Shown: positions 1 to 64,000 of the stretch, in pieces | How positions within the stretch are numbered: the stretch's first letter is position 1 | Layout: every line of letters begins with the position of its first letter | Virus record (IMG/VR): IMGVR_UViG_3300009184_000029 | Location: 1 to 64,000 of that record | Direction: 5' to 3' (one strand) | DNA from: a virus | DNA length: 64,000 bases | Notes under the pieces: model-generated | Seen by the model: the letters and a program-made list of their open reading frames with translations, nothing else | Database searches by the model: none | Told to the model about the DNA's origin: nothing | Program-made: the position numbers and the translations under genes

Positions 1-1
1 C

Positions 2-277
2 CTAATTAGAAATGGTTTAAAGTATAACGACTCTGAAACAAAGTTTGTTGAGATATATTCTGAAGATAATTTAATTTTCATACAAGATAATGGTAGAGGA
101 ATTACCCAAGATGACTTTAATTATTTATGTAAACCTTATACAAGAAAGGAAGGGCAGAAAGAAGCTGGCACTGGTTTGGGATTAAATATTTGTGTGGCAA
201 TTTTGGAAGAACACGGGTTTCAAATTACTTGTGAGAAAAATGAGATTGGTACTAAAATGAAAATAAAAATAAAATAA
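2..277 (+). CDS. Histidine kinase C-terminal ATPase domain (partial)
   Basis: Open at the left edge. The visible 91 residues form the ATP-binding half of a GHKL sensor kinase: an N-box-like LIRNGLKYND, a G1 box DNGRGI and a G2 box GTGLGL, ending in a short basic tail. The family autophosphorylates a histidine and passes phosphate to a receiver domain; a receiver-like protein starts 10 bp downstream, so the two look like a two-component pair. The sensor part lies outside the window. The domain call is firm; the partner is inferred from adjacency. Confidence 0.85.
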   Translation, partial: LIRNGLKYNDSETKFVEIYSEDNLIFIQDNGRGITQDDFNYLCKPYTRKEGQKEAGTGLGLNICVAILEEHGFQITCEKNEIGTKMKIKIK

Positions 278-286
278 AGAAAAAAC

Positions 287-718
287 ATGATTGATTCAAT
301 TTTGTTAGTGGATGATGAGGATTTGTTCCACTTGGTTTTTGAGGACAGTTGTTCCTTGTTAGACATTACATTGTCATTAAAGAGTTTGAATAGCTCTGAT
401 GAGGCGGCTAAATTATTTGCTGACTGGCAAAAAAATTCAGATGGAAAACCTGAGTGTGTGTTTGTTGATTTAAATATTATAGGTTCATCATTTGATGGTA
501 TTGAACTTATCCGTAAGGTTAATTTTGAATATGGTAATCACGTAGTGATTGGTATTATATCTTCAAGTAACGAACCTGAAGAACAGGCTAAGGCAATTCA
601 AGCTGGTGCTCAGTTTTGGATTATTAAATCAGATGACATTGAACCAAGATTAGAAGAGTTTAGAAAAGATTACGAAGGATATAAAAACAGAACCGCACCA
701 TTCAAAGTTTATAAATGA
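287..718 (+). CDS. Stand-alone response-regulator receiver protein
   Basis: This 143-residue CheY-like single domain has no output domain. The receiver signature residues are visible: acidic pocket D9-D10, phospho-acceptor D61 (FVDLNI), a hydroxyl position in the ISSSN stretch (91-95) and the conserved lysine K114 (WIIKSD). It follows the histidine kinase end by 10 bp and its stop overlaps the next start (ATGA). Likely the phosphate acceptor of the upstream kinase, acting by protein-protein contact. A kinase plus receiver pair is unusual in a phage. Confidence 0.8.
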   Translation: MIDSILLVDDEDLFHLVFEDSCSLLDITLSLKSLNSSDEAAKLFADWQKNSDGKPECVFVDLNIIGSSFDGIELIRKVNFEYGNHVVIGIISSSNEPEEQAKAIQAGAQFWIIKSDDIEPRLEEFRKDYEGYKNRTAPFKVYK

Positions 719-1401
719 TTGTTTTAGATAAAGATACAAAGAAAATATTGATGGAAACCTTGAAGACCAAGAACATTGGTCTTGAAGGTAACATTACTAA
801 ATTAATAGATGCTCAAGACGACGAAGAGTTTAAAGAGTATCTTAAAACTTGTATTGAAAAAGATATATCGTCAAGACGGAAACGTTTAGAGATAACTAAA
901 CAAGTTCAGGTTCAGAACAAAGATTTAACCACACTCAACGAGGAGAACCAAAGAATGATGGAAGAACTCCAAGAAACATTAAAAAATGTTGAGGAGTCAA
1001 AACTAACAGTTGAAGTTCAAAACAGAGAACTAAATGAATGGAAACAGGAGAATTTAAGATTAACTGAAGAACTTCAACAAGAGATGGTTAAATCAGAACA
1101 AGCCAGAGTTGCTGCGGAAAACGCAAAGAATGAAGCTGAAAATAATTTAGATTTAATTCAAAAGAAAACTCAATTTGAGTTGATTAACAATATTGTTAGA
1201 GTTGCTCTTTATGTAATCATTGGTGTTGGAACTATAACTACTGGAATATATGTTTATTCTATGACAATAGGGATGGATACAGACATCATCGGCTCCACTT
1301 GGAGTAATATGTTTGGTATCCTGTTAACAAACAGTTTTAGTATCGTGGGAACAATACTTGGGGTGAAGTATGGTGCGAGTCCTAACAAAGATGATAAATA
1401 A
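715..1401 (+). CDS. Coiled-coil protein with two C-terminal membrane segments
   Basis: 228 residues. A long charged heptad-type region (about 65-155, rich in E, Q, K, N and L) is followed by two hydrophobic spans (about 162-182 and 198-218) and a short polar tail. The start overlaps the receiver gene by 4 bp, suggesting cotranslation. The topology suggests a cytoplasmic coiled-coil stalk anchored in the inner membrane, possibly an input or output partner of the two-component pair. No family recognised. Confidence 0.7.
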   Translation: MIVLDKDTKKILMETLKTKNIGLEGNITKLIDAQDDEEFKEYLKTCIEKDISSRRKRLEITKQVQVQNKDLTTLNEENQRMMEELQETLKNVEESKLTVEVQNRELNEWKQENLRLTEELQQEMVKSEQARVAAENAKNEAENNLDLIQKKTQFELINNIVRVALYVIIGVGTITTGIYVYSMTIGMDTDIIGSTWSNMFGILLTNSFSIVGTILGVKYGASPNKDDK

Positions 1402-1419
1402 AAAATAAAAATTAAAAAA

Positions 1420-1944
1420 ATGAGTAGATTAAAAAGAATGTTATTCGGAGAAACCCCTTATGTGAAGGTGGAAGATAAAAATCGTTTCTATTACATGCTC
1501 CAACAGATGCAAACAAATAGATGGAAGATTACAGGAATTGTATTGTTCTTGTTCTTCTTTATCATATTTGGTATCAACATGGCGGTAATGTTTAATATTG
1601 ATATTGCGGAAAACTGGAAGGAGATGTTATTAATCCTTTTGGGAGCATTCGTTGGTAATTTGAACAAAGTAGTTGATTATTGGTTTAACTCTGAAGACAG
1701 AGATAAGATGTTAATTCAAAAAGTTGATGAAGAAGACGGAAGTAGTTTATCTAATGTAAGTGAGTTCCCAACAACTCCAAGACCACCACAACCACCAATC
1801 GTTGTAGTTACACAAGTTAAAGAAGAAACTCCTGAAGTTGTAGAAGAAACCACAACTTATACTGAACCTGAAGTATATGAGGAGCCAATCGTTGAGGAAT
1901 ACCCAACAGAGGAACCGACACAAGAAGGTGAAGAAAATATATAA
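1420..1944 (+). CDS. Two-span membrane protein with acidic Pro/Glu tail
   Basis: 174 residues with two hydrophobic spans (about 36-58 and 68-88) and then a low-complexity tail (about 115-174) rich in P, E, V and T. It lies 18 bp after the coiled-coil membrane protein and ends at a terminator, closing the two-component group. The tail is probably disordered. Function unknown. Confidence 0.65.
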   Translation: MSRLKRMLFGETPYVKVEDKNRFYYMLQQMQTNRWKITGIVLFLFFFIIFGINMAVMFNIDIAENWKEMLLILLGAFVGNLNKVVDYWFNSEDRDKMLIQKVDEEDGSSLSNVSEFPTTPRPPQPPIVVVTQVKEETPEVVEETTTYTEPEVYEEPIVEEYPTEEPTQEGEENI

Positions 1945-1960
1945 CAAATAAGGATTGTTG

Positions 1961-1990
1961 AAAACCCCACTTGAAAAGGTGGGGTTTTTT
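1961..1990 (+). terminator. Rho-independent terminator
   Basis: A CCCCAC/GTGGGG stem with a GAAA-type loop and a run of T directly after the first operon. Confidence 0.8.
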
Positions 1991-2005
1991 ATTTATATTA
2001 GCGTT

Positions 2006-2407
2006 ATGGAAAATAATAAAGACAGAAAATATTTGGGATATTTGATATGGTTAGTATTCGTACTGCTTACGACTCATATAATTTTTAAGATAAGAAATGA
2101 TATCCAAGAAAGAAACCAACAACTTGAAAAACAAAAGAATGAATTAAAAATTCAAAAAAATGTAGATGATACAGTTGTTTGTGATACAATGATTAGTCAA
2201 CAAACTGAATCTAAACCTTGGCCAATTAGAGTCCAAAGTGTTGAAAAATCAGATGAAAAGAACACACCTAAATGGCAAGTCATTGCTGAGAATGGTATAA
2301 TGTATTATACCAATAAAAAACCAAAGGTTGGTGATATTGCTTTCTATCTAAACGATAATGATGAGATAACTGACAAGTATGGAAATGGAGTGGAAAGAAC
2401 AAGATAA
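2006..2407 (+). CDS. Small single-span membrane protein
   Basis: 133 residues. I prefer the ATG at 2006 because the upstream in-frame ATG lies within the terminator hairpin and a TATTTATATTA-like element sits just before 2006. A hydrophobic segment (about residues 8-28) is followed by a charged coiled-coil stretch and a C-terminal part of about 60 residues rich in K, W and Y. No family recognised. Confidence 0.6.
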   Translation: MENNKDRKYLGYLIWLVFVLLTTHIIFKIRNDIQERNQQLEKQKNELKIQKNVDDTVVCDTMISQQTESKPWPIRVQSVEKSDEKNTPKWQVIAENGIMYYTNKKPKVGDIAFYLNDNDEITDKYGNGVERTR

Positions 2408-2594
2408 GAATGATTTCATTGCTTTATATAAGAATTACATTCTTCGTGTAGAACAAATGGGTCCGCAGAAATGGTGGTGGGCTGTTTATAAAGATAACGA
2501 AGATTTATGTTATGATAACCCATTTACAAGAAATGCTGAATATGGAAAAAAACTCGCTGAAGAGTGCGTCAGAGAAGACGAAACAAATGGTTAG
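2379..2594 (+). CDS. Hypothetical protein, Trp-rich
   Basis: About 70 residues, overlapping the previous gene by 29 bp; an alternative start is ATG 2385. It has a WWW cluster and acidic C terminus. Overlap at both ends supports membership in the operon. Function unknown. Confidence 0.5.
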   Translation: MEMEWKEQDKNDFIALYKNYILRVEQMGPQKWWWAVYKDNEDLCYDNPFTRNAEYGKKLAEECVREDETNG

Positions 2595-2718
2595 ATTCCC
2601 AAATGAAAGTATTCCATTTGAAATTGAATTAGATATGAATGAGTTTCATCTTGAGAAAGATTTTGGAGATGAACTATTTGGGTATTGGAGAGGTGTATAC
2701 ATATCAATAAAAAAATGA
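2587..2718 (+). CDS. Small hypothetical protein (43 aa)
   Basis: The start at 2587 is chosen because it overlaps the previous stop (ATGGTTAG), like its neighbours. The reading frame is open further upstream, but that part is a shadow of the previous gene. Ends GVYISIKK. No family recognised. Confidence 0.4.
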   Translation: MVRFPNESIPFEIELDMNEFHLEKDFGDELFGYWRGVYISIKK

Positions 2719-2942
2719 AGAAATATATCCACGTAAACCAACACAAGATAAGGTCCAACAAGAAGAATAACGAGTTAGAACCTGTTATAACCATTAAAGA
2801 AGGTAGAAAGAATACTTACTGTTCTGAAGTGGAAATCTTGGGACCTAGTCGTGTTGTGTATGGTGGTAATGAAAAGACATTACTATCTTGTGGTGCTCGT
2901 GTGATAATTGAAACTGAATCTGAAATAAACATAATACGATGA
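2715..2942 (+). CDS. Hypothetical basic protein (75 aa)
   Basis: The ATG at 2715 overlaps the preceding TGA. The N terminus is basic (MKKYIHVNQHKIRSNKK) and the rest beta-rich. Part of the chain of overlapping small genes; function unknown. Confidence 0.5.
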   Translation: MKKYIHVNQHKIRSNKKNNELEPVITIKEGRKNTYCSEVEILGPSRVVYGGNEKTLLSCGARVIIETESEINIIR

Positions 2943-3034
2943 ATAGAAAAACTAATGAAACTGATTTGACAGGTTTGGTAATAATGATTATTATTTTTAC
3001 AATTACACTTTTTGTAACTTTATTCTCAGTTTAA
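2939..3034 (+). CDS. Single-span mini membrane protein (31 aa)
   Basis: Translation from the ATG overlapping the previous stop gives a polar start followed by one hydrophobic helix (residues about 12-31). Its stop lies 1 bp before the next start. The tight ATGA coupling and clear membrane helix support a real small gene. Confidence 0.5.
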   Translation: MNRKTNETDLTGLVIMIIIFTITLFVTLFSV

Positions 3035-3035
3035 T

Positions 3036-3533
3036 ATGGCAACACTTGAATCACAATATTGGAACTTTTTAGAAAAGAATCCATCATCTACTCTTACATT
3101 TGAGGAGTGGAAACAAAAATGGGCTGATGATATGGGACCCATATTTGAGAAATTAAATAATCCACCAATTGAATGGAACCTATATCAGAGATATGCTGAT
3201 AGTTTCATAGGTCACGAAGACATCCCAAGTTTTGAATGGTTTAAACACGAACTGGAACACAACGAAGAGTTCAGGGGGAAGTATGGGGATGTTGATTCTG
3301 TATATTGTCCTGTATGTTCGGGATGTGGTGAAGATGGTTGTTGTAATGCAACAATGTGTAAAATGAGTCCTGATGGGAGTTATTGTGAATCTTACTTAAA
3401 AGATTTGAAGGTTTCCTACAAAATGGACGAGTGGTTTATGTTGAACTTGTACGAATCATTGACCGAAGAACAACGGAAACAATACGATGAAGCTTACGAA
3501 CAAATATTAGATGAGGTATATGGAAAAAATTGA
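3036..3533 (+). CDS. Cys-rich hypothetical protein
   Basis: 165 residues. The centre carries a cysteine cluster (CPVCSGCGEDGCCNATMC, about residues 91-108) that could bind zinc or form a small knuckle; the flanks are acidic and aromatic. Starts 1 bp after the mini membrane protein. No family recognised. Confidence 0.6.
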   Translation: MATLESQYWNFLEKNPSSTLTFEEWKQKWADDMGPIFEKLNNPPIEWNLYQRYADSFIGHEDIPSFEWFKHELEHNEEFRGKYGDVDSVYCPVCSGCGEDGCCNATMCKMSPDGSYCESYLKDLKVSYKMDEWFMLNLYESLTEEQRKQYDEAYEQILDEVYGKN

Positions 3534-3762
3534 TAAACTACACGAAGAACTTGAGAACTTTGAAATGGTTCGTTATAGAATGGAGGCTGAAGGTTTCCAT
3601 TATTGTTTCAAAAACTATTCATCATTCAAAGAAGTTGAGGATGAAAAGTTCCACGAATTGAGAAGAAAGTATTTGGAGATATCTAACGAGCTTGAGGAGT
3701 ATGTCCATTCAAAGATTAACACATTACGAGATGAAATTGATGGATTGGAAGACATCATTTAA
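3520..3762 (+). CDS. Helical coiled-coil protein (80 aa)
   Basis: The start is placed at ATG 3520, overlapping the previous stop by 14 bp. Almost entirely helical and charged with heptad-like leucines at both ends. Function unknown. Confidence 0.5.
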   Translation: MEKIDKLHEELENFEMVRYRMEAEGFHYCFKNYSSFKEVEDEKFHELRRKYLEISNELEEYVHSKINTLRDEIDGLEDII

Positions 3763-3871
3763 AATAGCTATACTACACCCATTCCAAATTGTGTGGAGTT
3801 TCTTTGACAACGACGCTCACCGTATTGTAAGTAAAAGAGGACAAGAAATATTAAATAAGGAAAATGAATAA
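3740..3871 (+). CDS. Small hypothetical protein (43 aa)
   Basis: Reads from ATG 3740 to a TAA that overlaps the thyA start by 8 bp, bridging what would otherwise be a 100-bp gap in a run with no gaps. It has a hydrophobic centre and charged C terminus. Confidence 0.4.
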   Translation: MDWKTSFKIAILHPFQIVWSFFDNDAHRIVSKRGQEILNKENE

Positions 3872-4970
3872 ATTAGACCAACAATACCAAACATTACTCC
3901 AAACCATTTTAGATTTTGGGGTGGAGAAGAAAGACCGAACTGGTACAGGAACCAAATCAATTTTTGGTTATACCATTCGTCATAATATGAAAGATGGTTT
4001 TCCACTCCTCACAACCAAGAAGATGGCTTGGAAAACTATGGTAACTGAATTACTATGGTTTTTAAGAGGTGACACCAACATCAAATACCTTGTTGATAAC
4101 AATTGTCATATTTGGGATGGTGACGCTTATAAGAGGTATTCGGTTATTGCTGGAGTATCAACCCAAGTTGAGACATTAACACAAGAAGAATTCATCAACA
4201 AAATCAAAACAGATGATGAGTTTGCTAAGAAGTGGGGTGAATTAGGTCCAATTTATGGTAAGCAATGGAGAAGGTGGCATACAGGTTGGGATGTAGTTGA
4301 AGATAAGAGTAAAGAGGCTGGCGTAAGAAGGATTGAGTATGGGATAGACCAAATCGCAAACCTAATCAACGACCTTAAAACAAATCCAGACTCAAGACGA
4401 TTAATGGTTAATGCTTGGAATGTAGGTGAGATAGACCAAATGGTTCTTCCACCTTGTCATTATGGATTTCAAGTTTATACAAGAGAGTTGAGTTTGGAGG
4501 AAAGATTATTATTGGCAGATAAAATTTGTAAAGAAATTAGACAAGATTTATATACATACTCTTTCAATAACCCAATATATACTGGCGGTATAGACCAAAG
4601 ACCAGATGATGTAGAAAGACATCATTTACTAAATGACTTAAACATTCCAACAAGAGCAATCTCTTTAATGTGGAATCAACGTTCAGTAGATACATTCTTG
4701 GGTTTACCATTCAACATTGCAAGTTATGGTTTGTTATTAACTATGATTGCAGATGAAATGAATATGGTACCTGATGAATTGATTGGTAACTTGGGTGACA
4801 CTCACATTTACCTAAATCATATTGAACAAGCAAAAGAACAGATTGGTAGAGAACCATTTCCACTTCCTAAAGTAATAGTTCAAGATGGAATATTCTGTAG
4901 TTCAGTCAGTGATGTTATTTTGGAAAACTACCAATCACAACCATCAATTAAGGCACCGTTAAGTAATTAA
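3864..4970 (+). CDS. thyA: Thymidylate synthase (ThyA), with insertions
   Basis: Makes dTMP from dUMP using methylene-tetrahydrofolate. Family motifs are in order: RTGTGT and phosphate-binding arginine at 25-30, LLWFLRGDTNI 63-73, IWDGDAY 83-89, GPIYGKQWRRW 128-138, PDSRRLMVNAWN 175-186, catalytic Cys198 in LPPCHYGFQVY, QRSVDTFLGLPFNIASY 272-288 and GDTHIYLNH 311-319. At 368 residues it is about 100 longer than the usual 264, because of extra segments near 94-125, 143-157 and 207-263. Phages carry thyA to feed their own DNA synthesis. Confidence 0.95.
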   Translation: MNKLDQQYQTLLQTILDFGVEKKDRTGTGTKSIFGYTIRHNMKDGFPLLTTKKMAWKTMVTELLWFLRGDTNIKYLVDNNCHIWDGDAYKRYSVIAGVSTQVETLTQEEFINKIKTDDEFAKKWGELGPIYGKQWRRWHTGWDVVEDKSKEAGVRRIEYGIDQIANLINDLKTNPDSRRLMVNAWNVGEIDQMVLPPCHYGFQVYTRELSLEERLLLADKICKEIRQDLYTYSFNNPIYTGGIDQRPDDVERHHLLNDLNIPTRAISLMWNQRSVDTFLGLPFNIASYGLLLTMIADEMNMVPDELIGNLGDTHIYLNHIEQAKEQIGREPFPLPKVIVQDGIFCSSVSDVILENYQSQPSIKAPLSN

Positions 4971-4972
4971 TT

Positions 4973-5167
4973 ATGGATAACTTTAAACACATATTAAATC
5001 GTATTAAAACCCAATTGGATGAAGTTAATTACGACAACGGAGATGTCTCAGATATTGGAAATGAAATAGGTATTGTCTTGGGTGAGTTTATAACAACTGA
5101 AAGTGAATTAAAAGATTTCATACACGGAATAAGACATGGAATGTCATTAACAAATGGAACACACTGA
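4973..5167 (+). CDS. Hypothetical protein (64 aa)
   Basis: Starts 3 bp after thyA and overlaps the next gene by 14 bp. Acidic and helical. No family recognised. Confidence 0.5.
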   Translation: MDNFKHILNRIKTQLDEVNYDNGDVSDIGNEIGIVLGEFITTESELKDFIHGIRHGMSLTNGTH

Positions 5168-5624
5168 TGATTTATGGTGTCAGCATTCTGATTTACCAAG
5201 CGTAATGTCTTACGATATGCCAAAAGAAAAAAAATACCCCGATAACGTTGTATGGAGTGAAGAACGTGGATACTACGCTCACCTACTACCATACGCAACA
5301 AATGTCGGAGCTCCTGTGATTATTCCTGATAATATATCAACTTGGAAGAACGAGAAGATACTAAAGACAAACCATTACTTCAATAAAAAGTATGAGGAAA
5401 TAAAGGAACAGTATAACAAATTAGTTGAAGAGTTTGAATGGAACCAAATGGTTTATTCTGCAAATTATAACTTTCAACCCATCATTGGTGAAAAATATTA
5501 CTTGTATCGTAGAAACAATGGTGAAACTTTCTTATCATTAATAAAACCAACAGAATGGAAACAAGAGTTCATCGGAGAATTTGAGTTAGATTCTGATAAT
5601 AAGTGGAAAAAATGTCAAAATTAA
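5154..5624 (+). CDS. Hypothetical protein (156 aa)
   Basis: Aromatic-rich, soluble-looking protein with charged helix in the middle (about residues 65-100) and WKK at the end. Overlaps both neighbours, consistent with translational coupling. Function unknown. Confidence 0.55.
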   Translation: MEHTDDLWCQHSDLPSVMSYDMPKEKKYPDNVVWSEERGYYAHLLPYATNVGAPVIIPDNISTWKNEKILKTNHYFNKKYEEIKEQYNKLVEEFEWNQMVYSANYNFQPIIGEKYYLYRRNNGETFLSLIKPTEWKQEFIGEFELDSDNKWKKCQN

Positions 5625-6244
5625 ACGAAAACATTGAATTATTTAAGTGTTATGTAAGAGCGTCACACTTTACAAAAAATGAAGAAGATAAGGACACTTA
5701 TCACAAAGCTTATGCATTTGCTCTTCAATCATTGGCTGGTAAGATATTAACATTTCACGTAATGACTGATTATGGAATGTTGAGGTCAAGAGTTCCTATA
5801 TCTGAAATTTTTATAGAAATACCTAAAAATGATATTCCATTTGATTTTAAACAATTATGGGATTGTTTTTCTGAAAATGTAAGTGTAATTACCTATGATT
5901 ATCTTTATGAAAAAAGATGCCAGGTTGTTTTAAAAGACGGGTCAAAAGTATGGGCGACTTATCTAATGACTGTTGATTGGTATAGAAATCCATATTCTGA
6001 TGAACCTTCTGATTATAAATGTGGGCACATACTAATTGCTGATGATGGTTATTTACTTTGTCAACCTAACAACAGAATATATTGGAAGGATTCTAACTGG
6101 GTAACTAAACCATTTCCAATGGAACCATCAACTTTAAAGGTTGATACACATATTGAATCAGTTGAAGCTCAATCTGATAAATGGGTGTCTGAAGATTCAA
6201 ATAACTATTATTACGAAATAAAAAACATAGAGAATGGAAAATAA
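5612..6244 (+). CDS. Hypothetical protein (about 210 aa)
   Basis: The ATG at 5612 overlaps the previous stop; an in-frame ATG at 5603 is an alternative. Mixed alpha/beta composition with many aromatics and no membrane segment. Ends 10 bp inside the next gene. No family recognised. Confidence 0.55.
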   Translation: MSKLNENIELFKCYVRASHFTKNEEDKDTYHKAYAFALQSLAGKILTFHVMTDYGMLRSRVPISEIFIEIPKNDIPFDFKQLWDCFSENVSVITYDYLYEKRCQVVLKDGSKVWATYLMTVDWYRNPYSDEPSDYKCGHILIADDGYLLCQPNNRIYWKDSNWVTKPFPMEPSTLKVDTHIESVEAQSDKWVSEDSNNYYYEIKNIENGK

Positions 6245-6437
6245 TAATTGGGAAGTAAAATGGGTGACAAACGAAATTGCCCGAGGTCTTGATTACTGGT
6301 CAAGACAAGAGAACGAGAGTATGTCGTTGTATAAAGTTGAGGTTGGAGGTAAAACAATTTCAATGGACGAAACTATGACAATCACTCCAATCACTTTAAA
6401 TGATAAAAGAATAAAAATTACTGTTACAGAGGAATGA
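6234..6437 (+). CDS. Hypothetical protein (67 aa)
   Basis: Small soluble protein overlapping both neighbours; its stop overlaps the rfbA start by 4 bp. Beta-rich C terminus. Function unknown. Confidence 0.5.
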   Translation: MENNNWEVKWVTNEIARGLDYWSRQENESMSLYKVEVGGKTISMDETMTITPITLNDKRIKITVTEE

Positions 6438-7303
6438 AAGGGATTGTACTAGCAGGGGGTTCAGGAACGAGATTACATCCGCTTACATTATCGGTAACCA
6501 AACAATTGTTACCTGTGTATGATAAGCCGATGATTTACTATCCGTTGGCGACATTGATGTCTATGGGTATAAATGATATTCTTATCATATCTACACCACA
6601 AGATGAACCATTGTTCCAAAATCTATTGGGTGATGGAAGTCAGTGGGGAATTAATTTAAATTATGAAATTCAGGAGAAACCAAATGGACTTGCTGAGGCG
6701 TTTATTATCGGTGAGAAGTTCATTGGTAATGATTCTGTTTGTTTAGTTCTTGGAGATAATATCTTCTATGGTATTGATACTGATAAGGTTAAGGAACAGA
6801 TTGAGAATTTGAAAGGTGGATTGGTGTTCGGTTATCAGGTTAATGACCCTGAAAGATATGGTGTGTTGTCTTTTGATAAGAAAGGTAATGTCATAGGTAT
6901 TCAAGAGAAACCCAAGAAACCAAAGTCAAACTATGCGGTACCTGGTTTATATTTCTTTGATAATTCTGTAATTAAAGTTGCATATAATGTTAAACCATCT
7001 GATAGAGGGGAACTTGAAATCACTGATGTAATTCAATATTATATGGATAACAGTTCACTTAAAGTTCATAAGTTACCACGAGGTGTTGCTTGGCTTGATA
7101 CAGGGACATTCGAGTCATTAAATCAGGCGGGACAATATGTTGAGACCATTCAGGAGAGACAAGGTCTAATGGTAGGATGTATTGAAGAAATTGCTTATCA
7201 AAACGAGTGGATTAACTCTGAAAAATTGGAGTTGATTTCTGAAAAATATAAAAAGAATTCTTACGGAAAATATTTGAAAAAGATAATATCTAATATTGAA
7301 TAA
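6434..7303 (+). CDS. rfbA: Glucose-1-phosphate thymidylyltransferase (RfbA)
   Basis: First step of dTDP-rhamnose synthesis: glucose-1-phosphate plus dTTP gives dTDP-glucose. 289 residues, normal length. Visible motifs: nucleotide-binding MKGIVLAGGSGTRL at the start, PVYDKPMIYYPLATLM, LGDNIFYG, EKP followed by NYAVPGLYFFDN, RGELEITDV and WLDTGTFESL. An rfbC-like epimerase gene lies 40 kb away (47086-47586); rfbB and rfbD are not in the window. May serve glycan modification of virion or host surface. Confidence 0.95.
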   Translation: MKGIVLAGGSGTRLHPLTLSVTKQLLPVYDKPMIYYPLATLMSMGINDILIISTPQDEPLFQNLLGDGSQWGINLNYEIQEKPNGLAEAFIIGEKFIGNDSVCLVLGDNIFYGIDTDKVKEQIENLKGGLVFGYQVNDPERYGVLSFDKKGNVIGIQEKPKKPKSNYAVPGLYFFDNSVIKVAYNVKPSDRGELEITDVIQYYMDNSSLKVHKLPRGVAWLDTGTFESLNQAGQYVETIQERQGLMVGCIEEIAYQNEWINSEKLELISEKYKKNSYGKYLKKIISNIE

Positions 7304-7329
7304 ACTAAGGATGTTACTATATTTTATCT

Positions 7330-7644
7330 ATGAAAATTTTTGGTTTTGATATCGGTAATCACGAAGTAAATTCTTACTTAAAGTCAGTATGGACTGACGA
7401 GACAATGCAATCTAACAGCTACAGACACTTGGGGTTTTTTACCTCACGTCATTTGAGTAGTATCTTCCGTAGTAAAAAGGAAGATGGTAAAAAAATGAGG
7501 TCCACCACATATAGTTTTGGTGTTGATTTAATTTGGGTTAGATATTGGATTGCGTTTAACATTGCTTCGGAGTACGTATACCAATCCACACCAAAAAGAA
7601 AGAATAAAGGTAAAACAAAAGATTTTGATTTTTATAATGATTAA
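7330..7644 (+). CDS. Hypothetical protein (104 aa)
   Basis: N terminus MKIFGFDIG, aromatic-rich middle, Lys-rich C terminus. Preceded by TATATTTTATC just before the start, an AT-rich promoter-like stretch. No family recognised. Confidence 0.5.
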   Translation: MKIFGFDIGNHEVNSYLKSVWTDETMQSNSYRHLGFFTSRHLSSIFRSKKEDGKKMRSTTYSFGVDLIWVRYWIAFNIASEYVYQSTPKRKNKGKTKDFDFYND

Positions 7645-7646
7645 TT

Positions 7647-7820
7647 ATGAATAATGAAGAATTGGTGGAAGAACTATTATGGGCTTCTCATAAAAAGGGT
7701 ATTGGTAATGAAGTTTTAGATAAGGCGAAAGAGATTCAAACCTCAATAAGAATACCTTGGGTTGATTGTGTACAAAGGGCATACATGGAATTGGATGTGG
7801 ATAACTATGAAATGGATTGA
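7647..7820 (+). CDS. Small helical protein (57 aa)
   Basis: Translates from ATG 7647 to TGA 7820 as an acidic, helical, amphipathic protein. It fits exactly between its neighbours with 2 bp and 8 bp gaps. Confidence 0.5.
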   Translation: MNNEELVEELLWASHKKGIGNEVLDKAKEIQTSIRIPWVDCVQRAYMELDVDNYEMD

Positions 7821-7828
7821 TTAAAAAT

Positions 7829-8848
7829 ATGATATACAAATTAGAATATATTTGGTTAGACGGATATACACCTGAACCAAACATCAGAAGTAAAACAAAG
7901 ATTTATAATTCAGAATCTGAACCAAACTTAGAAGACTTACCAATTTGGAGTTTTGACGGTTCGTCAACTAAACAAGCTGAGGGTAAATACTCTGACTGTA
8001 TGTTGAAACCTGTTAAGATGATTCAGGACCCACAAAGAAAAAATGGTTATTTAGTTCTTTGTGAAGTATTAAATCCCGATTTGACACCTCACTCATCAAA
8101 TCACAGAGCTCAATTAAAAGATGACTCAAATACTTGGATTGGATTTGAACAGGAATATTTCATTTATGATGGAGAGTTACCTGTTGGACATAAAAAGGAA
8201 CTTATGAAACCACAAGGTGAGTATTATTGTGGGATTGGTAATGGTAATGTTTCAGGAAGAAACATTGTTGAACATCATTTGGATGTTTGTCTATCTTCAG
8301 GTCTTAATTTAACAGGTATAAATGCTGAGGTTGCACTTGGACAGTGGGAATTCCAAGTTATGGGAAAAGGAATATTAGATTCTTGTGACCAACTTATTCT
8401 TTGTCGTTTCTTATTACAACGATTAGGTGAGACTTACGGTGTGAAAATCAATTACCACCCAAAACCACTTCACGGAGATTGGAATGGTTCAGGACTACAC
8501 ACAAACTTCTCAACCAAGTATATGAGAGAAGTTGGAGGTAAACCTTACTTTGATATGTTATTCTTTGCAATGGAACAAAACCACTCAAAACACATTGAGA
8601 ACTACGGTTCAGATAATCAAATGAGATTAACTGGTGAACACGAAACACAATCTATTGATAAATTCAGTTGGGGTGTGAGTGACAGAGGAGCATCAATTAG
8701 AGTACCACAAACTACTGAGAAAAGTAATTGGAAGGGTTATATTGAAGATAGAAGACCTGCATCAAACGCCAATCCATATTTAATTGTGAAATCGATTTCA
8801 GAAACTGTTAATATGGTTGAGATGAATTTTAAAATGGTTAATGTGTAA
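7829..8848 (+). CDS. glnA: Glutamine synthetase, type II (eukaryote-like)
   Basis: Makes glutamine from glutamate, ammonia and ATP. 339 residues, the short GSII length rather than the 470-residue GSI. Motifs: WSFDGSST 40-47, metal-binding FEQEY 106-110, NAEVALGQWEFQ 165-176, NGSGLHTNFS 219-228, RGASIRVP 286-293 and EDRRPASNANPY 306-317. ATG 7829 is chosen; an upstream in-frame TTG overlaps the previous stop. The stop overlaps the next start. GSII is known in Bacteroidota, so capture from the host is plausible. A phage copy could raise nitrogen for nucleotide synthesis. Confidence 0.93.
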   Translation: MIYKLEYIWLDGYTPEPNIRSKTKIYNSESEPNLEDLPIWSFDGSSTKQAEGKYSDCMLKPVKMIQDPQRKNGYLVLCEVLNPDLTPHSSNHRAQLKDDSNTWIGFEQEYFIYDGELPVGHKKELMKPQGEYYCGIGNGNVSGRNIVEHHLDVCLSSGLNLTGINAEVALGQWEFQVMGKGILDSCDQLILCRFLLQRLGETYGVKINYHPKPLHGDWNGSGLHTNFSTKYMREVGGKPYFDMLFFAMEQNHSKHIENYGSDNQMRLTGEHETQSIDKFSWGVSDRGASIRVPQTTEKSNWKGYIEDRRPASNANPYLIVKSISETVNMVEMNFKMVNV

Positions 8849-9288
8849 TGGAGTTAATAACGACAACAATAATGAAAAAATCTGACGAGGGTGTTCACGG
8901 TAACATTTTTGGAGGAACTTTGATGTCTCTAATTGATGACTCGGCTGCATCATATGCTGCACAGATATGTGACACTTCAAGAATAGTGACAATTAAGATT
9001 GACGAGTTATTATTTAAGAGTCCTGTTAAAGTTGGTAGTTTACTTAAAATTTATGGTAAAGTTGAAAAGTTCGGGACCACCTCAATCAAATTGTATATTG
9101 AGGTACGTAAACATAATGTTCATACTGGTAAACAAGATGCTGTAACACAAACATTTATCACATTTGTGAGGATTGATGGGGATGGTAAAGCGATACCAAT
9201 CCACGAGTACGTTAAAGTGAGGTATTATGACAGGATGGAAAAATTTGGTAGAGGTCTTTTATCTTTAGAAGAGAAAGAAAAAGTTTAA
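8848..9288 (+). CDS. Hotdog-fold acyl-CoA thioesterase
   Basis: 146 residues of single hotdog domain of the YciA/acyl-CoA thioesterase type: GNIFGGTLMSLIDDSAASYAAQ (residues about 20-41) is the central helix with the catalytic-type aspartate, followed by beta strands with TIKIDELLFKSPVKVG. It shares one base with the glutamine synthetase stop. It would hydrolyse acyl-CoA; why a phage would carry it is unclear. Confidence 0.85.
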   Translation: MELITTTIMKKSDEGVHGNIFGGTLMSLIDDSAASYAAQICDTSRIVTIKIDELLFKSPVKVGSLLKIYGKVEKFGTTSIKLYIEVRKHNVHTGKQDAVTQTFITFVRIDGDGKAIPIHEYVKVRYYDRMEKFGRGLLSLEEKEKV

Positions 9289-9291
9289 AAT

Positions 9292-9594
9292 ATGACACTT
9301 GAAAAAAATGAATTATTTTTTTTGAAATGTGTTAAAGAAAAGGTTTTAGAAAAACACAATCTACCTTACCAATGTTTGTCAATTGAATTTCATGATGATA
9401 GTTTATATAAACTATATTTTATTATGAAAAACTTCCCAATGGAAGTATATCTATATCGATATGACATTATTGATGAAATTGAAAGCTTGATTAAATTTTA
9501 TTGTAAGGTGACAACTAATAAAAAAATAATGCATATGAAAGTTTACGTTGATTACAGAAGTCCTAAAGGTAATCTTTTAAATTTTGTAATATAG
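9292..9594 (+). CDS. Hypothetical protein (100 aa)
   Basis: Lys/Phe/Tyr-rich alpha/beta protein without a leader peptide. Last gene of the rightward run. No family recognised. Confidence 0.5.
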   Translation: MTLEKNELFFLKCVKEKVLEKHNLPYQCLSIEFHDDSLYKLYFIMKNFPMEVYLYRYDIIDEIESLIKFYCKVTTNKKIMHMKVYVDYRSPKGNLLNFVI

Positions 9595-9606
9595 TTTGAT
9601 ATAAAC

Positions 9607-9903
9607 TTAGACCGTAAAATCTAAATATATCTCATCAAATTGATATCCTAAAGAATTAATCATTGAAGAAATTAAATCCTTTAGAAATTTCTTTAACCTA
9701 CCAAGACGACCATCCTTAACTTCCAATTTAACATGGATATAAATGTTACCAAACACTATTTTGTTAGAATATGATTTAGGTAGACAATCGATTTTTACTA
9801 TTTCGTATTTTGGTAATGGAAATCCATGATTTAATTCATAAGACTTTAAGTATTTACCTTCAATCTTTTTAATACTATTAATAAAAAATTCACCGTATGT
9901 CAT
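9607..9903 (-). CDS. Hypothetical protein (98 aa)
   Basis: Basic small protein on the reverse strand, divergent from the gene at 9944 with 40 bp between. A TATTTAAAATATATG context precedes its start. No family recognised; it weakly resembles other 100-residue proteins of this region in its beta-rich second half. Confidence 0.5.
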   Translation of the reverse strand: MTYGEFFINSIKKIEGKYLKSYELNHGFPLPKYEIVKIDCLPKSYSNKIVFGNIYIHVKLEVKDGRLGRLKKFLKDLISSMINSLGYQFDEIYLDFTV

Positions 9904-9931
9904 ATATTTTAAATACTAATTGTTTTATAAA

Positions 9932-9940
9932 TATTTATAA
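9932..9940 (+). promoter_or_regulatory. Late-type promoter motif (TATTTATAA)
   Basis: AT-only box 4 bp upstream of ATG 9944; one of about 30 matches to GTATTTATnATA found immediately before start codons. Confidence 0.45.
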
Positions 9941-9943
9941 TCA

Positions 9944-10912
9944 ATGAGACACAACAAAGAAACTCAAATTATTAATCATTTATTAGAAACATTCTCACCG
10001 AAAGAATTTTCAAATTTTAATCTATACCAAGAGTTAGGTGTATATACGTTAACTTTTGAGACAATTGACGACTTTAAAAATTCAACTAAAAGAGTTAAAA
10101 ATCTTATTAATTTTATTAATGAAAATTGGTATAACATAGGTAATAAAGATTTTGAATTTATACCTGTGTTAATTGATAAGGATATTATAAACGAAAATCA
10201 TGATAAAGTAAGTGATGAAGAAATAAGTAATAAAATATCAATTATAAACCGCAAAATTGACAGTTACCTCAAGTCAAAGTATCCTTGGTGGGGAAACAGT
10301 TATATTACATCATTTGAAGAAGCGACTCATAATAATAAATTAACTTTAATTATTGAAATTGATTTAGAATTAGATAAAAAATGGGTTGATAGAAGAATAT
10401 TAAAGATTTATGGTAGTGAAAGTAATCCTGAAGGATTTTATGACGAATTAGTTTTAAGTGATTTATTTACAACTAAAGAATATAAAAAAATTGAAGAAAA
10501 TATTGAAAACCTATTCACTGCAGTTTTCGGTAAAAAATTAAACTATACTGAATTTATAATTAACTGTAACATTGATTATGAACCAATTCATGAACAATTG
10601 ACTAATGATTATAAAAATTTAGAAACTAATTTACGTAAATATAAAAACGTCCAAATAGACCCTAAATCAGTATCACCTAGCAAAAATTTCCCATTATCTA
10701 AGTTTCAAAATAATTTAACTCCTGTTGATGAATTTATAAAAGAATTACAGAATACGGGATTTAAGTTTAAAAATTATTATATTAAAGATATGGAAAGTGG
10801 TATGGGATTTAATATTTTCCCAATATCCTACACAAATGGTAAATTAAATATGTCTTTTGAACCACTCTCACCCAATAAAAATGTTATGGTAACGTTTAAA
10901 AGTAATTTTTAA
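9944..10912 (+). CDS. Hypothetical protein (322 aa)
   Basis: Soluble Lys/Asn/Ile-rich protein without membrane segments. The first residues (NKETQIINHLLETFSPKEF) could hold a LLE-type cut site, but the leader is not of the common types. Followed by a late-type promoter motif and the next late gene. Function unknown. Confidence 0.55.
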   Translation: MRHNKETQIINHLLETFSPKEFSNFNLYQELGVYTLTFETIDDFKNSTKRVKNLINFINENWYNIGNKDFEFIPVLIDKDIINENHDKVSDEEISNKISIINRKIDSYLKSKYPWWGNSYITSFEEATHNNKLTLIIEIDLELDKKWVDRRILKIYGSESNPEGFYDELVLSDLFTTKEYKKIEENIENLFTAVFGKKLNYTEFIINCNIDYEPIHEQLTNDYKNLETNLRKYKNVQIDPKSVSPSKNFPLSKFQNNLTPVDEFIKELQNTGFKFKNYYIKDMESGMGFNIFPISYTNGKLNMSFEPLSPNKNVMVTFKSNF

Positions 10913-10922
10913 TATTTATTAT
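10913..10922 (+). promoter_or_regulatory. Late-type promoter motif (TATTTATTAT)
   Basis: AT-only box 12 bp before ATG 10935. Confidence 0.4.
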
Positions 10923-10934
10923 TTAAATAAAAGA

Positions 10935-12083
10935 ATGAGGCAAATTATAAAAAAGATACTAAAAGAAGAAGTTTTATTAAAGGAAGCAATTGAACATTTT
11001 GGTAGGTCATATTCTTATAAAGATATGAAATCAACAAGTTATAATGGTAATAATTATACTTGGTTTAATAAAATAAATGAGATTCCTTCTGAAGGTAAAT
11101 TATTTGATTTTAGTGATGATGCCTTTGAGCCAGAGATGGTAGTATTTACAAAGTTAGAAGGTAAGAATGGTAATTTTATTTTTAACAGCTCAGACTTAAA
11201 ACCAAATAAAAATGGGGATGGATTAAGTATACTGACTTCTAAATTAGTTAAAAAGTATCCTGATATATCTAAAAATTCTGAAAATATTGATTATGTTCAG
11301 GTTGCAATGAAGATTAAAAAGGACACTGCTAAAAGATACCAAAAGAAAATTAGACAAATATTTAGAGAAATATTCACACCATTAAATTTGTATGGTGTGT
11401 CAGATTCTTCACCTGACTGTGAAACAAATGAAGGAGTTATAAATTTCAAAGGAATTAATTATGGTAGAGATAATAAATTAGTTTCTAATTGGTCTGTATT
11501 AAACTATTTCGATACTAATTCAGGTGTTATAGAATACCTTCTTGAAAAATTTATGGAATCAGATGAAGGAAAACAAGTAGGTAAAGTAACAGATTTAAAT
11601 TTCGACACTACTGTTAATAAATTCGTTAAATGGTTGTATACTAATAAGGATAGTTTATTTAATCCTAAGTCAAAAGTTTTAGATGACCTTGAAGAAATAA
11701 ATTTAAGGACTATTAAAATAGGTGTACAAAATGAGCAAAGAGCAATCCCTGTTCTATTTAAATTACATAATATAGATGATAGTGGGATAACTCAGTATTG
11801 TCCTGGTTCAAAACAGGATACCTTATATGGAAGGGATTTTAAAATTAATACGGAAGAAAACTTACATTATCAAATAAAACCATTAAGAGGTTTGGTTAAA
11901 GTTGAGGGTGACAATTATATAATTAGAACATCTAATTTTAAGAAATACGGTAATACAGTCCAAAGGTTAATGTTCATCTCGGATAATAACTATTATGTCT
12001 TTAATAATGGAAACTACACTATAAATAACTATGGTGACGTTGTTACTTTTACTGAAAAGCCAATCGCTGAAGGTAAAATATAA
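10935..12083 (+). CDS. LREE-type leader protein (382 aa)
   Basis: Begins MRQIIKKILKEEV, a short amphipathic leader ending in LKE|E, like a T4 capsid-targeting sequence. The body is a 365-residue soluble protein with a central part DCETNEGVINFKGINYG and KQDTLYGRDFKI near the end. Preceded by a late-type promoter motif. I do not recognise the body. Inferred role: internal head protein. Confidence 0.6.
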   Translation: MRQIIKKILKEEVLLKEAIEHFGRSYSYKDMKSTSYNGNNYTWFNKINEIPSEGKLFDFSDDAFEPEMVVFTKLEGKNGNFIFNSSDLKPNKNGDGLSILTSKLVKKYPDISKNSENIDYVQVAMKIKKDTAKRYQKKIRQIFREIFTPLNLYGVSDSSPDCETNEGVINFKGINYGRDNKLVSNWSVLNYFDTNSGVIEYLLEKFMESDEGKQVGKVTDLNFDTTVNKFVKWLYTNKDSLFNPKSKVLDDLEEINLRTIKIGVQNEQRAIPVLFKLHNIDDSGITQYCPGSKQDTLYGRDFKINTEENLHYQIKPLRGLVKVEGDNYIIRTSNFKKYGNTVQRLMFISDNNYYVFNNGNYTINNYGDVVTFTEKPIAEGKI

Positions 12084-12092
12084 ATTCTCAAA

Positions 12093-12100
12093 TATTTATT
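12093..12100 (+). promoter_or_regulatory. Late-type promoter motif (TATTTATT)
   Basis: AT-only box 3 bp before ATG 12104. Confidence 0.4.
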
Positions 12101-12103
12101 AGT

Positions 12104-12547
12104 ATGAGTCTGTTTAGCCAACTAAATAGAATTAAAGAGATAATGTTAGAATCTGAATCTAACGTTAAAATTTTTAAGTCTTTAAATTCTGACGGTGTTC
12201 ACTTCAAAGTTGGTGACAGTAATAAAACGTATGGAAGTTGTTCATTAAAGGATTTTGAAAATGCTTTAGAGTCTGAATTATTCCTTACATTTTTTAATAC
12301 TGACAAATTCAATAACAAAAATTCATACTATCTCGAAAATTTAGAGATAACCCCCAATTACAGGGGTAAGGGTTACTCCCATAAACTTTTAGATTCATGT
12401 AAACAGGAAAGCGTAAAAAACAAAAAAAAATTCATCATCATTATTGTTGATAATGATAATTTGGTGGCTAAGAACCTTTATGACAAACAAGGTTTTGTTA
12501 AGTCTGAAAGTAGTGGTAATAAATCATTATATTACTTAAAGACATAA
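12104..12547 (+). CDS. GNAT acetyltransferase with leader peptide
   Basis: The leader (residues 1-18, SQLNRIKEIMLESES) is of the RIxxMM type with a MLE|S site. The rest is a GNAT acyltransferase domain: LENLEITPNYRGKGYSHKLL (about 83-102) is the acetyl-CoA-binding V/I-x-x-x-x-R-G-x-G motif, followed by VDNDNLVAKNLYDKQGFV. Predicted to transfer an acetyl group to an unknown substrate. Together with the leader it suggests an enzyme packaged in the head. Confidence 0.75.
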   Translation: MSLFSQLNRIKEIMLESESNVKIFKSLNSDGVHFKVGDSNKTYGSCSLKDFENALESELFLTFFNTDKFNNKNSYYLENLEITPNYRGKGYSHKLLDSCKQESVKNKKKFIIIIVDNDNLVAKNLYDKQGFVKSESSGNKSLYYLKT

Positions 12548-12567
12548 TCCTTTTTAAAAACAAAAAA

Positions 12568-12867
12568 ATGAAGACGGTAGGAAATGAAGTTGATAAGATA
12601 AGAAAAATAATGGGATTTATTTTAGAATCAAAAAAAATAGATAGACCTTATTCTGAAAAAAACAAAGTTAATTATAACAAAATGAAACATTCTGATGATT
12701 ATGTTGAACATCCTGATTTTAATCAAAAATTTGATTATATCGAGGAGATTGACCAAATTATAGAAAAATGGTCAGAGAAGTATAAAATGAGTATAGACTG
12801 TGATAACCCTAAAGGATTCTCCCAAAGAGCTCACTGTAAAGGTAAGAGTGGTAGAAGAAAAAAATAA
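12568..12867 (+). CDS. RIxxMM-type leader protein with basic C-terminal tail
   Basis: 99 residues. Leader VDKIRKIMGFILESK ends in ILE|S. The C terminus (IDCDNPKGFSQRAHCKGKSGRRKK) is a basic Cys motif of a kind I associate with small phage virion-related proteins. Probably a DNA- or RNA-binding internal protein. Ends at a bidirectional terminator. Confidence 0.6.
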   Translation: MKTVGNEVDKIRKIMGFILESKKIDRPYSEKNKVNYNKMKHSDDYVEHPDFNQKFDYIEEIDQIIEKWSEKYKMSIDCDNPKGFSQRAHCKGKSGRRKK

Positions 12868-12872
12868 ATATT

Positions 12873-12900
12873 AAATCCCCCATTAATGGGGGATTTTTTT
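12873..12900. terminator. Bidirectional terminator
   Basis: CCCCC/GGGGG stem with ATTA loop and T/A flanks, between convergent genes. Confidence 0.8.
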
Positions 12901-12901
12901 A

Positions 12902-13150
12902 TTATAAACTATATACCTGTTTGTATTTGTTACCTAACAATTGTAAAGCTTTCTCGATTGCTGAGGACTTACTCTTCAACCCATTACCAACTATTTTCTT
13001 TGAATGGTAGATTATGAACTCACTAGAAACTACTTCACCTATTAACCATTTACTTTTACTTTCTTTTGCTGGTTTAAGAGTGTCTTTAATGTAGATGTCA
13101 TAAAATCCAACTTTACAAACATAACGACCTTTTGATGTTTTTTTTCCCAT
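12902..13150 (-). CDS. Hypothetical protein (82 aa)
   Basis: Basic alpha/beta protein starting MGKKTSKGRYVCKVGFYDIYIK; no leader. Convergent with the previous gene. Function unknown. Confidence 0.5.
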   Translation of the reverse strand: MGKKTSKGRYVCKVGFYDIYIKDTLKPAKESKSKWLIGEVVSSEFIIYHSKKIVGNGLKSKSSAIEKALQLLGNKYKQVYSL

Positions 13151-13214
13151 TTTTAAATGTTTTAAATATTAATAATGTTCAAATATAAATGTAAAAAATT
13201 AATATGTCTAATAC

Positions 13215-13226
13215 TATTTATTAATA
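13215..13226 (+). promoter_or_regulatory. Late-type promoter motif abutting ATG
   Basis: TATTTATTAATA ends at the base before ATG 13227, leaving no room for a Shine-Dalgarno site. If it is the -10 box, the mRNA would be leaderless. Confidence 0.5.
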
Positions 13227-13592
13227 ATGAAAATTTTAATTGAATCATCGCAGATTGAGAGGTTAAAGAATTATATTACATCATATTTAGATATGATTTT
13301 TATTGCGGATGAACTATATTGGACTTATGACCACGATGAGGATGGTAATCCTGATGAAAATAAGTACATTTTCTATAGAGGAGATTTTTCAAATCAAGAC
13401 ATAGTTTTTGAGTGGATTGGTAAAGATTATTTTGGTTCAGAAGAAATTAAAAAAAATGCCCCAATAGTGTTAATAAACACTGAACAAGTGATTGATTTAG
13501 AATCTATGTTTGGAGATTTTTGGAAACCTGTATTTAAAGAATGGTTTAAGGAGAATTTTAATTTAGATGTTAAAACTGTAAATAAAGAATGA
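13227..13592 (+). CDS. ITESQ-like leader protein (121 aa)
   Basis: Starts MKILIESSQIERLKNYI, a variant of the ITESQ leader with LIE|S. The acidic, aromatic body has no recognised domain. Late-type promoter directly at the start codon. Confidence 0.55.
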   Translation: MKILIESSQIERLKNYITSYLDMIFIADELYWTYDHDEDGNPDENKYIFYRGDFSNQDIVFEWIGKDYFGSEEIKKNAPIVLINTEQVIDLESMFGDFWKPVFKEWFKENFNLDVKTVNKE

Positions 13593-13631
13593 AATTGTAT
13601 TAAATTTACATGAACCCAACATTTACTAAAA

Positions 13632-13955
13632 ATGATTTTAACTACTGAAATATTAAATAAAATACTCAATTCGGATTTCATCAAAAATATCTATCCGATG
13701 ATTGACCATATTAAATCTCATATTATGTGGGATGGTGATGAAACATATCCGATGTATGATATTACTTTGAAAATATATGTGAATGACCCTGATATGACGG
13801 CTTCCAACATGTATGACAAAGGATTGGACCCACATTATTTAATTGATAAGTATATGATTTTATTGATTAAATTTTTAGGTTCGGCAAGAAATGAAATTTC
13901 TCAAATATATGTTAGTGTTATAGGTCCTGATGGTGAAATAATTTATGGTATATGA
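13632..13955 (+). CDS. Hypothetical protein (107 aa)
   Basis: Soluble protein; MYDITLKIYVND and PHYLIDKYMILLIKFLG segments. Its layout (short basic helix, then YPMYDITL strand, then helix, then C-terminal strand) resembles the ITESQ-leader protein at 30703. It overlaps the next gene by a few bases upstream of its chosen start. Function unknown. Confidence 0.5.
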   Translation: MILTTEILNKILNSDFIKNIYPMIDHIKSHIMWDGDETYPMYDITLKIYVNDPDMTASNMYDKGLDPHYLIDKYMILLIKFLGSARNEISQIYVSVIGPDGEIIYGI

Positions 13956-13959
13956 TAAT

Positions 13960-14523
13960 ATGAAAGATTTAATAAAAAAAATATTAAAAGAAGAGACGGA
14001 TATTATGGACTCTTTTACTTATTTTGAAACGTCAAAGGGTTCAAAGTATATTATAAATGACAAAGGACAATTAAGAAGATGGAAGTCTTATCACGAAAAC
14101 ACATCAGGTGAAGATATGGGATTACACTCTTGGAGTGATTTATCATTCTTTGTTGACCCATCTTATTATAGTAGTGTAAGTTCTTTTGAACAATTAAATA
14201 CTAACAAAGGATACAAAGTTGCTATAAGTAAAGATGCTGAAGGTAAAATGTTTTACATGATTTTTGATAACAATCAATGGAGACCTGCGAAATGGGAAGA
14301 TGCGTTCCCTACATATGTGAAAAACAATCCTGAATTAAAAAATAAGGTATTAAGTTGGAGATACGTAAGAGAACCTAAAATTGGGTATAATGTTGTTGAT
14401 GTCTCGTTCAAAAAACAAGGTTCAACACAACTATCAAGTTTTCACATAGGTAATACCGTATCAAGAATTGAGGATAGAATACCTGATGATGAAAGAAATT
14501 TATTTACTGGTAAACGTTCTTAA
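13960..14523 (+). CDS. LREE-type leader protein (187 aa)
   Basis: ATG 13960 gives the leader MKDLIKKILKEETDI (LKE|E), matching its paralogs; the upstream in-frame ATG at 13945 lacks this. The body is an unrecognised soluble domain with a WRPAKWEDAFP stretch. Convergent with the next reverse-strand gene (20 bp overlap). Confidence 0.55.
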   Translation: MKDLIKKILKEETDIMDSFTYFETSKGSKYIINDKGQLRRWKSYHENTSGEDMGLHSWSDLSFFVDPSYYSSVSSFEQLNTNKGYKVAISKDAEGKMFYMIFDNNQWRPAKWEDAFPTYVKNNPELKNKVLSWRYVREPKIGYNVVDVSFKKQGSTQLSSFHIGNTVSRIEDRIPDDERNLFTGKRS

Positions 14524-14842
14524 CTTTAATGTCACTACGTAAATAATCAGGTGCCGCCCAAATATCAGATACTAAAATTTCTTTACTATTTAATAACCAT
14601 TTCATTATTAAATCTAAACAGTAAGTTTTTTTGATTGAGAAAAACTTACAGATTTCATTAACTAACATATAGTTAACTTCACAAAAACCATCTTCTTTAT
14701 CTATACATATTTGTGAAAATTCATCACCAACTGAATTTACAAAATATATTTTATTTGGACTATCTAAAGTAATTAAATCTTGGTTATTTAAGTATTTTAA
14801 AATAAACGATTCTATTTGTGATTCTTTAATTATTATTCTCAT
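14504..14842 (-). CDS. ITESQ-leader protein, WVE-type body
   Basis: ATG 14842 gives MRIIIKESQIESFILKYLNNQDLI. The body follows a repeated plan seen in at least six paralogs here: YLxNQDFI, KIYFVNSxGDEFxQI strand, FFSI helix and a final WLL/WVE helix. Likely an internal head protein if the leader is a targeting signal. Gene faces left, its start 1 bp from the next stop. Confidence 0.6.
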   Translation of the reverse strand: MRIIIKESQIESFILKYLNNQDLITLDSPNKIYFVNSVGDEFSQICIDKEDGFCEVNYMLVNEICKFFSIKKTYCLDLIMKWLLNSKEILVSDIWAAPDYLRSDIKVKNVYQ

Positions 14843-14843
14843 A

Positions 14844-15245
14844 TTATACAAAGACTACACTTTTTATACCCATAACATTATTTTCGGGGAAATATTGACT
14901 ATAAATATCCTGTATTATGTACTTACCATGTATTGACCATAATGGGTGAGGGAGAAATGACTCAAATAATTTATCTAATTCACGACTATAATAAATTTCA
15001 CCATTACGACTTATCTTATCTAAATATCTGTATGGTACGAACAATATTAATATTTTACCATCTGAACCAAGTAGAGCAATTTTATTGTTATCATCTTCAT
15101 TATATGATTTAATCATATTTGAGATTAAAGGAATCAGTTTATTACTTAGTTTAGAGTACTGATGCTCATATTCCTTATCACGCCAATCCCTCTCAATTTT
15201 TTCAGAAATTAATTTATATTGTGATTCGGTGATGATGTATTTCAT
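14844..15245 (-). CDS. ITESQ-leader protein, different body
   Basis: Begins MKYIITESQYKLISEKI (ITE|S), then a body distinct from the WVE paralogs (LIPLISNMIKSYN, KILILFVPYRYLDKI). Divergent from the gene at 15278 with 32 bp between and late-type motifs for both directions. Confidence 0.6.
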   Translation of the reverse strand: MKYIITESQYKLISEKIERDWRDKEYEHQYSKLSNKLIPLISNMIKSYNEDDNNKIALLGSDGKILILFVPYRYLDKISRNGEIYYSRELDKLFESFLPHPLWSIHGKYIIQDIYSQYFPENNVMGIKSVVFV

Positions 15246-15250
15246 ATGAT

Positions 15251-15275
15251 TATAAATACAAGTATATTTATAATA
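15251..15275. promoter_or_regulatory. Divergent late-type promoter pair
   Basis: GTATTTATA read leftward (15259-15251) serves ATG 15245; TATTTATAATA read rightward (15265-15275) serves ATG 15278. Confidence 0.45.
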
Positions 15276-15277
15276 GT

Positions 15278-15892
15278 ATGAACCTAAAGGAATCCATAAG
15301 AAGAATATTAAAAGAAGAAAGGAATGTTAAAAACACATTAGTGAAACTTATTGATGAGTTTGGTATTGAACAAGCCTCCAAAATTACCGCGATTTCTATC
15401 ACAAAATTAGTTCAACTATCTGATGTAAAAATTAATAATGTAATTGCTAATAAACTATTAGTTGAAAATTTAAACAAGGGTAAATTAAAAGATACCTATA
15501 AACAATTCAAGATAGAATCAAGTATAAATGATGTTTTTTATTGGCAAGGTGAATTACAAACAGGACACTATACTGATAAATACACTGAATCAATTACAGC
15601 AATGGCGACACCATTTTGGGATGGTGAAGATTATACTCCTGTTGAGATTGAGTGGTTTACTCTATTGGACAGAAGTAAACCAAATGAAGTGAAGATGGTT
15701 GTTGAGACAGAGGGTTATGGAAGTTTTTACCAAACATTTAAAGATAAAACAAGTTTTGATAGTGTAGAAGAGTTATTTAATTGGTATGAAAAAGTTTATT
15801 TACCTGGTGTATATAACATAATAATGCACTTATTACCTGAAGTGCATATTTTTATTGATGAAAAATTAGATGAGGATAGAAGAGACAATTAA
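15278..15892 (+). CDS. LREE-type leader protein (204 aa)
   Basis: Leader MNLKESIRRILKEERN (LKE|E). The following IDEFGIEQASKITAISITKLVQL resembles a helical module in the proteins at 24774 and at the end of 19597. The C-terminal 130 residues are unrecognised. Overlaps the next gene by 23 bp. Confidence 0.6.
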   Translation: MNLKESIRRILKEERNVKNTLVKLIDEFGIEQASKITAISITKLVQLSDVKINNVIANKLLVENLNKGKLKDTYKQFKIESSINDVFYWQGELQTGHYTDKYTESITAMATPFWDGEDYTPVEIEWFTLLDRSKPNEVKMVVETEGYGSFYQTFKDKTSFDSVEELFNWYEKVYLPGVYNIIMHLLPEVHIFIDEKLDEDRRDN

Positions 15893-16316
15893 AAGAATAT
15901 TAAGAGAGGAAACTCAGATACCTTCACCGATTAGAAGAAGGGTGTCAAATTCGGATATCGAAGAAGCGTTCCTTATTTCATTAGATAGAATAGACGATGG
16001 ACGAAAATATAGTAAAATGTCAGTAATGAAAAATGTATCATTACAGACATTTGCCAAAATGGTAATTGATGATATGATTTCGGATTTAGAACAAGAATAT
16101 TTTAATGATGAGAACAGGATTTATTTTGATAATGACGAAACATATCACGAAGAAATTAGAGTACCACTTATGAACTATTTTAGTGATAGAATTAAGAAAA
16201 GATATGGCTCAAAAGACGAAAAAATTGTGTGTCAGGAATGCGGATGGTCGTGGAATTTATCTGATGGAGGAGATGACCCATATACTTGTCATCAGTGTTA
16301 CCCCGAAAACATGTAA
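15870..16316 (+). CDS. LREE-type leader protein with zinc-ribbon tail
   Basis: Leader MRIEETIKRILREETQ (LRE|E) is followed by the PIRRRVSNSDIEEAF module shared with 19597 and 20592. The C terminus has a CQECGWSW...CHQC zinc ribbon (about residues 118-143). Probably a small internal protein that binds nucleic acid or protein through the ribbon. Confidence 0.65.
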   Translation: MRIEETIKRILREETQIPSPIRRRVSNSDIEEAFLISLDRIDDGRKYSKMSVMKNVSLQTFAKMVIDDMISDLEQEYFNDENRIYFDNDETYHEEIRVPLMNYFSDRIKKRYGSKDEKIVCQECGWSWNLSDGGDDPYTCHQCYPENM

Positions 16317-16322
16317 ATTAAT

Positions 16323-16376
16323 ATGAAACTACAAGATAGGATTATACAAATTTACAATAAAAGAGAGTGGACTTAG
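16323..16376 (+). CDS. Possible 17-aa leader-only mini-ORF
   Basis: MKLQDRIIQIYNKREWT then a stop. It looks like an LREE/RIxxMM leader that has lost its body, or a decayed gene. No independent support for translation. Confidence 0.2.
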   Translation: MKLQDRIIQIYNKREWT

Positions 16377-16400
16377 GACCGCTGTAGTTTAGGCTACATT

Positions 16401-16433
16401 AACCCCATTGAATTCGCTACTCAGTGGGGTTTT
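16401..16433 (+). terminator. Rho-independent terminator
   Basis: ACCCCA/TGGGGT stem with a 17-nt loop followed by TTTT. Confidence 0.6.
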
Positions 16434-16444
16434 CATTTGAACAA

Positions 16445-16456
16445 GTATTTATAATA
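16445..16456 (+). promoter_or_regulatory. Late-type promoter motif (GTATTTATAATA)
   Basis: Exact match to the window consensus, 2 bp before ATG 16459. Confidence 0.5.
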
Positions 16457-16458
16457 AA

Positions 16459-17349
16459 ATGAATCTACAAGAGAATATACAAAGAATTAAAGAAATGATG
16501 GGACTCATTACCGAAGAAAAAAAAGATAAAACCATTGTTCTTTTGGATGGTACCTCGTCTGCTGGTAAATCACATACACTTAAACATTTAAAGGCCGTTC
16601 CGTATTACGAAGCGAATGACCCAAACCAATTGGTTGTTATTGCAACTGATGATTTTAGTGGAACAGGTGAAGGTGAAGGTAAAGAAGGTGAAGAAAGAAG
16701 ATTAAAATTGGACCACCCCAATATAAGACAATGGGCGAAGGAAAATGAAGATGCTGGAGTTGTATCAGGAAAATATCGTAAAGATGGTAAAGATGTACCT
16801 AAAAATCCATACGAGAAAGAATATATTGAAGGGACTGACCCAAGATTATGGTATGTGGCTCAAGAAATTAAAACAGGTCCTTGGAAAAAAATTGTAATAG
16901 ACGATATTGGTAAAGGAGTATTACAATACTTACCTGGTGTTAAATTAAAATATATTCTGTTACACACTCCATTACATGTTCTTTTAAAGAATGTCTACGA
17001 AAGAAATGAAAGGGCGAAAAATGATAAGAACTTCAAAAATGATGATAGGGATATTAAAATGGTGTTAGACCAATACTCGGAGAAATATGAGGCAACAAAG
17101 TCCAAACCTGATATTACTAAAGGGGACCCAAAAACAATATTAACTAAGAGAGGTATTACAGATTTACTTGAGACAAATGGTGTGAAGAATAAACACATAG
17201 ATGAGTTTTTAAATAGTATAAATTTAACTAAAGATGGAGATTACTACATCAAAGTTAGGGATTCATATTTGACACCTGAAACACAATTAATTAATGTTGA
17301 TAGTAAAAGAACTGTCTATTTAAAAGATATTGATAAAGAATTAAAATGA
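16459..17349 (+). CDS. P-loop kinase (zeta-toxin-like) with leader peptide
   Basis: The leader MNLQENIQRIKEMMGLITEE is of the RIxxMM type (ITE|E). It precedes a nucleotide-binding domain with Walker A GTSSAGKS (about residues 31-38), IVIDDIGKGV as a possible Walker B and arginine-rich VYERNERAK, an arrangement of small kinases such as zeta toxins or chloramphenicol phosphotransferase-like proteins. Substrate unknown. With a leader this would be a kinase delivered with the phage DNA. Overlaps the next start by 4 bp. Confidence 0.65.
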   Translation: MNLQENIQRIKEMMGLITEEKKDKTIVLLDGTSSAGKSHTLKHLKAVPYYEANDPNQLVVIATDDFSGTGEGEGKEGEERRLKLDHPNIRQWAKENEDAGVVSGKYRKDGKDVPKNPYEKEYIEGTDPRLWYVAQEIKTGPWKKIVIDDIGKGVLQYLPGVKLKYILLHTPLHVLLKNVYERNERAKNDKNFKNDDRDIKMVLDQYSEKYEATKSKPDITKGDPKTILTKRGITDLLETNGVKNKHIDEFLNSINLTKDGDYYIKVRDSYLTPETQLINVDSKRTVYLKDIDKELK

Positions 17350-17981
17350 GTTTAATACAAACCATAAAAAAAATATTAAGGGAAGAGGTCAATGAGGCCT
17401 ATTTAAAACCAAGTGAAAAATCCGAGAAATTTATTTTGGATAGATTGAATGCTATGGCTTTAGGTGCTGAAATATACCACCTTGAAAGTTATAAAACAAG
17501 ACATGATTTTGAGTTTTGTAAAAATGGAAAACAAATAATGAATCTTGCATTGTTCTTTGAAGAAACTGACGATAACACCCCAACGTCTGAAAGAAAATTT
17601 GAATCTTCAACATTATCAATACAAGAAGATTTTGTTGGTGGGATATTAAAGACTTTTCCTGTTAGAAGAAATTATCTTTATTACATGATTGAAGAATGGT
17701 TTGAGGATACTTTTTTAAGTGAAATCTCAAATATGATAGGTAGAAATGATATATCTGTTGAAGAATTATCATTTAATGATAGGACATATGCGTGTGTCCC
17801 ACCAATTAAAGAAGTACCTGAAGGAGTTACTCAAGACGAGATGATTAAGGTTATTATGAACAATACACTATGGCGTAAAAAAGATTTATTAGCGTTAGAA
17901 GAAAGAGAACCTGGGTCTATAGAATTTTTTTATTTACAAAAACTTCGTAATAATGAGGTTAATAGATTAGATAATAGATAA
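17346..17981 (+). CDS. LREE-type leader protein (211 aa)
   Basis: Leader MSLIQTIKKILREEVNEA (LRE|E). Soluble acidic body with YYMIEEWFEDTF and no recognised domain. Coupled by ATGA to the kinase gene. Confidence 0.55.
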   Translation: MSLIQTIKKILREEVNEAYLKPSEKSEKFILDRLNAMALGAEIYHLESYKTRHDFEFCKNGKQIMNLALFFEETDDNTPTSERKFESSTLSIQEDFVGGILKTFPVRRNYLYYMIEEWFEDTFLSEISNMIGRNDISVEELSFNDRTYACVPPIKEVPEGVTQDEMIKVIMNNTLWRKKDLLALEEREPGSIEFFYLQKLRNNEVNRLDNR

Positions 17982-17982
17982 T

Positions 17983-18396
17983 ATGAACCTACAGGAACAC
18001 ATAAGAAGAGTATTAAGGGAAGAACTATATTCTCCATCAGGAGATGAATATACACCTGGCAAATTTGTTGTTCATAAATCAAATCCTATATGGAGAGAGA
18101 ACATAGAACTTACAGGTTTACAAACGTATGTGGGTGATTGTTACCAACAACATGTGGGAGGAGATGTGGAATGTAAACCATCAATATTTGCAACAGACTC
18201 ATTAAATAAAAAACAAATGTTTGATTCAACCTATGATGATGATATATGGGTTATTGATACAGAATGTGCGGGAGTTACTTGGTATAAAGATAAACATTTT
18301 GAGGGTGGAGATTACAAACACCATATAGTTACATTTGATGACATATCGACTGATTGTTTAAGATTAATACATAAGGGAACAGGGAAAAGTAATTAA
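17983..18396 (+). CDS. LREE-type leader protein, possible ADP-ribosyltransferase-like fold
   Basis: Leader MNLQEHIRRVLREE, then a 120-residue domain: FVVHKSNPIWRENI..GL, CKPSIFATDS, DDDIWVIDTECAGVTW and HHIVTFDDIS. The order (substrate-binding H, ... S-I-F-x-T, IDT strand) is reminiscent of ADP-ribosyltransferase or KptA-like domains. T4 Alt is a packaged ADP-ribosyltransferase, so the parallel is attractive. The fold call is tentative. Confidence 0.45.
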   Translation: MNLQEHIRRVLREELYSPSGDEYTPGKFVVHKSNPIWRENIELTGLQTYVGDCYQQHVGGDVECKPSIFATDSLNKKQMFDSTYDDDIWVIDTECAGVTWYKDKHFEGGDYKHHIVTFDDISTDCLRLIHKGTGKSN

Positions 18397-18397
18397 T

Positions 18398-18841
18398 ATG
18401 AATCTACAAGAACAAATATCAAGAATACAATCAATGATGGGGGTTATTAATGAAGGATTACACGACACATCATGGGAAAATGATGAGGGCGATAAAGTTA
18501 CTTTAATAGACTTACTAAATGCAACCAAAGACATACCCGTTAAGAAAATTTCTGTGAACAAGATTAAGTCCAAGTTATTAACGTGGGGTGATGATGAAAA
18601 AGAAATTGCCAAAATAGAAAAGTCTAACTTAAAATATCCGATATTAATATTTGTTGATGACAATAATAAATTCATTTCAATTATAGATGGTCATCATAGA
18701 GGGCAAAAAGCCGTAAAACACAAATTAAAAAAAATCAAAGCAAAGTTAATACCAATTAACTCTTTGCCCAAAGATATAAAAAAAGTATTTAATCGCATGA
18801 ATCAAAATGAACCTACAAGAAGAAATATCAAGAATACATGA
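18398..18841 (+). CDS. ParB-like nuclease-domain protein with leader
   Basis: Leader MNLQEQISRIQSMMGVINE|G (RIxxMM type). The domain has KYPILIFVDDNNKFISIIDGHHRGQKAVKHKLKKIKAKLI, matching the ParB/sulfiredoxin core (IDGHHRxxA followed by a V/I-x-A-x-L strand). It could bind or cut DNA. Its 3' end overlaps the next leader by 35 bp in another frame. Confidence 0.65.
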   Translation: MNLQEQISRIQSMMGVINEGLHDTSWENDEGDKVTLIDLLNATKDIPVKKISVNKIKSKLLTWGDDEKEIAKIEKSNLKYPILIFVDDNNKFISIIDGHHRGQKAVKHKLKKIKAKLIPINSLPKDIKKVFNRMNQNEPTRRNIKNT

Positions 18842-19328
18842 GATGATGGGAGTTATATCTGAAAAGTTAGAAGATATACAAGGAACACCATTATACCATA
18901 AGACCTCAACAAGTAGAGGTATTGATATTATTAATACGGATTCATTAAGGGGGGTTTTACCATCAGGTGATTATTTAGGTAACGACAAGAGATTAGCAAA
19001 CACCAAAACACAAACAGCAATATCATTCACAAGAGATAAAAACTGGCAACCAAATAATACAATTGGTGTGGGACTTGATTCATCATTGGAAGATACGGGA
19101 ATAACATTTGTGGTGGATAGAGATAAGTTAAAGACAAAGTATAAGATAGAACCATTCAATTATCACGGAATTGACCCTGATTCAGAATATAAAGAAAAGT
19201 TTAATGAATTAGAAGACCGTGTAATGACAAATGAAATATATCCACTACACAAATATGTTATAGATATAATTTACACAGGGGATAATCCTGAAGTACAAGA
19301 AATAATAGATAGTTATTTAAATAGATGA
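18807..19328 (+). CDS. RIxxMM-leader protein, possible ADP-ribosyltransferase-like
   Basis: Leader MNLQEEISRIHEMMGVISE|K. The body starts PLYHKTSTSRGIDIINTDSLRG and continues with AISFTRDKNW, a Y-H-x-T-S / S-x-T-R pattern seen in ADP-ribosyltransferase-like folds of some phages. Tentative. The start lies inside the end of the upstream gene, as if a leader were pasted over it. Confidence 0.45.
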   Translation: MNLQEEISRIHEMMGVISEKLEDIQGTPLYHKTSTSRGIDIINTDSLRGVLPSGDYLGNDKRLANTKTQTAISFTRDKNWQPNNTIGVGLDSSLEDTGITFVVDRDKLKTKYKIEPFNYHGIDPDSEYKEKFNELEDRVMTNEIYPLHKYVIDIIYTGDNPEVQEIIDSYLNR

Positions 19329-19600
19329 ACTTACAAGAACAAATATCAAGAATACAATCAATGATGAGGGTTATTAATGAAAACTCGGTAGAAGATAAAA
19401 TTAATGACTTATCAGAAAAGGAAAGAACATTCCTTAAAGATTTCGGAACTGACCCCACATTAAGAAAACTAATGACATCTCAAGAGATTAAGACGGCAAA
19501 CAAATTAGTTAAGAAAGGTATGATGGAAAAAGGGACATCTGATGATAATAAATCAAATGTAATTTATTATGTTGACTCATTTGTATATAAAAGACTATGA
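19325..19600 (+). CDS. RIxxMM-leader protein (91 aa)
   Basis: Leader MNLQEQISRIQSMMRVINE|N; its DNA is almost identical to that of 18398, indicating recent copying of the leader module. The small helical body (TFLKDFGTDPTLRKLMTSQEIKTANKL) is unrecognised. ATGA overlaps at both ends. Confidence 0.6.
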   Translation: MNLQEQISRIQSMMRVINENSVEDKINDLSEKERTFLKDFGTDPTLRKLMTSQEIKTANKLVKKGMMEKGTSDDNKSNVIYYVDSFVYKRL

Positions 19601-20598
19601 ACCTACAGGAGCACATAAGAAGAGTATTAAGAGAGGAATTATCCCCAAGGATAAGAAGAAGACTTTCTAATGATGAAATGGAAAATGAATTTCTTGAATC
19701 TTTTGAAGGTGCTTATCGTCTTACAAAAAACAGAAAGGTTTTAAGTTCACATTTTTTAGATGAGTTAGTCTACACAACAATAACCTTTATGATGGATGGG
19801 GTGCATTGGAGATTTGTTAGCACATTACCTGAAGATGAATTTTGGTATGATGATATACATCAAGAATTAGAAAATCATTATAAAGACAGAATTATACAGA
19901 TGTATAATGAAAAACAAGGAATTAATGAATCAATATTAAGGGAAGAAACTAAGTTACCTGTTTATATTAGAAGAAGGGTAAGCCCTGGTGACCTTGAGTG
20001 GTTGATTAGGGATGTTAAAATTTCTTTAAGCAGGGGAAAGAATAAAAGTGATGCCTTATATGATGCAATTCAAAATCTTATTTCATCAAACAGAGAACTA
20101 TTAAAAGATTATGATATGTTCCAAGATGTGTACGCATTTGACGAACCACTAATTAGATATATCAATTCAAAATTGGACGAGGAACCGTTAAATGAATCAA
20201 TATTAAGGGAAGAAACCTCACGTCAAAATAACTTAAAAGATATACTCTCAGATGTTGGTGTTTATAATACTTCAAAAATGGTAGGAGGTATTAAAAATCT
20301 GTATAAATTACTTGGTTTTGTTGGGACTCAAGAGGAAATGATTTTAATTGTTAACACATTAATTAAACATGATATTCCGATTATAGAAAATATATGTGAT
20401 TTTAAAATTGTACCAACTCAAAACTCATTAAAACTATATGTGGAAATACCAAAATATTATCCTATTCATCCTGATGATTATTACCCGAACAGACAAAAAG
20501 TATTACAAGCGAGAGATAACATAAGTACCATGATAAATAAAATGGGAAATGGGTTAGTAAAAGGACATGTTGTAGAAGTTAGTATAGGTAAATGTTAA
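19597..20598 (+). CDS. Polyprotein-like fusion of three leader modules
   Basis: 333 residues in three repeats. Module 1: leader MNLQEHIRRVLREE (1-14) then RIRRRLSNDEMENEF. Module 2: INESILREET (109-118) then YIRRRVSPGDLEWLI. Module 3: LNESILREET (199-208) then NLKDILSDVGVYNTSKMVGGIKNL, a paralog of the 24774 body. Each module keeps an ILRE|E-type site, so a prohead protease could cut it into three proteins. Coupled to both neighbours by overlaps. Confidence 0.7.
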   Translation: MNLQEHIRRVLREELSPRIRRRLSNDEMENEFLESFEGAYRLTKNRKVLSSHFLDELVYTTITFMMDGVHWRFVSTLPEDEFWYDDIHQELENHYKDRIIQMYNEKQGINESILREETKLPVYIRRRVSPGDLEWLIRDVKISLSRGKNKSDALYDAIQNLISSNRELLKDYDMFQDVYAFDEPLIRYINSKLDEEPLNESILREETSRQNNLKDILSDVGVYNTSKMVGGIKNLYKLLGFVGTQEEMILIVNTLIKHDIPIIENICDFKIVPTQNSLKLYVEIPKYYPIHPDDYYPNRQKVLQARDNISTMINKMGNGLVKGHVVEVSIGKC

Positions 20599-21296
20599 AA
20601 CAAAGAATATTAATGGAAGGGATTGAGGAAATTGGTAATTTTACCAAATTAGAAAAAGTAATAATGGAATTTATCAATCGACAAATTCCTAAAGAAAAGT
20701 TACCTGAAAACTTTCATGGTATTGCTGTTGATGTATATAACACTCAGTACGGAAAGAGTTGTAAAATAACTTTTTTAATGAAAAAACCTTTTTCAGAAAA
20801 AGACTCTGATGATTTACATGATATGAGTCTAAATGCCAAAAATTTAGTTAAGAGTTTTTTTAACAAAAAGTTTCCATATGGTGTAACTACAGGGACATCG
20901 ACTATTAAACACTACAAAGAAACAAAAGATTGGTACGATAGTCAAAAGGACATTAAAGAAATGAATCTACGACAAACTGTAAAAAGAGTATTAAGTGAAA
21001 CGACCAAAGAAGTATTGTGGTTAAGAAGGAGACTACATTCACATGAGGTAATGAGAGATTTGAAAGAAACGGTTATTGGTAACATAGAATTCTTGGATGG
21101 TCCTTGTGGATATGATACAAGTAAGGAATGGTTTGATTCCATAATGAAAACGTCTGTGGAAAACTTTATCAGTCACTGGGAAGAATTGTATGATGCTGAT
21201 GATATGGTCACCTTAGATGATTTTGTATATGAGATTATTAATGATGAATACGGGGATATGATTAGAAAGGCATATAAAAATAGAATATGTGATTAA
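20592..21296 (+). CDS. Two-module fusion with internal leader
   Basis: Residues 1-123 form one domain (starts MLKQRILMEGIEEI; PKEKLPENFHGIAVDVY). At residue 124 an internal ATG (20961) begins MNLRQTVKRVLSETT, a full LREE-type leader (LSE|T), followed by VLWLRRRLHSHEVMRDL, the RRR module of its neighbours. It may be a fusion cut after assembly, or the second half may also be made from the internal start. Confidence 0.6.
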   Translation: MLKQRILMEGIEEIGNFTKLEKVIMEFINRQIPKEKLPENFHGIAVDVYNTQYGKSCKITFLMKKPFSEKDSDDLHDMSLNAKNLVKSFFNKKFPYGVTTGTSTIKHYKETKDWYDSQKDIKEMNLRQTVKRVLSETTKEVLWLRRRLHSHEVMRDLKETVIGNIEFLDGPCGYDTSKEWFDSIMKTSVENFISHWEELYDADDMVTLDDFVYEIINDEYGDMIRKAYKNRICD

Positions 21297-21302
21297 TTAA
21301 TA

Positions 21303-21602
21303 TTAATCAATAATCAATAAATTCTTAAATTCAAAACCTGTCTTACTCTCAACCCAATCTCCGATAATATTCATCGTTTCACCTCTATCTAAACTAAAAA
21401 AGGAGGATATCGTTTTTACAAAATCTTTTTTTATAAAACAATATGTTTGTTTGAAGGTGGATATTATGATTTCACGGTTTTCAATATTATAATTGTTCCA
21501 AAAGTGATAATCACCATCATTGTTTGTAACATAAAAGTTTTGTATATTAAGATAACGAAAGATTACTTTCTCTAACTGTGATTCTGTTATCAAGTATTTC
21601 AT
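21303..21602 (-). CDS. ITESQ-leader protein, WVE-type body
   Basis: MKYLITESQLEKVIFRYLNIQNF leader, then HFWNNYN strand, SSFFSLDRGE helix and IGDWVESK at the end, the plan shared with 21969, 24100, 24409 and 25230. First of a leftward cluster of four leader genes. Function unknown; likely packaged if the leader works as proposed. Confidence 0.6.
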   Translation of the reverse strand: MKYLITESQLEKVIFRYLNIQNFYVTNNDGDYHFWNNYNIENREIIISTFKQTYCFIKKDFVKTISSFFSLDRGETMNIIGDWVESKTGFEFKNLLIID

Positions 21603-21955
21603 ATATATAAATCAAGAAATTGTTCTAAGGTAATACCAAGAGGTCGAATACCTAAAAAGTTCATAAATTCAGATTCATCATAACTATCACCTCTATCATC
21701 AAGAATCAATGGGTGGTTTGAACTATAATTCATTTGATATAACACCTTATGATTATCATCCAATTCTATAAGATACATCGGACCATAGTTATCCATCAAA
21801 CTTCTCCTTAATAGACCATCGTAAGTAAAATGGAAATCAAAATCATTCAGTATTCCACGTATACTTGGGTCAAGCTCCACACGACCTGTGAGGTCAATAT
21901 TAAACTTATCCTTAATAAATGTTTTTAATTTAGATTCGGTGATTAATAGTTTCAT
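21599..21955 (-). CDS. ITESQ-leader protein, different body
   Basis: ATG 21955 gives MKLLITESKLKTFIKDKF. The body (FHFTYDGLLRRSLMDNYGPMYLIELDDN) differs from the WVE paralogs. A late-type TATTTATA box lies just upstream (21968-21961). Overlaps the next gene by 4 bp. Confidence 0.6.
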   Translation of the reverse strand: MKLLITESKLKTFIKDKFNIDLTGRVELDPSIRGILNDFDFHFTYDGLLRRSLMDNYGPMYLIELDDNHKVLYQMNYSSNHPLILDDRGDSYDESEFMNFLGIRPLGITLEQFLDLYI

Positions 21956-21960
21956 GTTAT

Positions 21961-21968
21961 TATAAATA
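21961..21968 (-). promoter_or_regulatory. Late-type promoter motif (TATTTATA)
   Basis: Reverse strand, 5 bp before ATG 21955. Confidence 0.4.
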
Positions 21969-22301
21969 TTAATTAGACGGAATCTGCATCCACTCAGATT
22001 TAATATTATTGGCCCACAAACAAAAATCAATATCTACCTTTAAGGTCTCCCCAACCCATCTACCGATAGTTTCCCTAGCATCATAACCTTGCATAGAAAA
22101 AAAAGAAGCAACCTCACCAATTAATCCTGTATATATGACACATTTACTATCCTTTTTAAAATATCTAATCTGAGCATATTCATCACCTTCTGAATTTACA
22201 AAGTATACACCATCACCCTTCTCAATCTGAATGAAGTCCTGATTATCCAAGTACTTAAAGATTATTCTATCTAATTGTGATTCTGTAATTAAGTATTTCA
22301 T
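21969..22301 (-). CDS. ITESQ-leader protein, WVE-type body
   Basis: MKYLITESQLDRIIFKYLDNQDFI, VYFVNSEGDEYAQIRYF, VASFFSMQG and IGRWVGETL: a clear paralog of 24409 (near-identical first 35 residues, and both end in IPSN). Probable tandem duplication within the cluster. Confidence 0.65.
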   Translation of the reverse strand: MKYLITESQLDRIIFKYLDNQDFIQIEKGDGVYFVNSEGDEYAQIRYFKKDSKCVIYTGLIGEVASFFSMQGYDARETIGRWVGETLKVDIDFCLWANNIKSEWMQIPSN

Positions 22302-22308
22302 AATTTAA

Positions 22309-22587
22309 TTAATCCGAGTGTAAGAATTTAAGTAATGCTCTAATATATTGGGAACGTTTCTCATAGAATTCAGTTTCATTACCATATTGTAAAAACTCCT
22401 CACGTCTATGTCTATCAATGAAATCTTCAATTAATCCATAAATGTGGTCATCCCTGTCAGCAGAATCTTCAAAATCTTCATCATCCATAGCGTAGTTATA
22501 ATCATCCTTAAGCGCTTTCAATTCATCTATAGAAAACCTTCTAAGTAAAAATATGTCTAACTGTGATTCGGTGATAAGGTATTTCAT
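22309..22587 (-). CDS. ITESQ-leader protein, acidic body
   Basis: ATG 22587 gives MKYLITESQLDIFLLRRF followed by an acidic helical body (MDDEDFEDSADRDDHIYG...). The longer in-frame start adds residues read from the promoter. Same leader as its neighbours but a different body, evidence of leader shuffling. Confidence 0.6.
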   Translation of the reverse strand: MKYLITESQLDIFLLRRFSIDELKALKDDYNYAMDDEDFEDSADRDDHIYGLIEDFIDRHRREEFLQYGNETEFYEKRSQYIRALLKFLHSD

Positions 22588-22590
22588 TAT

Positions 22591-22600
22591 ATATAAATAC
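22591..22600 (-). promoter_or_regulatory. Late-type promoter motif (GTATTTATAT)
   Basis: Reverse strand, 3 bp before ATG 22587. Confidence 0.45.
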
Positions 22601-22662
22601 AAAGATAGGGACAAAGTTGAACTATATATATTGGGTTAATAATTTCATAAGAATATGATAAT

Positions 22663-23400
22663 ATGGTTTGTTCTTTACTTTCTATACTTATGGAAATGGA
22701 ACTATCAAAGTTATTAACCATTGTTATACCTTGTAAGAACGAGGGGATAACTATCAATCAAACTTTATCGATATTAAATTTCCAAAATGGTATTGATGGT
22801 GTTAAGGTTATTGTTTCCGATTCTTCGGATGATGGAACAACATATCATTTGGAGAACAGAAACAGGGACTATTTCAATCTTGACATCATTCAGGGTGGGT
22901 TACCTAGCAAAGCAAGAAATAATGGAGCAGAACGAGCTGAAACTCCGTTTGTATTGTTTATGGACGCCGACATGATGATACTTGATACAAACTTACTTCA
23001 GGAGTGTATGGAGATGATGAGAAGAGAAAGGTTAGATTTGTTGACAACAAAGGTAAGAACAACAAACGGAAAATACAATTATGTGTTCAGAACATTTGAT
23101 TTGATTCAGGGGATAACAAGATATATCACACCATTTTGTTTAGGTGGGTTTATGTTAATGAGAAAGTCAACATTCATAACACTAAACGGATTTGATGAAG
23201 AGGCACAGGTTGCTGAGGATTACTTACTATCAAAACAGATAAAGACAAATAGATTTAAGGTATATAGAAAAACCATATTCACATTACCAAGAAGGTTTGA
23301 GAGTAAGGGATTATGGTATATGACAAAGTTAATGATAATGTCATTCCTTAACAGAAATAACAAGGAGTTTTTCTCCGACCACAATTCATATTGGAAATGA
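22663..23400 (+). CDS. Family 2 glycosyltransferase
   Basis: GT-A fold: LTIVIPCKNEGITINQTL, VIVSDSSDDGT, GLPSKARNNGAERAETPFVLFMDADM with the metal-binding DAD, then GGFMLMRKSTF and ED (general base). Transfers a sugar from an NDP-sugar. Starts at 22690 or 22696 are plausible alternatives, closer to the domain. Overlaps the metallophosphoesterase start by 4 bp, so the two are coexpressed; both suggest surface glycan chemistry. Confidence 0.85.
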   Translation: MVCSLLSILMEMELSKLLTIVIPCKNEGITINQTLSILNFQNGIDGVKVIVSDSSDDGTTYHLENRNRDYFNLDIIQGGLPSKARNNGAERAETPFVLFMDADMMILDTNLLQECMEMMRRERLDLLTTKVRTTNGKYNYVFRTFDLIQGITRYITPFCLGGFMLMRKSTFITLNGFDEEAQVAEDYLLSKQIKTNRFKVYRKTIFTLPRRFESKGLWYMTKLMIMSFLNRNNKEFFSDHNSYWK

Positions 23401-24107
23401 GATACAGAACAATTATAATGAGTGATTTACATCTTGGCGCAAAACAATCACAGACGGACAAGATAATAAAGTTCTTGGAAGAAAACCAAACGGACAAGTT
23501 AATACTAAACGGAGATATCATAGATGGTTGGGCACTCAAAGGTAGTGGTAAGTGGACAAAGGATTGCACCAAGATATTCAGGAAGTTTATGAAGATGTCG
23601 GAGAAGGATACAAAGGTAATTTATATAAGGGGAAACCACGATGACTTCCTAAAAGATTTCATTCCGTTTAAGTTAAACAATATAAGGATTGTAAGGAAGT
23701 ATGTACATGAAGGAATGGACGGAAGAACATACTTTTGTTTTCACGGGGATGTATTGGATTTCGTTATAATGGAAGCAAGATGGTTGGCAGTAATCGGTGG
23801 ATGGTCATATGATATTGTCATTAAGTTTAATACTCTATACAACAAAATAAGAAAGTGGTTTAACTTACCATATCATTCACTGGCAAATACAATAAAACAA
23901 TCTGTTAAAGGGGCGATTAACTTTGTATCTGATTTCGAAGAAAACGCGAAAGGTTTAACAAAACAGAAGGGATATGATGTTGCGGTGTGTGGACATATTC
24001 ATCACCCGAAGTTAGAGAATGACTATATGAATTCAGGAGACTTTTGTGAGAACTCTACATGTCTTGTAGAAGATTATAATGGGGAGTGGAAAATAATTAC
24101 TATATAA
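23397..24107 (+). CDS. Metallophosphoesterase (LpxH-like)
   Basis: Calcineurin-like dinuclear metal site: SDLHLGA (D-x-H), NGDIIDGWAL (GD), IRGNHDD (GNHD), FHGDVLDF (H) and CGHIHHP (GHxH), all in order. Best match in layout is the UDP-2,3-diacylglucosamine hydrolase group. ATG 23397 overlaps the glycosyltransferase stop. Possible role in modifying lipid A or a phosphorylated sugar; substrate inferred only by family. Confidence 0.85.
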   Translation: MRYRTIIMSDLHLGAKQSQTDKIIKFLEENQTDKLILNGDIIDGWALKGSGKWTKDCTKIFRKFMKMSEKDTKVIYIRGNHDDFLKDFIPFKLNNIRIVRKYVHEGMDGRTYFCFHGDVLDFVIMEARWLAVIGGWSYDIVIKFNTLYNKIRKWFNLPYHSLANTIKQSVKGAINFVSDFEENAKGLTKQKGYDVAVCGHIHHPKLENDYMNSGDFCENSTCLVEDYNGEWKIITI

Positions 24108-24396
24108 TTATAACTTCTTTAACTCTTCTATCCAAAGTATTCTCAACCCATCTAGCGATAACATATTTAGCATTATCAAATTCTATAGAGAAGAAATTTT
24201 TAATCTCATCAATTAACTCAAAACTTATTACACAGTCACCACTTCTAAAGTATTGGATTAATGAGTCCTTATATTCATCACCCTCTGAATTAACGAAGTA
24301 TATTGTATTTCCTTTTTTAATCTGAATAAAGTCCTGATTGTTCAAGTATATGAAGATTACTCTATCTAATTGTGATTCTGTGATTAAGTATTTCAT
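24100..24396 (-). CDS. ITESQ-leader protein, WVE-type body
   Basis: MKYLITESQLDRVIFIYLNNQDFI, IYFVNSEGDEYKDSLI, FFSIEFDNAK, IARWVENTLDRRVKEVIII. Paralog of 24409 and 21969. Preceded by AATATTTATC on the reverse strand. Confidence 0.65.
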   Translation of the reverse strand: MKYLITESQLDRVIFIYLNNQDFIQIKKGNTIYFVNSEGDEYKDSLIQYFRSGDCVISFELIDEIKNFFSIEFDNAKYVIARWVENTLDRRVKEVIII

Positions 24397-24408
24397 TATT
24401 GATAAATA

Positions 24409-24741
24409 TTAGTTAGATGGTATTCTCAACATATATCCACGGTGGAAAGATACAAAAGGGGTGTCAGTGACCCTCATTTGGAGGGTATTCTCAACCCACC
24501 TACCAATAACTTGTTCAGAATCAGATTCATCCAAAGAAAAGAAGGAAGAAATTTCATCCATTAATTTGTAATATATCCCACACCAACCATCATCTTTATC
24601 ATATCTGATTTGAGCATATTCATCACCTTCTGAATTGGCGAAGTATATATTATCACCCTTTTCTATCGGAATAAAATCTTGGTTGTCAAGATACCTAAAG
24701 ACTATTTTATCTAATTGTGATTCGGTGATAAGATATTTCAT
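24409..24741 (-). CDS. ITESQ-leader protein, WVE-type body
   Basis: MKYLITESQLDKIVFRYLDNQDFI, IYFANSEGDEYAQIRY, ISSFFSLDESDSEQVIGRWVENTLQMRV. This is the reference form for judging the gene at 25230: its WVENTLQMRV helix aligns with the first repeat there. Confidence 0.65.
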   Translation of the reverse strand: MKYLITESQLDKIVFRYLDNQDFIPIEKGDNIYFANSEGDEYAQIRYDKDDGWCGIYYKLMDEISSFFSLDESDSEQVIGRWVENTLQMRVTDTPFVSFHRGYMLRIPSN

Positions 24742-24744
24742 ATG

Positions 24745-24771
24745 ATAATAAATACAATTATATTTATAATA
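24745..24771. promoter_or_regulatory. Divergent late-type promoter pair
   Basis: GTATTTATTAT leftward (24755-24745) for ATG 24741 and TATTTATAATA rightward (24761-24771) for ATG 24774; start codons are 32 bp apart. Confidence 0.5.
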
Positions 24772-24773
24772 TT

Positions 24774-25229
24774 ATGAATCTACAAGAAAACGTAAGAAGA
24801 ATATTAAGGGAAGAATACACCGCAAAACAAATGAAGTTATTAACTCTGGCAAGTAAGGTGGGGTTACTAAAGGTAGGGAAAATGCTCGGAGGTGTAGAAG
24901 ACCTTATAAATGTGTTAGGTGATGAGTTCCTTACAACAAACAATAAGATTAAGATTATTAAGGAAATAGTAGAAACAACCGATGATGAATATATTACACT
25001 AATGGACATGAATGAAAATCCAATAGTTCTCAAGGATGAAGACGGTAAACTTTCACAAATAGAAATGATATATAGAGAAGATGTTGCAGTGTTCCATTAT
25101 GGTGGATATAAATACTCACAAGATTTAGGTGAAAGTTATATGTCTTATGAAGAACTACCAAAATATGTATTAGATGATATTTTTGATATGGTATTAGATT
25201 TCTATACAGGTACTTTAGAGAATAACTAA
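24774..25229 (+). CDS. LREE-type leader protein (151 aa)
   Basis: Leader MNLQENVRRILREEYTA (LRE|E). Body LLTLASKVGLLKVGKMLGGVEDLINVLG is paralogous to module 3 of the 19597 fusion; the acidic C terminus is unrecognised. Convergent with 25230, sharing no terminator. Confidence 0.6.
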   Translation: MNLQENVRRILREEYTAKQMKLLTLASKVGLLKVGKMLGGVEDLINVLGDEFLTTNNKIKIIKEIVETTDDEYITLMDMNENPIVLKDEDGKLSQIEMIYREDVAVFHYGGYKYSQDLGESYMSYEELPKYVLDDIFDMVLDFYTGTLENN

Positions 25230-25688
25230 TTATTGATTTAATACCTCTTCCACCCCTCTTGTGAAGGGTCCAAAATATGATTCCGTTGTAGATACCTTAT
25301 GATTTAATACCTCTTCCACCTTCCAAGGAACACGAACTTTAACATCGCACGTTGTGGATACCTTATGATTTAAGACCTCTTCCACCAAATGGGCATCATT
25401 GAAAAACGCATCACCAGTTGTGGATACCTTATGATTTAATACCTCTTCCACCCAAGAAGATAGAACAGGACTAAAATCACCTGAACTCATAGAGAATATT
25501 TTAAAAAACGAATTAAAAAAATCATATCTCCACCATAAAGTACCTGACTTATCAAGTTCGAAGTACCAATGTTTATTATCCCTATTAATGAACCATATTG
25601 ACCCATTATAAGGAATAATCTCACAATCACCCAACTCTTTATATAGGTGTTTAAAAATAACTTGTTTAAATCTATCTGTAATAACCAT
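25230..25688 (-). CDS. Leader-less WVE-family protein whose 3' end carries 36-bp repeats
   Basis: Residues 1-80 are homologous to the WVE-type proteins (MVITDRFKQVIFKHL, IWFINRDNKHWYFEL, FFKIFSMSSGDF, LSSWVEEVLNHKV) but lack the TES of the leader. The last 70 residues repeat VEEVLNHKVSTT at 22-residue spacing, corresponding exactly to a 36-bp DNA repeat with 30-bp unrelated inserts. The frame stays open because 66 is divisible by 3. A host-type promoter (TATATTTG at 25700-25693) sits 4 bp before the ATG. The repeat tail may be protein, a CRISPR-like array, or both. Confidence 0.55.
   Translation of the reverse strand: MVITDRFKQVIFKHLYKELGDCEIIPYNGSIWFINRDNKHWYFELDKSGTLWWRYDFFNSFFKIFSMSSGDFSPVLSSWVEEVLNHKVSTTGDAFFNDAHLVEEVLNHKVSTTCDVKVRVPWKVEEVLNHKVSTTESYFGPFTRGVEEVLNQ
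25234..25452 (-). CRISPR. Mini CRISPR-like array: 3 full repeats, 1 partial, 3 spacers
   Basis: Full 36-bp repeats at 25285-25320, 25351-25386 and 25417-25452 differ by one base each from a consensus (GTTGTGGATACCTTATGA at the left end, TTTAATACCTCTTCCACC at the right end, + strand). A 21-nt partial repeat sits at 25234-25254. The three 30-bp spacers (25255-25284, 25321-25350, 25387-25416) show no resemblance to each other. GTGGA and TCCAC near the repeat ends could pair. 36/30 geometry fits several Bacteroidota CRISPR types. No cas gene is in the window. The degenerate repeat marks the trailer end, so the leader side is the host gene 25230-25688. Confidence 0.5.
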
Positions 25689-25692
25689 AGTA

Positions 25693-25724
25693 CAAATATA
25701 GTAAGAAATTAAGAAATAAACAAA
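25693..25724 (-). promoter_or_regulatory. Bacteroidota-type promoter, leaderless
   Basis: Reverse strand: TTTG (25724-25721), 20 bp, TATATTTG (25700-25693), then ATG 25688 after 4 bp. It would transcribe the gene and the CRISPR-like array. Confidence 0.55.
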
Positions 25725-25816
25725 CTCATTCCCCCATCCCCACTTTCAGTGGTCGTTCCATTCCCCTTCGGGTCATTACACTAATGGGTACATTCATTTG
25801 TTTACTTCTTAATTTC
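25705..25816. repeat. Long inverted repeat (20-bp arms)
   Basis: GAAATTAAGAAATAAACAAA at 25705-25724 pairs with TTTGTTTACTTCTTAATTTC at 25797-25816 with a single mismatch; the 72-nt centre contains C-rich and GGGT stretches. Confidence 0.7.
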
Positions 25817-25879
25817 CCCCATTGTATGAATCTATAATAAACGTACAACACTAATCTATAATAATCCCCCATAATGAAA

Positions 25880-26123
25880 GACACATACTATGAAGGGACA
25901 TATAGTTATACTGTTAATGGTATTGTACCCCATCGGGATAATGAAATACCCTAAAGGGTATGTTACACGATAAGAATATACCGTTAGGGTATAATACCGA
26001 TAGGTATAAAATGAAGGGGACAATACGAAACATATCTGTTATGTCAGGTTTAACCTGACTATAGTGATATGAAACATATGTCCCACAATTTACCACCATA
26101 ATAATTGTCCATATCATGTGTCT
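25880..26123. ncRNA. Candidate multibranched structured RNA
   Basis: Nested helices are visible: outer AGACACAT/ATGTGTCT (25880-25887, 26116-26123) and GGGACATAT/ATATGTCCC (25895-25903, 26076-26084). They enclose hairpins ATACCC-GGGTAT (25946-25961), TATACC-GGTATA (25977-25993), ATACC-GGTAT (25994-26007) and GTCAGGTT-AACCTGAC (26043-26059). ACAATT-AATTGT (26085-26108) lies between the right arms. GC-rich stems in an AT-rich genome are typical of functional RNA. Strand is unknown. Confidence 0.5.
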
Positions 26124-26520
26124 ATATATGAAAGGGAAATCTTAGAAACCCCGTTGAAGGACACTATAATACACTATTTTCGTTGAAGATTGTAACGACT
26201 AAAGTCTGTCCACGCCACTTTGTTAGTGTAATCTATTTTTCTCTGGAAAATGTATATAGTAAAAAAAACCCTTCTCACACTATCATGAGGACCATTTTTT
26301 TCACTTTTCATATAATCAAAAACACCCCTCACATATATGTCAGTGGGAAAAAGTGGGAACATTTACCTATGGATAATATACACATATTAACCTATATTTA
26401 TTATAGTTGTAGTGTCTAAAAGTGGTCAAGGGGATTAACCCTTAACGCGAGCTCGACTGACATTTTGACAAAATCAAATTTTTTAACAAATAAAGTTATT
26501 AACAATTTCCCCCTGACAGT

Positions 26521-26784
26521 ATGACAAACAACAATTCCATACATGACACGTTAAGAAACACGAGGGTTTTAACTGACACTTTAAGGGACCATAAGGTGGT
26601 TTACTTATATTATAATGATGAGAAGGTGGGAAGGATGGAGTTTGGGATTGTCCATTCCCCTCTCCAAGGGAATCAGTATGTGTTAAGAAGTTATAAGATA
26701 GAGAGTGACTACTCAGAGTTATTCAAGGGTGAGGAGAGTCCCATTATAACTCTGACCACCTATGTTAGGACACTAATGGTTTAA
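26521..26784 (+). CDS. Hypothetical protein (87 aa)
   Basis: Soluble alpha/beta protein (VVYLYYNDEKVGRMEFGI), no leader. Codons here are richer in G and C at third positions than in the leader genes. Overlaps the next reverse-strand gene tail to tail by 20 bp. Confidence 0.5.
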   Translation: MTNNNSIHDTLRNTRVLTDTLRDHKVVYLYYNDEKVGRMEFGIVHSPLQGNQYVLRSYKIESDYSELFKGEESPIITLTTYVRTLMV

Positions 26785-27157
26785 CTTGTTTCCACACCAC
26801 ACTTTTGTATTTTACTTCATTACCTCTTGCTTCCACTTCGAAGGGTGAGTTGTGGTATCCATTTTTATTAACAGATGATGCGTAGTTTTTCTTCAATCCC
26901 TTTTGTATGTGATGGGTGTATTCATGGATGACGGTACGAATAAACTTATCAACATTAACACAGGTCGATGGGTTGATGATGATGGTGTAATCATAGTCGT
27001 ACTGACCATAACAATTTGTTAACCCATTTCTAATTTTTAACTTAGGGGTTGGTTTGTTCCCGTGACCTAATATTTCACGAGTCACCTTAATGGTTTCCAT
27101 CCCCAAGGTTCTTAGTTGTTTAACACTATATGTATTTAAGTTATCTTTGAGTTTCAT
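26765..27157 (-). CDS. Zinc metalloprotease-like (SprT-type) protein
   Basis: 130 residues. HEYTHHIQ (about residues 78-85) is a HExxH zinc motif, with PFEVEARG downstream supplying the likely third ligand. NCYGQYDYDYTIIINPSTCV precedes it. SprT-like and related phage proteins have this layout. Predicted to bind zinc; protease activity unproven. Lies 1 bp from the next gene of the leftward pair. Confidence 0.7.
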   Translation of the reverse strand: MKLKDNLNTYSVKQLRTLGMETIKVTREILGHGNKPTPKLKIRNGLTNCYGQYDYDYTIIINPSTCVNVDKFIRTVIHEYTHHIQKGLKKNYASSVNKNGYHNSPFEVEARGNEVKYKSVVWKQVKPLVS

Positions 27158-27158
27158 A

Positions 27159-27578
27159 TTAGTCGATATAATTAAAAGTTAATTTACCCATGAAGTCAGA
27201 GTTATGTCTTGGACATGCGATGCCGGCCATCTTGAAGAACAAGGGGATTTGAGTTTGGTTAATCATTCTGTCGAAGTAAACTGATGCTGCACGTTTTCTT
27301 CTTTTGTAGAAATCCATTTGGGTGCCTCTCCAAGAATATTTGCTTGGGATTTTATCTTCACTGAAGTGGAACCCTGTCTTCTTCATGGTCACCTCGATGT
27401 TTAACACACGGCTATACTTCTGCTCGTTCCAATTGTATTTGTCAGTCTCCCCAACTGATACAATACGAATTGACACCTCACCGAAGCCATGCCATTCTTC
27501 TTTCATGATTAGGGTACCTTTCTTCTTTAAGAACTTCTTAACTAAGTTGGTCGATAATTTATCTTGGGTGATTGTCAT
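27159..27578 (-). CDS. Hypothetical protein (139 aa)
   Basis: Start at ATG 27578 (MTITQDKLSTNLVKKFLKKKG), because a Bacteroidota promoter ends 26 bp upstream; the longer frame would read through it. Basic protein with WRGTQMDFYKRRKRAA and a C-terminal CPRHNSDFMGKLTFNYID. Cotranscribed with the metalloprotease-like gene. No family recognised. Confidence 0.55.
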   Translation of the reverse strand: MTITQDKLSTNLVKKFLKKKGTLIMKEEWHGFGEVSIRIVSVGETDKYNWNEQKYSRVLNIEVTMKKTGFHFSEDKIPSKYSWRGTQMDFYKRRKRAASVYFDRMINQTQIPLFFKMAGIACPRHNSDFMGKLTFNYID

Positions 27579-27603
27579 AGTGGTGTGGTGTTTAATTGTT
27601 TTA

Positions 27604-27634
27604 CAAATATACAACAATTTTCTTCCCCCACAAA
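27604..27634 (-). promoter_or_regulatory. Bacteroidota-type promoter
   Basis: Reverse strand TTTG (27634-27631), 19 bp, TATATTTG (27611-27604); drives 27578 leftward. Confidence 0.6.
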
Positions 27635-27662
27635 GAAAACTTCCTTTTTTTTTAAAGGCAGG

Positions 27663-27935
27663 TTGGAGTACACACTCCAAGCATTGTTGGTGCCAGCCCT
27701 TTATCCCCTCATCGTTATAAGGTACGTTAGGGCTAAGTTAAAACAAAAATAATTAATAAAAAATTAGGATACTAACTTTCTTCGCCGTAACTTTGTGTTG
27801 ACGCTCTTCTTATAAAAAAAAATATATAAGGCACCATGCTAAGTTACGGCGGAAATATCAAACCCCCAAATAAAGTTATGAACAACAATCAAATTGTTTC
27901 CCTCATTAATAAGGGAAACATTTATTTGGTGGGGG
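27663..27935. ncRNA. Candidate structured RNA, multiple perfect helices
   Basis: Helices: TTGGAGT-ACTCCAA (27663-27680); AGCCCT-AGGGCT (27695-27700, 27729-27734); CGCCGTAACTT-AAGTTACGGCG, 11 bp perfect (27783-27793, 27841-27851); CCCCCAAATAAA with TTTATTTGgtGGGGG (27863-27874, 27921-27935), which encloses GTTTCCCT-AGGGAAAC (27896-27919). No coding frame of merit. It lies between a leftward and a rightward host-type promoter. Strand unknown. Confidence 0.5.
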
Positions 27936-27948
27936 AATAATGTTGCCG

Positions 27949-27956
27949 TATATTTG
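27949..27956 (+). promoter_or_regulatory. Bacteroidota-type -7 box, leaderless gene
   Basis: TATATTTG ends 4 bp before ATG 27961; TTTGG of the preceding hairpin lies about 20 bp upstream. Confidence 0.5.
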
Positions 27957-27960
27957 TGGT

Positions 27961-28239
27961 ATGAATAAAACATTCGACGACTTAGTATTTGTCCCCCATT
28001 TTAATAATATGGGTGGAGTACAATGTAAGATTGATACTGACAACGGTTACACCATTAGTATCGTTGGTGGTCCCTCACTATATGGTGATGGTGTTAATAC
28101 ATTCGAGGTGGCAGTTTGGAAGAGTGATGGTGACATGGGTTGGGTTAGACTATCCCCTAACGATGATGTATTAGGATACAGAAGTAAAGATGAGGTCCTA
28201 CAGATTATATCTGACATAGAGTCGGGGGTATATACATAA
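27961..28239 (+). CDS. Hypothetical protein (92 aa)
   Basis: ATG 27961 is chosen because the upstream in-frame ATG precedes the promoter box. Soluble, beta-rich (YTISIVGGPSLYGDGVNTFEVAVW), ending in an acidic helix. Flanked on both sides by hairpin-rich noncoding DNA. No family recognised. Confidence 0.55.
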   Translation: MNKTFDDLVFVPHFNNMGGVQCKIDTDNGYTISIVGGPSLYGDGVNTFEVAVWKSDGDMGWVRLSPNDDVLGYRSKDEVLQIISDIESGVYT

Positions 28240-28254
28240 ACTTATTAACACGTA

Positions 28255-28374
28255 GGGTGGGGGGACTGTGGATATCTTTATCCCCATACGGTAGGTAGTG
28301 GCACACCCCCATATAATACCGTAGACCCCCCACCCCTGACATATGGTCATACCATACCCCCTCCCCCTGGGGTA
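28255..28374. ncRNA. Candidate structured RNA or complex terminator
   Basis: GGGTGGGGGG-CCCCCCACCC, 10 bp perfect (28255-28264, 28326-28335), encloses GGAT-ATCC (28270-28283) and TACGGTA-TACCGTA (28287-28293, 28317-28323). It is followed by ATGGT-ACCAT (28343-28355) and TACCCC-GGGGTA (28355-28374). Far more GC-rich than its surroundings. It lies downstream of 27961, so it may end that transcript or be a separate RNA. Confidence 0.45.
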
Positions 28375-28513
28375 TCCCCCCCTTATATGACATATTTTCC
28401 GATTTTAGGGGGGTTAATCCCGTGAATAAAATTTTATGGAATTTTTTTCTATAATGGGACCCCCTCTTTTAAAAAGGTGGGTAAAGTAAAAAATAAATTT
28501 TTGGAAAATTTTT

Positions 28514-28526
28514 GTATTTATTATTA
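28514..28526 (+). promoter_or_regulatory. Late-type promoter motif (GTATTTATTATTA)
   Basis: 10 bp before ATG 28537. Confidence 0.4.
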
Positions 28527-28536
28527 AATTAGTAAT

Positions 28537-28863
28537 ATGAAAAAAGTTGTAAGATTAACTGAAAGAGATTTAATAAGACTTGTGGAAAATGTGGGTTCAG
28601 TCTATCTTAATAGGAGAACCAAATATATAGATGAAATTCTTGATGAGGTAATATCTGAAATAACTAATGGTGAATTTCATTTTGAGGATTATGATGATTA
28701 TAAGTCGGAGGTTATTTGGACAACTTTGTCTACGATGGAGTATGACGAGGGACGTGATTTACCAAAAGAATATATTGAGGATTATTTTTCATTTATGGAG
28801 AGACCTGAGTTTATTGATAAAATTAAGAGGGGATATTCTATGTTTAAGAAGAGTAGAAAATAA
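28537..28863 (+). CDS. RLTES-type leader protein (108 aa)
   Basis: Begins MKKVVRLTERDLIRLVENVG, the first of five proteins sharing KKVVRLTE-x-DLxxxV. Acidic aromatic body ending basic (FKKSRK). Late-type promoter upstream and a terminator downstream make it a single-gene unit. Confidence 0.6.
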   Translation: MKKVVRLTERDLIRLVENVGSVYLNRRTKYIDEILDEVISEITNGEFHFEDYDDYKSEVIWTTLSTMEYDEGRDLPKEYIEDYFSFMERPEFIDKIKRGYSMFKKSRK

Positions 28864-28883
28864 AATTGTATATATTTTTTATT

Positions 28884-28913
28884 AACCCTTTGGATTTTTC
28901 CAAGGGGTTTTTT
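28884..28913 (+). terminator. Rho-independent terminator
   Basis: CCCTTTGG/CCAAGGGG stem followed by T run. Confidence 0.8.
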
Positions 28914-28924
28914 ATTTTTGTATT

Positions 28925-29185
28925 ATGGAAGATAAGGAAAGAATACAGGAATTGGAGGGTACCATCTTTAACTTGGAGTCTGAGTTAAGGGAGAGTATTG
29001 ATAGGGAAAGAATATATAGGGATATATTATCTGAGATTAATGATTCTATTGATAATCTATTCCAACGGGAGCAGGAGAATGAGAGGTTTAGGTTTGACGA
29101 GAAGATTGATTTTAGACAGTATGTTATCAATGTGAAAAAGGATTTGAATGAGTATAGGAGATTATATAGGAATATTAATTTTTGA
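28925..29185 (+). CDS. Coiled-coil protein (86 aa)
   Basis: Almost entirely a charged coiled coil (ERIQELEGTIFNLESELRESIDRERIYRDIL...). No leader. Function unknown. Confidence 0.5.
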   Translation: MEDKERIQELEGTIFNLESELRESIDRERIYRDILSEINDSIDNLFQREQENERFRFDEKIDFRQYVINVKKDLNEYRRLYRNINF

Positions 29186-29187
29186 GA

Positions 29188-29316
29188 ACATGGCCCTCAT
29201 TATAAAATGTTCCCTATATGAGACGTGGGTAATTATTACCCTTATTAATTAAACGTGGGTGTTTATTACCTTCGTTCCTGAAACATGACCCCTCATTATA
29301 AAATGTTCTCTATATG
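29188..29316. repeat. Two 33-bp direct repeats flanking a hairpin
   Basis: ACATGRCCCTCATTATAAAA-type units at 29188-29220 and 29283-29316 differ at few positions; ACGTGGGT occurs twice between them and GGGTAATTATTACCC forms a hairpin. Noncoding; may be a regulatory or recombination site. Confidence 0.55.
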
Positions 29317-29384
29317 TAAAAAAAAATTTTTGGAAATTTTTTGATAATATCCAACTATATGGTTATCTTTTTAAAAAAATATAT

Positions 29385-29891
29385 ATGGAACCTGAAGAAG
29401 ACATAATGAATATTTTAGGAGATAATGTTTTGTTAATATCGGATAATACTGCTATAACCAACTCCACCTATCGTTTAGAAAGAGGAGGACTTACAGTTAA
29501 TCCGTATATTAATAATGATTATCATATTCACCGTACTCATTCGGACATCCCCAATAAGGATGGTGAAATGGTTTTTCCTGAGTTATTGTTGAATTTAGTT
29601 AAGAAGAACAACTCAGGTATTCGTTCAATCTTGGTTGATAGTTATAGGAACGTTGCAAGATTTAGTCTTACGGATTTTGATACTGTTCCTGATTATCTTG
29701 TTTTTTTGGAGGTTAAGTATAATTGGGATTCTAATAATGTACTATCCCCCGAGAAGTTAACAGAATATATTAATACATCATTCTCTATGATGTATACTGA
29801 TATTAATTTCGTTAAGTTTCAGGTTAAAAAAATCAATATTGAAAAACGTAATTATGAGAAGGAGTTCTTTAATATGTTTATGAAAAAATAA
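29385..29891 (+). CDS. Hypothetical protein (168 aa)
   Basis: Soluble protein starting MEPEEDIMNILGDNVLLIS; the middle DYHIHRTHSDIPN and C-terminal KKINIEKRNYEKEFFNMFMKK are notable. No leader. Followed by a C-rich intergenic element. Confidence 0.5.
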   Translation: MEPEEDIMNILGDNVLLISDNTAITNSTYRLERGGLTVNPYINNDYHIHRTHSDIPNKDGEMVFPELLLNLVKKNNSGIRSILVDSYRNVARFSLTDFDTVPDYLVFLEVKYNWDSNNVLSPEKLTEYINTSFSMMYTDINFVKFQVKKINIEKRNYEKEFFNMFMKK

Positions 29892-29935
29892 TTTTTTTTC
29901 CGTTGTTCCAATCCCCCCTACCCCCTTTTTTTTTC
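29890..29935. repeat. Intergenic C-tract element, copy 1
   Basis: T-rich run, CCAATCCCCCCTACCCCC, then a T9 run; near-identical to 31024-31069. Placed between a stop codon and the next late-type promoter in both cases. Confidence 0.55.
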
Positions 29936-29957
29936 TGATGTATTTAAAGATAAAATC

Positions 29958-30662
29958 TTGATTCCAAAAAAAATATATCAAACCAATAAATTACCTCAAC
30001 CTGATTTTGCGGTTGAGAATATTAAAAATTTAAACTTGGAATATGAATATCAATTTTTCAATGACGATGATTGTGTTCAATTTATACAAAATTTTTTTGG
30101 TAATGATGTTTTAAATGTTTATCATAATATTAGGACATTGCAACACCGGGCAGATTTATTCAGGTATTGTCTTCTTTATGAATATGGTGGAGTTTATGTG
30201 GACATTGACATACAGTTATTATTTCCAATAGATGATATAATAGAGTTGTCCGAAAACTCCAAATTAATTTCCGTTAAATCGATGATTAAAGAAAATGGTA
30301 TCTACCAAGGATTTTTAATTTCCGAACCAAAAAATAAAATATTTTTAACATTGATTGAAGATATGTTAAAAACCCCGAACCCACAAGATTATCTATATCA
30401 TATAAAATTCTTTGCTGAACAACTTTTAAAAAAATCAAAACTTAATGAACTTATATTAAATGAAAAAGTGCAAATGGATGATGGAGACAATTATTTTTTA
30501 TTTAAAGAGATTACCAATGCGCAATCAAAATATGAAATTGTGGATAAAAACAACCAATTGATTTTTTGTGGGAACTCTCACGGGTATCCATATGAAGGTT
30601 ATACAAAATGTTGCCAATCCAATTTCGTTTCTAAGAAATTTTCAAAAAATTATTTTAAATAA
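29958..30662 (+). CDS. GT32-type glycosyltransferase (DXD), TTG start
   Basis: 234 residues. PKKIYQTNK at the start, RADLFRYCLLYEYGGVYVDIDIQLL (about residues 56-80) with the DxD sugar-binding motif, and GNSHGYPYEGY near the end match the OCH1/capsule mannosyltransferase-like family. The start is TTG 29958 (MIPKKIYQ); no nearby ATG fits, and a GTATTTAAAGATA promoter-like motif precedes it. Likely adds sugars to a glycan; acceptor unknown. Confidence 0.8.
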   Translation: MIPKKIYQTNKLPQPDFAVENIKNLNLEYEYQFFNDDDCVQFIQNFFGNDVLNVYHNIRTLQHRADLFRYCLLYEYGGVYVDIDIQLLFPIDDIIELSENSKLISVKSMIKENGIYQGFLISEPKNKIFLTLIEDMLKTPNPQDYLYHIKFFAEQLLKKSKLNELILNEKVQMDDGDNYFLFKEITNAQSKYEIVDKNNQLIFCGNSHGYPYEGYTKCCQSNFVSKKFSKNYFK

Positions 30663-30688
30663 CATTTAACCCCCTTTTTATTTTTAAC

Positions 30689-30697
30689 GTATTTATT
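30689..30697 (+). promoter_or_regulatory. Late-type promoter motif (GTATTTATT)
   Basis: 5 bp before ATG 30703. Confidence 0.4.
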
Positions 30698-30702
30698 GTA
30701 GT

Positions 30703-31014
30703 ATGAAATATATTATCACCGAGTCTCAGAATTTACAAATGAGGAAAGTTAATTTCTTGAAGAACTATATTCAGAACTTATTATCTAAGTACAAATGGTT
30801 TAAAGGTGATGTTAAGATAGATGTAACGACTTGGGATGCATCAAATAAGACATATCCTTTATATAATATTATACTAAATACAGGTGGTCGTAGTTATCAT
30901 GCTTATGATGAGGGTTTAGATATTGAGAATAATATTAATACCATGTTTGGTTTATTATTTCCTAAAGATGAAAACGGAGATTCTAGTGCGGTATGGGATG
31001 TTCTTTTTGTATAA
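30703..31014 (+). CDS. ITESQ-leader protein (103 aa)
   Basis: MKYIITESQNLQMRKVNFLKN leader (ITE|S). The body (VKIDVTTWDASNKTYPLYNIILNTGG, VWDVLFV) resembles the leader-less 13632 protein in layout. Followed by the second C-tract element. Confidence 0.6.
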   Translation: MKYIITESQNLQMRKVNFLKNYIQNLLSKYKWFKGDVKIDVTTWDASNKTYPLYNIILNTGGRSYHAYDEGLDIENNINTMFGLLFPKDENGDSSAVWDVLFV

Positions 31015-31023
31015 AATAAAAAA

Positions 31024-31069
31024 TATTTTTTTTCGTCGTCCAATTCCCCCCTACCCCCTTTTTTTTTAT
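31024..31069. repeat. Intergenic C-tract element, copy 2
   Basis: TCCAATTCCCCCCTACCCCC followed by a T9 run, matching 29890-29935. Confidence 0.55.
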
Positions 31070-31078
31070 TTTATGATA

Positions 31079-31089
31079 TATTTATTATT
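31079..31089 (+). promoter_or_regulatory. Late-type promoter motif abutting ATG
   Basis: TATTTATTATT directly joined to ATG 31090; predicted leaderless transcript. Confidence 0.5.
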
Positions 31090-31449
31090 ATGAGAAAAGT
31101 TGTAAGATTAACGGAATCAGATTTGATTAGACTTATTAAAAAAGTTGTTAACGAATCTAAGTATGCCTCTTTTGGTAACTTTAAAAGAAAGGACCGTATG
31201 GGTGACCAATGGTTGGACGATAGAGACAGAATCGTTAGAAAGAGTGAAGAACTTTATGGAATTGGTGACGATGACGAGTTTGACACAGAAGAATTTGATG
31301 ATTTTGAATCGTATATAGAAAAATATCCTGAGGAAGATGAAAATTCTCCAAAATGGTTTAAAGGAAAAACAGGTAAAAAAATGTTTGACACTTATAGAGA
31401 AAGAACAGGAAGACCTTTTAAAATTAAAACAAGAAAAGAAAGAGATTAA
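31090..31449 (+). CDS. RLTES-type leader protein (119 aa)
   Basis: MRKVVRLTESDLIRLIKKVVNES: both LTE|S and VNE|S sites. Acidic middle, basic end (RPFKIKTRKERD). One base before the next gene of the same leader class. Confidence 0.6.
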   Translation: MRKVVRLTESDLIRLIKKVVNESKYASFGNFKRKDRMGDQWLDDRDRIVRKSEELYGIGDDDEFDTEEFDDFESYIEKYPEEDENSPKWFKGKTGKKMFDTYRERTGRPFKIKTRKERD

Positions 31450-31450
31450 T

Positions 31451-31957
31451 ATGAAAAAAGTTGTAAGATTAACTGAAAGAGATTTAATGAAAATTGTTAA
31501 AAGGGTCATTAACGAAAACGACGATATGATGGATAGTGATGACTACCAACCTCAATATGACAGAGATATGGAATCAGGTAAAGATACGATTCGTATTCCA
31601 ATGGAATATAGTGGAGTTAGAATGGAACTTGGAAGTCGTCCAACACCTGAAGATATTATATCTGCTTATAATGATACAGTTGAGGAAGGGATACCTCTTG
31701 TTAGTTATTCTGATGGTGTATTTTATAATGAGGATGATAATGAGCTTCCTGTTGATTCAGTACTTGATGAATTGAATTATGCGATTGTTGGTGAAGAGGA
31801 AATTGATTATGACGATGAGGAATATGAAGATGACATGCCGTCATACAAAACTAAATGGAGAATGCCATCTGATGATGATAATAATAATCGTCAAAGCTTT
31901 AAGGAAACCGGCAGACACCTTGGTTGGTTTAATCCCAAACGTTGGAATGATATGTAA
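31451..31957 (+). CDS. RLTES-type leader protein, acidic (168 aa)
   Basis: ATG 31451 gives MKKVVRLTERDLMKIVKRVINEND (INE|N). The rest is very acidic (DMMDSDD, EEEIDYDDEEYEDDMP) with a basic end GWFNPKRWNDM. The longer in-frame start is within the previous gene and unlikely. The acidity recalls small head-core proteins. Confidence 0.6.
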   Translation: MKKVVRLTERDLMKIVKRVINENDDMMDSDDYQPQYDRDMESGKDTIRIPMEYSGVRMELGSRPTPEDIISAYNDTVEEGIPLVSYSDGVFYNEDDNELPVDSVLDELNYAIVGEEEIDYDDEEYEDDMPSYKTKWRMPSDDDNNNRQSFKETGRHLGWFNPKRWNDM

Positions 31958-31980
31958 AACATATTAAATTATACAACCCC

Positions 31981-32030
31981 TCCAATAACAGTATTATTGG
32001 ACTGACCCCTTGGATTTCCCAAGGGGTTTC
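31981..32030 (+). terminator. Double hairpin terminator
   Basis: TCCAATAA/TTATTGGA hairpin followed by ACCCCTTGG/CCAAGGGGT with T-rich tail. Confidence 0.7.
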
Positions 32031-32053
32031 TTGTTTTTATGGACAACTTTATA

Positions 32054-32061
32054 TATCTTTG
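32054..32061 (+). promoter_or_regulatory. Bacteroidota-type -7 box (TATCTTTG)
   Basis: 26 bp before ATG 32088, the gene for a small lipoprotein. Confidence 0.5.
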
Positions 32062-32087
32062 TAAGGTTATATAAAAAAACACACATT

Positions 32088-32291
32088 ATGAAAAAAGTAT
32101 TATTTTATTTCTTCATTTTTATTCTCTTCATTTTATCAGGTGTTTACTTGTCATCATGTAATACACAGAAGGGGTATAATTATTCTCAACACCAAAAGAA
32201 GTCTCAACAGATGCATAGACAGACACAGAGGGTTAACAAACATAGTCACGACCAACTTAATCATAAGTGTTCACCAAAGAAACGTAGATAA
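32088..32291 (+). CDS. Small lipoprotein (67 aa)
   Basis: ATG 32088 gives a signal sequence (MKKVLFYFFIFILFILSG) and a lipobox-like LSSC at residues about 22-25, then a polar His/Gln/Lys-rich mature part. Expected to be lipidated and held at the cell envelope; may act in superinfection exclusion or lysis control. Transcribed from a host-type promoter. Confidence 0.65.
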   Translation: MKKVLFYFFIFILFILSGVYLSSCNTQKGYNYSQHQKKSQQMHRQTQRVNKHSHDQLNHKCSPKKRR

Positions 32292-32296
32292 GATAG

Positions 32297-32304
32297 TATC
32301 TTTG
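32297..32304 (+). promoter_or_regulatory. Bacteroidota-type -7 box, leaderless gene
   Basis: TATCTTTG 4 bp before ATG 32309. Confidence 0.5.
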
Positions 32305-32308
32305 TTAA

Positions 32309-32641
32309 ATGGTTAATAAGGTTATTGATTTATATGTAAAAAATTTCTTGGTCTATCATTATGATGGATGGTATTGGATTATTAATCCAAATACTAAAGA
32401 ATGGGTTGTTAACGTTGCTGATAGTGGTTATACTTTTTTTAGTAGGGATTTTTGGACAACGTTTTCTAAGTTCTACCCATCAAAGGATTTAACTAAAGAT
32501 ATTCATAATTGGGTTAGTTATAAATTGGGAGTCCCTATTGGAAAACATTGTCATCCTGATTATGTTCCTCATGAATATAATTGGAAGGATGAGTTTGACG
32601 AAAGTGTGATTGATGAAGTGATTAATAATGGGGTTAAATAA
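32309..32641 (+). CDS. WVE-family protein lacking the leader
   Basis: MVNKVIDLYVKNFLVYHYDGWYWIINPNTKEWVVNV, FFSRDFW, IHNWVSYKLGV: the same body plan as the ITESQ WVE-type proteins but with no ITESQ leader. The promoter is host-type rather than late-type. Like 25230, it suggests the body works in the cell when unleadered. Confidence 0.55.
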   Translation: MVNKVIDLYVKNFLVYHYDGWYWIINPNTKEWVVNVADSGYTFFSRDFWTTFSKFYPSKDLTKDIHNWVSYKLGVPIGKHCHPDYVPHEYNWKDEFDESVIDEVINNGVK

Positions 32642-32662
32642 AAATTTTTTTATTTTATAATA

Positions 32663-32673
32663 TATTTATATAT
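32663..32673 (+). promoter_or_regulatory. Late-type promoter motif (TATTTATATAT)
   Basis: 13 bp before ATG 32687. Confidence 0.35.
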
Positions 32674-32686
32674 AAATTAAAATATT

Positions 32687-33112
32687 ATGAAAAAAGTTGT
32701 TAGACTAACAGAATCGGATTTAATTAAATTGGTTAAAAGAGTTATTAGAGAAGAAGAGGGTGCAAATGACCCAGGTGACCCATCCTACAGCCGTTTGGCT
32801 GAAGAACTTTCAAATAAGGTAAGAAATTTATTTTTACCAACCTCTAAATTTTGGGCAGATTATCAAGGAACTATCAATGATGATGAGGAAGGGGCTGTAG
32901 CAGCTTTTGAGTCTTGGTGGAATACAAATGTAGCACCTCATATGAGTAAATTTAGTGGAGATAATGCTAAAAGTTTGGATACGGCATTTAAACAAATTAA
33001 AGAGGCTCTTTTAGGTGATACGTCAAATGATACAGTTAGTTGGGTTATTTATGTCAAAACTATGGATGGTAGGATAGACCAACGTCATTTTGAGGTTGAT
33101 ACCGACTTCTAA
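32687..33112 (+). CDS. RLTES-type leader protein (141 aa)
   Basis: MKKVVRLTESDLIKLVKRVIREEEG: LTE|S and IRE|E sites. Helical body (RLAEELSNKVRNLFL, DDEEGAVAAFESWW) without recognised domain. Own promoter and terminator. Confidence 0.6.
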   Translation: MKKVVRLTESDLIKLVKRVIREEEGANDPGDPSYSRLAEELSNKVRNLFLPTSKFWADYQGTINDDEEGAVAAFESWWNTNVAPHMSKFSGDNAKSLDTAFKQIKEALLGDTSNDTVSWVIYVKTMDGRIDQRHFEVDTDF

Positions 33113-33128
33113 TTAAAGAAATAATATT

Positions 33129-33157
33129 AAACCCCATTCTTATGAATGGGGTTTTTT
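33129..33157 (+). terminator. Rho-independent terminator
   Basis: ACCCCATTC/GAATGGGGT stem with T6 tail. Confidence 0.8.
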
Positions 33158-33167
33158 ATTTGGTAAG

Positions 33168-33179
33168 GTATTTATTATA
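33168..33179 (+). promoter_or_regulatory. Late-type promoter motif (GTATTTATTATA)
   Basis: 2 bp before ATG 33182. Confidence 0.5.
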
Positions 33180-33181
33180 AT

Positions 33182-33580
33182 ATGAAGTATAAAGTAACAA
33201 AAGAACAATATACTAGTTTTGTTAATAGTTTGATTAAGGTTTTTTTCGGTAATGTTAGAACTGCTAAAAGCCGTACATTTGATAGAATGGAATTGCTCAT
33301 TGATGATGAAGAAATTGGGTGGGTTGCTTCTGGTATAAATCCTGATTTATCCGATAATTGTAAATTTGAACTTATTATTTATACTGACACTCTTAACAAA
33401 ATTAAAAATTTTGCTCCTTTATTTAGAAAAAAGTTATTTGCGAAATTGATGATTGCCCATTTCTCAAAATTATTGAATATGAATATCGATTGTTTTTGGA
33501 TTGATGAAGGTCCGGGATACGGTGAAGAGGAAATATTTACTCACAGAATTAAAAATAAGAAAAAGAAAAAAAAGAAATAA
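33182..33580 (+). CDS. Late protein with degenerate leader (132 aa)
   Basis: MKYKVTKEQYTSFVNSLIKVFF resembles MKYxITESQ with TKE in place of TES. The body ends in an all-lysine tail (KNKKKKKKK). Function unknown; a basic tail could bind DNA in the head. Confidence 0.5.
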   Translation: MKYKVTKEQYTSFVNSLIKVFFGNVRTAKSRTFDRMELLIDDEEIGWVASGINPDLSDNCKFELIIYTDTLNKIKNFAPLFRKKLFAKLMIAHFSKLLNMNIDCFWIDEGPGYGEEEIFTHRIKNKKKKKKK

Positions 33581-33604
33581 TTTTATTGATTGGGATTTTT
33601 GTTA

Positions 33605-33612
33605 TATATTTG
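33605..33612 (+). promoter_or_regulatory. Bacteroidota-type -7 box, leaderless gene
   Basis: TATATTTG, 4 bp before ATG 33617. Confidence 0.55.
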
Positions 33613-33616
33613 TCCT

Positions 33617-34114
33617 ATGAATTTATCTGACTACACTTTTGACCAACTCATTGAATTAAAAAATGAAGTTAATTCCCTAATCAATTCTTTTGAGGATGGA
33701 TATTTTTATATCTGTGATGTTCGCTCTTATGGTAGACAATGGAAAGAGAATCATGTAAACCCACATACACTTCAGGAACTATGTTATCAATATTATGGTG
33801 ATGAGGGTATTGTGGATGTATATACAAACAATCCTAATTTGAATATTGATAACTATGGTGGGGTAAATTACTTTAAATCGGAAGAAGATTACAACGCATG
33901 GAAAGAATGGAATTATTTGACAAAAAGAATTCCTATTATGGAACAGGAGCTTGATGAGTGGGATAACCGAGACAATGTTTCATTCAACCGACGACCAATT
34001 TTTACACCTTATTTTACTCGTGAAACAGTTGATGAGTATAAAAAACAACTCGCGGAGTATAATATGAATTTTGACAAACCTGTCCCTCTTGATTATAAGT
34101 ACAATGAGGAGTAA
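33617..34114 (+). CDS. Hypothetical protein (165 aa)
   Basis: ATG 33617 follows a promoter box; the longer frame would read through it. MNLSDYTFDQLIELKNEVNSLINSF is a helical start; the rest is aromatic and acidic. No targeting leader, consistent with its host-type promoter. No family recognised. Confidence 0.55.
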   Translation: MNLSDYTFDQLIELKNEVNSLINSFEDGYFYICDVRSYGRQWKENHVNPHTLQELCYQYYGDEGIVDVYTNNPNLNIDNYGGVNYFKSEEDYNAWKEWNYLTKRIPIMEQELDEWDNRDNVSFNRRPIFTPYFTRETVDEYKKQLAEYNMNFDKPVPLDYKYNEE

Positions 34115-34121
34115 TCTATCT

Positions 34122-34146
34122 TAAACCACTGTTAATAGGTGGTTTT
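34122..34146 (+). terminator. Rho-independent terminator
   Basis: AACCACT/AGGTGGTT stem and T run. Confidence 0.65.
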
Positions 34147-34157
34147 TGTTTTTAGAG

Positions 34158-34168
34158 GTATTTATTTA
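34158..34168 (+). promoter_or_regulatory. Late-type promoter motif (GTATTTATTTA)
   Basis: Directly before ATG 34170. Confidence 0.45.
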
Positions 34169-34169
34169 T

Positions 34170-34457
34170 ATGAAAGTCATAATTACAGAATCTCAGGTTG
34201 AAAAAGTAATCAATGTTTTTTCTAAGTTTTTGAATAAAGATTCACGTAAAGGTGTATGTAATGTCACGATTGATTATGACGATATGATGGATAGGTTTGT
34301 TTTAAATATTTTTTTTGATAGAATGTATTTGGTCAATTTAGATAGTGGTGGTAAACAAACAAATTTTATAGTTAAAGTTGTGAATGAGTATGGTAACTTG
34401 TTTAGAAGTTTATCAAGTAGAAATCCATTAATTTATCAACACTACGATGATTGTTAA
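34170..34457 (+). CDS. ITESQ-leader protein (95 aa)
   Basis: ATG 34170 gives MKVIITESQVEKVINVFSKFL (ITE|S). Body VTIDYDDMMDRFVLNIFFDRMY with no known domain. Promoter abuts the start. Confidence 0.6.
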   Translation: MKVIITESQVEKVINVFSKFLNKDSRKGVCNVTIDYDDMMDRFVLNIFFDRMYLVNLDSGGKQTNFIVKVVNEYGNLFRSLSSRNPLIYQHYDDC

Positions 34458-34462
34458 TTTAT

Positions 34463-35176
34463 ATGGATAAAAGAGCTGAACTATTATTTAAATTATTTGA
34501 AAAATCTTTAAGTGGTGGAATCGATGTTTACGGTATCACAGTATTACCGTCAGGTAAGTATACTGATGAATCTATATTAGATGGTATGTACAAAGTACCA
34601 TTACTTAAAATTAAAAATCCAGATAATTTACCATTTTCATATTATTCATTACATGATTTAATATATACCATGTTTAGTGAGTCTTCTTTAATTAAAGCTG
34701 TCGGTTTACCTAATGGTTATATATTACATAAAGCGATTAATAAATTTATAAAATTTGATAATTTTAATTTTCGTGATTTCCACATCCCCGATGAAATATA
34801 TAAAAAGTTATTAAACTGTTTAAATACTGACTCGGTTGAGATAAAATTTAGGGACGGGTCCAATACCATATTTACAATAAAGTGTAAATATTTTATTGAT
34901 AATGATTTTGATATGTACTGGGATTCTGATGAAGAATTTAAAATTGATATATCAATTAAAGTTGAAAGTCTATGGGTTGAGAAACTTGAAGAAAATGAAT
35001 ATTATTTTGAAACTGATGAGGAAGAGATTATGGCTACAGTTTACGAAATATATGGTGACGAACCTTATCTTTTTGAACAACCTATATGGGGTTGTATTAG
35101 TCAACGTTTAACTGATTATATCACGTTTTTAAATACTGAATGGCAATCTGTTTCAGTTAATATATATGTTAAGTAA
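34463..35176 (+). CDS. Hypothetical late protein (237 aa)
   Basis: MDKRAELLFKLFEKSLSGGIDVYG; soluble alpha/beta, acidic C-terminal third. It lies 5 bp after the ITESQ gene, likely in the same transcript. No typical leader. No family recognised. Confidence 0.5.
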   Translation: MDKRAELLFKLFEKSLSGGIDVYGITVLPSGKYTDESILDGMYKVPLLKIKNPDNLPFSYYSLHDLIYTMFSESSLIKAVGLPNGYILHKAINKFIKFDNFNFRDFHIPDEIYKKLLNCLNTDSVEIKFRDGSNTIFTIKCKYFIDNDFDMYWDSDEEFKIDISIKVESLWVEKLEENEYYFETDEEEIMATVYEIYGDEPYLFEQPIWGCISQRLTDYITFLNTEWQSVSVNIYVK

Positions 35177-35188
35177 GTATTTATATAT
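35177..35188 (+). promoter_or_regulatory. Late-type promoter motif abutting ATG
   Basis: GTATTTATATAT directly joined to ATG 35189; also overlaps the previous stop. Confidence 0.45.
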
Positions 35189-35668
35189 ATGGAAAAATCT
35201 GTATTAGAAAATTTAAACGATAAAATTATTTTTTTCTTTATAAAGAAAATTGAAGAAAAGTGTGATATCTCTTTGGACGATTCTGATTTTATTGAATCAT
35301 GTGATGATGTTAATAATGCAATGCGTTTAACTAAATCTTTAGATTATATTGATTACGATTTTATTGCTGAAATTTATAATTTAAATAAGGAAAAGTTTTC
35401 TGAGAAAAATCTTACACCTCCTTTGAATAGACCAACATGTCACGAATATTCATTTGGAATGTATGAAACAAGAATTGAAACAGTTAATAGTGAATATACT
35501 GGAACTATGAGCTCATATTCAGAAAAAAATCTGAGAGAAATTATAGATATCTCCAACAGTAACGGAGATTTGTATTATTGGGATTATCCCGAAACTCATA
35601 GAGAATACTTAGATGGTGAAACCACTGACAGTGGTTTTATTGCCAAATCAATAACAAAAATTAAATAA
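35189..35668 (+). CDS. Hypothetical late protein (159 aa)
   Basis: Starts MEKSVLENLNDKIIFFFIKKIEEK; VLE|N could be a cleavage site. The body is acidic with a Tyr-rich end. Function unknown. Confidence 0.5.
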   Translation: MEKSVLENLNDKIIFFFIKKIEEKCDISLDDSDFIESCDDVNNAMRLTKSLDYIDYDFIAEIYNLNKEKFSEKNLTPPLNRPTCHEYSFGMYETRIETVNSEYTGTMSSYSEKNLREIIDISNSNGDLYYWDYPETHREYLDGETTDSGFIAKSITKIK

Positions 35669-35675
35669 TATAGAT

Positions 35676-36821
35676 ATGAGTGATTTAAAATTTATTATTA
35701 CTAAAGTTCTTAAAGAGGCTGTTGGAGTTCCTGATAATATTGATTTTGTTTCTGAACAAGTATTTAATAAATTTATTAAATCTATTGATAAAAATTCCGA
35801 TTTTTCAGACTTAGATGAGTCAATACATATAATTAAAGTAAATAAAGATATTGGTGATTTAAAAATCAAAAATGTAATTATAACTTTAAAATTAATGGAG
35901 GGTAAAAAAATTGAACCCGTAGCATATCAAAACGCGAGTCAGGCGAGACTAACTTTTGATTTAAGAGTTGAATATAGAAAATTTTCAGGAAATGTTGATA
36001 TTGAAATAATAATGGTATCACCTAAAAAAGTAACTGGGAAGGACATCATTAGTTTTTTTAAAAATGACAAGGCGGAAACTGTTGCAACACTGTCCCATGA
36101 ATTAAAACATACTTATGATAAACATAAGAAAAGTACTGAGGGAATGAAACAAAGAATAGACTATGACATATATTCTGAGAGAAACTTCCCAATATCTACT
36201 ATAAATAAATTTTTGATTTCGTTGTACTACACTACCGTTATTGAGAATTTAGTTAGAGCCCCTGAAGTTTACACAAATTTAAAATTGAAAGGTACTGAAC
36301 AAACTAATTTTTATGAAAATTTCATGGATAATCAAACGATAAAAAGATTGTTATTCATTAGAGATTATAGTTATGAAAATTTTATTCAAGATTTACGTGA
36401 AAATATTGAAGAGTGTAAACTTTTTCTAAAAATTATTAATAAGTTTGACAGTTCAAAAAGTGATGATGAAATCATACAGGATTGTTTAAAATATATTCAC
36501 TTAAACATTACTAATTGGAGAGTGGATAAAATTAATTTTTATTTTTCTCAGTACATTTTTTTAAATCCATTTAAACAAATGGATTTCTCTCAGAAATTTG
36601 AAAATGAAATTAAAAAATATCAAAATAATCCATCTGATTTTTTTAAAGATGAAATTGTTAGAATGAAAAATGTTGCGGGGAAAATGATTAAAAAAATATC
36701 AAAAGTTTATTCTTTGTTCAAAACAAACACCAACGAGTCAATACAAAACTTTGATTTGTACCATAAATACAAAAAAAATGAACAATCATATAGTAATAAA
36801 CTGAATAAAATAAAAAAATAA
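35676..36821 (+). CDS. Zincin-like metalloprotease with leader
   Basis: Leader MSDLKFIITKVLKEAVG (LKE|A, the best match to the T4-type L-x-E-A site). HELKHTYDKHK (about residues 146-156) is a HExxH zinc motif; RAPEVYTN further on may give the third ligand. 381 residues with a Lys/Asn-rich C-terminal half. Would be a packaged or late protease; target unknown. Confidence 0.6.
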   Translation: MSDLKFIITKVLKEAVGVPDNIDFVSEQVFNKFIKSIDKNSDFSDLDESIHIIKVNKDIGDLKIKNVIITLKLMEGKKIEPVAYQNASQARLTFDLRVEYRKFSGNVDIEIIMVSPKKVTGKDIISFFKNDKAETVATLSHELKHTYDKHKKSTEGMKQRIDYDIYSERNFPISTINKFLISLYYTTVIENLVRAPEVYTNLKLKGTEQTNFYENFMDNQTIKRLLFIRDYSYENFIQDLRENIEECKLFLKIINKFDSSKSDDEIIQDCLKYIHLNITNWRVDKINFYFSQYIFLNPFKQMDFSQKFENEIKKYQNNPSDFFKDEIVRMKNVAGKMIKKISKVYSLFKTNTNESIQNFDLYHKYKKNEQSYSNKLNKIKK

Positions 36822-36823
36822 TA

Positions 36824-36834
36824 TATTTATTATT
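36824..36834 (+). promoter_or_regulatory. Late-type promoter motif abutting ATG
   Basis: TATTTATTATT directly joined to ATG 36835. Confidence 0.5.
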
Positions 36835-37161
36835 ATGAGAAAAAGTTACAGTAAAATAAGACACATTCAAGAATCTAATACATTATTAGAAAATAGAAGA
36901 AGAACAATAATGGAACAAGTTCCTCCGGCTCCAGCACCTGCTGCAACACCCCCGACACCTGCTCCCGCACCTGTACCTGCGACACCACCTGCGACAGCAC
37001 CTGTACCAGGACCTAATCCACCCGCACCCGTATCTCAAGAGGTTGCCGATTGTACTCCAGGTGTTACAGGTTCTTTAGATGCTAACGGTATGTTAACAAA
37101 ACCTGATGGAACTAAATGTAAAGTTGTTTGTTTATCAGGAACACCTCCAACTGCAGGATAA
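36835..37161 (+). CDS. Pro/Ala-rich leader protein (108 aa)
   Basis: MRKSYSKIRHIQESNTLLENRRRTIMEQV contains IQE|S, LLE|N and IME|Q sites, then a long Pro-Ala-Thr linker (about residues 30-72) and a small Cys-containing end (DCTPG, CKVVC). Looks like a virion protein with an extended linker. Confidence 0.6.
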   Translation: MRKSYSKIRHIQESNTLLENRRRTIMEQVPPAPAPAATPPTPAPAPVPATPPATAPVPGPNPPAPVSQEVADCTPGVTGSLDANGMLTKPDGTKCKVVCLSGTPPTAG

Positions 37162-37183
37162 TTTTAAAAATATAGTATTTCTG

Positions 37184-37207
37184 AAAAACCCCTTTTGGGG
37201 TTTTTTT
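37184..37207 (+). terminator. Rho-independent terminator
   Basis: AACCCC-TTTT-GGGGTT hairpin with T7 tail. Confidence 0.8.
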
Positions 37208-37218
37208 ATTATATAAGA

Positions 37219-37229
37219 TATTTATATTA
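37219..37229 (+). promoter_or_regulatory. Late-type promoter motif (TATTTATATTA)
   Basis: 12 bp before ATG 37242. Confidence 0.4.
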
Positions 37230-37241
37230 TATCAAAAAAAC

Positions 37242-37616
37242 ATGAAAAAAATTGTAAGACTTTCTGAGAACGATTTATTTAGAATAGTAAAAAAAGTTCT
37301 ATTAGAAGAAGAATTCGGTTATGTAACATCTGACCTAAAAGATTGTAAAATAGAGACTAATTCATTTAAATCAAAAAAAGAAGAAGACGTTATTAAAATT
37401 TTAAAAGGAGGGTCAACTAAGTTTAAGGTAACCGGAATTAACGGGGATGTTTATTTTAATGGTAAACAACATAAGTTAGGTGGAGCAATTTTAACTCCTA
37501 ATACTACAATAAAAATGGGACCAAACTCAAGTGTAAGAATGAGTGGTATGGGTATGCCAGAATGTTCTTTGAGATATACCCCTAACGGAATAGAATTTTC
37601 ACCACAATACGCATAA
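37242..37616 (+). CDS. RLTES-type leader protein (124 aa)
   Basis: MKKIVRLSENDLFRIVKKVLLEEEFG: LSE|N and LLE|E. The body is beta-rich with Gly and Asn turns (KLGGAILTPNTTIKMGPNSSVRMSGMGMPECSLRY), as in small virion or fibre domains. One base from the lysin gene. Confidence 0.6.
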   Translation: MKKIVRLSENDLFRIVKKVLLEEEFGYVTSDLKDCKIETNSFKSKKEEDVIKILKGGSTKFKVTGINGDVYFNGKQHKLGGAILTPNTTIKMGPNSSVRMSGMGMPECSLRYTPNGIEFSPQYA

Positions 37617-37617
37617 T

Positions 37618-38811
37618 ATGAAATTAATAATTACAGAAACTCAATTAAAATACTTAATAACTGAGGGTAAAGAGGTTATTGGGGGAACTTTTAGTACAGA
37701 CTTGGAGAACTCTCCAAAACATCATAGTAAAAGGGCTTTTGGTAATTGGCAATCTGATAATGCTTGGGATATTTTTTCACCTCCTGGTACTGTAGTTAAT
37801 TCCTACACTGAAGGAACTGTAAAACGTGTTAGAGTAACTAATAAAACGACAGGAAAAGTTTTTGGTACACAAATCACAGTTGAGGGTGAAAATGGTTATC
37901 CTGATATATTTTACACACATTTAAAAAATGTAAAATTAGAAAAAGGGGATAAGGTTAAAGTTGGTGATTATATTGGTGAAATATCTGAATGGGATACTGC
38001 ACCTAAGATAACTCACGTTCATATAGGACTTCCGGTTGGTCAACATTTAAGGGATTTATTAAATAAAAAAGATTCTAGTAAAATATTTTCAGGTGATAAA
38101 ACAGTTTCAAACACTGATGATGAAAAACCTGAAAATAAAGAATTTGAAAAATCATCTGAAGTAAAAAAAGATGAAAGAATTGAAAACGGTAAAGTTAAAA
38201 TCACTGGCAATTTTGATAGTGAACAACTTACTAACATTAATTTTTTAATTGATGAAATGAACAAAGAAGGTATAACTGACCCTTATGCTCAAGTTGGAAT
38301 ATTATCGGTTATTAAAAAAGAGTCAGGATTTAAACCAAAAAGTGAAGTGTCTTACCATAAAACAAGTAACGAAAGAATAAGAAAGTTATTTGGTAAAAGA
38401 GTTGCAAACTATAGTGATTCTGAATTAGACGAATTAAAGAAAGATGTTAAGAAATTCTTTAATGTGATTTACGCAAAGACAGTTGGTAATCAAGGTGGTA
38501 GTGATGGGTATAACTACAGAGGTAGAGGATTTAATCAGTTGACCGGAATTAAAAATTATGAAAAATACAGTAATATGATTGGTATGGGTAGTCAATTAGT
38601 CCAAGACCCTGATTTGGTTAATGACCCTAAAATTGCTGCGAAAATTGCTCTTAAATTTTTTACAAAAGGTAAACCAGCATCCGAATTTCCTAAATTTACT
38701 TCAAAAGAAGAAGCTGCGATTAAGTTTGCAGATATTAATGCAGGTGGTGGACGTAGTTCTCATAGAAATAGTGCATTAAAGGCTTCTGAAAATTTTGAAG
38801 TTGTTGCTTAA
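37618..38811 (+). CDS. Bifunctional lysin: M23 peptidase + GH19 glycosidase
   Basis: Leader MKLIITETQLKYLITEGKEV with two ITE sites (ITE|T, ITE|G). Residues about 45-145 form a LytM/M23 domain with the zinc HVH at 133-135. Residues about 200-397 form a GH19 lysozyme/chitinase domain with catalytic-type glutamate E235 (IKKESGF) and GYNYRGRGFNQLTG at 297-310. Together they cut both peptide and glycan of peptidoglycan. The leader suggests a virion-carried lysin used at DNA entry rather than a free endolysin. Confidence 0.85.
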   Translation: MKLIITETQLKYLITEGKEVIGGTFSTDLENSPKHHSKRAFGNWQSDNAWDIFSPPGTVVNSYTEGTVKRVRVTNKTTGKVFGTQITVEGENGYPDIFYTHLKNVKLEKGDKVKVGDYIGEISEWDTAPKITHVHIGLPVGQHLRDLLNKKDSSKIFSGDKTVSNTDDEKPENKEFEKSSEVKKDERIENGKVKITGNFDSEQLTNINFLIDEMNKEGITDPYAQVGILSVIKKESGFKPKSEVSYHKTSNERIRKLFGKRVANYSDSELDELKKDVKKFFNVIYAKTVGNQGGSDGYNYRGRGFNQLTGIKNYEKYSNMIGMGSQLVQDPDLVNDPKIAAKIALKFFTKGKPASEFPKFTSKEEAAIKFADINAGGGRSSHRNSALKASENFEVVA

Positions 38812-38835
38812 AAATAAATCCTGAATAATTTAATA

Positions 38836-39441
38836 TTACTTAGAAAGGTGATTCATTAAAACCCCACCCAAAGCGGTAGCGTGTACCTGTAAGTGATTAA
38901 TAGATTCAATTTCCAATTTTGTTTTTCTTTTGGTATAATCAATCCCTAAAGTTCCTATGAACTTACCATCAATTGTTTTAATTGCGAATAAATAACCTGA
39001 TTTACAACCATTTTCTTCTGCGATATATTTTAAACCAAAAGTTGAGATTGATTCGTCTTTAAAATCAGGTATTTCTATAACATCATTCATTAATAATTCA
39101 TTTATTGATTTACTAAATAAATTAACTGGAATATTGTGAAAGTTTGATTGGATTGAATTCACACCAACATGAACAGTTTCGTAAATTACACTGAATTTCG
39201 CCATAGATTTACCTGTAGGATAAAAATTACCTCCGTTATGGAATTGAGTTATCCATACTCTATCGGCTTTAAATTCTTCTTTAATATGTTCTATTCTTGA
39301 TGTTACTAATTCTGAAACTTTAAGAGTCTCATGTACTAAATCAGGCTTAACTTTTCTCTTATTTAAATAATCTTTTGCTATAATTATTAATAGAGGACCT
39401 AATACTCCTGTTATAAAAGCTACAACTATTTCTATCGACAT
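38836..39441 (-). CDS. Membrane-anchored GAF-like protein
   Basis: N-terminal hydrophobic span (residues 2-22, VVAFITGVLGPLLIIIA), then a soluble domain with ADRVWITQFHNGGNFYPTGKS and GKFIGTLGIDYTKRK, a GAF-like layout. 201 residues. Faces left, divergent from the NUDIX gene. Might sense a ligand; holin function cannot be excluded because it lies next to the lysin. Confidence 0.55.
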   Translation of the reverse strand: MSIEIVVAFITGVLGPLLIIIAKDYLNKRKVKPDLVHETLKVSELVTSRIEHIKEEFKADRVWITQFHNGGNFYPTGKSMAKFSVIYETVHVGVNSIQSNFHNIPVNLFSKSINELLMNDVIEIPDFKDESISTFGLKYIAEENGCKSGYLFAIKTIDGKFIGTLGIDYTKRKTKLEIESINHLQVHATALGGVLMNHLSK

Positions 39442-39501
39442 AAACTAAATAATATATTTATAAATAATAAATATATTTTTTTTCAAAAAAAACAATAATA
39501 A

Positions 39502-39882
39502 ATGTCAGAATCTGCAGGAATAATAGTTAAAGTTAATGATGAAATTTTACTTTGTAAAAGAAGCGAAAGTGTAAATCATGGTGGATATTGGTCTCCACCT
39601 ATGGGTGGGGTTGAAAAAGGGGAATCCCCTGCCGAGGCGGCTGTCAGAGAATTTAAAGAAGAAACTAATATTAGTATAAAGGGTACTCTTAAAAAAATAA
39701 TAAAATTAGATAACAAAATCACAATTTTTTTAAGTGTGAAAAATACTAAAATAAAACCTGATTTAGATAAGGCTAAAGATGGGTTTGAACACAGTGAATG
39801 TGGTTATTTTAAAGATAAAGATTTAGACGATTTAAAAATAAGTCAAAAATTTTTAAAGGTATATAGAGAAATTTTAAATTAA
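39502..39882 (+). CDS. NUDIX hydrolase
   Basis: Complete Nudix box (residues 35-57): GGVEKGESPAEAAVREFKEE, matching G-x5-E-x7-RE-x2-EE. 126 residues, the size of a minimal Nudix domain. Hydrolyses a nucleoside diphosphate linked to some moiety; could clean oxidised dNTPs or remove RNA 5' ends. No leader, so probably acts in the infected cell. Confidence 0.88.
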   Translation: MSESAGIIVKVNDEILLCKRSESVNHGGYWSPPMGGVEKGESPAEAAVREFKEETNISIKGTLKKIIKLDNKITIFLSVKNTKIKPDLDKAKDGFEHSECGYFKDKDLDDLKISQKFLKVYREILN

Positions 39883-39886
39883 CAAT

Positions 39887-39898
39887 GTATTTATAATA
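39887..39898 (+). promoter_or_regulatory. Late-type promoter motif (GTATTTATAATA)
   Basis: Exact consensus match, 12 bp before ATG 39911. Confidence 0.45.
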
Positions 39899-39910
39899 AA
39901 ACGTATAACT

Positions 39911-40270
39911 ATGTCAAAAATTAACGAGTATCAATTAAATAAATTGGCCATTAGAATAAGTGAGTCAATGAAGAAAGAAAATAAAAAAGAGGTTAAAGAG
40001 TATGTAAATCCAAGTCCTATGGGTACTCCTGACGCTATTTTAACAATCATATTAACTGCAATTGGCATGTTGTCAGTTGCTGGTTCTCATATCATTGTAC
40101 CTTTTGTTAAAGGTATGATATCTAAACTAAAAGAGATGGGAGCGGATGAGGAAGCTGAAGAAGCTGAAACAAAACTGAAGATGAAGATGAAAAAAGGTAA
40201 AGGAATGGATGATGAAGAACGTTCAAAAATTAAAGAAAATTACCTAAGAAGAAAAAGAAGATTAAGATAA
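39911..40270 (+). CDS. Leader-bearing membrane protein (119 aa)
   Basis: MSKINEYQLNKLAIRISESMKK (ISE|S) leader, a hydrophobic span (about 43-66, DAILTIILTAIGMLSVAGSHIIVPFV) and a Lys/Glu-rich tail ending RRKRRLR. Could be a membrane-active virion protein used in DNA entry. Confidence 0.55.
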   Translation: MSKINEYQLNKLAIRISESMKKENKKEVKEYVNPSPMGTPDAILTIILTAIGMLSVAGSHIIVPFVKGMISKLKEMGADEEAEEAETKLKMKMKKGKGMDDEERSKIKENYLRRKRRLR

Positions 40271-40286
40271 TCATTTAATAAATGAA

Positions 40287-40317
40287 AAAACCTCACAAAT
40301 TTGTGAGGTTTTTTTTT
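40287..40317 (+). terminator. Rho-independent terminator
   Basis: AACCTCACAAA/TTTGTGAGGTT stem with T8 tail. Confidence 0.8.
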
Positions 40318-40343
40318 GACTATCAAAATTTTTATTATATTTG
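40315..40343 (+). promoter_or_regulatory. Bacteroidota-type promoter
   Basis: TTTG (40315-40318) and TATATTTG (40336-40343), 17 bp apart; ATG 40360 follows 16 bp later. Confidence 0.6.
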
Positions 40344-40359
40344 TGTAAATACTAATAAA

Positions 40360-40518
40360 ATGAAAATCAAATTAACCGCCTGCATGTGGGCATTAGCATT
40401 AAGTTTATTATTAATCTTCAACAGTCAAGATGATTTCTCATTTTACACTGGAATTGTATTAATAATCATCCAATCTCTTTTATGGGGAAATCTAATGGGT
40501 AAACTAAAAAATGATTAA
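40360..40518 (+). CDS. Two-span mini membrane protein (52 aa)
   Basis: ATG 40360 follows a host-type promoter. Two hydrophobic segments (about 4-21 and 29-45) and a short basic end. May be a holin-like or accessory membrane protein; not assignable. Overlaps the FKBP gene end by 4 bp. Confidence 0.5.
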   Translation: MKIKLTACMWALALSLLLIFNSQDDFSFYTGIVLIIIQSLLWGNLMGKLKND

Positions 40519-40940
40519 TTAACTGATAGTACTTCTAAATCAAAAATTAGAGTTTTACCTGCTAATGGGTGGTTAGCGTCTAATGATGCTACTCCGTCAC
40601 CAATCTCCATTACTTTAACTCTGATTGGACCCATATCGCTTTCTCCAATTAATTCATCCCCAACTTTAACATCTGTTGGTAACATGTCTAATTTAATGTC
40701 GCTGATTAATTCTCCGCGATATTCACCGTAGGCATTTTCTGACGTGATTGTTACAGTCTTCTTATCACCCTCTGACATATCGATTAGGCCGTCCTCAAAA
40801 CCTTTAATTAGTTCTCCGTTACCTACTGTAATGTTCAAAGGCTCTCTACCTTCGTTTAATGAGGAATCGAAAACCGTTCCGTCCTCAAGTCGTCCAGTAT
40901 AATTAACTGAAACTTTACTTCCTGTTTTAATTTTATTCAT
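40515..40940 (-). CDS. FKBP-type peptidyl-prolyl isomerase (SlyD-like)
   Basis: 141 residues. VSVNYTGRLEDGTVFDSS, PLNITVGNGELIKGFEDGLIDMSEGDKKTVTI and VASLDANHPLAGKTLIFDLEVL are the SlyD-type FKBP core with inserted flap domain. Catalyses proline cis-trans isomerisation and may chaperone virion proteins. ATG 40940 used instead of an upstream TTG. No leader, so likely cytoplasmic. Confidence 0.88.
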   Translation of the reverse strand: MNKIKTGSKVSVNYTGRLEDGTVFDSSLNEGREPLNITVGNGELIKGFEDGLIDMSEGDKKTVTITSENAYGEYRGELISDIKLDMLPTDVKVGDELIGESDMGPIRVKVMEIGDGVASLDANHPLAGKTLIFDLEVLSVN

Positions 40941-41074
40941 AACCAATTATAATATTTTTTTAGTATTAGTTAAAGTAATTTACAAAATTAATTTTGGAAA
41001 TTAACACTAAAACTATAATATTTTTATTTCTATCCTTGTTAATAATGATAGTCCAAGTTTTTTGGAAATAATAA

Positions 41075-41083
41075 TATTTATTA
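41075..41083 (+). promoter_or_regulatory. Late-type promoter motif (TATTTATTA)
   Basis: 3 bp before ATG 41087. Confidence 0.45.
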
Positions 41084-41086
41084 ATT

Positions 41087-42493
41087 ATGAGAAAAATTAT
41101 TTCAGAAAGTGGTATAAGAAACATTAAAGAATTATCTGACAGATATAAAAAGGCAAAAATATATTTTCATATGGATTTAGACGGTGTAACTACCGCAATT
41201 GCCATGAAAAAATATTTGGAGGATAACGGAATTAGAGTTGTTGATTCTGAATTAATACAATATGGTGACAAAGAATGGTCGATAAAAAAACCTGATGCAT
41301 CAGGAGAAATAATGCCTGTTTTAGTAGACTTTGCCCACGGAAAACCGATGTTTGTAATTCATACTGACCACCATGACAGACAAGCTGGTGTAGAAAAGGA
41401 GACTTCTACAAATTTTAGACCATCAAGGTCAAATGTTGAAACGATATCACAAGTTGTATCACCTAAAGAATTATTTCCTAATAATGACATATCATTAATA
41501 TCTACAGTTGATTCAGCAAATTTTGCAAGTAATGACATATCGGTAGAAGAAGTAATGACATACGCATTCAAATTAGATAAAGATGAAGCGTTAAGAAAAA
41601 ATAAGTTTTTGTTAGGATTAGTTACTAATAAATTACTATTAGCATTTAAAAACAAACCCGGATTTTTAGAAACACTTGTTATGGAATGTTCTCCGTCATT
41701 GTTGAATATATATTTAACAATTAGAAAGATAATGAGGGAGAAAGGTTTTAGTGGGATTAAAGACTTAGAAAAAAATAGAGACAAGTATATTAAGGACATG
41801 TCTAAAAACCAAAAGGTTGAAATAATTGGTAATATAATTAGTCAGTATGGTGGGGGTTATATGGTACCTCAGGGGTCTTTTGATAGATATACCCCATTTA
41901 GAAATAATCCTGAAGCAGATTTTTTAGTGATGGCATGGCCTAACGGATTATTACAGGCATCCTGTAATCCATTTAAAAAAGAAAGAGAATTGAAAGGGGT
42001 TAATTTAGGTGAAATTGCCGAAGAAGTATTATCTAATTATGAGTCAGAACTAAAAAGTAAAAAAATACCTTTATCGACTATTAAATGGATTTCAGAATTA
42101 AAGGCAAATGATAATTCTGTAGGTTTTACATTTAAGGATTTTGCTGCAATTTATGGTGAAAAAATATTAGATTTAGATAACGGTTTCAAATATATTGTTG
42201 AAATTAAAAAAATGATGTCAAAATTATTTTCTGAGTTAACAGAAAATGAACTTAGATTTTTAGATAAAATAGGTATAAGTGCTTGGGATTTTATAAGTGC
42301 CAATTCTGGTGGACATAAATGTATTACGAATATTTCAGGATTAAATTATATTAATAGAAGTAATAGACCACCATCAGATAAACGAACCGGTTCAAAATCT
42401 GAAGGGGATATTTATTTTATATCTTTACTAAAAAATATGCAAAAAGATTTTGTGGATATTTTACAGGAAAAAATAAATGAGTCTAAATATTAA
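41087..42493 (+). CDS. DHH-family phosphoesterase with ISES leader
   Basis: 468 residues. Leader MRKIISESGIRNI (ISE|S). DHH signature: IYFHMDLDGVTTAIAMKKYL (D30, D32), VLVDFAHG (D81) and IHTDHHDRQAG (DHH 94-96), as in RecJ/NrnA-type nucleases and pyrophosphatases. C-terminal GGGYMVPQGSFDRYTPF may be the substrate side. Probably a manganese-dependent exonuclease or nanoRNase; the leader implies late expression and possible packaging. Confidence 0.75.
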   Translation: MRKIISESGIRNIKELSDRYKKAKIYFHMDLDGVTTAIAMKKYLEDNGIRVVDSELIQYGDKEWSIKKPDASGEIMPVLVDFAHGKPMFVIHTDHHDRQAGVEKETSTNFRPSRSNVETISQVVSPKELFPNNDISLISTVDSANFASNDISVEEVMTYAFKLDKDEALRKNKFLLGLVTNKLLLAFKNKPGFLETLVMECSPSLLNIYLTIRKIMREKGFSGIKDLEKNRDKYIKDMSKNQKVEIIGNIISQYGGGYMVPQGSFDRYTPFRNNPEADFLVMAWPNGLLQASCNPFKKERELKGVNLGEIAEEVLSNYESELKSKKIPLSTIKWISELKANDNSVGFTFKDFAAIYGEKILDLDNGFKYIVEIKKMMSKLFSELTENELRFLDKIGISAWDFISANSGGHKCITNISGLNYINRSNRPPSDKRTGSKSEGDIYFISLLKNMQKDFVDILQEKINESKY

Positions 42494-43202
42494 TATCAAA
42501 CTCATATATTACACTATTGATAAAATCTTCAATATTTAAACCAAATCTAAAATCAATATTATAATTTTTTAAATCGAACATAAATGTTCCTTGAGACCCT
42601 TCATTAATTTCCCATCCTGAACCAACATAATTACTTATTAACTCGTATAGGTAATCTTCTAAATCGGCAGGTATTGCAAAAATTGAATCATTTGAATCTC
42701 GCCCTGACTCAATATATCCACTATCTCCCGAACCTTCAAATTGAACGTCAAATGTTTCAATTTTTCTTTCTTTTTTTACTTCATTTAATGTGTCTATAAT
42801 ATTTTCCGGTAGGTTATCCTTATCAATTTTTACATACTGACTATCAGTATCATAAAATTGTAATGACTGACTTATCTTTACTTTATTATTTTTAAAATCA
42901 AATAAAAATGATAATTGACAATATCCTGTAATGTCATAACCGCTGGACTCATCCCAATCAATAATATCAAAATTATCTTCCGCAAATTCGCTAAATACGA
43001 AATCTAAATATTTTCTAACATCTTCAGGAAATTTAATACCATAGACATAGAAATTATAATCAAGGTGATTGTCTCCGTCATACACTGAAAAATTTTGTTC
43101 AAATTTATCATGTCCATAAGACATACAGATGTATTTAATTTTTTTTAACATCTTTTTTGAATCGTCACCTTTCAAATAGTTTTCCAATAATTTAATTTCC
43201 AT
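42483..43202 (-). CDS. Hypothetical protein (239 aa)
   Basis: Acidic soluble protein (MEIKLLENYLKGDDSKKMLKKI). Two halves each have a FDLKNN/FDLKNYN-type strand, hinting at an internal repeat. TATTTATA lies 3 bp before the start. LLE|N could be a cut site. Function unknown. Confidence 0.5.
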   Translation of the reverse strand: MEIKLLENYLKGDDSKKMLKKIKYICMSYGHDKFEQNFSVYDGDNHLDYNFYVYGIKFPEDVRKYLDFVFSEFAEDNFDIIDWDESSGYDITGYCQLSFLFDFKNNKVKISQSLQFYDTDSQYVKIDKDNLPENIIDTLNEVKKERKIETFDVQFEGSGDSGYIESGRDSNDSIFAIPADLEDYLYELISNYVGSGWEINEGSQGTFMFDLKNYNIDFRFGLNIEDFINSVIYEFDINI

Positions 43203-43214
43203 ATGTATAAATAT

Positions 43215-43568
43215 TTAATCTTCAAATTCTAATTTAATCGTTTTCAACATCCAAATAGGCTTTTCATTTTTTTCAATTGCCATTAACCATTCTTTTGCCG
43301 AAGGAATGTAGTTATTACAATCTTCCTTCACATGTTGTTCACCTACGTATCTTGTATAAACTACTTTGTCGTCACTATTTGTAAAAGAGGTACCAAATTT
43401 TTTTTCCATTTCAAAAATACCCTCACTATGATGTCTAAACATCCTGTGTATTGAATGTCCGTACCAAGATTTAGTTTCATCTAACCATTCATGTAGATGG
43501 ATATAGTCTTCCCATTTTCCACCAAATTTTTTTGCTGAACTTTTAGAATGTAAAATAGGATGGGCCAT
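43215..43568 (-). CDS. DUF6915-like protein
   Basis: 117 residues. MAHPILHSKSSAKKFGGKWEDYIHLHEWLDETKSWYGHSIHRMFRHHSEGIF matches my memory of the DUF6915 family, with many conserved histidines that may bind metal. Function of the family is not established. Overlaps the next leftward gene by 26 bp. Confidence 0.6.
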   Translation of the reverse strand: MAHPILHSKSSAKKFGGKWEDYIHLHEWLDETKSWYGHSIHRMFRHHSEGIFEMEKKFGTSFTNSDDKVVYTRYVGEQHVKEDCNNYIPSAKEWLMAIEKNEKPIWMLKTIKLEFED

Positions 43569-43839
43569 TAGAGTGGTCTATTGAAGTTGTTATTATTATA
43601 TCTTTATCTTTACCTGTAAATTTCCAAGCATCTGTTATTAAAATTTCTAATCCATATGGATAAATGTCTATTGCTTGATAATGATTGGTTGGGACTAATT
43701 TTGCGGAAACCGACCATTTTTTAGTATTGGTTGAAAGAAAACAAGATTCAATTATTATTTTAGAATCTTTACCAAAATACTCATCTATCTCTGTTTTATA
43801 GAGTTTATTTATCGTCCTTTCAAGATATTTTTTGGTCAT
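43543..43839 (-). CDS. Hypothetical protein (98 aa)
   Basis: MTKKYLERTINKLYKTEIDEYFG; soluble, beta-rich second half. Shares one base with the next gene's stop. No family recognised. Confidence 0.5.
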   Translation of the reverse strand: MTKKYLERTINKLYKTEIDEYFGKDSKIIIESCFLSTNTKKWSVSAKLVPTNHYQAIDIYPYGLEILITDAWKFTGKDKDIIITTSIDHSNGPSYFTF

Positions 43840-44273
43840 TAATTAATCCAAGAGTTAATGTTTAAAAATCCATATTTATTTAAATGATATAAATTTACAA
43901 TAAGTAAAAATATTGGAATCCAAAGAGTTGTACTGTCAAGACAAACATGGTACATAACAATACCAAAATTTATAGGTAGAAGTAAAAATGGTGAAACCCT
44001 TAGACCGAATCCTCTTATAAATGATATCCCACAATAAATTTGAATAATTGCAATTGAAGGTAATATGAACCCTGAATGTTCCACACCCTCCCAAAATAAC
44101 CGAGTGTGTTCAGGATGTGCGATTTTAAATAGACCAATTAATTGATTTAATCCTGCAATAAAATAAATTATTCCATAAATAAATCTAAAAATTTTGCCGA
44201 AAGGAATTTCAGAGATAAACGACTCTCTTATCCTATCAAAGGATTCTTCTAATGATGATAAATTTTTTTCCAT
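43839..44273 (-). CDS. Four-span membrane protein, DoxX-like
   Basis: ATG 44273. A polar N terminus (LSSLEESFDRIRESFISE) is followed by four hydrophobic spans in about 100 residues (IFRFIYGIIYFIAGLNQLIGLF, FILPSIAIIQIYCG, VSPFLLLPINFGIVMYH, IPIFLLIVNLYHL). The layout resembles DoxX-type small membrane proteins. Role unknown. Confidence 0.55.
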   Translation of the reverse strand: MEKNLSSLEESFDRIRESFISEIPFGKIFRFIYGIIYFIAGLNQLIGLFKIAHPEHTRLFWEGVEHSGFILPSIAIIQIYCGISFIRGFGLRVSPFLLLPINFGIVMYHVCLDSTTLWIPIFLLIVNLYHLNKYGFLNINSWIN

Positions 44274-44324
44274 AATAATATATAACAAAAATAACAATTT
44301 GTCACATTAATTCAAGTCAAAAAA

Positions 44325-44465
44325 TTATCTTCCCTGTCCTCTATATTGTTTTTTATAATTTTTAGACTTTTTATTTGAAGTTTGTTTTTTAGAGAACTTA
44401 CCAACTCTCTTAGTTCCAAAATTTATTTTACTACTACTTGCGGATTTTGTTATTTTTTGAGCCAT
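44325..44465 (-). CDS. Small highly basic protein (46 aa)
   Basis: ATG 44465 to TAA 44325: MAQKITKSASSSKINFGTKR and KKQYRGQGR at the end. Net charge is strongly positive, as in DNA- or RNA-binding small phage proteins. Fills a gap between two genes. Confidence 0.55.
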   Translation of the reverse strand: MAQKITKSASSSKINFGTKRVGKFSKKQTSNKKSKNYKKQYRGQGR

Positions 44466-44558
44466 AATTTTGTTTTACTATAATTATTACCTACAATATA
44501 ATATTTATCATAAAAGAACTTAGGTTCATAAATTTTAAATCCACATAAATGGATAGTG

Positions 44559-44759
44559 ATGACTTGGAGACAAATATTCCACAAGAACGTGGCAACATAC
44601 TGTCTAATGGTTGGGATGTTTTTCAACCCCTTAGGCTTCGACATCATTTTCAAAATGATTCTAGACTCGACAAATTCCTATTGGATTACCACAGGGATTT
44701 TTTATGGTATATCTCTATCATTTTTTGGGTTATATTTCTTTTTTCGTAAAAAACAATGA
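44559..44759 (+). CDS. Two-span membrane protein (66 aa)
   Basis: MTWRQIFHKNVATYCLMVGMFFNPLGFDIIF and a second span WITTGIFYGISLSFFGLYFFF with RKKQ end. Its TGA overlaps the next ATG, which favours this frame over the other open frame in the same stretch. Function unknown. Confidence 0.55.
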   Translation: MTWRQIFHKNVATYCLMVGMFFNPLGFDIIFKMILDSTNSYWITTGIFYGISLSFFGLYFFFRKKQ

Positions 44760-45346
44760 AACTTAATAAAATTATATTAGAGTCTGTAAATGATAAAATT
44801 AATATGTCTGAAGGATTAATATTTCATATTAAAAATGAGATACCAATTACCGAAAACATATATAGACCAAACTCTAAATTTTTTTTAGAATTGTTTAATG
44901 AAGTTAGAAAATTAAATAAATTAGGTGTAATTTACCTTAATGAAAATGAAGAAGAGGTAATCAATACTGAAATTGGTAAGAGAGTTAAATTATCAAATGG
45001 TAAAGTAGTTAATTTAGATTTACCATATGTAATCCAAGATTTGAATGAGGCCGATTATAATGGTAAAAATGTACAACTAAATAGACCAATGAGAAATTCA
45101 GGTGGTAATAAAAAATATGTTGTATATGTGAAAAACCCATCCTCAGGTAAAGTAAAAAAAATATCTTTTGGTGATGTACACGGAGGATTGACTGCAAAAG
45201 TTTCTAACGCACAAGCCAGAAAATCATTCGCCGCAAGACACCAATGTCATAATAAGAAAGATAAGACAAAGGCAGGATATTGGGCGTGTAGAATAAATAG
45301 ATACGGTCATTTATGGGGTGGAAAGACCTATCCAGGGTATTGGTAA
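44756..45346 (+). CDS. Leader-bearing phage protein with basic Cys C-terminal domain
   Basis: Leader MKLNKIILESVNDKINMSEG (ILE|S). The C-terminal 100 residues (VQLNRPMRNSGGNKKYVVYV, KKISFGDVHGG, RKSFAARHQCHNKKDKTKAGYWACR) form a compact domain I associate with proteins widespread in T4-like phages. Basic, probably nucleic-acid or capsid associated. The exact family name is uncertain. Confidence 0.6.
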   Translation: MKLNKIILESVNDKINMSEGLIFHIKNEIPITENIYRPNSKFFLELFNEVRKLNKLGVIYLNENEEEVINTEIGKRVKLSNGKVVNLDLPYVIQDLNEADYNGKNVQLNRPMRNSGGNKKYVVYVKNPSSGKVKKISFGDVHGGLTAKVSNAQARKSFAARHQCHNKKDKTKAGYWACRINRYGHLWGGKTYPGYW

Positions 45347-45347
45347 T

Positions 45348-45614
45348 ATGAAACCATATCAAGACTCAAAAATTAATAATAACGAAAAAATTCGTACCTT
45401 TACTCAAGAAATTGATTCAGGTGAATTGATGTGGCATAGAGATAGAAAAGACAGGATTGTTGAAATAATTGAGAGTGATGGGTGGAAATTACAATTAGAT
45501 AACGAACTTCCTATTGATATGACAGTAGGTAAAAAATACTTTATACCCGAAGGGATTTATCATAGAACAATTAAAGGTAACGGTAATTTGGTGATTAAGA
45601 TAATTGAGAATTAA
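45348..45614 (+). CDS. Cupin-like small protein (88 aa)
   Basis: ATG 45348. MWHRDRKDRIVEII, VGKKYFIPEGIYHRTIKGNGNLVIKI form the two cupin half-motifs (H...E and G...H). Single small barrel. May be an enzyme or a binding protein; overlaps the next gene's end by 4 bp. Confidence 0.5.
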   Translation: MKPYQDSKINNNEKIRTFTQEIDSGELMWHRDRKDRIVEIIESDGWKLQLDNELPIDMTVGKKYFIPEGIYHRTIKGNGNLVIKIIEN

Positions 45615-46240
45615 TTATTCTTTTTCATTTTTGATACAATCTTAGTCAAGAATTTTTTAACCGTGACCCCCACGGTAACACTCGTTAAGTACATTAAGAT
45701 TCTTTTAACTATCTCTTCAACACTTAACGAAAGGATATCCCCCTGACTTACTAAACCGTATATTATTGGTAATATTGGTATAACAAAAGTAAAACCAATT
45801 ATTTTTGAAATATTATCAATGTATATTCCCACACTAGATAAAAAAGACAAAAAATTGTCTTTTATTCTTTCAGCTTTAGGTAATAAATCTAAGAAAAATT
45901 GATACAATCCCTTTTCAATTAATTTATCCTTAACTGTATTAAAAAATTTTTTATTTTGGTAAAGTACTGAGAATAATAAACCCGACAATACTAAAAATCT
46001 ATCTGAATCTGAAAATTCAGGAAATTTCCCTTGGATAATATCATTCAATGGTGACATAAACCCACCAATGGAAGCACTCCAAGATAAAAGAATCCCAAGG
46101 TCTAAATTAGTTTGTTTTTTAACCTCATCTAAAATTGATTCTCCTAATTTTTTAGATTCATTGGAAATATTTTCAATATCATTAGATGCTGATTCTAAAA
46201 TCAATTTTTTTCTCTGTAAATCTGTAATATAAACTTTCAT
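45611..46240 (-). CDS. Leader-bearing multi-span membrane protein
   Basis: ATG 46240 gives MKVYITDLQRKKLILESASND (ILE|S). It is followed by hydrophobic spans at about 47-65, 76-93, 133-165 and a last one near 180-195, ending KKFLTKIVSKMKKNN. The longer frame reads through the promoter. A packaged membrane protein could form a pore for DNA entry; speculative. Confidence 0.55.
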   Translation of the reverse strand: MKVYITDLQRKKLILESASNDIENISNESKKLGESILDEVKKQTNLDLGILLSWSASIGGFMSPLNDIIQGKFPEFSDSDRFLVLSGLLFSVLYQNKKFFNTVKDKLIEKGLYQFFLDLLPKAERIKDNFLSFLSSVGIYIDNISKIIGFTFVIPILPIIYGLVSQGDILSLSVEEIVKRILMYLTSVTVGVTVKKFLTKIVSKMKKNN

Positions 46241-46280
46241 TGTATTTATATAAATATAAATAATTTTTAAATATTTTTTT

Positions 46281-46859
46281 ATGAGTAAATTAAATCCTGA
46301 AGTCGAGATAGGAGATAGAATAATTTGTTTGTCGATGAAAGGTGAGAACGATTTTATGGGTGAAAAAGGAGTAGTCACTGGACAAAATGAAATGCAAATT
46401 TTTGTGAAATGGGATAATAAGGGGTCATCAATTTCAATGTTAAAAGATGAGGATAAATGGTTAAAAGAGGAAGATTACCATAAGAAAAGAAAACTAAAAG
46501 AGTCTTCTTATCTTAATGTTAATGAATTAGCCGAACACACAAAAGTTTTGAAATATTTTAAAATGCCAGAAATAAAAAAATATTTAGATTTATTACGAGA
46601 AACAAGTATAGTTAATATGTTATCATCGTCCCCATACCTTTACATGGGTAAGAATACTTTGAAAAAAGAACATTACAATGTAGATAGTGAAAGTTTTGAT
46701 GATTTAGTTGACATGGCTGATAAGGTAAAAGAAATTATGATTAGAGGAGCCATGAAAGTAATTGAAGATGAAGGAAAAGAAATAACTATTGAAAATGTTA
46801 ATAGAACTGTACAAAGATACGCTCCAAAAATATTAATGTTTTGGGTGAAACATTATTAA
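46281..46859 (+). CDS. Hypothetical late protein with KOW/SH3-like start
   Basis: MSKLNPEVEIGDRIICLSMKG and KGVVTGQNEMQIFVKWDNKG form a KOW/SH3-like barrel in the first 60 residues; the rest is helical. Divergent from the membrane gene with a shared AT-rich region containing TATTTATAT. No assigned function. Confidence 0.5.
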   Translation: MSKLNPEVEIGDRIICLSMKGENDFMGEKGVVTGQNEMQIFVKWDNKGSSISMLKDEDKWLKEEDYHKKRKLKESSYLNVNELAEHTKVLKYFKMPEIKKYLDLLRETSIVNMLSSSPYLYMGKNTLKKEHYNVDSESFDDLVDMADKVKEIMIRGAMKVIEDEGKEITIENVNRTVQRYAPKILMFWVKHY

Positions 46860-47089
46860 ATTAAGAAAACTGGGTTCTGTTCTCCAAAATGTCCACCGAT
46901 AATGTTGTAGTCAAAATATTCATGGGCATCTTCTTCATTCATGTCTTCCATAAGTTTTTGAATTATTTTTTCTTTCGAGTATAAAACTCTGTTTCCATTA
47001 CCAAATTCTTCAACAACGCCTATAATACAGTCATCAAATCCTGTTAATAGAACCGCTCCTTCAGCATTTTCGTTTATGTATTCAATCAT
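46856..47089 (-). CDS. Hypothetical protein (77 aa)
   Basis: MIEYINENAEGAVLLTGFDDCIIGVVEEFGNGNRVLYSKEKIIQKL; acidic and soluble, similar in layout to small proteins of unknown function found in T4-like phages. Overlaps the rfbC stop by 4 bp. Confidence 0.55.
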   Translation of the reverse strand: MIEYINENAEGAVLLTGFDDCIIGVVEEFGNGNRVLYSKEKIIQKLMEDMNEEDAHEYFDYNIIGGHFGEQNPVFLI

Positions 47090-47586
47090 AGTAATTCTGA
47101 TAAATTAATCCCATCAATATCTTTATCACTCATTTTTAGTTTGAATGTAAACCCTGCAGTCATTTTAGTAATAGTCTCCTTAACTTCTTCAACACTGTCC
47201 CATTTAATTGAAACCTCGTGTTCAGGAGAGTATACCTCATCAACCAAATAATTAACAATTGTTCCACTTTGTAGAGTTAAGAATCCGTGAGCATATCCGA
47301 TAGGGACATATAAACTATCACCTTCATTCATCATGAATTCAAAAGTTTTACCGAAATTTGGGTTTAGTTTATCTACACAAACACAAAAATCCAAAATTCT
47401 ACCTTTAATTACCATTACTTCTTTTGCTTGAGACTTTGGGAATTTTTGTAGATGTAGTCCTCTAAATACAAACATATCGTCATTAATACTAATATTTGAT
47501 TGAACCCATTTATCGGATAATTTAATTGGGACGAAAAAACCTCTATGGTCTTTAAAAATTGGTTGTTTACTTAATTCAGGTATCAT
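47086..47586 (-). CDS. rfbC: dTDP-4-dehydrorhamnose 3,5-epimerase-like (RfbC)
   Basis: 166 residues of cupin fold. DHRGFFVPI, FRGLHLQKFPKSQAKEVMVIKGRILDFCVCV, MNEGDSLYVPIGYAHGFLTL and VNYLVDEVYSPEHE are the RfbC motifs, with the catalytic histidine in FRGLHLQ. Third step of dTDP-rhamnose synthesis. Slightly shorter than usual (about 180). Pairs functionally with rfbA at 6434. Confidence 0.9.
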   Translation of the reverse strand: MIPELSKQPIFKDHRGFFVPIKLSDKWVQSNISINDDMFVFRGLHLQKFPKSQAKEVMVIKGRILDFCVCVDKLNPNFGKTFEFMMNEGDSLYVPIGYAHGFLTLQSGTIVNYLVDEVYSPEHEVSIKWDSVEEVKETITKMTAGFTFKLKMSDKDIDGINLSELL

Positions 47587-47636
47587 ACACTAAATTTAAT
47601 AATAATACTTTTTTTTGTCAAATAGATATGTCAATA

Positions 47637-47648
47637 TATTTATAAATA
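47637..47648 (+). promoter_or_regulatory. Late-type promoter motif (TATTTATAAATA)
   Basis: 6 bp before ATG 47655; also contains TATAAATA, identical to the T4 late box. Confidence 0.45.
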
Positions 47649-47654
47649 AAAAAT

Positions 47655-48137
47655 ATGAACTCGTATTTCCTAAACATTAGCAACGAAGAAAAAAATTCAA
47701 TTGCTGAAAAACATAGAACTTTATATAATGGATTCCAAACTATGAAAATCCATAAGACAAATGAAACCCCATTAAATGTTGAGGATTTGGCATTAGATAA
47801 AGGTGGAGTTACTCTAACCTCTAAAAATGAAATATCAACTTATACTAACACTATGTATATGACAGAATCTAAATCTGAAGAAGTATGTGAGGAGTGTGGT
47901 AAAATGTATGAGGGTGAAGGAGAAACTTGTGAATGTTGGAAAAATGAGATGTATGAAGGGGAAGTATGTGAGGAGTGCGGTGAGATGTATGAAGGAGAAG
48001 TATGTGAAGAGTGCTCAGGGATGAAATACGAGTATGAGAACATCGAAGAGTCAATACAGTTAAAATCTAAGTCTAAACAAGTACATGAAAGTATTGAAAA
48101 GACTTTAGATATGTTTAGAAGATTCGGAAACAAGTGA
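47655..48137 (+). CDS. Late protein with four CxxC knuckles
   Basis: 160 residues. Start MNSYFLNISNEEKNSIAEKHRT (IAE|K). Residues 75-128 repeat VCEECGEMYEGE with CEEC/CECW motifs, an acidic zinc-knuckle repeat grown by duplication (the DNA repeats too). Probably a zinc-binding virion protein. Confidence 0.6.
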   Translation: MNSYFLNISNEEKNSIAEKHRTLYNGFQTMKIHKTNETPLNVEDLALDKGGVTLTSKNEISTYTNTMYMTESKSEEVCEECGKMYEGEGETCECWKNEMYEGEVCEECGEMYEGEVCEECSGMKYEYENIEESIQLKSKSKQVHESIEKTLDMFRRFGNK

Positions 48138-48138
48138 T

Positions 48139-48468
48139 ATGAAAATACAAGAAATAGTTGATTATTACTATAATTCAGATATCAACTGTTTAAAAGTTTC
48201 ATTTAGGTTAAAAACTGACCAAATGAACCAAATAAGGGAAACCGAATTTGATATAGACGACATAAAACAATGGGGATATGATATTGTTTTTAATGAGAGT
48301 TTAATATCAGAGTCTACACAATTTTATTTTGAAGATGAAAACGAAGATTATTTTTTTGAAGAAGTTAATGAGGAAGTTTTGGAGGTTGATGAGGATTCTC
48401 TATTAGAATTCTTAAATGAGTATTACAACGAAAACCCTAAAAAATTACCTAAGACTTCACTTTTTTAA
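48139..48468 (+). CDS. Acidic protein (109 aa)
   Basis: MKIQEIVDYYYNSDINCLKVSF, then increasingly acidic (EDENEDYFFEEVNEEVLEVDEDS). One base after the zinc-knuckle gene. Function unknown. Confidence 0.55.
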   Translation: MKIQEIVDYYYNSDINCLKVSFRLKTDQMNQIRETEFDIDDIKQWGYDIVFNESLISESTQFYFEDENEDYFFEEVNEEVLEVDEDSLLEFLNEYYNENPKKLPKTSLF

Positions 48469-48529
48469 AACCAATTACGGTTATTTTTTTTCATTTTACA
48501 AATATATGTAATAATTCTTTTAAAAATAC

Positions 48530-48538
48530 TATTTATTA
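48530..48538 (+). promoter_or_regulatory. Late-type promoter motif (TATTTATTA)
   Basis: 4 bp before ATG 48543. Confidence 0.4.
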
Positions 48539-48542
48539 GAAA

Positions 48543-48812
48543 ATGAAAAAAATCATCAATTCATACGACGTTATACTTTCAGTTATGAACGTAGTTAATG
48601 AACAAGAAGGTGGAGATACTGGAGGTGGGGCAAGCACATCAACTGCAACTGCAACAAAGTGGGAATCCGGTGTTAAAAGAGGAAAGGCTAATCCGATTGA
48701 TTCAAAAATTAAATGGGAATCAGGGTTAACAAGAGGAAAGGCTAATCCGATTGATTCAAAAACTAAATGGCAATCAGGGTTAACAAGAGGAAAAGCTAAC
48801 CCATTGAGTTGA
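48543..48812 (+). CDS. Leader protein with three 18-residue repeats
   Basis: Leader MKKIINSYDVILSVMNVVNEQEG (VNE|Q), a Gly/Thr linker, then three near-identical units of KWESGLTRGKANPIDSKT (the last truncated at NPLS). The 54-bp DNA repeat is nearly exact, so the expansion is recent. Short basic repeats suggest binding along DNA or to a repeated lattice. Confidence 0.6.
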   Translation: MKKIINSYDVILSVMNVVNEQEGGDTGGGASTSTATATKWESGVKRGKANPIDSKIKWESGLTRGKANPIDSKTKWQSGLTRGKANPLS

Positions 48813-48830
48813 TTTTTTTACTTTTTATAA

Positions 48831-48843
48831 TATTTATAGTATA
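48831..48843 (+). promoter_or_regulatory. Late-type promoter motif (TATTTATAGTATA)
   Basis: 10 bp before ATG 48854. Confidence 0.4.
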
Positions 48844-48853
48844 AACAAACATT

Positions 48854-49606
48854 ATGGGTAAAAATGAATTAATCGAGAGGTTCAAATTACTAAGTAAATA
48901 CGATACTTCAACAACCTTAACTGAAAATTTCAAAAAGTCTGATTTAATAAAAGAGGATAACTCTGACATCGCATTAGCTGCCGGAGCGGGAGCTGCCGCA
49001 GGTTCTTTTATACCTGGAATTGGGACTGCAATAGGAGCGGGAATTGGAGCCTTAGGGGCTTGGTACGCAACTAAAGATTCAGGACCTCAAGAGAGAGTTA
49101 GAATGGCATTTGATTTATGTAATAGAGTACCTGCCGACAAACAAGGTGAAAAACTTGTTGACGGTAATGCAATAGCGGATTCTATATATGACGCAATTGA
49201 CGGTTTGGGAACTGACGAGGAGGCTTTAGGGACTGCGTTCTCTCAGATTCAGTCTATTGCTGATATGTGTGCAGTTAAAAAAGCTTACGAAGGGACTTAT
49301 GGTAAAGATATATACAATGAACTTGATGGTGACATTGATTCTGATGAAGATTGGATGGTTATTTTAAGACCTTTAAGAAATATTCTTGACGCTCAAGCTC
49401 AACAAGCTCAACAATCGACTACAACAACTCAACCAACTCCAAACCCAACAGGCCAAGGATGGGAGAAATACCCATGTGTTGTTACAAACGCTAAAAGTTA
49501 TGATGCGGCAACAAACACGTATAAAGATGAAACATGGACATTTACTAACGATGGAAAAATGAGTAATGGTAAGGTCAGTATTTGTTATACATGTTCACCA
49601 AGTTAA
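48854..49606 (+). CDS. Virion-type protein with glycine zipper and annexin-like motif
   Basis: 250 residues. Leader-like start (STTLTENFKKSD, LTE|N), then a Gly/Ala zipper (about 39-74, ALAAGAGAAAGSFIPGIGTAIGAGIG) that could insert in a membrane. DAIDGLGTDEEALGTAFSQI ... YEGTYGKDIYNELDGDIDSDEDW resembles an annexin repeat (GxGTDE). Possible Ca-dependent or membrane-active virion protein. Confidence 0.55.
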   Translation: MGKNELIERFKLLSKYDTSTTLTENFKKSDLIKEDNSDIALAAGAGAAAGSFIPGIGTAIGAGIGALGAWYATKDSGPQERVRMAFDLCNRVPADKQGEKLVDGNAIADSIYDAIDGLGTDEEALGTAFSQIQSIADMCAVKKAYEGTYGKDIYNELDGDIDSDEDWMVILRPLRNILDAQAQQAQQSTTTTQPTPNPTGQGWEKYPCVVTNAKSYDAATNTYKDETWTFTNDGKMSNGKVSICYTCSPS

Positions 49607-49621
49607 TCAATAGGAATAATA

Positions 49622-50869
49622 ATGAGTTATAAAAATTTAAAAATATCTGACACTGAAAAGAAGTTAATTCTTGAATCTCATAATGGGGGACAAAATTCTC
49701 ATGTTATGGCGATGAATATCTCAGTTGATGGTAAATATATGGTTGTTTTTGATAACCTAATGGACCTTAAAACCAATAAAAATTTAGGTAACATATGGGA
49801 AAACAAAGATGCCTTCAATACTATAGTTGAACATCTATTTAGTTTAAATCCGGATTCTGAACATAGAGAATATATTAATGAATCTGAAGTGATTCAAGAT
49901 ATATGGTATAAAGTTGATGAGATTAAATTATTTGTTAAGGAGAATATTAATTCTGCAGAAAATTTAATTACTGAAGGTTTTTGGGGTTGGGTTAAAGAAA
50001 AGGCTGGTCAAGCTTGGGAAGGAGTAAAGAGTGTTGGGTCTATGGTTGGTAAAGGTATTATTTGGTTATTAAGAAAACTAAGGTCATTTTTATATCATCC
50101 TGTTGGTATTGCGTTAGACATAGTATTAACTGCGACAGGTATCGGAAAACTAGCCCCCATGATTATGTGGGGAGCAGTTGTTTGTTTAGATATATATGAA
50201 TTATTAACAGGAGATTATGCTGAGGAAGATAAAAACTTACCGATGTGGGCAAGACTATTATTTTTAGCGGTTGATTGTTTAGCATTGGTTTTTACAGGTG
50301 CCGTATCTAAAACAGTTAGAGTTGGAGTTGAGTCAGTGTTAACAGGTGCTAAAGGAATGACAGGAATATTAACTAAATTTCCAAAACTAGCGTCTTTCTT
50401 AAAAGGATTCACAGGATTTCTTCCAAAGATAATTGCACCTATAAAAAGTTTTTTACAATGGGTTGGAAAGAGTATTCCAGCAACAAGTAAATTTGTTGCT
50501 AAAATAAGTTCAGGTATGGACAGAATTTTTGCCGAAGTTGGTCAACTTTCTATGAAACATCAACAAACTGCATACCAACAAGCTGCACAATCGGCTTCTA
50601 AACAGTTAGGAAAAAATATTACTCAAAAAGAATTAAGTGCTGCCGCAACACAACAAGCGAAAAAAGGATTTAAACAGGCAGCAATTGCGACAGGAGTGAT
50701 AGGGGCCGCTCACGTAGGATTATCCGCATTATCAGGAGATGAAAATAAATCAGAAGAAGAAATTTCAAATACTACACCTGAAGAAAATAAAATGTTGGCT
50801 CAACAATTTTCGAGCACAATTGAACAGGACCCTGAGTTCGAAAAATTAAAACAAGAATTATCCCAATAA
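49622..50869 (+). CDS. Large virion-type protein with hydrophobic spans
   Basis: 415 residues. Start MSYKNLKISDTEKKLILESHNGG (ILE|S); a second site ITE|G near residue 118. Hydrophobic spans at about 150-200 and 205-235, then a Gln/Ala-rich helical end. Part of the 48.5-54.9 kb block of head-type proteins. May be an ejected internal protein. Confidence 0.6.
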   Translation: MSYKNLKISDTEKKLILESHNGGQNSHVMAMNISVDGKYMVVFDNLMDLKTNKNLGNIWENKDAFNTIVEHLFSLNPDSEHREYINESEVIQDIWYKVDEIKLFVKENINSAENLITEGFWGWVKEKAGQAWEGVKSVGSMVGKGIIWLLRKLRSFLYHPVGIALDIVLTATGIGKLAPMIMWGAVVCLDIYELLTGDYAEEDKNLPMWARLLFLAVDCLALVFTGAVSKTVRVGVESVLTGAKGMTGILTKFPKLASFLKGFTGFLPKIIAPIKSFLQWVGKSIPATSKFVAKISSGMDRIFAEVGQLSMKHQQTAYQQAAQSASKQLGKNITQKELSAAATQQAKKGFKQAAIATGVIGAAHVGLSALSGDENKSEEEISNTTPEENKMLAQQFSSTIEQDPEFEKLKQELSQ

Positions 50870-50876
50870 TAAAATT

Positions 50877-52193
50877 ATGAAAGCAAATTTTTTAATATCA
50901 GAAGATGAAAAAAGAAGAATATTAGGTCTTCACTTGACAGAAAACTTGGTACATGGTACATCGAAAGATAAAGAGTTGATAAAAGAAATTCAAAGTATTG
51001 TTAAAGGTACTGCGGAGACTTTAGTTGATGTTGGAAAAAATAATAAAGTTTTTTTCCAAGATTTAAAGGCCGCGATGGAGGGTATCGGAATAACTGGTGT
51101 TAAAAGTGTTGAGGAATTTAGTGCCGCGATTAAAGATGGTAAAATTACCGCAACTGACGCAGTTAAAGTTTATTCTAAACTTTTTGAGATGAACAAAAGT
51201 TTGGCCCAAGAAGTTTTAGCAACTGTTAAAGAATCCCCATCATTTAAAGATTTAGTTAATTTATCATTCCCACAAGGAAAAGCGTTCTTAAACGCTGAAG
51301 GAAAACTTACCGCAGATGCGGCTAAGAAAATGGAATTGATTAAAAATTATTACGCTAAGGTTGGTTTAAAACCTGAGGCCATCGAGGGAGCAATTAAAGA
51401 ATTAAAGGCGGGTGGATTATCAAGTGAGATTAAATTTGCCGGTAGTAGAACTGCGGATGTTGCTAAAAATATTGCGAAGGTTGAGGGGTCGGCTTTAGGT
51501 AAAGAACTAGCACAAGGTGGTTTAGTAAAAGATGCTGCACAGGCAGGAATTAAACAAGGTACTAATGTTAAAATGGTAACTGTTGTTGATGGTAAAGCGG
51601 TAATCAAAGACGGACCTGTAGAATTATTTAAGACAGGTAAAGAATATTTCATTAAAATGCCATTATGGAAAAAAGTAGCATCAATTGGAGCGTTGGCAGG
51701 TTTAATTTACTTATTAACAGGTGATAGTGATGCATCAATCATAGTACCGCCACAAGCATCACCAATACTTGATAATGAGCTTTATTTCCCACCATATGTT
51801 ATACAAAATGATTGTAAAGTGTTAACTACACCAAAACGTACAGTACGAAATGAACCCGTTAAACCTGAACCCGTTAAACCAGTTGATTCTGAACCTGTTA
51901 TTAGTCCTATTGTTGGACCAACACCTTCACCAAGTCCAGAACCTTCGCCAAGTCCAGAGCCAGTTAATGTTGAAGGATTTGCCGGTAGAACTGATTTAAC
52001 AAAAGGTGAATGTAAAGGATTCTTCCAAATCATTGATAGTAGAGACGAACAAAGTGGTGGTAAAACTGCAAATGATAAAGAATTAACAACAATTAAAGCG
52101 TGTCTTCAACAATATAACTTTGTTGGAGATAAACACGGTAAATTGAAGAGAAGATACGGATTAAGTGGAAGTGGAGGAGATAAAGCAATCTAA
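50877..52193 (+). CDS. Large virion-type protein with Pro-rich linker
   Basis: 438 residues. Start MKANFLISEDEKRRILGLHLTENLVHG (ISE|D, LTE|N). A long helical Ala/Lys-rich part (30-260) and a hydrophobic span (about 267-282, VASIGALAGLIYLLTG) follow. Then comes a Pro-Glu-Ser linker (about 320-365) and a C-terminal domain ending LKRRYGLSGSGGDKAI, which resembles a peptidoglycan-binding-like end. Likely ejected or head-anchored. Confidence 0.6.
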   Translation: MKANFLISEDEKRRILGLHLTENLVHGTSKDKELIKEIQSIVKGTAETLVDVGKNNKVFFQDLKAAMEGIGITGVKSVEEFSAAIKDGKITATDAVKVYSKLFEMNKSLAQEVLATVKESPSFKDLVNLSFPQGKAFLNAEGKLTADAAKKMELIKNYYAKVGLKPEAIEGAIKELKAGGLSSEIKFAGSRTADVAKNIAKVEGSALGKELAQGGLVKDAAQAGIKQGTNVKMVTVVDGKAVIKDGPVELFKTGKEYFIKMPLWKKVASIGALAGLIYLLTGDSDASIIVPPQASPILDNELYFPPYVIQNDCKVLTTPKRTVRNEPVKPEPVKPVDSEPVISPIVGPTPSPSPEPSPSPEPVNVEGFAGRTDLTKGECKGFFQIIDSRDEQSGGKTANDKELTTIKACLQQYNFVGDKHGKLKRRYGLSGSGGDKAI

Positions 52194-52202
52194 TATTTAT
52201 TA
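52194..52202 (+). promoter_or_regulatory. Late-type promoter motif (TATTTATTA)
   Basis: 5 bp before ATG 52208. Confidence 0.4.
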
Positions 52203-52207
52203 AAGAT

Positions 52208-52966
52208 ATGAAAAAAGAAAAACAAAATTTAAATGAATCATTAAGTAGAATTAAAAACCTCTTTCAACACGAAAGAGGTGTTGTTATATCTGAACAAAGT
52301 TATCGAACTTTATTAAATGAAGAAGCCGCTAAGGGAGATTATTCGAATCCCTATGTTGATTCTGAAATGACAGGAGACGTTGATACTGTTCAACGTATTT
52401 TGGATTTACCAGTTTATCAAACAGGGTTGGAAAGTATAAAAAGTGTATTAGATAAATATGTCAATAAATGGGCGAAAAACGAAGAAAACCCTGCTAATCC
52501 AATCATTGTACCAGCACTTAACAGATTAGGGGAATTGTATACTATAGATGAAAGTGGAGATTCTTTGTATAATGACATTTCATCAATAGGTGAAAGAACC
52601 ATGGGAACCACTGCGATAAATCTTAAAAGACAATGTTTAAATATTTTAATTAATGCTCAAAGCCAACAAGCTCCGGCACCTCAGGCACCAGAAATAGTTT
52701 TAAAATGGGGAGATGGAAGTGAAGCTTCTAAATGTTTTACTCAGATAAAAAAAGACGGACATAGTGTTACGTTAGAAAAATCAGATGATGGGGTAGAATA
52801 TTTTTTGATTGCTTATACTGACCCTTCACTTAAACCCGGATATTTCTATAGAGACGGTGAATTGGCATATGAAGATGTAAATAAACCTGGTGAATTTATT
52901 AGTAAAAAATGGGCTTGTAGTGAACAACCTGATGGAAATGGTAGATACAACATACAATATATTTAA
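52208..52966 (+). CDS. RIxxL-leader virion-type protein (252 aa)
   Basis: MKKEKQNLNESLSRIKNLFQHERG resembles the RIxxMM leader (LSRIKNLF) with HER and SEQ downstream. Soluble body with KWGDGSEASKCF and YFYRDGELAYED. The LNESLSRIKNL core recurs at the C termini of 57647 and 58414. Confidence 0.55.
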   Translation: MKKEKQNLNESLSRIKNLFQHERGVVISEQSYRTLLNEEAAKGDYSNPYVDSEMTGDVDTVQRILDLPVYQTGLESIKSVLDKYVNKWAKNEENPANPIIVPALNRLGELYTIDESGDSLYNDISSIGERTMGTTAINLKRQCLNILINAQSQQAPAPQAPEIVLKWGDGSEASKCFTQIKKDGHSVTLEKSDDGVEYFLIAYTDPSLKPGYFYRDGELAYEDVNKPGEFISKKWACSEQPDGNGRYNIQYI

Positions 52967-52970
52967 TAAT

Positions 52971-54872
52971 ATGAAAAAAAATATAATTTTAGAAACAGGT
53001 TCGGACCCAAGAAGTAAAAGAATGGCCGCTGCCAATAATACAAATAAAGGCGCTGCGAATAAAGGTACGGCAAATAAAGGTGGTACATTATGGACTCAGT
53101 CGCCATTTAAAGATAATGTATCAGCTAACAAGTTTAGAGCTTGGGTTAATAGTACTTACCCTACGGTTGCAACATCTGTTAATTTATCTCCAGAAGGCTC
53201 ACAAACCAATTCATATAGAAATTCTTACATTAAAAAGGCTTGGGAATACCCAACAACCACTGGAGGTAAATTAGGTGATGAATATTTAAAAACTGCTGAT
53301 GGACAGGCTTTAGGTGGAGGAGGTCAACCAGCTCCAGAAGCTGAAGACCTATCTATGTGGAATGATAAGGCTTATTGGACATCTCAAGCGAATACAAAAT
53401 GTTTACTTTCATTGGGTAGTAACTCAGTATTCTCAATTTCAAAGAAAGGAGTTTCAACCCCTATGTTAGGTGTTAACACAACACAAGGTCAAACTTATTA
53501 TTTTGACATGAAAGGTGGGGTTTTCAATAATAAGGGACAATCACTTGGTTTATCTTATTCTTGTGATGGTGACAAGGTAAATTTCTTTCAAGCTGGAACA
53601 AACGAATCAGGACTTAGTTTTAATACAACAAGTTTTCCTAAATTATTTGGTCAACAAGGAACTGTTCAAGGACAACCAAGTCCAACAGGGACAACTGAAA
53701 CAAAAGTTGATATTGGAATTGACGGATTAACCGCTGCGGGTATTACAACCGCTGAGGCGATTAAAGAAATGAATCAATTTAACCCTGCTAAATGTGGTCC
53801 AATCATTCAAAAGTATTACGAATTTGCGGTTAATAATGACCCTATCGAAGTTATTTTAAAACAAGTACCAGGTGGTAATGCAGGAGAAAGATTAGCGAAT
53901 CTTGCGAGAATGCAGATTAATGTTGAGGCTTGTAAAAGAATTATCGTTAATGATGCAGGTGGATTATTTAAAGGAAGAGGTGAGACCGAAAGTGCATTGG
54001 CAAGTTTCTTTAAAGGAAATAGACAAATTAGAAAACAACTTGAATATTTGGCAAACCCATCAAATCCTGTATTAAGATTACCTGACCAAGGGGTTTCTGC
54101 TAATAACCACTTCAAAACATTACAACAATCCTACGGTACTGCAACACAAAACAAAACGTTTAGTGATGAAGCAAAAAAAGAAATTTCATCTTATGTATTT
54201 AAAGAATCTATCAATAAGAGTGACAAATTAATTAATGAAATTGTTTCAGGTAAAATATCTAAATTAATTTCTGAAAATAATAAGAAATTATTAAATGAAA
54301 CAAAATTAATTTCTGAAAGATTTAATGTTATTAAAAATTCTTACGGTAGAATATCTAATGATAAATTTTATCATATGTTAATTAGAGAAACAATTAATAT
54401 GCAAAATAAGGGTTATAATGAAAACTTAATTTGTGAAGGATTATTTGATGATATATTCAGAGGTCTATTTGGTGGTGTTGAAGATACTGCAAAAGAAGAG
54501 TTGTTAGCATATCTATTAAAATTAATGGGTATTGAGAATAATAGTTATCTGTATAACTTATTAATTGTTGCCTTTGGTAACGTTCCAATCGCTGATATTC
54601 CTAAATTGTTTACTGATTGTAGATTTGTTACAAAAATATTCGCGGAATCTATACCTGAAGCAATGATTAGAAAAACTCAAGAAGGTAAAGGTTATGGTTC
54701 AGGGGTTTATGATGTTATTCGTAACACACTGGTAGACGCGATTGAATCTACAGAATTCGTATCAGGTTTAGAATCTAAATTAGGAAACATGATTTGTCCT
54801 TTAGTTGATAAAGTTAAAGGTAATATGGAAAGAGAATCATCTAAAATTAAAGAAATGTATTCAACAAAGTAA
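52971..54872 (+). CDS. Largest virion-type protein of the block (633 aa)
   Basis: ATG 52971 gives MKKNIILETGSDPRSKRM (ILE|T). Residues 25-45 repeat NKGxA; about 60-130 is a Ser/Thr-rich domain; the middle carries SLGSNSVFSISKKGVST. The last 200 residues are helical and contain several further sites (LLNETKL, ICEG). Ends in a terminator. Probable structural or ejection protein. Confidence 0.6.
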   Translation: MKKNIILETGSDPRSKRMAAANNTNKGAANKGTANKGGTLWTQSPFKDNVSANKFRAWVNSTYPTVATSVNLSPEGSQTNSYRNSYIKKAWEYPTTTGGKLGDEYLKTADGQALGGGGQPAPEAEDLSMWNDKAYWTSQANTKCLLSLGSNSVFSISKKGVSTPMLGVNTTQGQTYYFDMKGGVFNNKGQSLGLSYSCDGDKVNFFQAGTNESGLSFNTTSFPKLFGQQGTVQGQPSPTGTTETKVDIGIDGLTAAGITTAEAIKEMNQFNPAKCGPIIQKYYEFAVNNDPIEVILKQVPGGNAGERLANLARMQINVEACKRIIVNDAGGLFKGRGETESALASFFKGNRQIRKQLEYLANPSNPVLRLPDQGVSANNHFKTLQQSYGTATQNKTFSDEAKKEISSYVFKESINKSDKLINEIVSGKISKLISENNKKLLNETKLISERFNVIKNSYGRISNDKFYHMLIRETINMQNKGYNENLICEGLFDDIFRGLFGGVEDTAKEELLAYLLKLMGIENNSYLYNLLIVAFGNVPIADIPKLFTDCRFVTKIFAESIPEAMIRKTQEGKGYGSGVYDVIRNTLVDAIESTEFVSGLESKLGNMICPLVDKVKGNMERESSKIKEMYSTK

Positions 54873-54890
54873 TTTTAATTTTATAGTATA

Positions 54891-54921
54891 AAAAAAAGGG
54901 ACAGTTTAACTGTCCTTTTTT
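54891..54921. terminator. Bidirectional terminator
   Basis: AAGGGACAGTT/AACTGTCCTT stem with A and T runs between convergent genes. Confidence 0.8.
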
Positions 54922-55411
54922 ATTTAAAATCATTTTGATAATCAATCCAAATATCATGTAGGTATTTACCAATTGAATCTGAAAATATTGTAGGTTCTGT
55001 TGGTTTTTTTTGTAATTTCATACCTGTTTCATTTAGTAATTTATCTCCCTTTTTAATGTTACAAGGGCTACAACAAGTTACCAAATTATCCCAAGAGTTA
55101 CCACCTCCTTTTGATTTAGGTATTAAATGGTCAATCGTAAGATTTTTTTTACTACCACAATAAACACAAGAATAATTATCTCTTCTCATTATTCTATTAC
55201 GATTTACTCTAGTTCTACGTCTTTTAAATGACACGTAACTTAATAGTCTTATGATTATTGGTCTTAAAAATTCTTTAACTCCGCAAACCAACGGTTCCTC
55301 CGAAGATTTAACAATCTCAGCCCTACCTTTATAAACTAAATTAAATCCTCTATTAAATGTTGTTACATTTAATGGACTATAATCATAATTAAGTACTAAA
55401 ATACCATTCAT
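54920..55411 (-). CDS. HNH endonuclease
   Basis: 163 residues. N-terminal DNA-binding-like part (MNGILVLNYDYSPLNVTTFNRGFNLVYKGRAEIV) and a classic HNH site: YSCVYCGSKKNLTIDHLIPKSKGGGNSWDNLVTCCSPCNIKKGDK with CxxC...DH...N...CxxC. The N-terminal part matches a common Bacteroidota and phage HNH subfamily. Could act in packaging, homing or host DNA breakdown. Confidence 0.88.
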   Translation of the reverse strand: MNGILVLNYDYSPLNVTTFNRGFNLVYKGRAEIVKSSEEPLVCGVKEFLRPIIIRLLSYVSFKRRRTRVNRNRIMRRDNYSCVYCGSKKNLTIDHLIPKSKGGGNSWDNLVTCCSPCNIKKGDKLLNETGMKLQKKPTEPTIFSDSIGKYLHDIWIDYQNDFK

Positions 55412-55476
55412 AATACACAATTATAACAAAAAAAATTGAATTTACAAATAAGTATTAGTATAATTAATAATATACA

Positions 55477-55611
55477 ATGGACCCAAAAGTAAAAAAAATT
55501 GAAGTAGAAGAAATAAAGCCAAAAACTGAAAATTTATCAGAAACTGAATCAAATAGTAAGGATACTTTTTCTGATTTATGGGATAATTTTAGTGGAACAC
55601 ATTTTATTTAA
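55477..55611 (+). CDS. Small acidic protein (44 aa)
   Basis: ATG 55477 to TAA 55611: MDPKVKKIEVEEIKPKTENL and a Trp/Phe end SDLWDNFSGTHFI. Short but with regular polar composition, 3 bp before the next small gene. Confidence 0.45.
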   Translation: MDPKVKKIEVEEIKPKTENLSETESNSKDTFSDLWDNFSGTHFI

Positions 55612-55614
55612 TAT

Positions 55615-55791
55615 ATGTACGTAATTTTAAAACACATTAAGAACAAAACTAACAAGGTTTTACCTGTTATTTTGGTCGACAACCAAAGTGAGATATTGGA
55701 ATTCAACTCATTAGACGAAGCTGAAAAAATGAGGGACATATTCCAAAAAAACTCAGATAGTGGTTATAAATATGAAGTGAAAAAAATATAA
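55615..55791 (+). CDS. Small hypothetical protein (58 aa)
   Basis: MYVILKHIKNKTNKVLPVILVD followed by SLDEAEKMRDIFQ and a KYEVKKI strand, a compact beta-beta-alpha-beta layout. Function unknown. Confidence 0.5.
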   Translation: MYVILKHIKNKTNKVLPVILVDNQSEILEFNSLDEAEKMRDIFQKNSDSGYKYEVKKI

Positions 55792-55796
55792 TTTCT

Positions 55797-55827
55797 TTTG
55801 TGAAATAGGAATTTATTTATATATTTG
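55797..55827 (+). promoter_or_regulatory. Bacteroidota-type promoter
   Basis: TTTG (55797-55800), 19 bp, TATATTTG (55820-55827); ATG 55845 follows after 17 bp. Confidence 0.6.
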
Positions 55828-55844
55828 TAGAAATAATTACCACT

Positions 55845-56741
55845 ATGAAAAACATACTATTCTACGCAACAATCATCACAATCTCATACTTAGTATTTGA
55901 TAAGTATACTACTGAAAACAATCCTTTGTTGAAAGCAAAGATTGAGCAGGTTGTAGAATCTAAAGTTCAAAAATTATACTCACCTGAAATTGACAATACT
56001 GAAGTATTATCAGATGTTGACAATGTAGTAGTTGTAGATAATGATGAGACATCTTATGTACAAAACAAAAATGGTGGTAGTGCTTACAAACTTGAGGGTA
56101 ACGTTGCAGTAGTTACAGTTTTCTTGACTGATGTTAATATGGGTTATGGAAACGAAAGTAAAGTGATGTCAAGTGTGAATAACGCTGAGCGTTGGTTGAA
56201 AACCAAAGCCGCTGAGTACGGGAAAGAAGTTAATTTCATCAACTACGAATATGGTAAGAGTAAGTTAGTTTCATTCAACACACCTCAAGGATGGTCAAGT
56301 GCGGGTAATTCATTCAGTTCTTACACCACATTACAAAAATTTGAAGATACTCCATCAGGAATTATTGATTTCGCAAAATCTCAGAACTGTGACCAAGTTG
56401 TTGTTTTGTTTGTATCTAACGGAAACGGACGTTCATACGCTATGGATAATTACTTAGCATCAAATGTGGTTTTAGACTACGATGTGATTTTCGCACCTAA
56501 CAATGTGGCAAATGAAACTCAAATTGCTCACGAAATGTTACACTTATTCGGAGCTGTTGATTTATATTCATTGAATGGTCAATCACAGGATAAGACCTCA
56601 ATGTTACCACAATTCAAAAGAGATATCATGGCTAATGTTTCTAACAACCTTTCAGTTACTGAATTCAGTCCATTCACCGCTTGGACAGTTGGTTTGACTT
56701 CTGAGAAAAATTCTAACTACGATATCTTGGCATCAAGATGA
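55845..56741 (+). CDS. Membrane-anchored zincin metalloprotease-like protein
   Basis: 298 residues. N-terminal hydrophobic anchor or signal (MKNILFYATIITISYLVF), then a domain with HEMLHLFGAVDLYS (about residues 229-242), a HExxHxxGxxD zinc site of the metzincin-like type. Expressed from a host-type promoter, so probably early, and acting at or outside the membrane. Overlaps the next mini gene by 4 bp. Confidence 0.7.
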   Translation: MKNILFYATIITISYLVFDKYTTENNPLLKAKIEQVVESKVQKLYSPEIDNTEVLSDVDNVVVVDNDETSYVQNKNGGSAYKLEGNVAVVTVFLTDVNMGYGNESKVMSSVNNAERWLKTKAAEYGKEVNFINYEYGKSKLVSFNTPQGWSSAGNSFSSYTTLQKFEDTPSGIIDFAKSQNCDQVVVLFVSNGNGRSYAMDNYLASNVVLDYDVIFAPNNVANETQIAHEMLHLFGAVDLYSLNGQSQDKTSMLPQFKRDIMANVSNNLSVTEFSPFTAWTVGLTSEKNSNYDILASR

Positions 56742-56824
56742 TTAAAAAGTGGATTATAAAAAATACAGTTTTCTTATTAACTTTAACCCTTATATTAGGT
56801 TATATCGTTAGAAAGTTAATTTAA
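56738..56824 (+). CDS. Mini membrane protein (28 aa)
   Basis: The ATG overlaps the preceding TGA. MIKKWIIKNT then one hydrophobic helix and RKLI. Coupled small membrane peptide; modest support. Confidence 0.4.
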   Translation: MIKKWIIKNTVFLLTLTLILGYIVRKLI

Positions 56825-56829
56825 GAAAT

Positions 56830-56906
56830 GCCCCCATAGCTCAGCTGGATAGAGCAACAACCTTCTAAGTTGTGGGTCACACGTTCGAATCGTGTTGGGG
56901 GTACCA
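56830..56906 (+). tRNA. tRNA-Arg (TCT anticodon)
   Basis: Full cloverleaf: acceptor GCCCCCA/TGGGGGT (with a G-U at pair 1-72), D-arm TAGCTCAGCTGGATAGAGCA, anticodon stem ACAAC/GTTGT with loop CTTCTAA (anticodon TCT, reads AGA), T-loop TTCGAAT, discriminator A and encoded CCA. AGA is a very common Arg codon in this AT-rich window, so the tRNA likely supports phage translation. Confidence 0.95.
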
Positions 56907-56912
56907 TTTTTA

Positions 56913-57632
56913 TTAATGAGGAGCACTCACCAAGTAGTAATCACCTGTTTCTAATTCAGGTAGATAAGATTTTTTCACTTGGTTACCATAATTACTAACC
57001 ATAATAGATTTGTTCTTTTCCTTATCATGTATGATGTCAGAATCAATTCTTTCGTCTTCATCATATAATAATAATTTATCCATTAAATTTTTATCGTAAG
57101 ATATATAATACATTCCTCGTGTTTCATATTCATCGTAGTCATCAGTATATCCGTTTCCATCACATTCATAACACGTTTCATTACCTTGTCCTCCACAATT
57201 ATCACAAGTTACTTCACCATCCCCATCACAGTATCCACAATTATCCCCCTCATCGTCAGTACCATCTCCATTACATTCTGAACATTCAATTTCACCACTT
57301 GAGTCACAATCATTACAGTTTACGGTTCCATCACCACCACAATATTCACAACTTATTTGAGTGTAATTTGACTCTATTTCAGCAATATCAAATCTAAAAA
57401 TATTACTAACTATCGTTTCATAATATTTTTCATAATTTAAATCATCAAATGATATTGATAAAAGAAAACAAATAACAGATAACTCTTTATCATTAAAATT
57501 TCTAAAAAAATTTTGTAATAGATTATCTTTTCTAAAAAAATGAAATATATCATCTGCGGTTTTAATCTTATTTTTCAATAAGATTAATTTAACTCTATTA
57601 TTTACGTATTTTAATAGTTTATCCTTTTCCAT
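56913..57632 (-). CDS. DnaJ-type zinc-finger repeat protein
   Basis: 239 residues. The middle (about 93-170) has at least seven CxxC motifs in CxxCxGxG style (CEYCGGDG, CNDCDSSG, CSECNGDG, CGYCDGDG, CDNCGGQG, CYECDGNG) as in the cysteine-rich region of DnaJ, but there is no J domain (no HPD). Could bind unfolded proteins or zinc. Divergent from 57647 with only 14 bp between start codons. Confidence 0.75.
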   Translation of the reverse strand: MEKDKLLKYVNNRVKLILLKNKIKTADDIFHFFRKDNLLQNFFRNFNDKELSVICFLLSISFDDLNYEKYYETIVSNIFRFDIAEIESNYTQISCEYCGGDGTVNCNDCDSSGEIECSECNGDGTDDEGDNCGYCDGDGEVTCDNCGGQGNETCYECDGNGYTDDYDEYETRGMYYISYDKNLMDKLLLYDEDERIDSDIIHDKEKNKSIMVSNYGNQVKKSYLPELETGDYYLVSAPH

Positions 57633-57646
57633 ATATTTATAAATAT
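57633..57646. promoter_or_regulatory. Palindromic bidirectional late-type promoter
   Basis: The entire intergenic space is ATATTTATAAATAT, a perfect 14-bp palindrome, with ATG on each side. Both TATTTATA and TATAAATA are present. Both genes would be leaderless or nearly so. Confidence 0.55.
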
Positions 57647-58414
57647 ATGAAAGAGTTGTTATCTGAGGAAATTCAAAAATTTAACAAATTATCTAAATTC
57701 AGTTTTGTTAATGAAGGCGCAAATGCATCTTCATTACGTTCACATGTCGAATCTTTAGGATATAGTAGTAAATCGACTATGGATGAGTCAGGTGACTTAA
57801 ATGGTGACTTAGTTGAGGTTTTGAAAAAATTGGCAACAATGGTTAAAAAGTATAAACCTGATGTTAAATTAAAATTTGGTTCAGGTAACGATAAATTTCA
57901 TAGAAGATTACGTTATGTTAGTAGACATACTAAAGGAGAGGCGGTTGATGTTACAATAGATTCACAAAATTCAAAACTTATTGATGAATTAAATAAATTA
58001 TTTTGTTATATCAGAAAAGAAAACGATGGTTTTAGTTTTATAGATGAGTATAACCATCCATCTAAAGCTTCAACAGGTGGACACTATCATTTTTCATTTA
58101 GAGCTGGAAAACCTGAAGACACAAGAAGTACAAAGTCAATTTGTTCAGGAGTTGATTTATCAGAATTTGATGATTTTAAAGATATATCAAACATTGACGA
58201 TGGTGAATATAAGGATAAGAAAATGAAAGATTTAATTTCTAAAATTTCAGATGAATATGAAAAACCTGAATCTGAGGTTGAATCAAAAATAAAGGAAAAA
58301 CAAAAAACTGAAGGTAATGATTTTATAGAATCATTATTTAAGATGTTTATGGATGAGATTCCTCTTGAAGAAAAAATTAATGAGAGTCTTAAAAGAATGA
58401 AAAAATTAATGTAA
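57647..58414 (+). CDS. M15-type peptidase-like protein with leader
   Basis: 255 residues. Start MKELLSEEIQKFNKLSKFSFVNEGANA (VNE|G). Peptidase M15A-like core: HRRLRYVSRHTKGEAVDVTI and GGHYHFSFR, giving the zinc-binding His/Asp/His set. Would cut peptidoglycan cross-links. The C terminus IPLEEKINESLKRMKKLM resembles a leader placed at the end. Likely virion-associated. Confidence 0.7.
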   Translation: MKELLSEEIQKFNKLSKFSFVNEGANASSLRSHVESLGYSSKSTMDESGDLNGDLVEVLKKLATMVKKYKPDVKLKFGSGNDKFHRRLRYVSRHTKGEAVDVTIDSQNSKLIDELNKLFCYIRKENDGFSFIDEYNHPSKASTGGHYHFSFRAGKPEDTRSTKSICSGVDLSEFDDFKDISNIDDGEYKDKKMKDLISKISDEYEKPESEVESKIKEKQKTEGNDFIESLFKMFMDEIPLEEKINESLKRMKKLM

Positions 58415-58974
58415 TGAAAAAACCATTTAACTTTTTTAAATCATATGATGAAATGGAATCAACAACTTTCATCCCATATAGTAAAACAAAAACTAAAGTT
58501 GTTAGTATGTTTGATGGTGTTGTTTCTAGTATTGATTTAGATAAAAAAGTAAAATTAACAACTGAACATGATATTAACGGGTTTGAATTTGATATTGAGT
58601 ATGTTAACGACACTGAAGACGAATATTCTACACCTGATATTAAGGTAAATAAAAAAAGTAAAGTTAGTGAAGGAGAGACTTTATTTTTTATGTCACCTGA
58701 TGTTAATTTAACTGTAACATTTATTGTTGGATTCTCAAAGTACAATTTTGAAAATTTTGTATCAAAATATAAAAATAAAATTGATGTTAAGGATGATAAA
58801 AAGGAGGATAAAGAAGATAAAGGAAAAGAAAACAATTTAACTGCACCTGGTAGTTTAAATTCTTTTTTTGATGAGTTACTTTTAAAACCGATTTTAAATC
58901 CATTGTCAGGTAAGAAACCTATTGAAGAGAATATAAAAGAGGATTTAGAAAGATTTAAAAAACTAATAAAATAA
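58414..58974 (+). CDS. LytM-like (probably inactive) late protein
   Basis: 186 residues, one-base overlap with the M15 gene. FIPYSKTKTKVVSMFDGVVSSID and TPDIKVNKKSKVSEGETLFFMS resemble the beta core of M23/LytM without its zinc histidines. A Lys/Glu-rich linker follows, and the end IEENIKEDLERFKKLIK mirrors the C terminus of the upstream gene. Confidence 0.5.
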   Translation: MKKPFNFFKSYDEMESTTFIPYSKTKTKVVSMFDGVVSSIDLDKKVKLTTEHDINGFEFDIEYVNDTEDEYSTPDIKVNKKSKVSEGETLFFMSPDVNLTVTFIVGFSKYNFENFVSKYKNKIDVKDDKKEDKEDKGKENNLTAPGSLNSFFDELLLKPILNPLSGKKPIEENIKEDLERFKKLIK

Positions 58975-58998
58975 AAAAGGGACGTAAGTCCCTTTTTA
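58974..58998. terminator. Bidirectional terminator
   Basis: AAAAAGGGAC-GTAA-GTCCCTTTTT hairpin between 58414 and the tmRNA. Confidence 0.8.
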
Positions 58999-59000
58999 TA

Positions 59001-59394
59001 TGGTGGAGATGCCGGGGGTCGAACCCGGGTCCAAAAAAGTTTACCATAAAACACTACACGCTTAGGTTATTGTTTTTCTAAACAATCCAAAACTTCACAA
59101 TTCCCTTATTTTATAGTGGTTCGGTTTACTGAGAACTAATCCTCCACTTTGTTTCTTTTTGGGTAGAAACCACACCACAACTACGACTTCTGTTGCAAGG
59201 TTGTATGTCTGCCGACCCCTAGTAGGTTAATCCTAGATTAAGCTACAGATACTTCTTCAGTACGGATTAAACCGATTGTAGAAAGTTTGTTGATAACGTT
59301 GCCGTTTGTAATTTGAACCAGTTTAACGGAGTTAATTCAGCTCCGGCGTGCGTTTTATGACTAATCCATTCCTGTCAAAGCCAAAAACATCCCC
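59001..59394 (-). ncRNA. ssrA: tmRNA (ssrA)
   Basis: 394 nt on the reverse strand. The 5' end GGGGATG pairs with CATCTCC before ACCA; the T-arm GGGTTCGACCC-type sequence and the 5' TTTTTGGCTTTGACAGGAATGG are tmRNA hallmarks. The tag frame runs from a GGC resume codon (59303) to TAA at 59240-59238: 21 codons starting GNVINK and ending TEEVSVA. It rescues stalled ribosomes and tags products for proteolysis. The tag is long and ends VA rather than AA. Confidence 0.92.
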
Positions 59395-59447
59395 ATAAAT
59401 CAAAGAACTATTGTACAAATATATAAATATATTCTTAAATACACAAC

Positions 59448-59458
59448 TATTTATTTTA
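59448..59458 (+). promoter_or_regulatory. Late-type promoter motif (TATTTATTTTA)
   Basis: 9 bp before ATG 59468. Confidence 0.4.
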
Positions 59459-59467
59459 AAATATTAC

Positions 59468-60541
59468 ATGTCATTATATTATAAATTAATTGATTTTAGG
59501 GATGGTAAAATTGATAGTACTGACCTTAGACGTTCGGACGATAGTGGAGTATTAAGAGTTGGTTCAGTTACTAATAATCGAAGTAGAAGTTTAATAACTT
59601 TAAATTTTGATAATTTAGACTACTTTAAAATAATATTTCCTAATGACGATAATAATAATTCGTATATAATAAATTTTTTGTTTAGTTATTATGGAGGTGG
59701 TGGTAGTTTATTTTTAGATGATTACTATTTTAATGATGAAGAGTGGGATGAGGGTTATATTTATGATTATTTTTCAGAAGAAAATAAAAAATTATTCAAA
59801 GACATTTTATTAAAAATTTCGCCAAAAAACGCAATATTACTTAGTGATAGTGAAAATCGTAGAGAACCTTTTATTTTTATTAAAAATAATTTTGAACGTT
59901 ATGTCGACGACATTGTTTCGGAATATGCTCATTATTATGATGAATGTTTACAGGAAGGTGCAAAAAAATATATCTTAAATAAGTCATGTAATGTATTAAC
60001 TAATTTTGGAATATTCACAAAATCATGTGCATCAAAATATTTCACAACGGTAGGTAATTTAATAAAATTATGGGATAATTCTTCAGTTAATAAGGATATT
60101 GATTCATTTATAGATTTTTTGGGAGAATTTGTTGAAGAAAATAATTTACATATTGATGAGGATTTATGGGAGGACTATTACTCTTATTATGATTCTATGA
60201 ACTTTGACAGTGAAGGGTTTAATAGTAGGGTAAATAGGTATTTAGAACAAATATCTGACAAGGTTGATGAAGATTTAGATTCGGAGGTTTTCCAAAAAAA
60301 CATTGAGCTAAGTGAACTAATGAGTAAACTAGATTATAAATTTGGAGCTTGGTACAATTTTCCAAAAAGTAAAAATTTTGGTGAAAAATATGATTATATA
60401 TTTAGAATTGATGTGATTGATAACGGTAAAATAGAATGTGTGTTTAAAAGAAGAGGTGATACTTATGAATCTATTGAAAGATTTAAAATGACCAAAGAAG
60501 AATTTACTAATTTTTTAAACCATCCTGAGCTTTTTAGTTAA
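59468..60541 (+). CDS. Hypothetical protein (357 aa)
   Basis: ATG 59468 preferred, because the longer frame starts in the promoter. Acidic, Tyr/Asp-rich protein (MSLYYKLIDFRDGKIDSTDLRRSDD) with FKMTKEEFTNFLNHPELFS at the end. No leader and no family recognised. Confidence 0.5.
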   Translation: MSLYYKLIDFRDGKIDSTDLRRSDDSGVLRVGSVTNNRSRSLITLNFDNLDYFKIIFPNDDNNNSYIINFLFSYYGGGGSLFLDDYYFNDEEWDEGYIYDYFSEENKKLFKDILLKISPKNAILLSDSENRREPFIFIKNNFERYVDDIVSEYAHYYDECLQEGAKKYILNKSCNVLTNFGIFTKSCASKYFTTVGNLIKLWDNSSVNKDIDSFIDFLGEFVEENNLHIDEDLWEDYYSYYDSMNFDSEGFNSRVNRYLEQISDKVDEDLDSEVFQKNIELSELMSKLDYKFGAWYNFPKSKNFGEKYDYIFRIDVIDNGKIECVFKRRGDTYESIERFKMTKEEFTNFLNHPELFS

Positions 60542-60549
60542 TTTTTCAC

Positions 60550-60557
60550 TATCTTTG
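60550..60557 (+). promoter_or_regulatory. Bacteroidota-type -7 box, leaderless gene
   Basis: TATCTTTG, 4 bp before ATG 60562. Confidence 0.5.
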
Positions 60558-60561
60558 TATT

Positions 60562-61374
60562 ATGATTGAAAACTTAGATTTCCTTAAACAGGTACTTTCC
60601 GTGCCAACCCATTCATTTCAAGAAGACGAAATGATTGAATTTTTAATTCAACACCTAACATCTAAAAAAATAAAATTTAAAGTAGATGAAATGGGTAACA
60701 TTTATGTGACAAAGGGAGAAATTTCTGATGGGGAATATTATCCATGTGTTGTTGCTCACACCGACACAGTACACCCAATAGATACTATCAATATTAATGA
60801 AGAATATTTGTTAGATTCTAAAGGAAATAAAAGTTTAAGTCTGAAAGCTTATAATGACAGTGGAAATCCTACAGGTATTGGAGGTGATGATAAATGTGGA
60901 GTATTTGCGTGTTTACAATTATTAGATGAATTGGACGTAATAAAAGTTGCGTTTTTTGTATCTGAAGAAGTTGGTTGTATTGGGTCAAAAAATGCTGATG
61001 AAAATTTCTTTAAAGACGTGGGATATGCAATTCAATTTGATGCTCCAAATGACTATATGGTTACTGAATATTGTTTTGGGGTTAAACTTTTTGAAACTGA
61101 CTCTATATTCCATAATTCGGCAAAAAAAGTTTTAAATGAAAACATGTTGTCAACTCCGAAGTTTGAAAAACATCCGTATACTGATGTTTGGCAATTAAAG
61201 AAAAAGTTTGATTTTTCATGTATCAATCTTTCAGTTGGTTACCACAGTTACCACACAAAAAATGAATATGTTGTTGTTGAAGAAGTATTAGCTGGACTTA
61301 AATCAGGATTACTCTTGATACAGGAGTTAGGTAATAAAAAGTACAAATACGTTAACGAAAAATTTGTTCTATAA
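60562..61374 (+). CDS. M20-family metallopeptidase, compact
   Basis: 270 residues. VVAHTDTVHP (H66, D68), GIGGDDKCGVFACLQLL (D109/D110), SEEVGCIGS (E135-E136) and D160 are the dinuclear zinc ligands in the order of PepT/M20 peptidases; GYHSYHTKNEY gives the last histidine. It is about 130 residues shorter than typical and seems to lack the dimerisation lid. Likely hydrolyses small peptides or N-acyl amino acids. Confidence 0.8.
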   Translation: MIENLDFLKQVLSVPTHSFQEDEMIEFLIQHLTSKKIKFKVDEMGNIYVTKGEISDGEYYPCVVAHTDTVHPIDTININEEYLLDSKGNKSLSLKAYNDSGNPTGIGGDDKCGVFACLQLLDELDVIKVAFFVSEEVGCIGSKNADENFFKDVGYAIQFDAPNDYMVTEYCFGVKLFETDSIFHNSAKKVLNENMLSTPKFEKHPYTDVWQLKKKFDFSCINLSVGYHSYHTKNEYVVVEEVLAGLKSGLLLIQELGNKKYKYVNEKFVL

Positions 61375-61401
61375 AAAAAGGGGAAGTTATTCCCCTTTTT
61401 T
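61373..61401. terminator. Bidirectional terminator
   Basis: AAAGGGGAA-GTTA-TTCCCCTTT hairpin between convergent genes. Confidence 0.8.
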
Positions 61402-63432
61402 CTTTCTTGTTTTCTTTTGTTTTTCAGAGTCTTTTATTAATACCTCTTCTGATTCATTAATAGAAATTTCATATTCTTTATCTATTACGATATTATTTTT
61501 CAAAACTTCATCTGAAATAAAATCTTCGATTTTTTCTTGTATTGCTCTTTTTAGAGGTCTTGCTCCATACACTTCATCAAATCCAATTTTTGAAATAAAG
61601 TCGATTACAGTTTGGTCAAATTTAATTTTATACCCAAGACTTTCCAATCTATTCTTTAATATAGAAACTTCAGAATAAACAATTTTTTGAACGTCACTAT
61701 CTTGTAAGGTATTAAATATAATTGTTTCATCTAATCTGTTAATGAACTCAGGTGCAAAATAATTTTTAAGTTCTTTTGTTAAAACACTCTTTTTTGCCTC
61801 TTCATTTTTATATACGTTATTACTTGTACCGAATCCAATACCTGAACCAAACTCCTGCATTTTTTTAACTCCAATATTTGAGGTCATGATAATTAAACAG
61901 TTTTTAAAATTAATCTTTCTACCAAAACTATCTGTCATATACCCCTCATCTAAAAGTTGTAATAACGCTGAGAATATATCTTTATGTGCTTTCTCAACCT
62001 CATCGAATAATACAACTGAATATGGTTTTGTTTTAACTTGTTCAGTTAATTGACCACCTTCTTCATACCCAATATAACCAGGAGGTGAACCTATTAATCT
62101 TGAAACACTGTGTTTTTCTTGGAATTCACTCATGTCAACCCTGATTAAATTATTATCACTTCCAAAAATTTGTTTTGCAAGTTCTTTGGCGAGTAATGTT
62201 TTACCAACACCTGTCGAACCTAAAAATATGAATGAACCAATTGGTTTGTTAGGGTCTTTAATACCTAAACGATTTCTTCTTATCGATTTTGAAATTTTTT
62301 GAATCGCTTCTTTTTGACCAATGACAGATTTATTTAATTCTTCTTCCAAATTAATTAAAGCATTTTTATCATCCAAAGTTAATTTTGTCAAAGGTATTTT
62401 TGTCATCATTGATACTACCTCATAAACTAATTCATCTGAAATATCTTTTCTATTATTCAATAAATCCTGTTCAAATTTCTTTTTTTCAGTTTCTAATTGT
62501 CCAATAATCTTTTTTTCTTTGTCCCTAAGACTTGCGGCCTCTTCATAATTTTGTTTCTTAACAACTGTTATTTTGAGTTGTCTAATTTCCTGAGCTTTCT
62601 TTTTTAATTCCTCAATAATTTCAGGATTCTTAACATCAACCTGTGCTCTTGCTCCAACTTCGTCTAATATATCAAACGCTTTATCAGGAAATTCTCTATC
62701 TGTAATATATCTTTCCGCTAAATCGACACAAATTTGTAAAATTTCATCAGAATATTTTACTTTATGGTAATTTTCATATTTGTCCCTAACATTTTTTAAT
62801 ATTTGTAAAGTTTCATCTTTTGTGGATGAATTAACAATTACTTTTTGAAATCTTCTATCTAAAGCACCATCCTTTTCAATTTGTTTTTTGTATTCATCTA
62901 AAGTTGTTGCACCAATACATTGAATTTCTCCTCTTGATAATGCAGGTTTTAAAATATTAGATGCGTCTAAGGTACCTGAAGCGTTACCCGCTCCAACTAT
63001 AGTATGAATCTCATCAATGAATAATATTACGTTTGGATTTGCTTGAATTTCCTCCAATATCACCTTCAATCTTTCTTCAAATTGTCCTCTATATTTAGTA
63101 CCGGCAACAACTGAATTTAATTCTAACGATAAAATTCTTTTATCTAATAGATTTCGTGGGCAATCTCCTTCAAATATTTTCATTGCCAATCCCTCAACAA
63201 TTGCGGTTTTACCACACCCTGGTTCTCCAATAATAATTGGGTTATTCTTTTTACGTCTAGATAAAATTTGCGCAATTCTAACTATTTCAGTCTCCCTACC
63301 AATTACAGGGTCCAATTTACCTTCTTCCGCAAGTTTGATTAAATCCTTACTGAAGTTATCTAAAACTGGTGTTTGTGAACCACTATCATTATTTTTTGAA
63401 GGTTTAGAACCTTCCCCGATTGAATCTGTCAT
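61387..63432 (-). CDS. clpC: ClpC-like AAA+ unfoldase lacking the N-domain
   Basis: 681 residues. Two AAA+ modules: Walker A GEPGCGKT (69-76) with FIDEIHT (138-144), and GSTGVGKT (405-412) with VLFDEVEKAH. A UVR-type segment (YEEAASLRDKEKKI, about 296-309) lies between, as in ClpC. The Clp N-domain is missing; residues 1-25 are a polar tail. IGF at 532-534 matches the ClpP-docking loop, so it could use the host ClpP. May remodel or degrade host proteins or tmRNA-tagged products. Confidence 0.9.
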   Translation of the reverse strand: MTDSIGEGSKPSKNNDSGSQTPVLDNFSKDLIKLAEEGKLDPVIGRETEIVRIAQILSRRKKNNPIIIGEPGCGKTAIVEGLAMKIFEGDCPRNLLDKRILSLELNSVVAGTKYRGQFEERLKVILEEIQANPNVILFIDEIHTIVGAGNASGTLDASNILKPALSRGEIQCIGATTLDEYKKQIEKDGALDRRFQKVIVNSSTKDETLQILKNVRDKYENYHKVKYSDEILQICVDLAERYITDREFPDKAFDILDEVGARAQVDVKNPEIIEELKKKAQEIRQLKITVVKKQNYEEAASLRDKEKKIIGQLETEKKKFEQDLLNNRKDISDELVYEVVSMMTKIPLTKLTLDDKNALINLEEELNKSVIGQKEAIQKISKSIRRNRLGIKDPNKPIGSFIFLGSTGVGKTLLAKELAKQIFGSDNNLIRVDMSEFQEKHSVSRLIGSPPGYIGYEEGGQLTEQVKTKPYSVVLFDEVEKAHKDIFSALLQLLDEGYMTDSFGRKINFKNCLIIMTSNIGVKKMQEFGSGIGFGTSNNVYKNEEAKKSVLTKELKNYFAPEFINRLDETIIFNTLQDSDVQKIVYSEVSILKNRLESLGYKIKFDQTVIDFISKIGFDEVYGARPLKRAIQEKIEDFISDEVLKNNIVIDKEYEISINESEEVLIKDSEKQKKTRKKKGE

Positions 63433-63521
63433 AAATATTTTTTTAAAATTTTAGTAATAAAATTCATAAAATTCAATGATTAACTTTCTTAAAAAAATTA
63501 TTATATTTAAAATAAAAAAGT

Positions 63522-63764
63522 ATGGCAATCAAAAGAGAAATAATCGAAGGGACAAAAATAATTTGTGAAATCGAATCATCGAACATTGAAAAGACTACCT
63601 ATGATACCCAATCTAAGAAATTAGTAGTCGAGTTTAAAAATAATGTTGAGTACGAATATGAGGACGTACCACATCAATTGTATACACAGTTTAGAATATC
63701 TGAATCTCAAGGGGCTTTTTTCAATAAAAACATTTCAAAAAATTTTAAATATAAAAGATTGTAA
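63522..63764 (+). CDS. KTSC-domain protein
   Basis: 80 residues. KKLVVEFKNNVEYEYEDVPHQLYTQFRISESQGAFFNKNISKNFKYKRL matches the KTSC domain (Y-E-Y-x-x-V-P, then A/S-x-S-x-G-x-F-F-N-x-x-I). The family is common in phages and may bind nucleic acid; its function is not settled. Confidence 0.75.
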   Translation: MAIKREIIEGTKIICEIESSNIEKTTYDTQSKKLVVEFKNNVEYEYEDVPHQLYTQFRISESQGAFFNKNISKNFKYKRL

Positions 63765-63773
63765 TAAATCGTA

Positions 63774-63782
63774 TATTTATAA
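63774..63782 (+). promoter_or_regulatory. Late-type promoter motif (TATTTATAA)
   Basis: 3 bp before GTG 63786. Confidence 0.4.
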
Positions 63783-63785
63783 TTT

Positions 63786-64000
63786 GTGAGTGATAACATT
63801 TTAAAAAGCTTCGAAGTTAAAGAAACACTTAATCCCAAAGTTTGGGATGACTATAAATCTTTGGATAATGCCAAATTAAAATCTGACATTAGAAAAAGTC
63901 TTCTTCAGGTTGCTGAAGAATTTATTTATTTTGTAGATGTTGATTTGGAAATTAGTGATATCGTACTAATGGGTTCATTAGTTAACTTTAATTGGTCCAA
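63786..64000 (+). CDS. Nucleotidyltransferase-like phage protein (partial)
   Basis: Runs off the right edge; starts with GTG. MSDNILKSFEVKETLNPKVWDDY, then LLQVAEEFIYFVDVDLEISDIVLMGSLVNFNWS. The GSL-x-N-(F/Y)-N-W segment resembles the pol-beta-type nucleotidyltransferase start (GS...D-x-D) of proteins common in T4-like phages; the catalytic aspartates would lie just past the edge. Confidence 0.65.
   Translation, partial: MSDNILKSFEVKETLNPKVWDDYKSLDNAKLKSDIRKSLLQVAEEFIYFVDVDLEISDIVLMGSLVNFNWS

Follow-up and report, generated by a model that had tools for sequence, protein, structure and literature searches.

CRISPR-like arrays within the reading frames of small genes in large Bacteroidota phages

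Why should a small phage gene end in what looks like a CRISPR array, and what does it mean for such an array to be translated? The locus that raises this question lies in the window (the whole 64,000-nucleotide stretch analysed, from IMG/VR record IMGVR_UViG_3300009184_000029; here G000, 222,829 bp), and it is the single array found in that record. We find that large Bacteroidota phages hold CRISPR-like arrays in the reading frames of small genes, and that these arrays are filled with fragments of bacterial chromosomal genes. Because the array is in a reading frame, the same DNA is protein code and possibly also a store of guide RNAs against the host.

An array at the end of a phage gene

The original prediction described three 36-bp repeats, three 30-bp spacers and a 21-nt partial repeat at 25234-25452, and these exact coordinates were confirmed on the minus strand. 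The array lies within gene 25688..25230 (minus strand, 152 aa), where an N-terminal domain of about 80 aa is followed by a translated array of 22-aa units; each unit measures 36 + 30 = 66 bp, or 22 codons, and reads in the open reading frame list as VEEVLNHKVSTT plus 10 variable residues. The 5'-most repeat, R1 (25417..25452), encodes the natural gene end (..WVEEVLNHKV). It had been proposed to be the gene's own end, and array-less paralogs indeed read WVENTLQMRV or WVENTLDRRV at the same place. R1 is followed by spacer S1 (25387..25416, peptide GDAFFNDAHL), which occurs only in this phage and has no exact 24-nt match in IMG/VR, then by repeat R2 (25351..25386), spacer S2 (25321..25350, CDVKVRVPWK, colinear in relatives too), repeat R3 (25285..25320) and spacer S3 (25255..25284, ESYFGPFTRG), a distal spacer common to relatives, all on the minus strand. 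The degenerate copy is distal, as predicted: the first 21 nt of the repeat (25234..25254, minus strand) are followed by the stop codon.

Near-identical repeats with unrelated spacers of similar length between them are what is expected of a CRISPR array. The pattern of two repeat ends with 36/30 spacing matched twice in the window and never in 100 shuffles, and among 123 distinct units from relatives the conserved block comprises 36 positions (GGTGGAAGAGGTATTAAATCATAAGGTATCCACAAC), the remaining 30 being nearly information-free. Pfam and PHROG searches with the array gene gave no match, and an Rfam search returned nothing at the array. AlphaFold, run on one array protein without an alignment, gave a pLDDT of 50, and the model was left unused.

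A Bacteroidota-type promoter motif (TTTG-N20-TATATTTG; 25693..25724, minus strand) is located immediately upstream of the start codon and is kept upstream of most orthologous array genes. In most phages having an operon of three array genes, TTTG-N19-TATCTTTG precedes the first gene, and the TTTG-N19/20-TANNTTTG promoter is absent upstream of the second and third. The predicted host-type promoter directed toward the array is thus real as a conserved motif, but motifs of this kind are not unusual in the window, which has 6 against an expected 2.6. No separate leader signal, in the form of DNA-level conservation, was found upstream of R1, because codon positions vary there as in a normal protein domain. 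An imperfect inverted repeat with 33-nt arms (79% complementary) is also present upstream of the array gene, at window positions 25705-25816.

The same gene family occurs in 19 IMG/VR phage contigs, each phage carrying between one and four array genes. Scanning IMG/VR for the repeat identified 17 stretches on 14 contigs, and a protein search 14 loci on the same contigs; a later pattern scan added L092, L095, L101, L107 and L109, where L092 and L107 share one identical array. Most array genes have 3-9 repeats (units) each, up to 27 repeat copies are found per phage, and several phages carry three array genes in tandem, each start overlapping the preceding stop. The 66-bp period is nearly fixed across about 40 arrays, and the few other spacings are all multiples of three, including an in-frame 72-bp unit (VEDVLSHNVKVSTT) common to the family A arrays L018, L021, L022, L024 and L025. 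The trait is therefore old and lineage-wide, with several array gene families, and does not reflect a single recent off-target event.

Spacer turnover, translation and origin

Spacers turn over between related phages in the polarised manner of CRISPR arrays, as the original prediction had anticipated. Among close pairs, defined as arrays whose gene bodies differ by no more than 17 of 240 nt, all 50 informative pairs were colinear, and the fraction of shared units rose from 33% at the 5' (gene) end to 83-85% at the 3' (distal) end. Close relatives have distal units in common and in the same order, and their 5' ends differ; L018 and L021, for example, have gene bodies just 0.4% apart but do not share either of their first two spacers.

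The arrays are also constrained by translation. Across 81 unrelated spacers (810 codons) there is no in-frame stop, as compared with 28-70 stops in the other five frames; in an extended set, one of 112 spacer families contained a stop, in a false unit that overran the gene end (AMERPL*). Nearly all host type VI-B arrays collected with this pattern are interrupted by stops in every frame, and their spacing varies by a few bases. Amino-acid composition in frame 0 is more protein-like than in the other frames. Shared spacers showed 17 synonymous and 17 non-synonymous changes, giving an omega of about 0.36 (P about 0.003 at kappa 3), where the counts are small and the choice of path favours synonymous steps; omega was 0.34 for the N-terminal domain and 0.67 for the repeats. 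By these substitution counts the translated tail is under purifying selection, and the spacer value indicates that the encoded protein also matters. Inserts conserved as protein, with synonymous changes dominating, had been named as a pattern that would speak against a CRISPR origin, and the shared spacers go part of the way toward it.

The spacers differ in composition from the phage that carries them, with 43.5% GC (GC3 42%) as compared with 30.7% for the phage genome (coding GC3 20%). GC content falls from 47% in the 5'-most spacers to 41% in the most distal, which fits later amelioration. For at least seven spacers, 26-28 of 30 nt agree with a Bacteroidota chromosomal gene, the gene names having been read by eye from the protein sequences. 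Protospacer orientation is mixed: the spacers matching L13 (rplM, 26/30), S8 (rpsH, 27/30) and ClpP (clpP, 26/30) are antisense, and those matching an aldehyde dehydrogenase (ALDH, 28/30), CysD (cysD, 27/30), an M28 peptidase (26/30) and a lipoprotein (27/30, both changed whole codons being synonymous) are sense. Together with the GC3 excess, these matches show spacers that come from other genomes, again as in a CRISPR array. Candidate protospacers in Tex (25/30) and NDH-2 (22/30) were treated as weak.

Matches to 28 mostly 5'-proximal spacers were present in 17 of 398 genomes of one Bacteroidota order and recurred in the same orthologs, rplM and rpsH, plus clpP; the same query matched 3 of 396 genomes across the phylum and 1 of 245 in another class. 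This order, which has members of 0.3-0.6 Mb, is suggested to be the Flavobacteriales. A low-GC set of 40 spacers matched in 21 of the 398 genomes, with ALDH, cysD and the M28 peptidase among the matches. Since the same 40 spacers, reversed, matched in 2 of 99 genomes (weakly, at E about 0.006-0.008, none below 0.006), the numerical excess of this set is only moderate, and its support comes from the best matches (E down to 7e-5) and the coherence of the orthologs. A higher-GC set of 42 other spacers matched in 1 of 398 genomes, which is the background level, and that match was the lipoprotein. Read in the frame of the bacterial gene, the peptides are near-identical: VYIRYTGYP/VYLRYTGYP (L13), RSKERIFSVR/RAKERIFSVR (CysD) and DGGVYYAPE/DGGVYYAPE. 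The S8 spacer of L204, L205 and L207 reads VMTDKKARQ in the S8 frame, as it does in L206 and L212.

No shared PAM was visible among eight protospacers. Spacers compared with INPHARED phages gave just one 22-nt chance match (E=3), the newest spacers had no match among plasmids, exact 24-mers of two spacers found no protospacer in IMG/VR, and 0.62 Mb of phage DNA yielded chance-level matches only. Of the comparisons originally suggested, the one with Bacteroidota chromosomes gave matches, and those with phages and plasmids and the search for a shared PAM did not; a complete lack of protospacers, named at the outset as evidence against the prediction, is contradicted by the seven or more chromosomal genes.

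Likeness to type VI-B repeats

Type VI-B arrays have 36/30 geometry, and Cas13b recognises the repeat hairpin (PMC13187072); VI-B adaptation can be provided in trans by II-C machinery (PMC8092290). R3 is identical at 24 of 36 positions, including the last 12 nt, to the published 36/30 repeat of F. columnare (PMC5395568), and the best identities between coding repeats and host VI-B repeats are 24-27 of 36. In the genomes of 12 VI-B hosts, no close match to the phage repeat was found. A sequence model of 37 host repeats, which included no coding phage repeat, recognised the coding repeats of L095 (22 bits, E=7e-5) and gave just 10.8 bits (E=0.16) for the window's own. In genome_contigs, the pattern of ends and spacing identified 49 loci, nearly all titled Bacteroidota (one MAG being titled 'uncultured bacterium'), and the large genes adjoining these loci encoded Cas13b in 7 of 7 tested; the invariant ends of this host panel follow from the search pattern, but its taxonomy and Cas13b neighbours do not. 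Across 99 distinct repeats, inner hairpin positions were paired in 87% of cells, versus 33-68% when slid, with covariation no greater than in shuffles. A lack of resemblance to any host CRISPR repeat would have weighed against the original prediction, and what we found instead is VI-B-like sequence, 36/30 geometry and a predicted hairpin.

As judged from sequence, the phage arrays and the Cas13b arrays of Bacteroidota share the 36-bp repeat, the 30-bp spacer, the GKTG...ACAAC ends, a predicted central hairpin and the leader-to-array sense. The host arrays are non-coding, vary in spacing by a few bases and are often located beside cas13b, whereas the phage arrays are coding and nearly always have a period of 66 bp, with neither Cas1 (in G000) nor Cas12/TnpB (in 18 records) found.

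The array-less paralog 24409-24741 carries, antisense within its 3' end, a solitary VI-B-like repeat (24462..24493, plus strand; host model E=0.012), and array-less paralogs in L022, L024, L028, L030 and L031 have a counterpart at the homologous place. Apart from two hits taken as chance, all host-model hits outside arrays are in such paralog 3' ends, on the opposite strand, at six loci that count as one observation because the paralogs are related to each other. These hits indicate that the gene end resembles a VI-B repeat even without an array, and it is possible that the array-less paralogs hold a coding, Racr-like solitary repeat unit. The hits in L038 and L039, the latter within a 2138-aa gene, were taken as chance. 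Separately, the viral contig L094 contains a three-repeat array (3841-4008) whose repeat strongly matches those of VI-B hosts (36 bits, E=2e-9); this array may be a phage-borne VI-B mini-array or host contamination.

Formation and possible roles of the arrays

The arrays very probably originated through a Cas1-Cas2-type integrase that placed chromosome-derived 30-bp fragments at a VI-B-like repeat. To our knowledge, no mechanism other than integration of the Cas1-Cas2 type yields uniform inserts together with a duplicated repeat and polarity toward the gene side. A search of G000 found no Cas1, so the host would have to supply the associated adaptation genes. In the proposed mechanism, small phage genes would end in a 36-bp sequence that serves both as the last codons of the protein and as a VI-B-like CRISPR repeat. 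During infection of Bacteroidota, host Cas1-Cas2 would duplicate the repeat nearest the gene (the 5' one) each time it inserts a 30-bp fragment there, and at least some of these fragments would come from the host chromosome. Because each event adds 66 bp, the reading frame survives stop-free insertions; a variant whose spacer brings a stop codon would be lost. The original prediction of a neo-CRISPR made by off-target Cas1-Cas2 integration is supported in that the locus behaves as an array grown in a phage gene, with uniform units, 5' turnover and foreign spacers, but not as regards one recent event, given the lineage-wide occurrence in 19 contigs and the VI-B-like palindrome already carried by array-less paralogs.

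Among the possible functions, a role as guides for host Cas13b ranks first, ahead of its rivals, and we would give it about an even chance of being right. The gene promoter drives the array in the sense of the VI-B repeat, so the mRNA could act as pre-crRNA, which host Cas13b would most likely bind and process, presumably to the benefit of the phage. Antisense spacers (L13, S8, ClpP) would then yield guides against host transcripts, or at least keep Cas13b occupied. Not all spacers could guide an RNA-targeting enzyme, since protospacers occur in both orientations, and purifying selection on spacer peptides, which guide function does not need, speaks against this reading.

That no targeting logic is visible in spacer orientation or PAM favours another reading, in which the arrays, with the same origin, would act as decoys, their repeats sequestering host Cas13b or diverting Cas1-Cas2 from phage-derived spacers and their spacer content being incidental. 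The many repeat copies per genome, up to 27 in several arrays, are consistent with such a sponge, as is the observation that extraneous crRNA can sequester Cas13b (PMC13187072), and the solitary repeats of array-less paralogs resemble the solitary units behind Racrs (PMC10651486). A sponge, however, requires neither spacers nor translation through them, and the survey of PMC10651486 contains no type VI Racrs; we consider this account rather unlikely. Translation is instead central to a protein-level explanation, whereby the 22-aa repeat tail is selected, for example as a multivalent binding surface, and the likeness to CRISPR comes from unit addition or coincidence. The stop-free frame of 81 unrelated spacers, its protein-like composition and a spacer omega (17 synonymous, 17 non-synonymous changes) equal to that of the N-terminal domain all favour it. 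Yet some chromosomal spacers lie antisense or in other frames (L13, S8, ClpP, CysD), which shows that what was captured was not peptide sequence as such; independent spacers bear no relation to one another, the polarity is of CRISPR type, and the repeats match VI-B at the DNA level and have a higher omega than the spacers. We regard a purely protein-level explanation as unlikely.

A final alternative replaces Cas13b as the partner with a compact effector of type V (Cas12u/TnpB-like). Non-coding 36/30 arrays stand next to Cas12u3/Cas12u4-like (TnpB-like) effectors in other phage contigs recovered with the pattern, which leaves room for this alternative, and the repeats of these arrays (best 23-27 of 36) are about as close to the coding repeats as those of host VI-B arrays. 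Against it, Cas12/TnpB (PF07282) is absent from the 18 coding-array records, which are mostly fragments but include records of 240 and 223 kb, and one Cas12u-like effector used as a query had no match in 11 of the 18. Such an effector was rejected as the phage's own, and a type V partner appears very unlikely. The compact effectors were observed beside non-coding arrays in L093, L096, L097, L100, L102, L104, L106 and L108, where the repeat ends are VI-B-like.

Beyond the guide reading, host CRISPR adaptation might write foreign 30-bp fragments into a phage protein as heritable diversity, each event adding 10 residues, and the DNA concerned might double as guide RNA; a dual-coding array of this kind seems doubtful. 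Array translation is nonetheless the new element relative to cas-less phage arrays, and a limited search of the open-access literature found no report of a translated CRISPR array. If borne out, the proposed scheme would mean that a CRISPR array can persist while being translated, and that phages are able to co-opt the spacer acquisition of their hosts for genes of their own, stocking the arrays with host housekeeping genes. It would mean, too, that RNA-targeting VI-B systems can be made to work against the bacteria that own them. The scheme would also provide a natural case for the birth of an array from ordinary coding sequence.

The closest known kind is the cas-less array of huge phages (Al-Shayeb et al. 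2020, PMC7162821), which uses host Cas proteins and has spacers that target host transcription and translation genes. Both kinds are compact, with host-like repeats and host-gene spacers, and lack Cas1/Cas2 there and Cas1 here (G000); the present arrays differ in lying inside an open reading frame and being translated, in the several paralogous array genes per phage, and in their VI-B-type repeats. Viral mini-CRISPR arrays (PMC11656645) likewise bring repeats and spacers into viruses with no accompanying cas genes and are presumed to rely on host Cas, but they have 1-2 spacers, mostly against related viruses, and repeats identical to those of the host, in contrast to the mostly 3-9 units, chromosomal spacers, diverged repeats and coding nature found here. 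Repeat mimicry in phage genomes is shared with Racrs (PMC10651486), through the one VI-B-like repeat of array-less paralogs. Racrs are solitary small non-coding RNAs, with no type VI example, whereas the array described here is multi-unit and coding and so differs from a single-repeat, non-coding RNA.

Many small genes in the window share short N-terminal tags (MKYLITESQL, MNLQENVRRILREE, MKKVVRLTERDLIRLV) before unrelated bodies (19597-20598, 21303-21602, 21969-22301, 24100-24396, 24409-24741, 24774-25229, 28537-28863 and 30703-31014). By analogy, these tags recall the capsid-targeting sequences of internal proteins that phages package.
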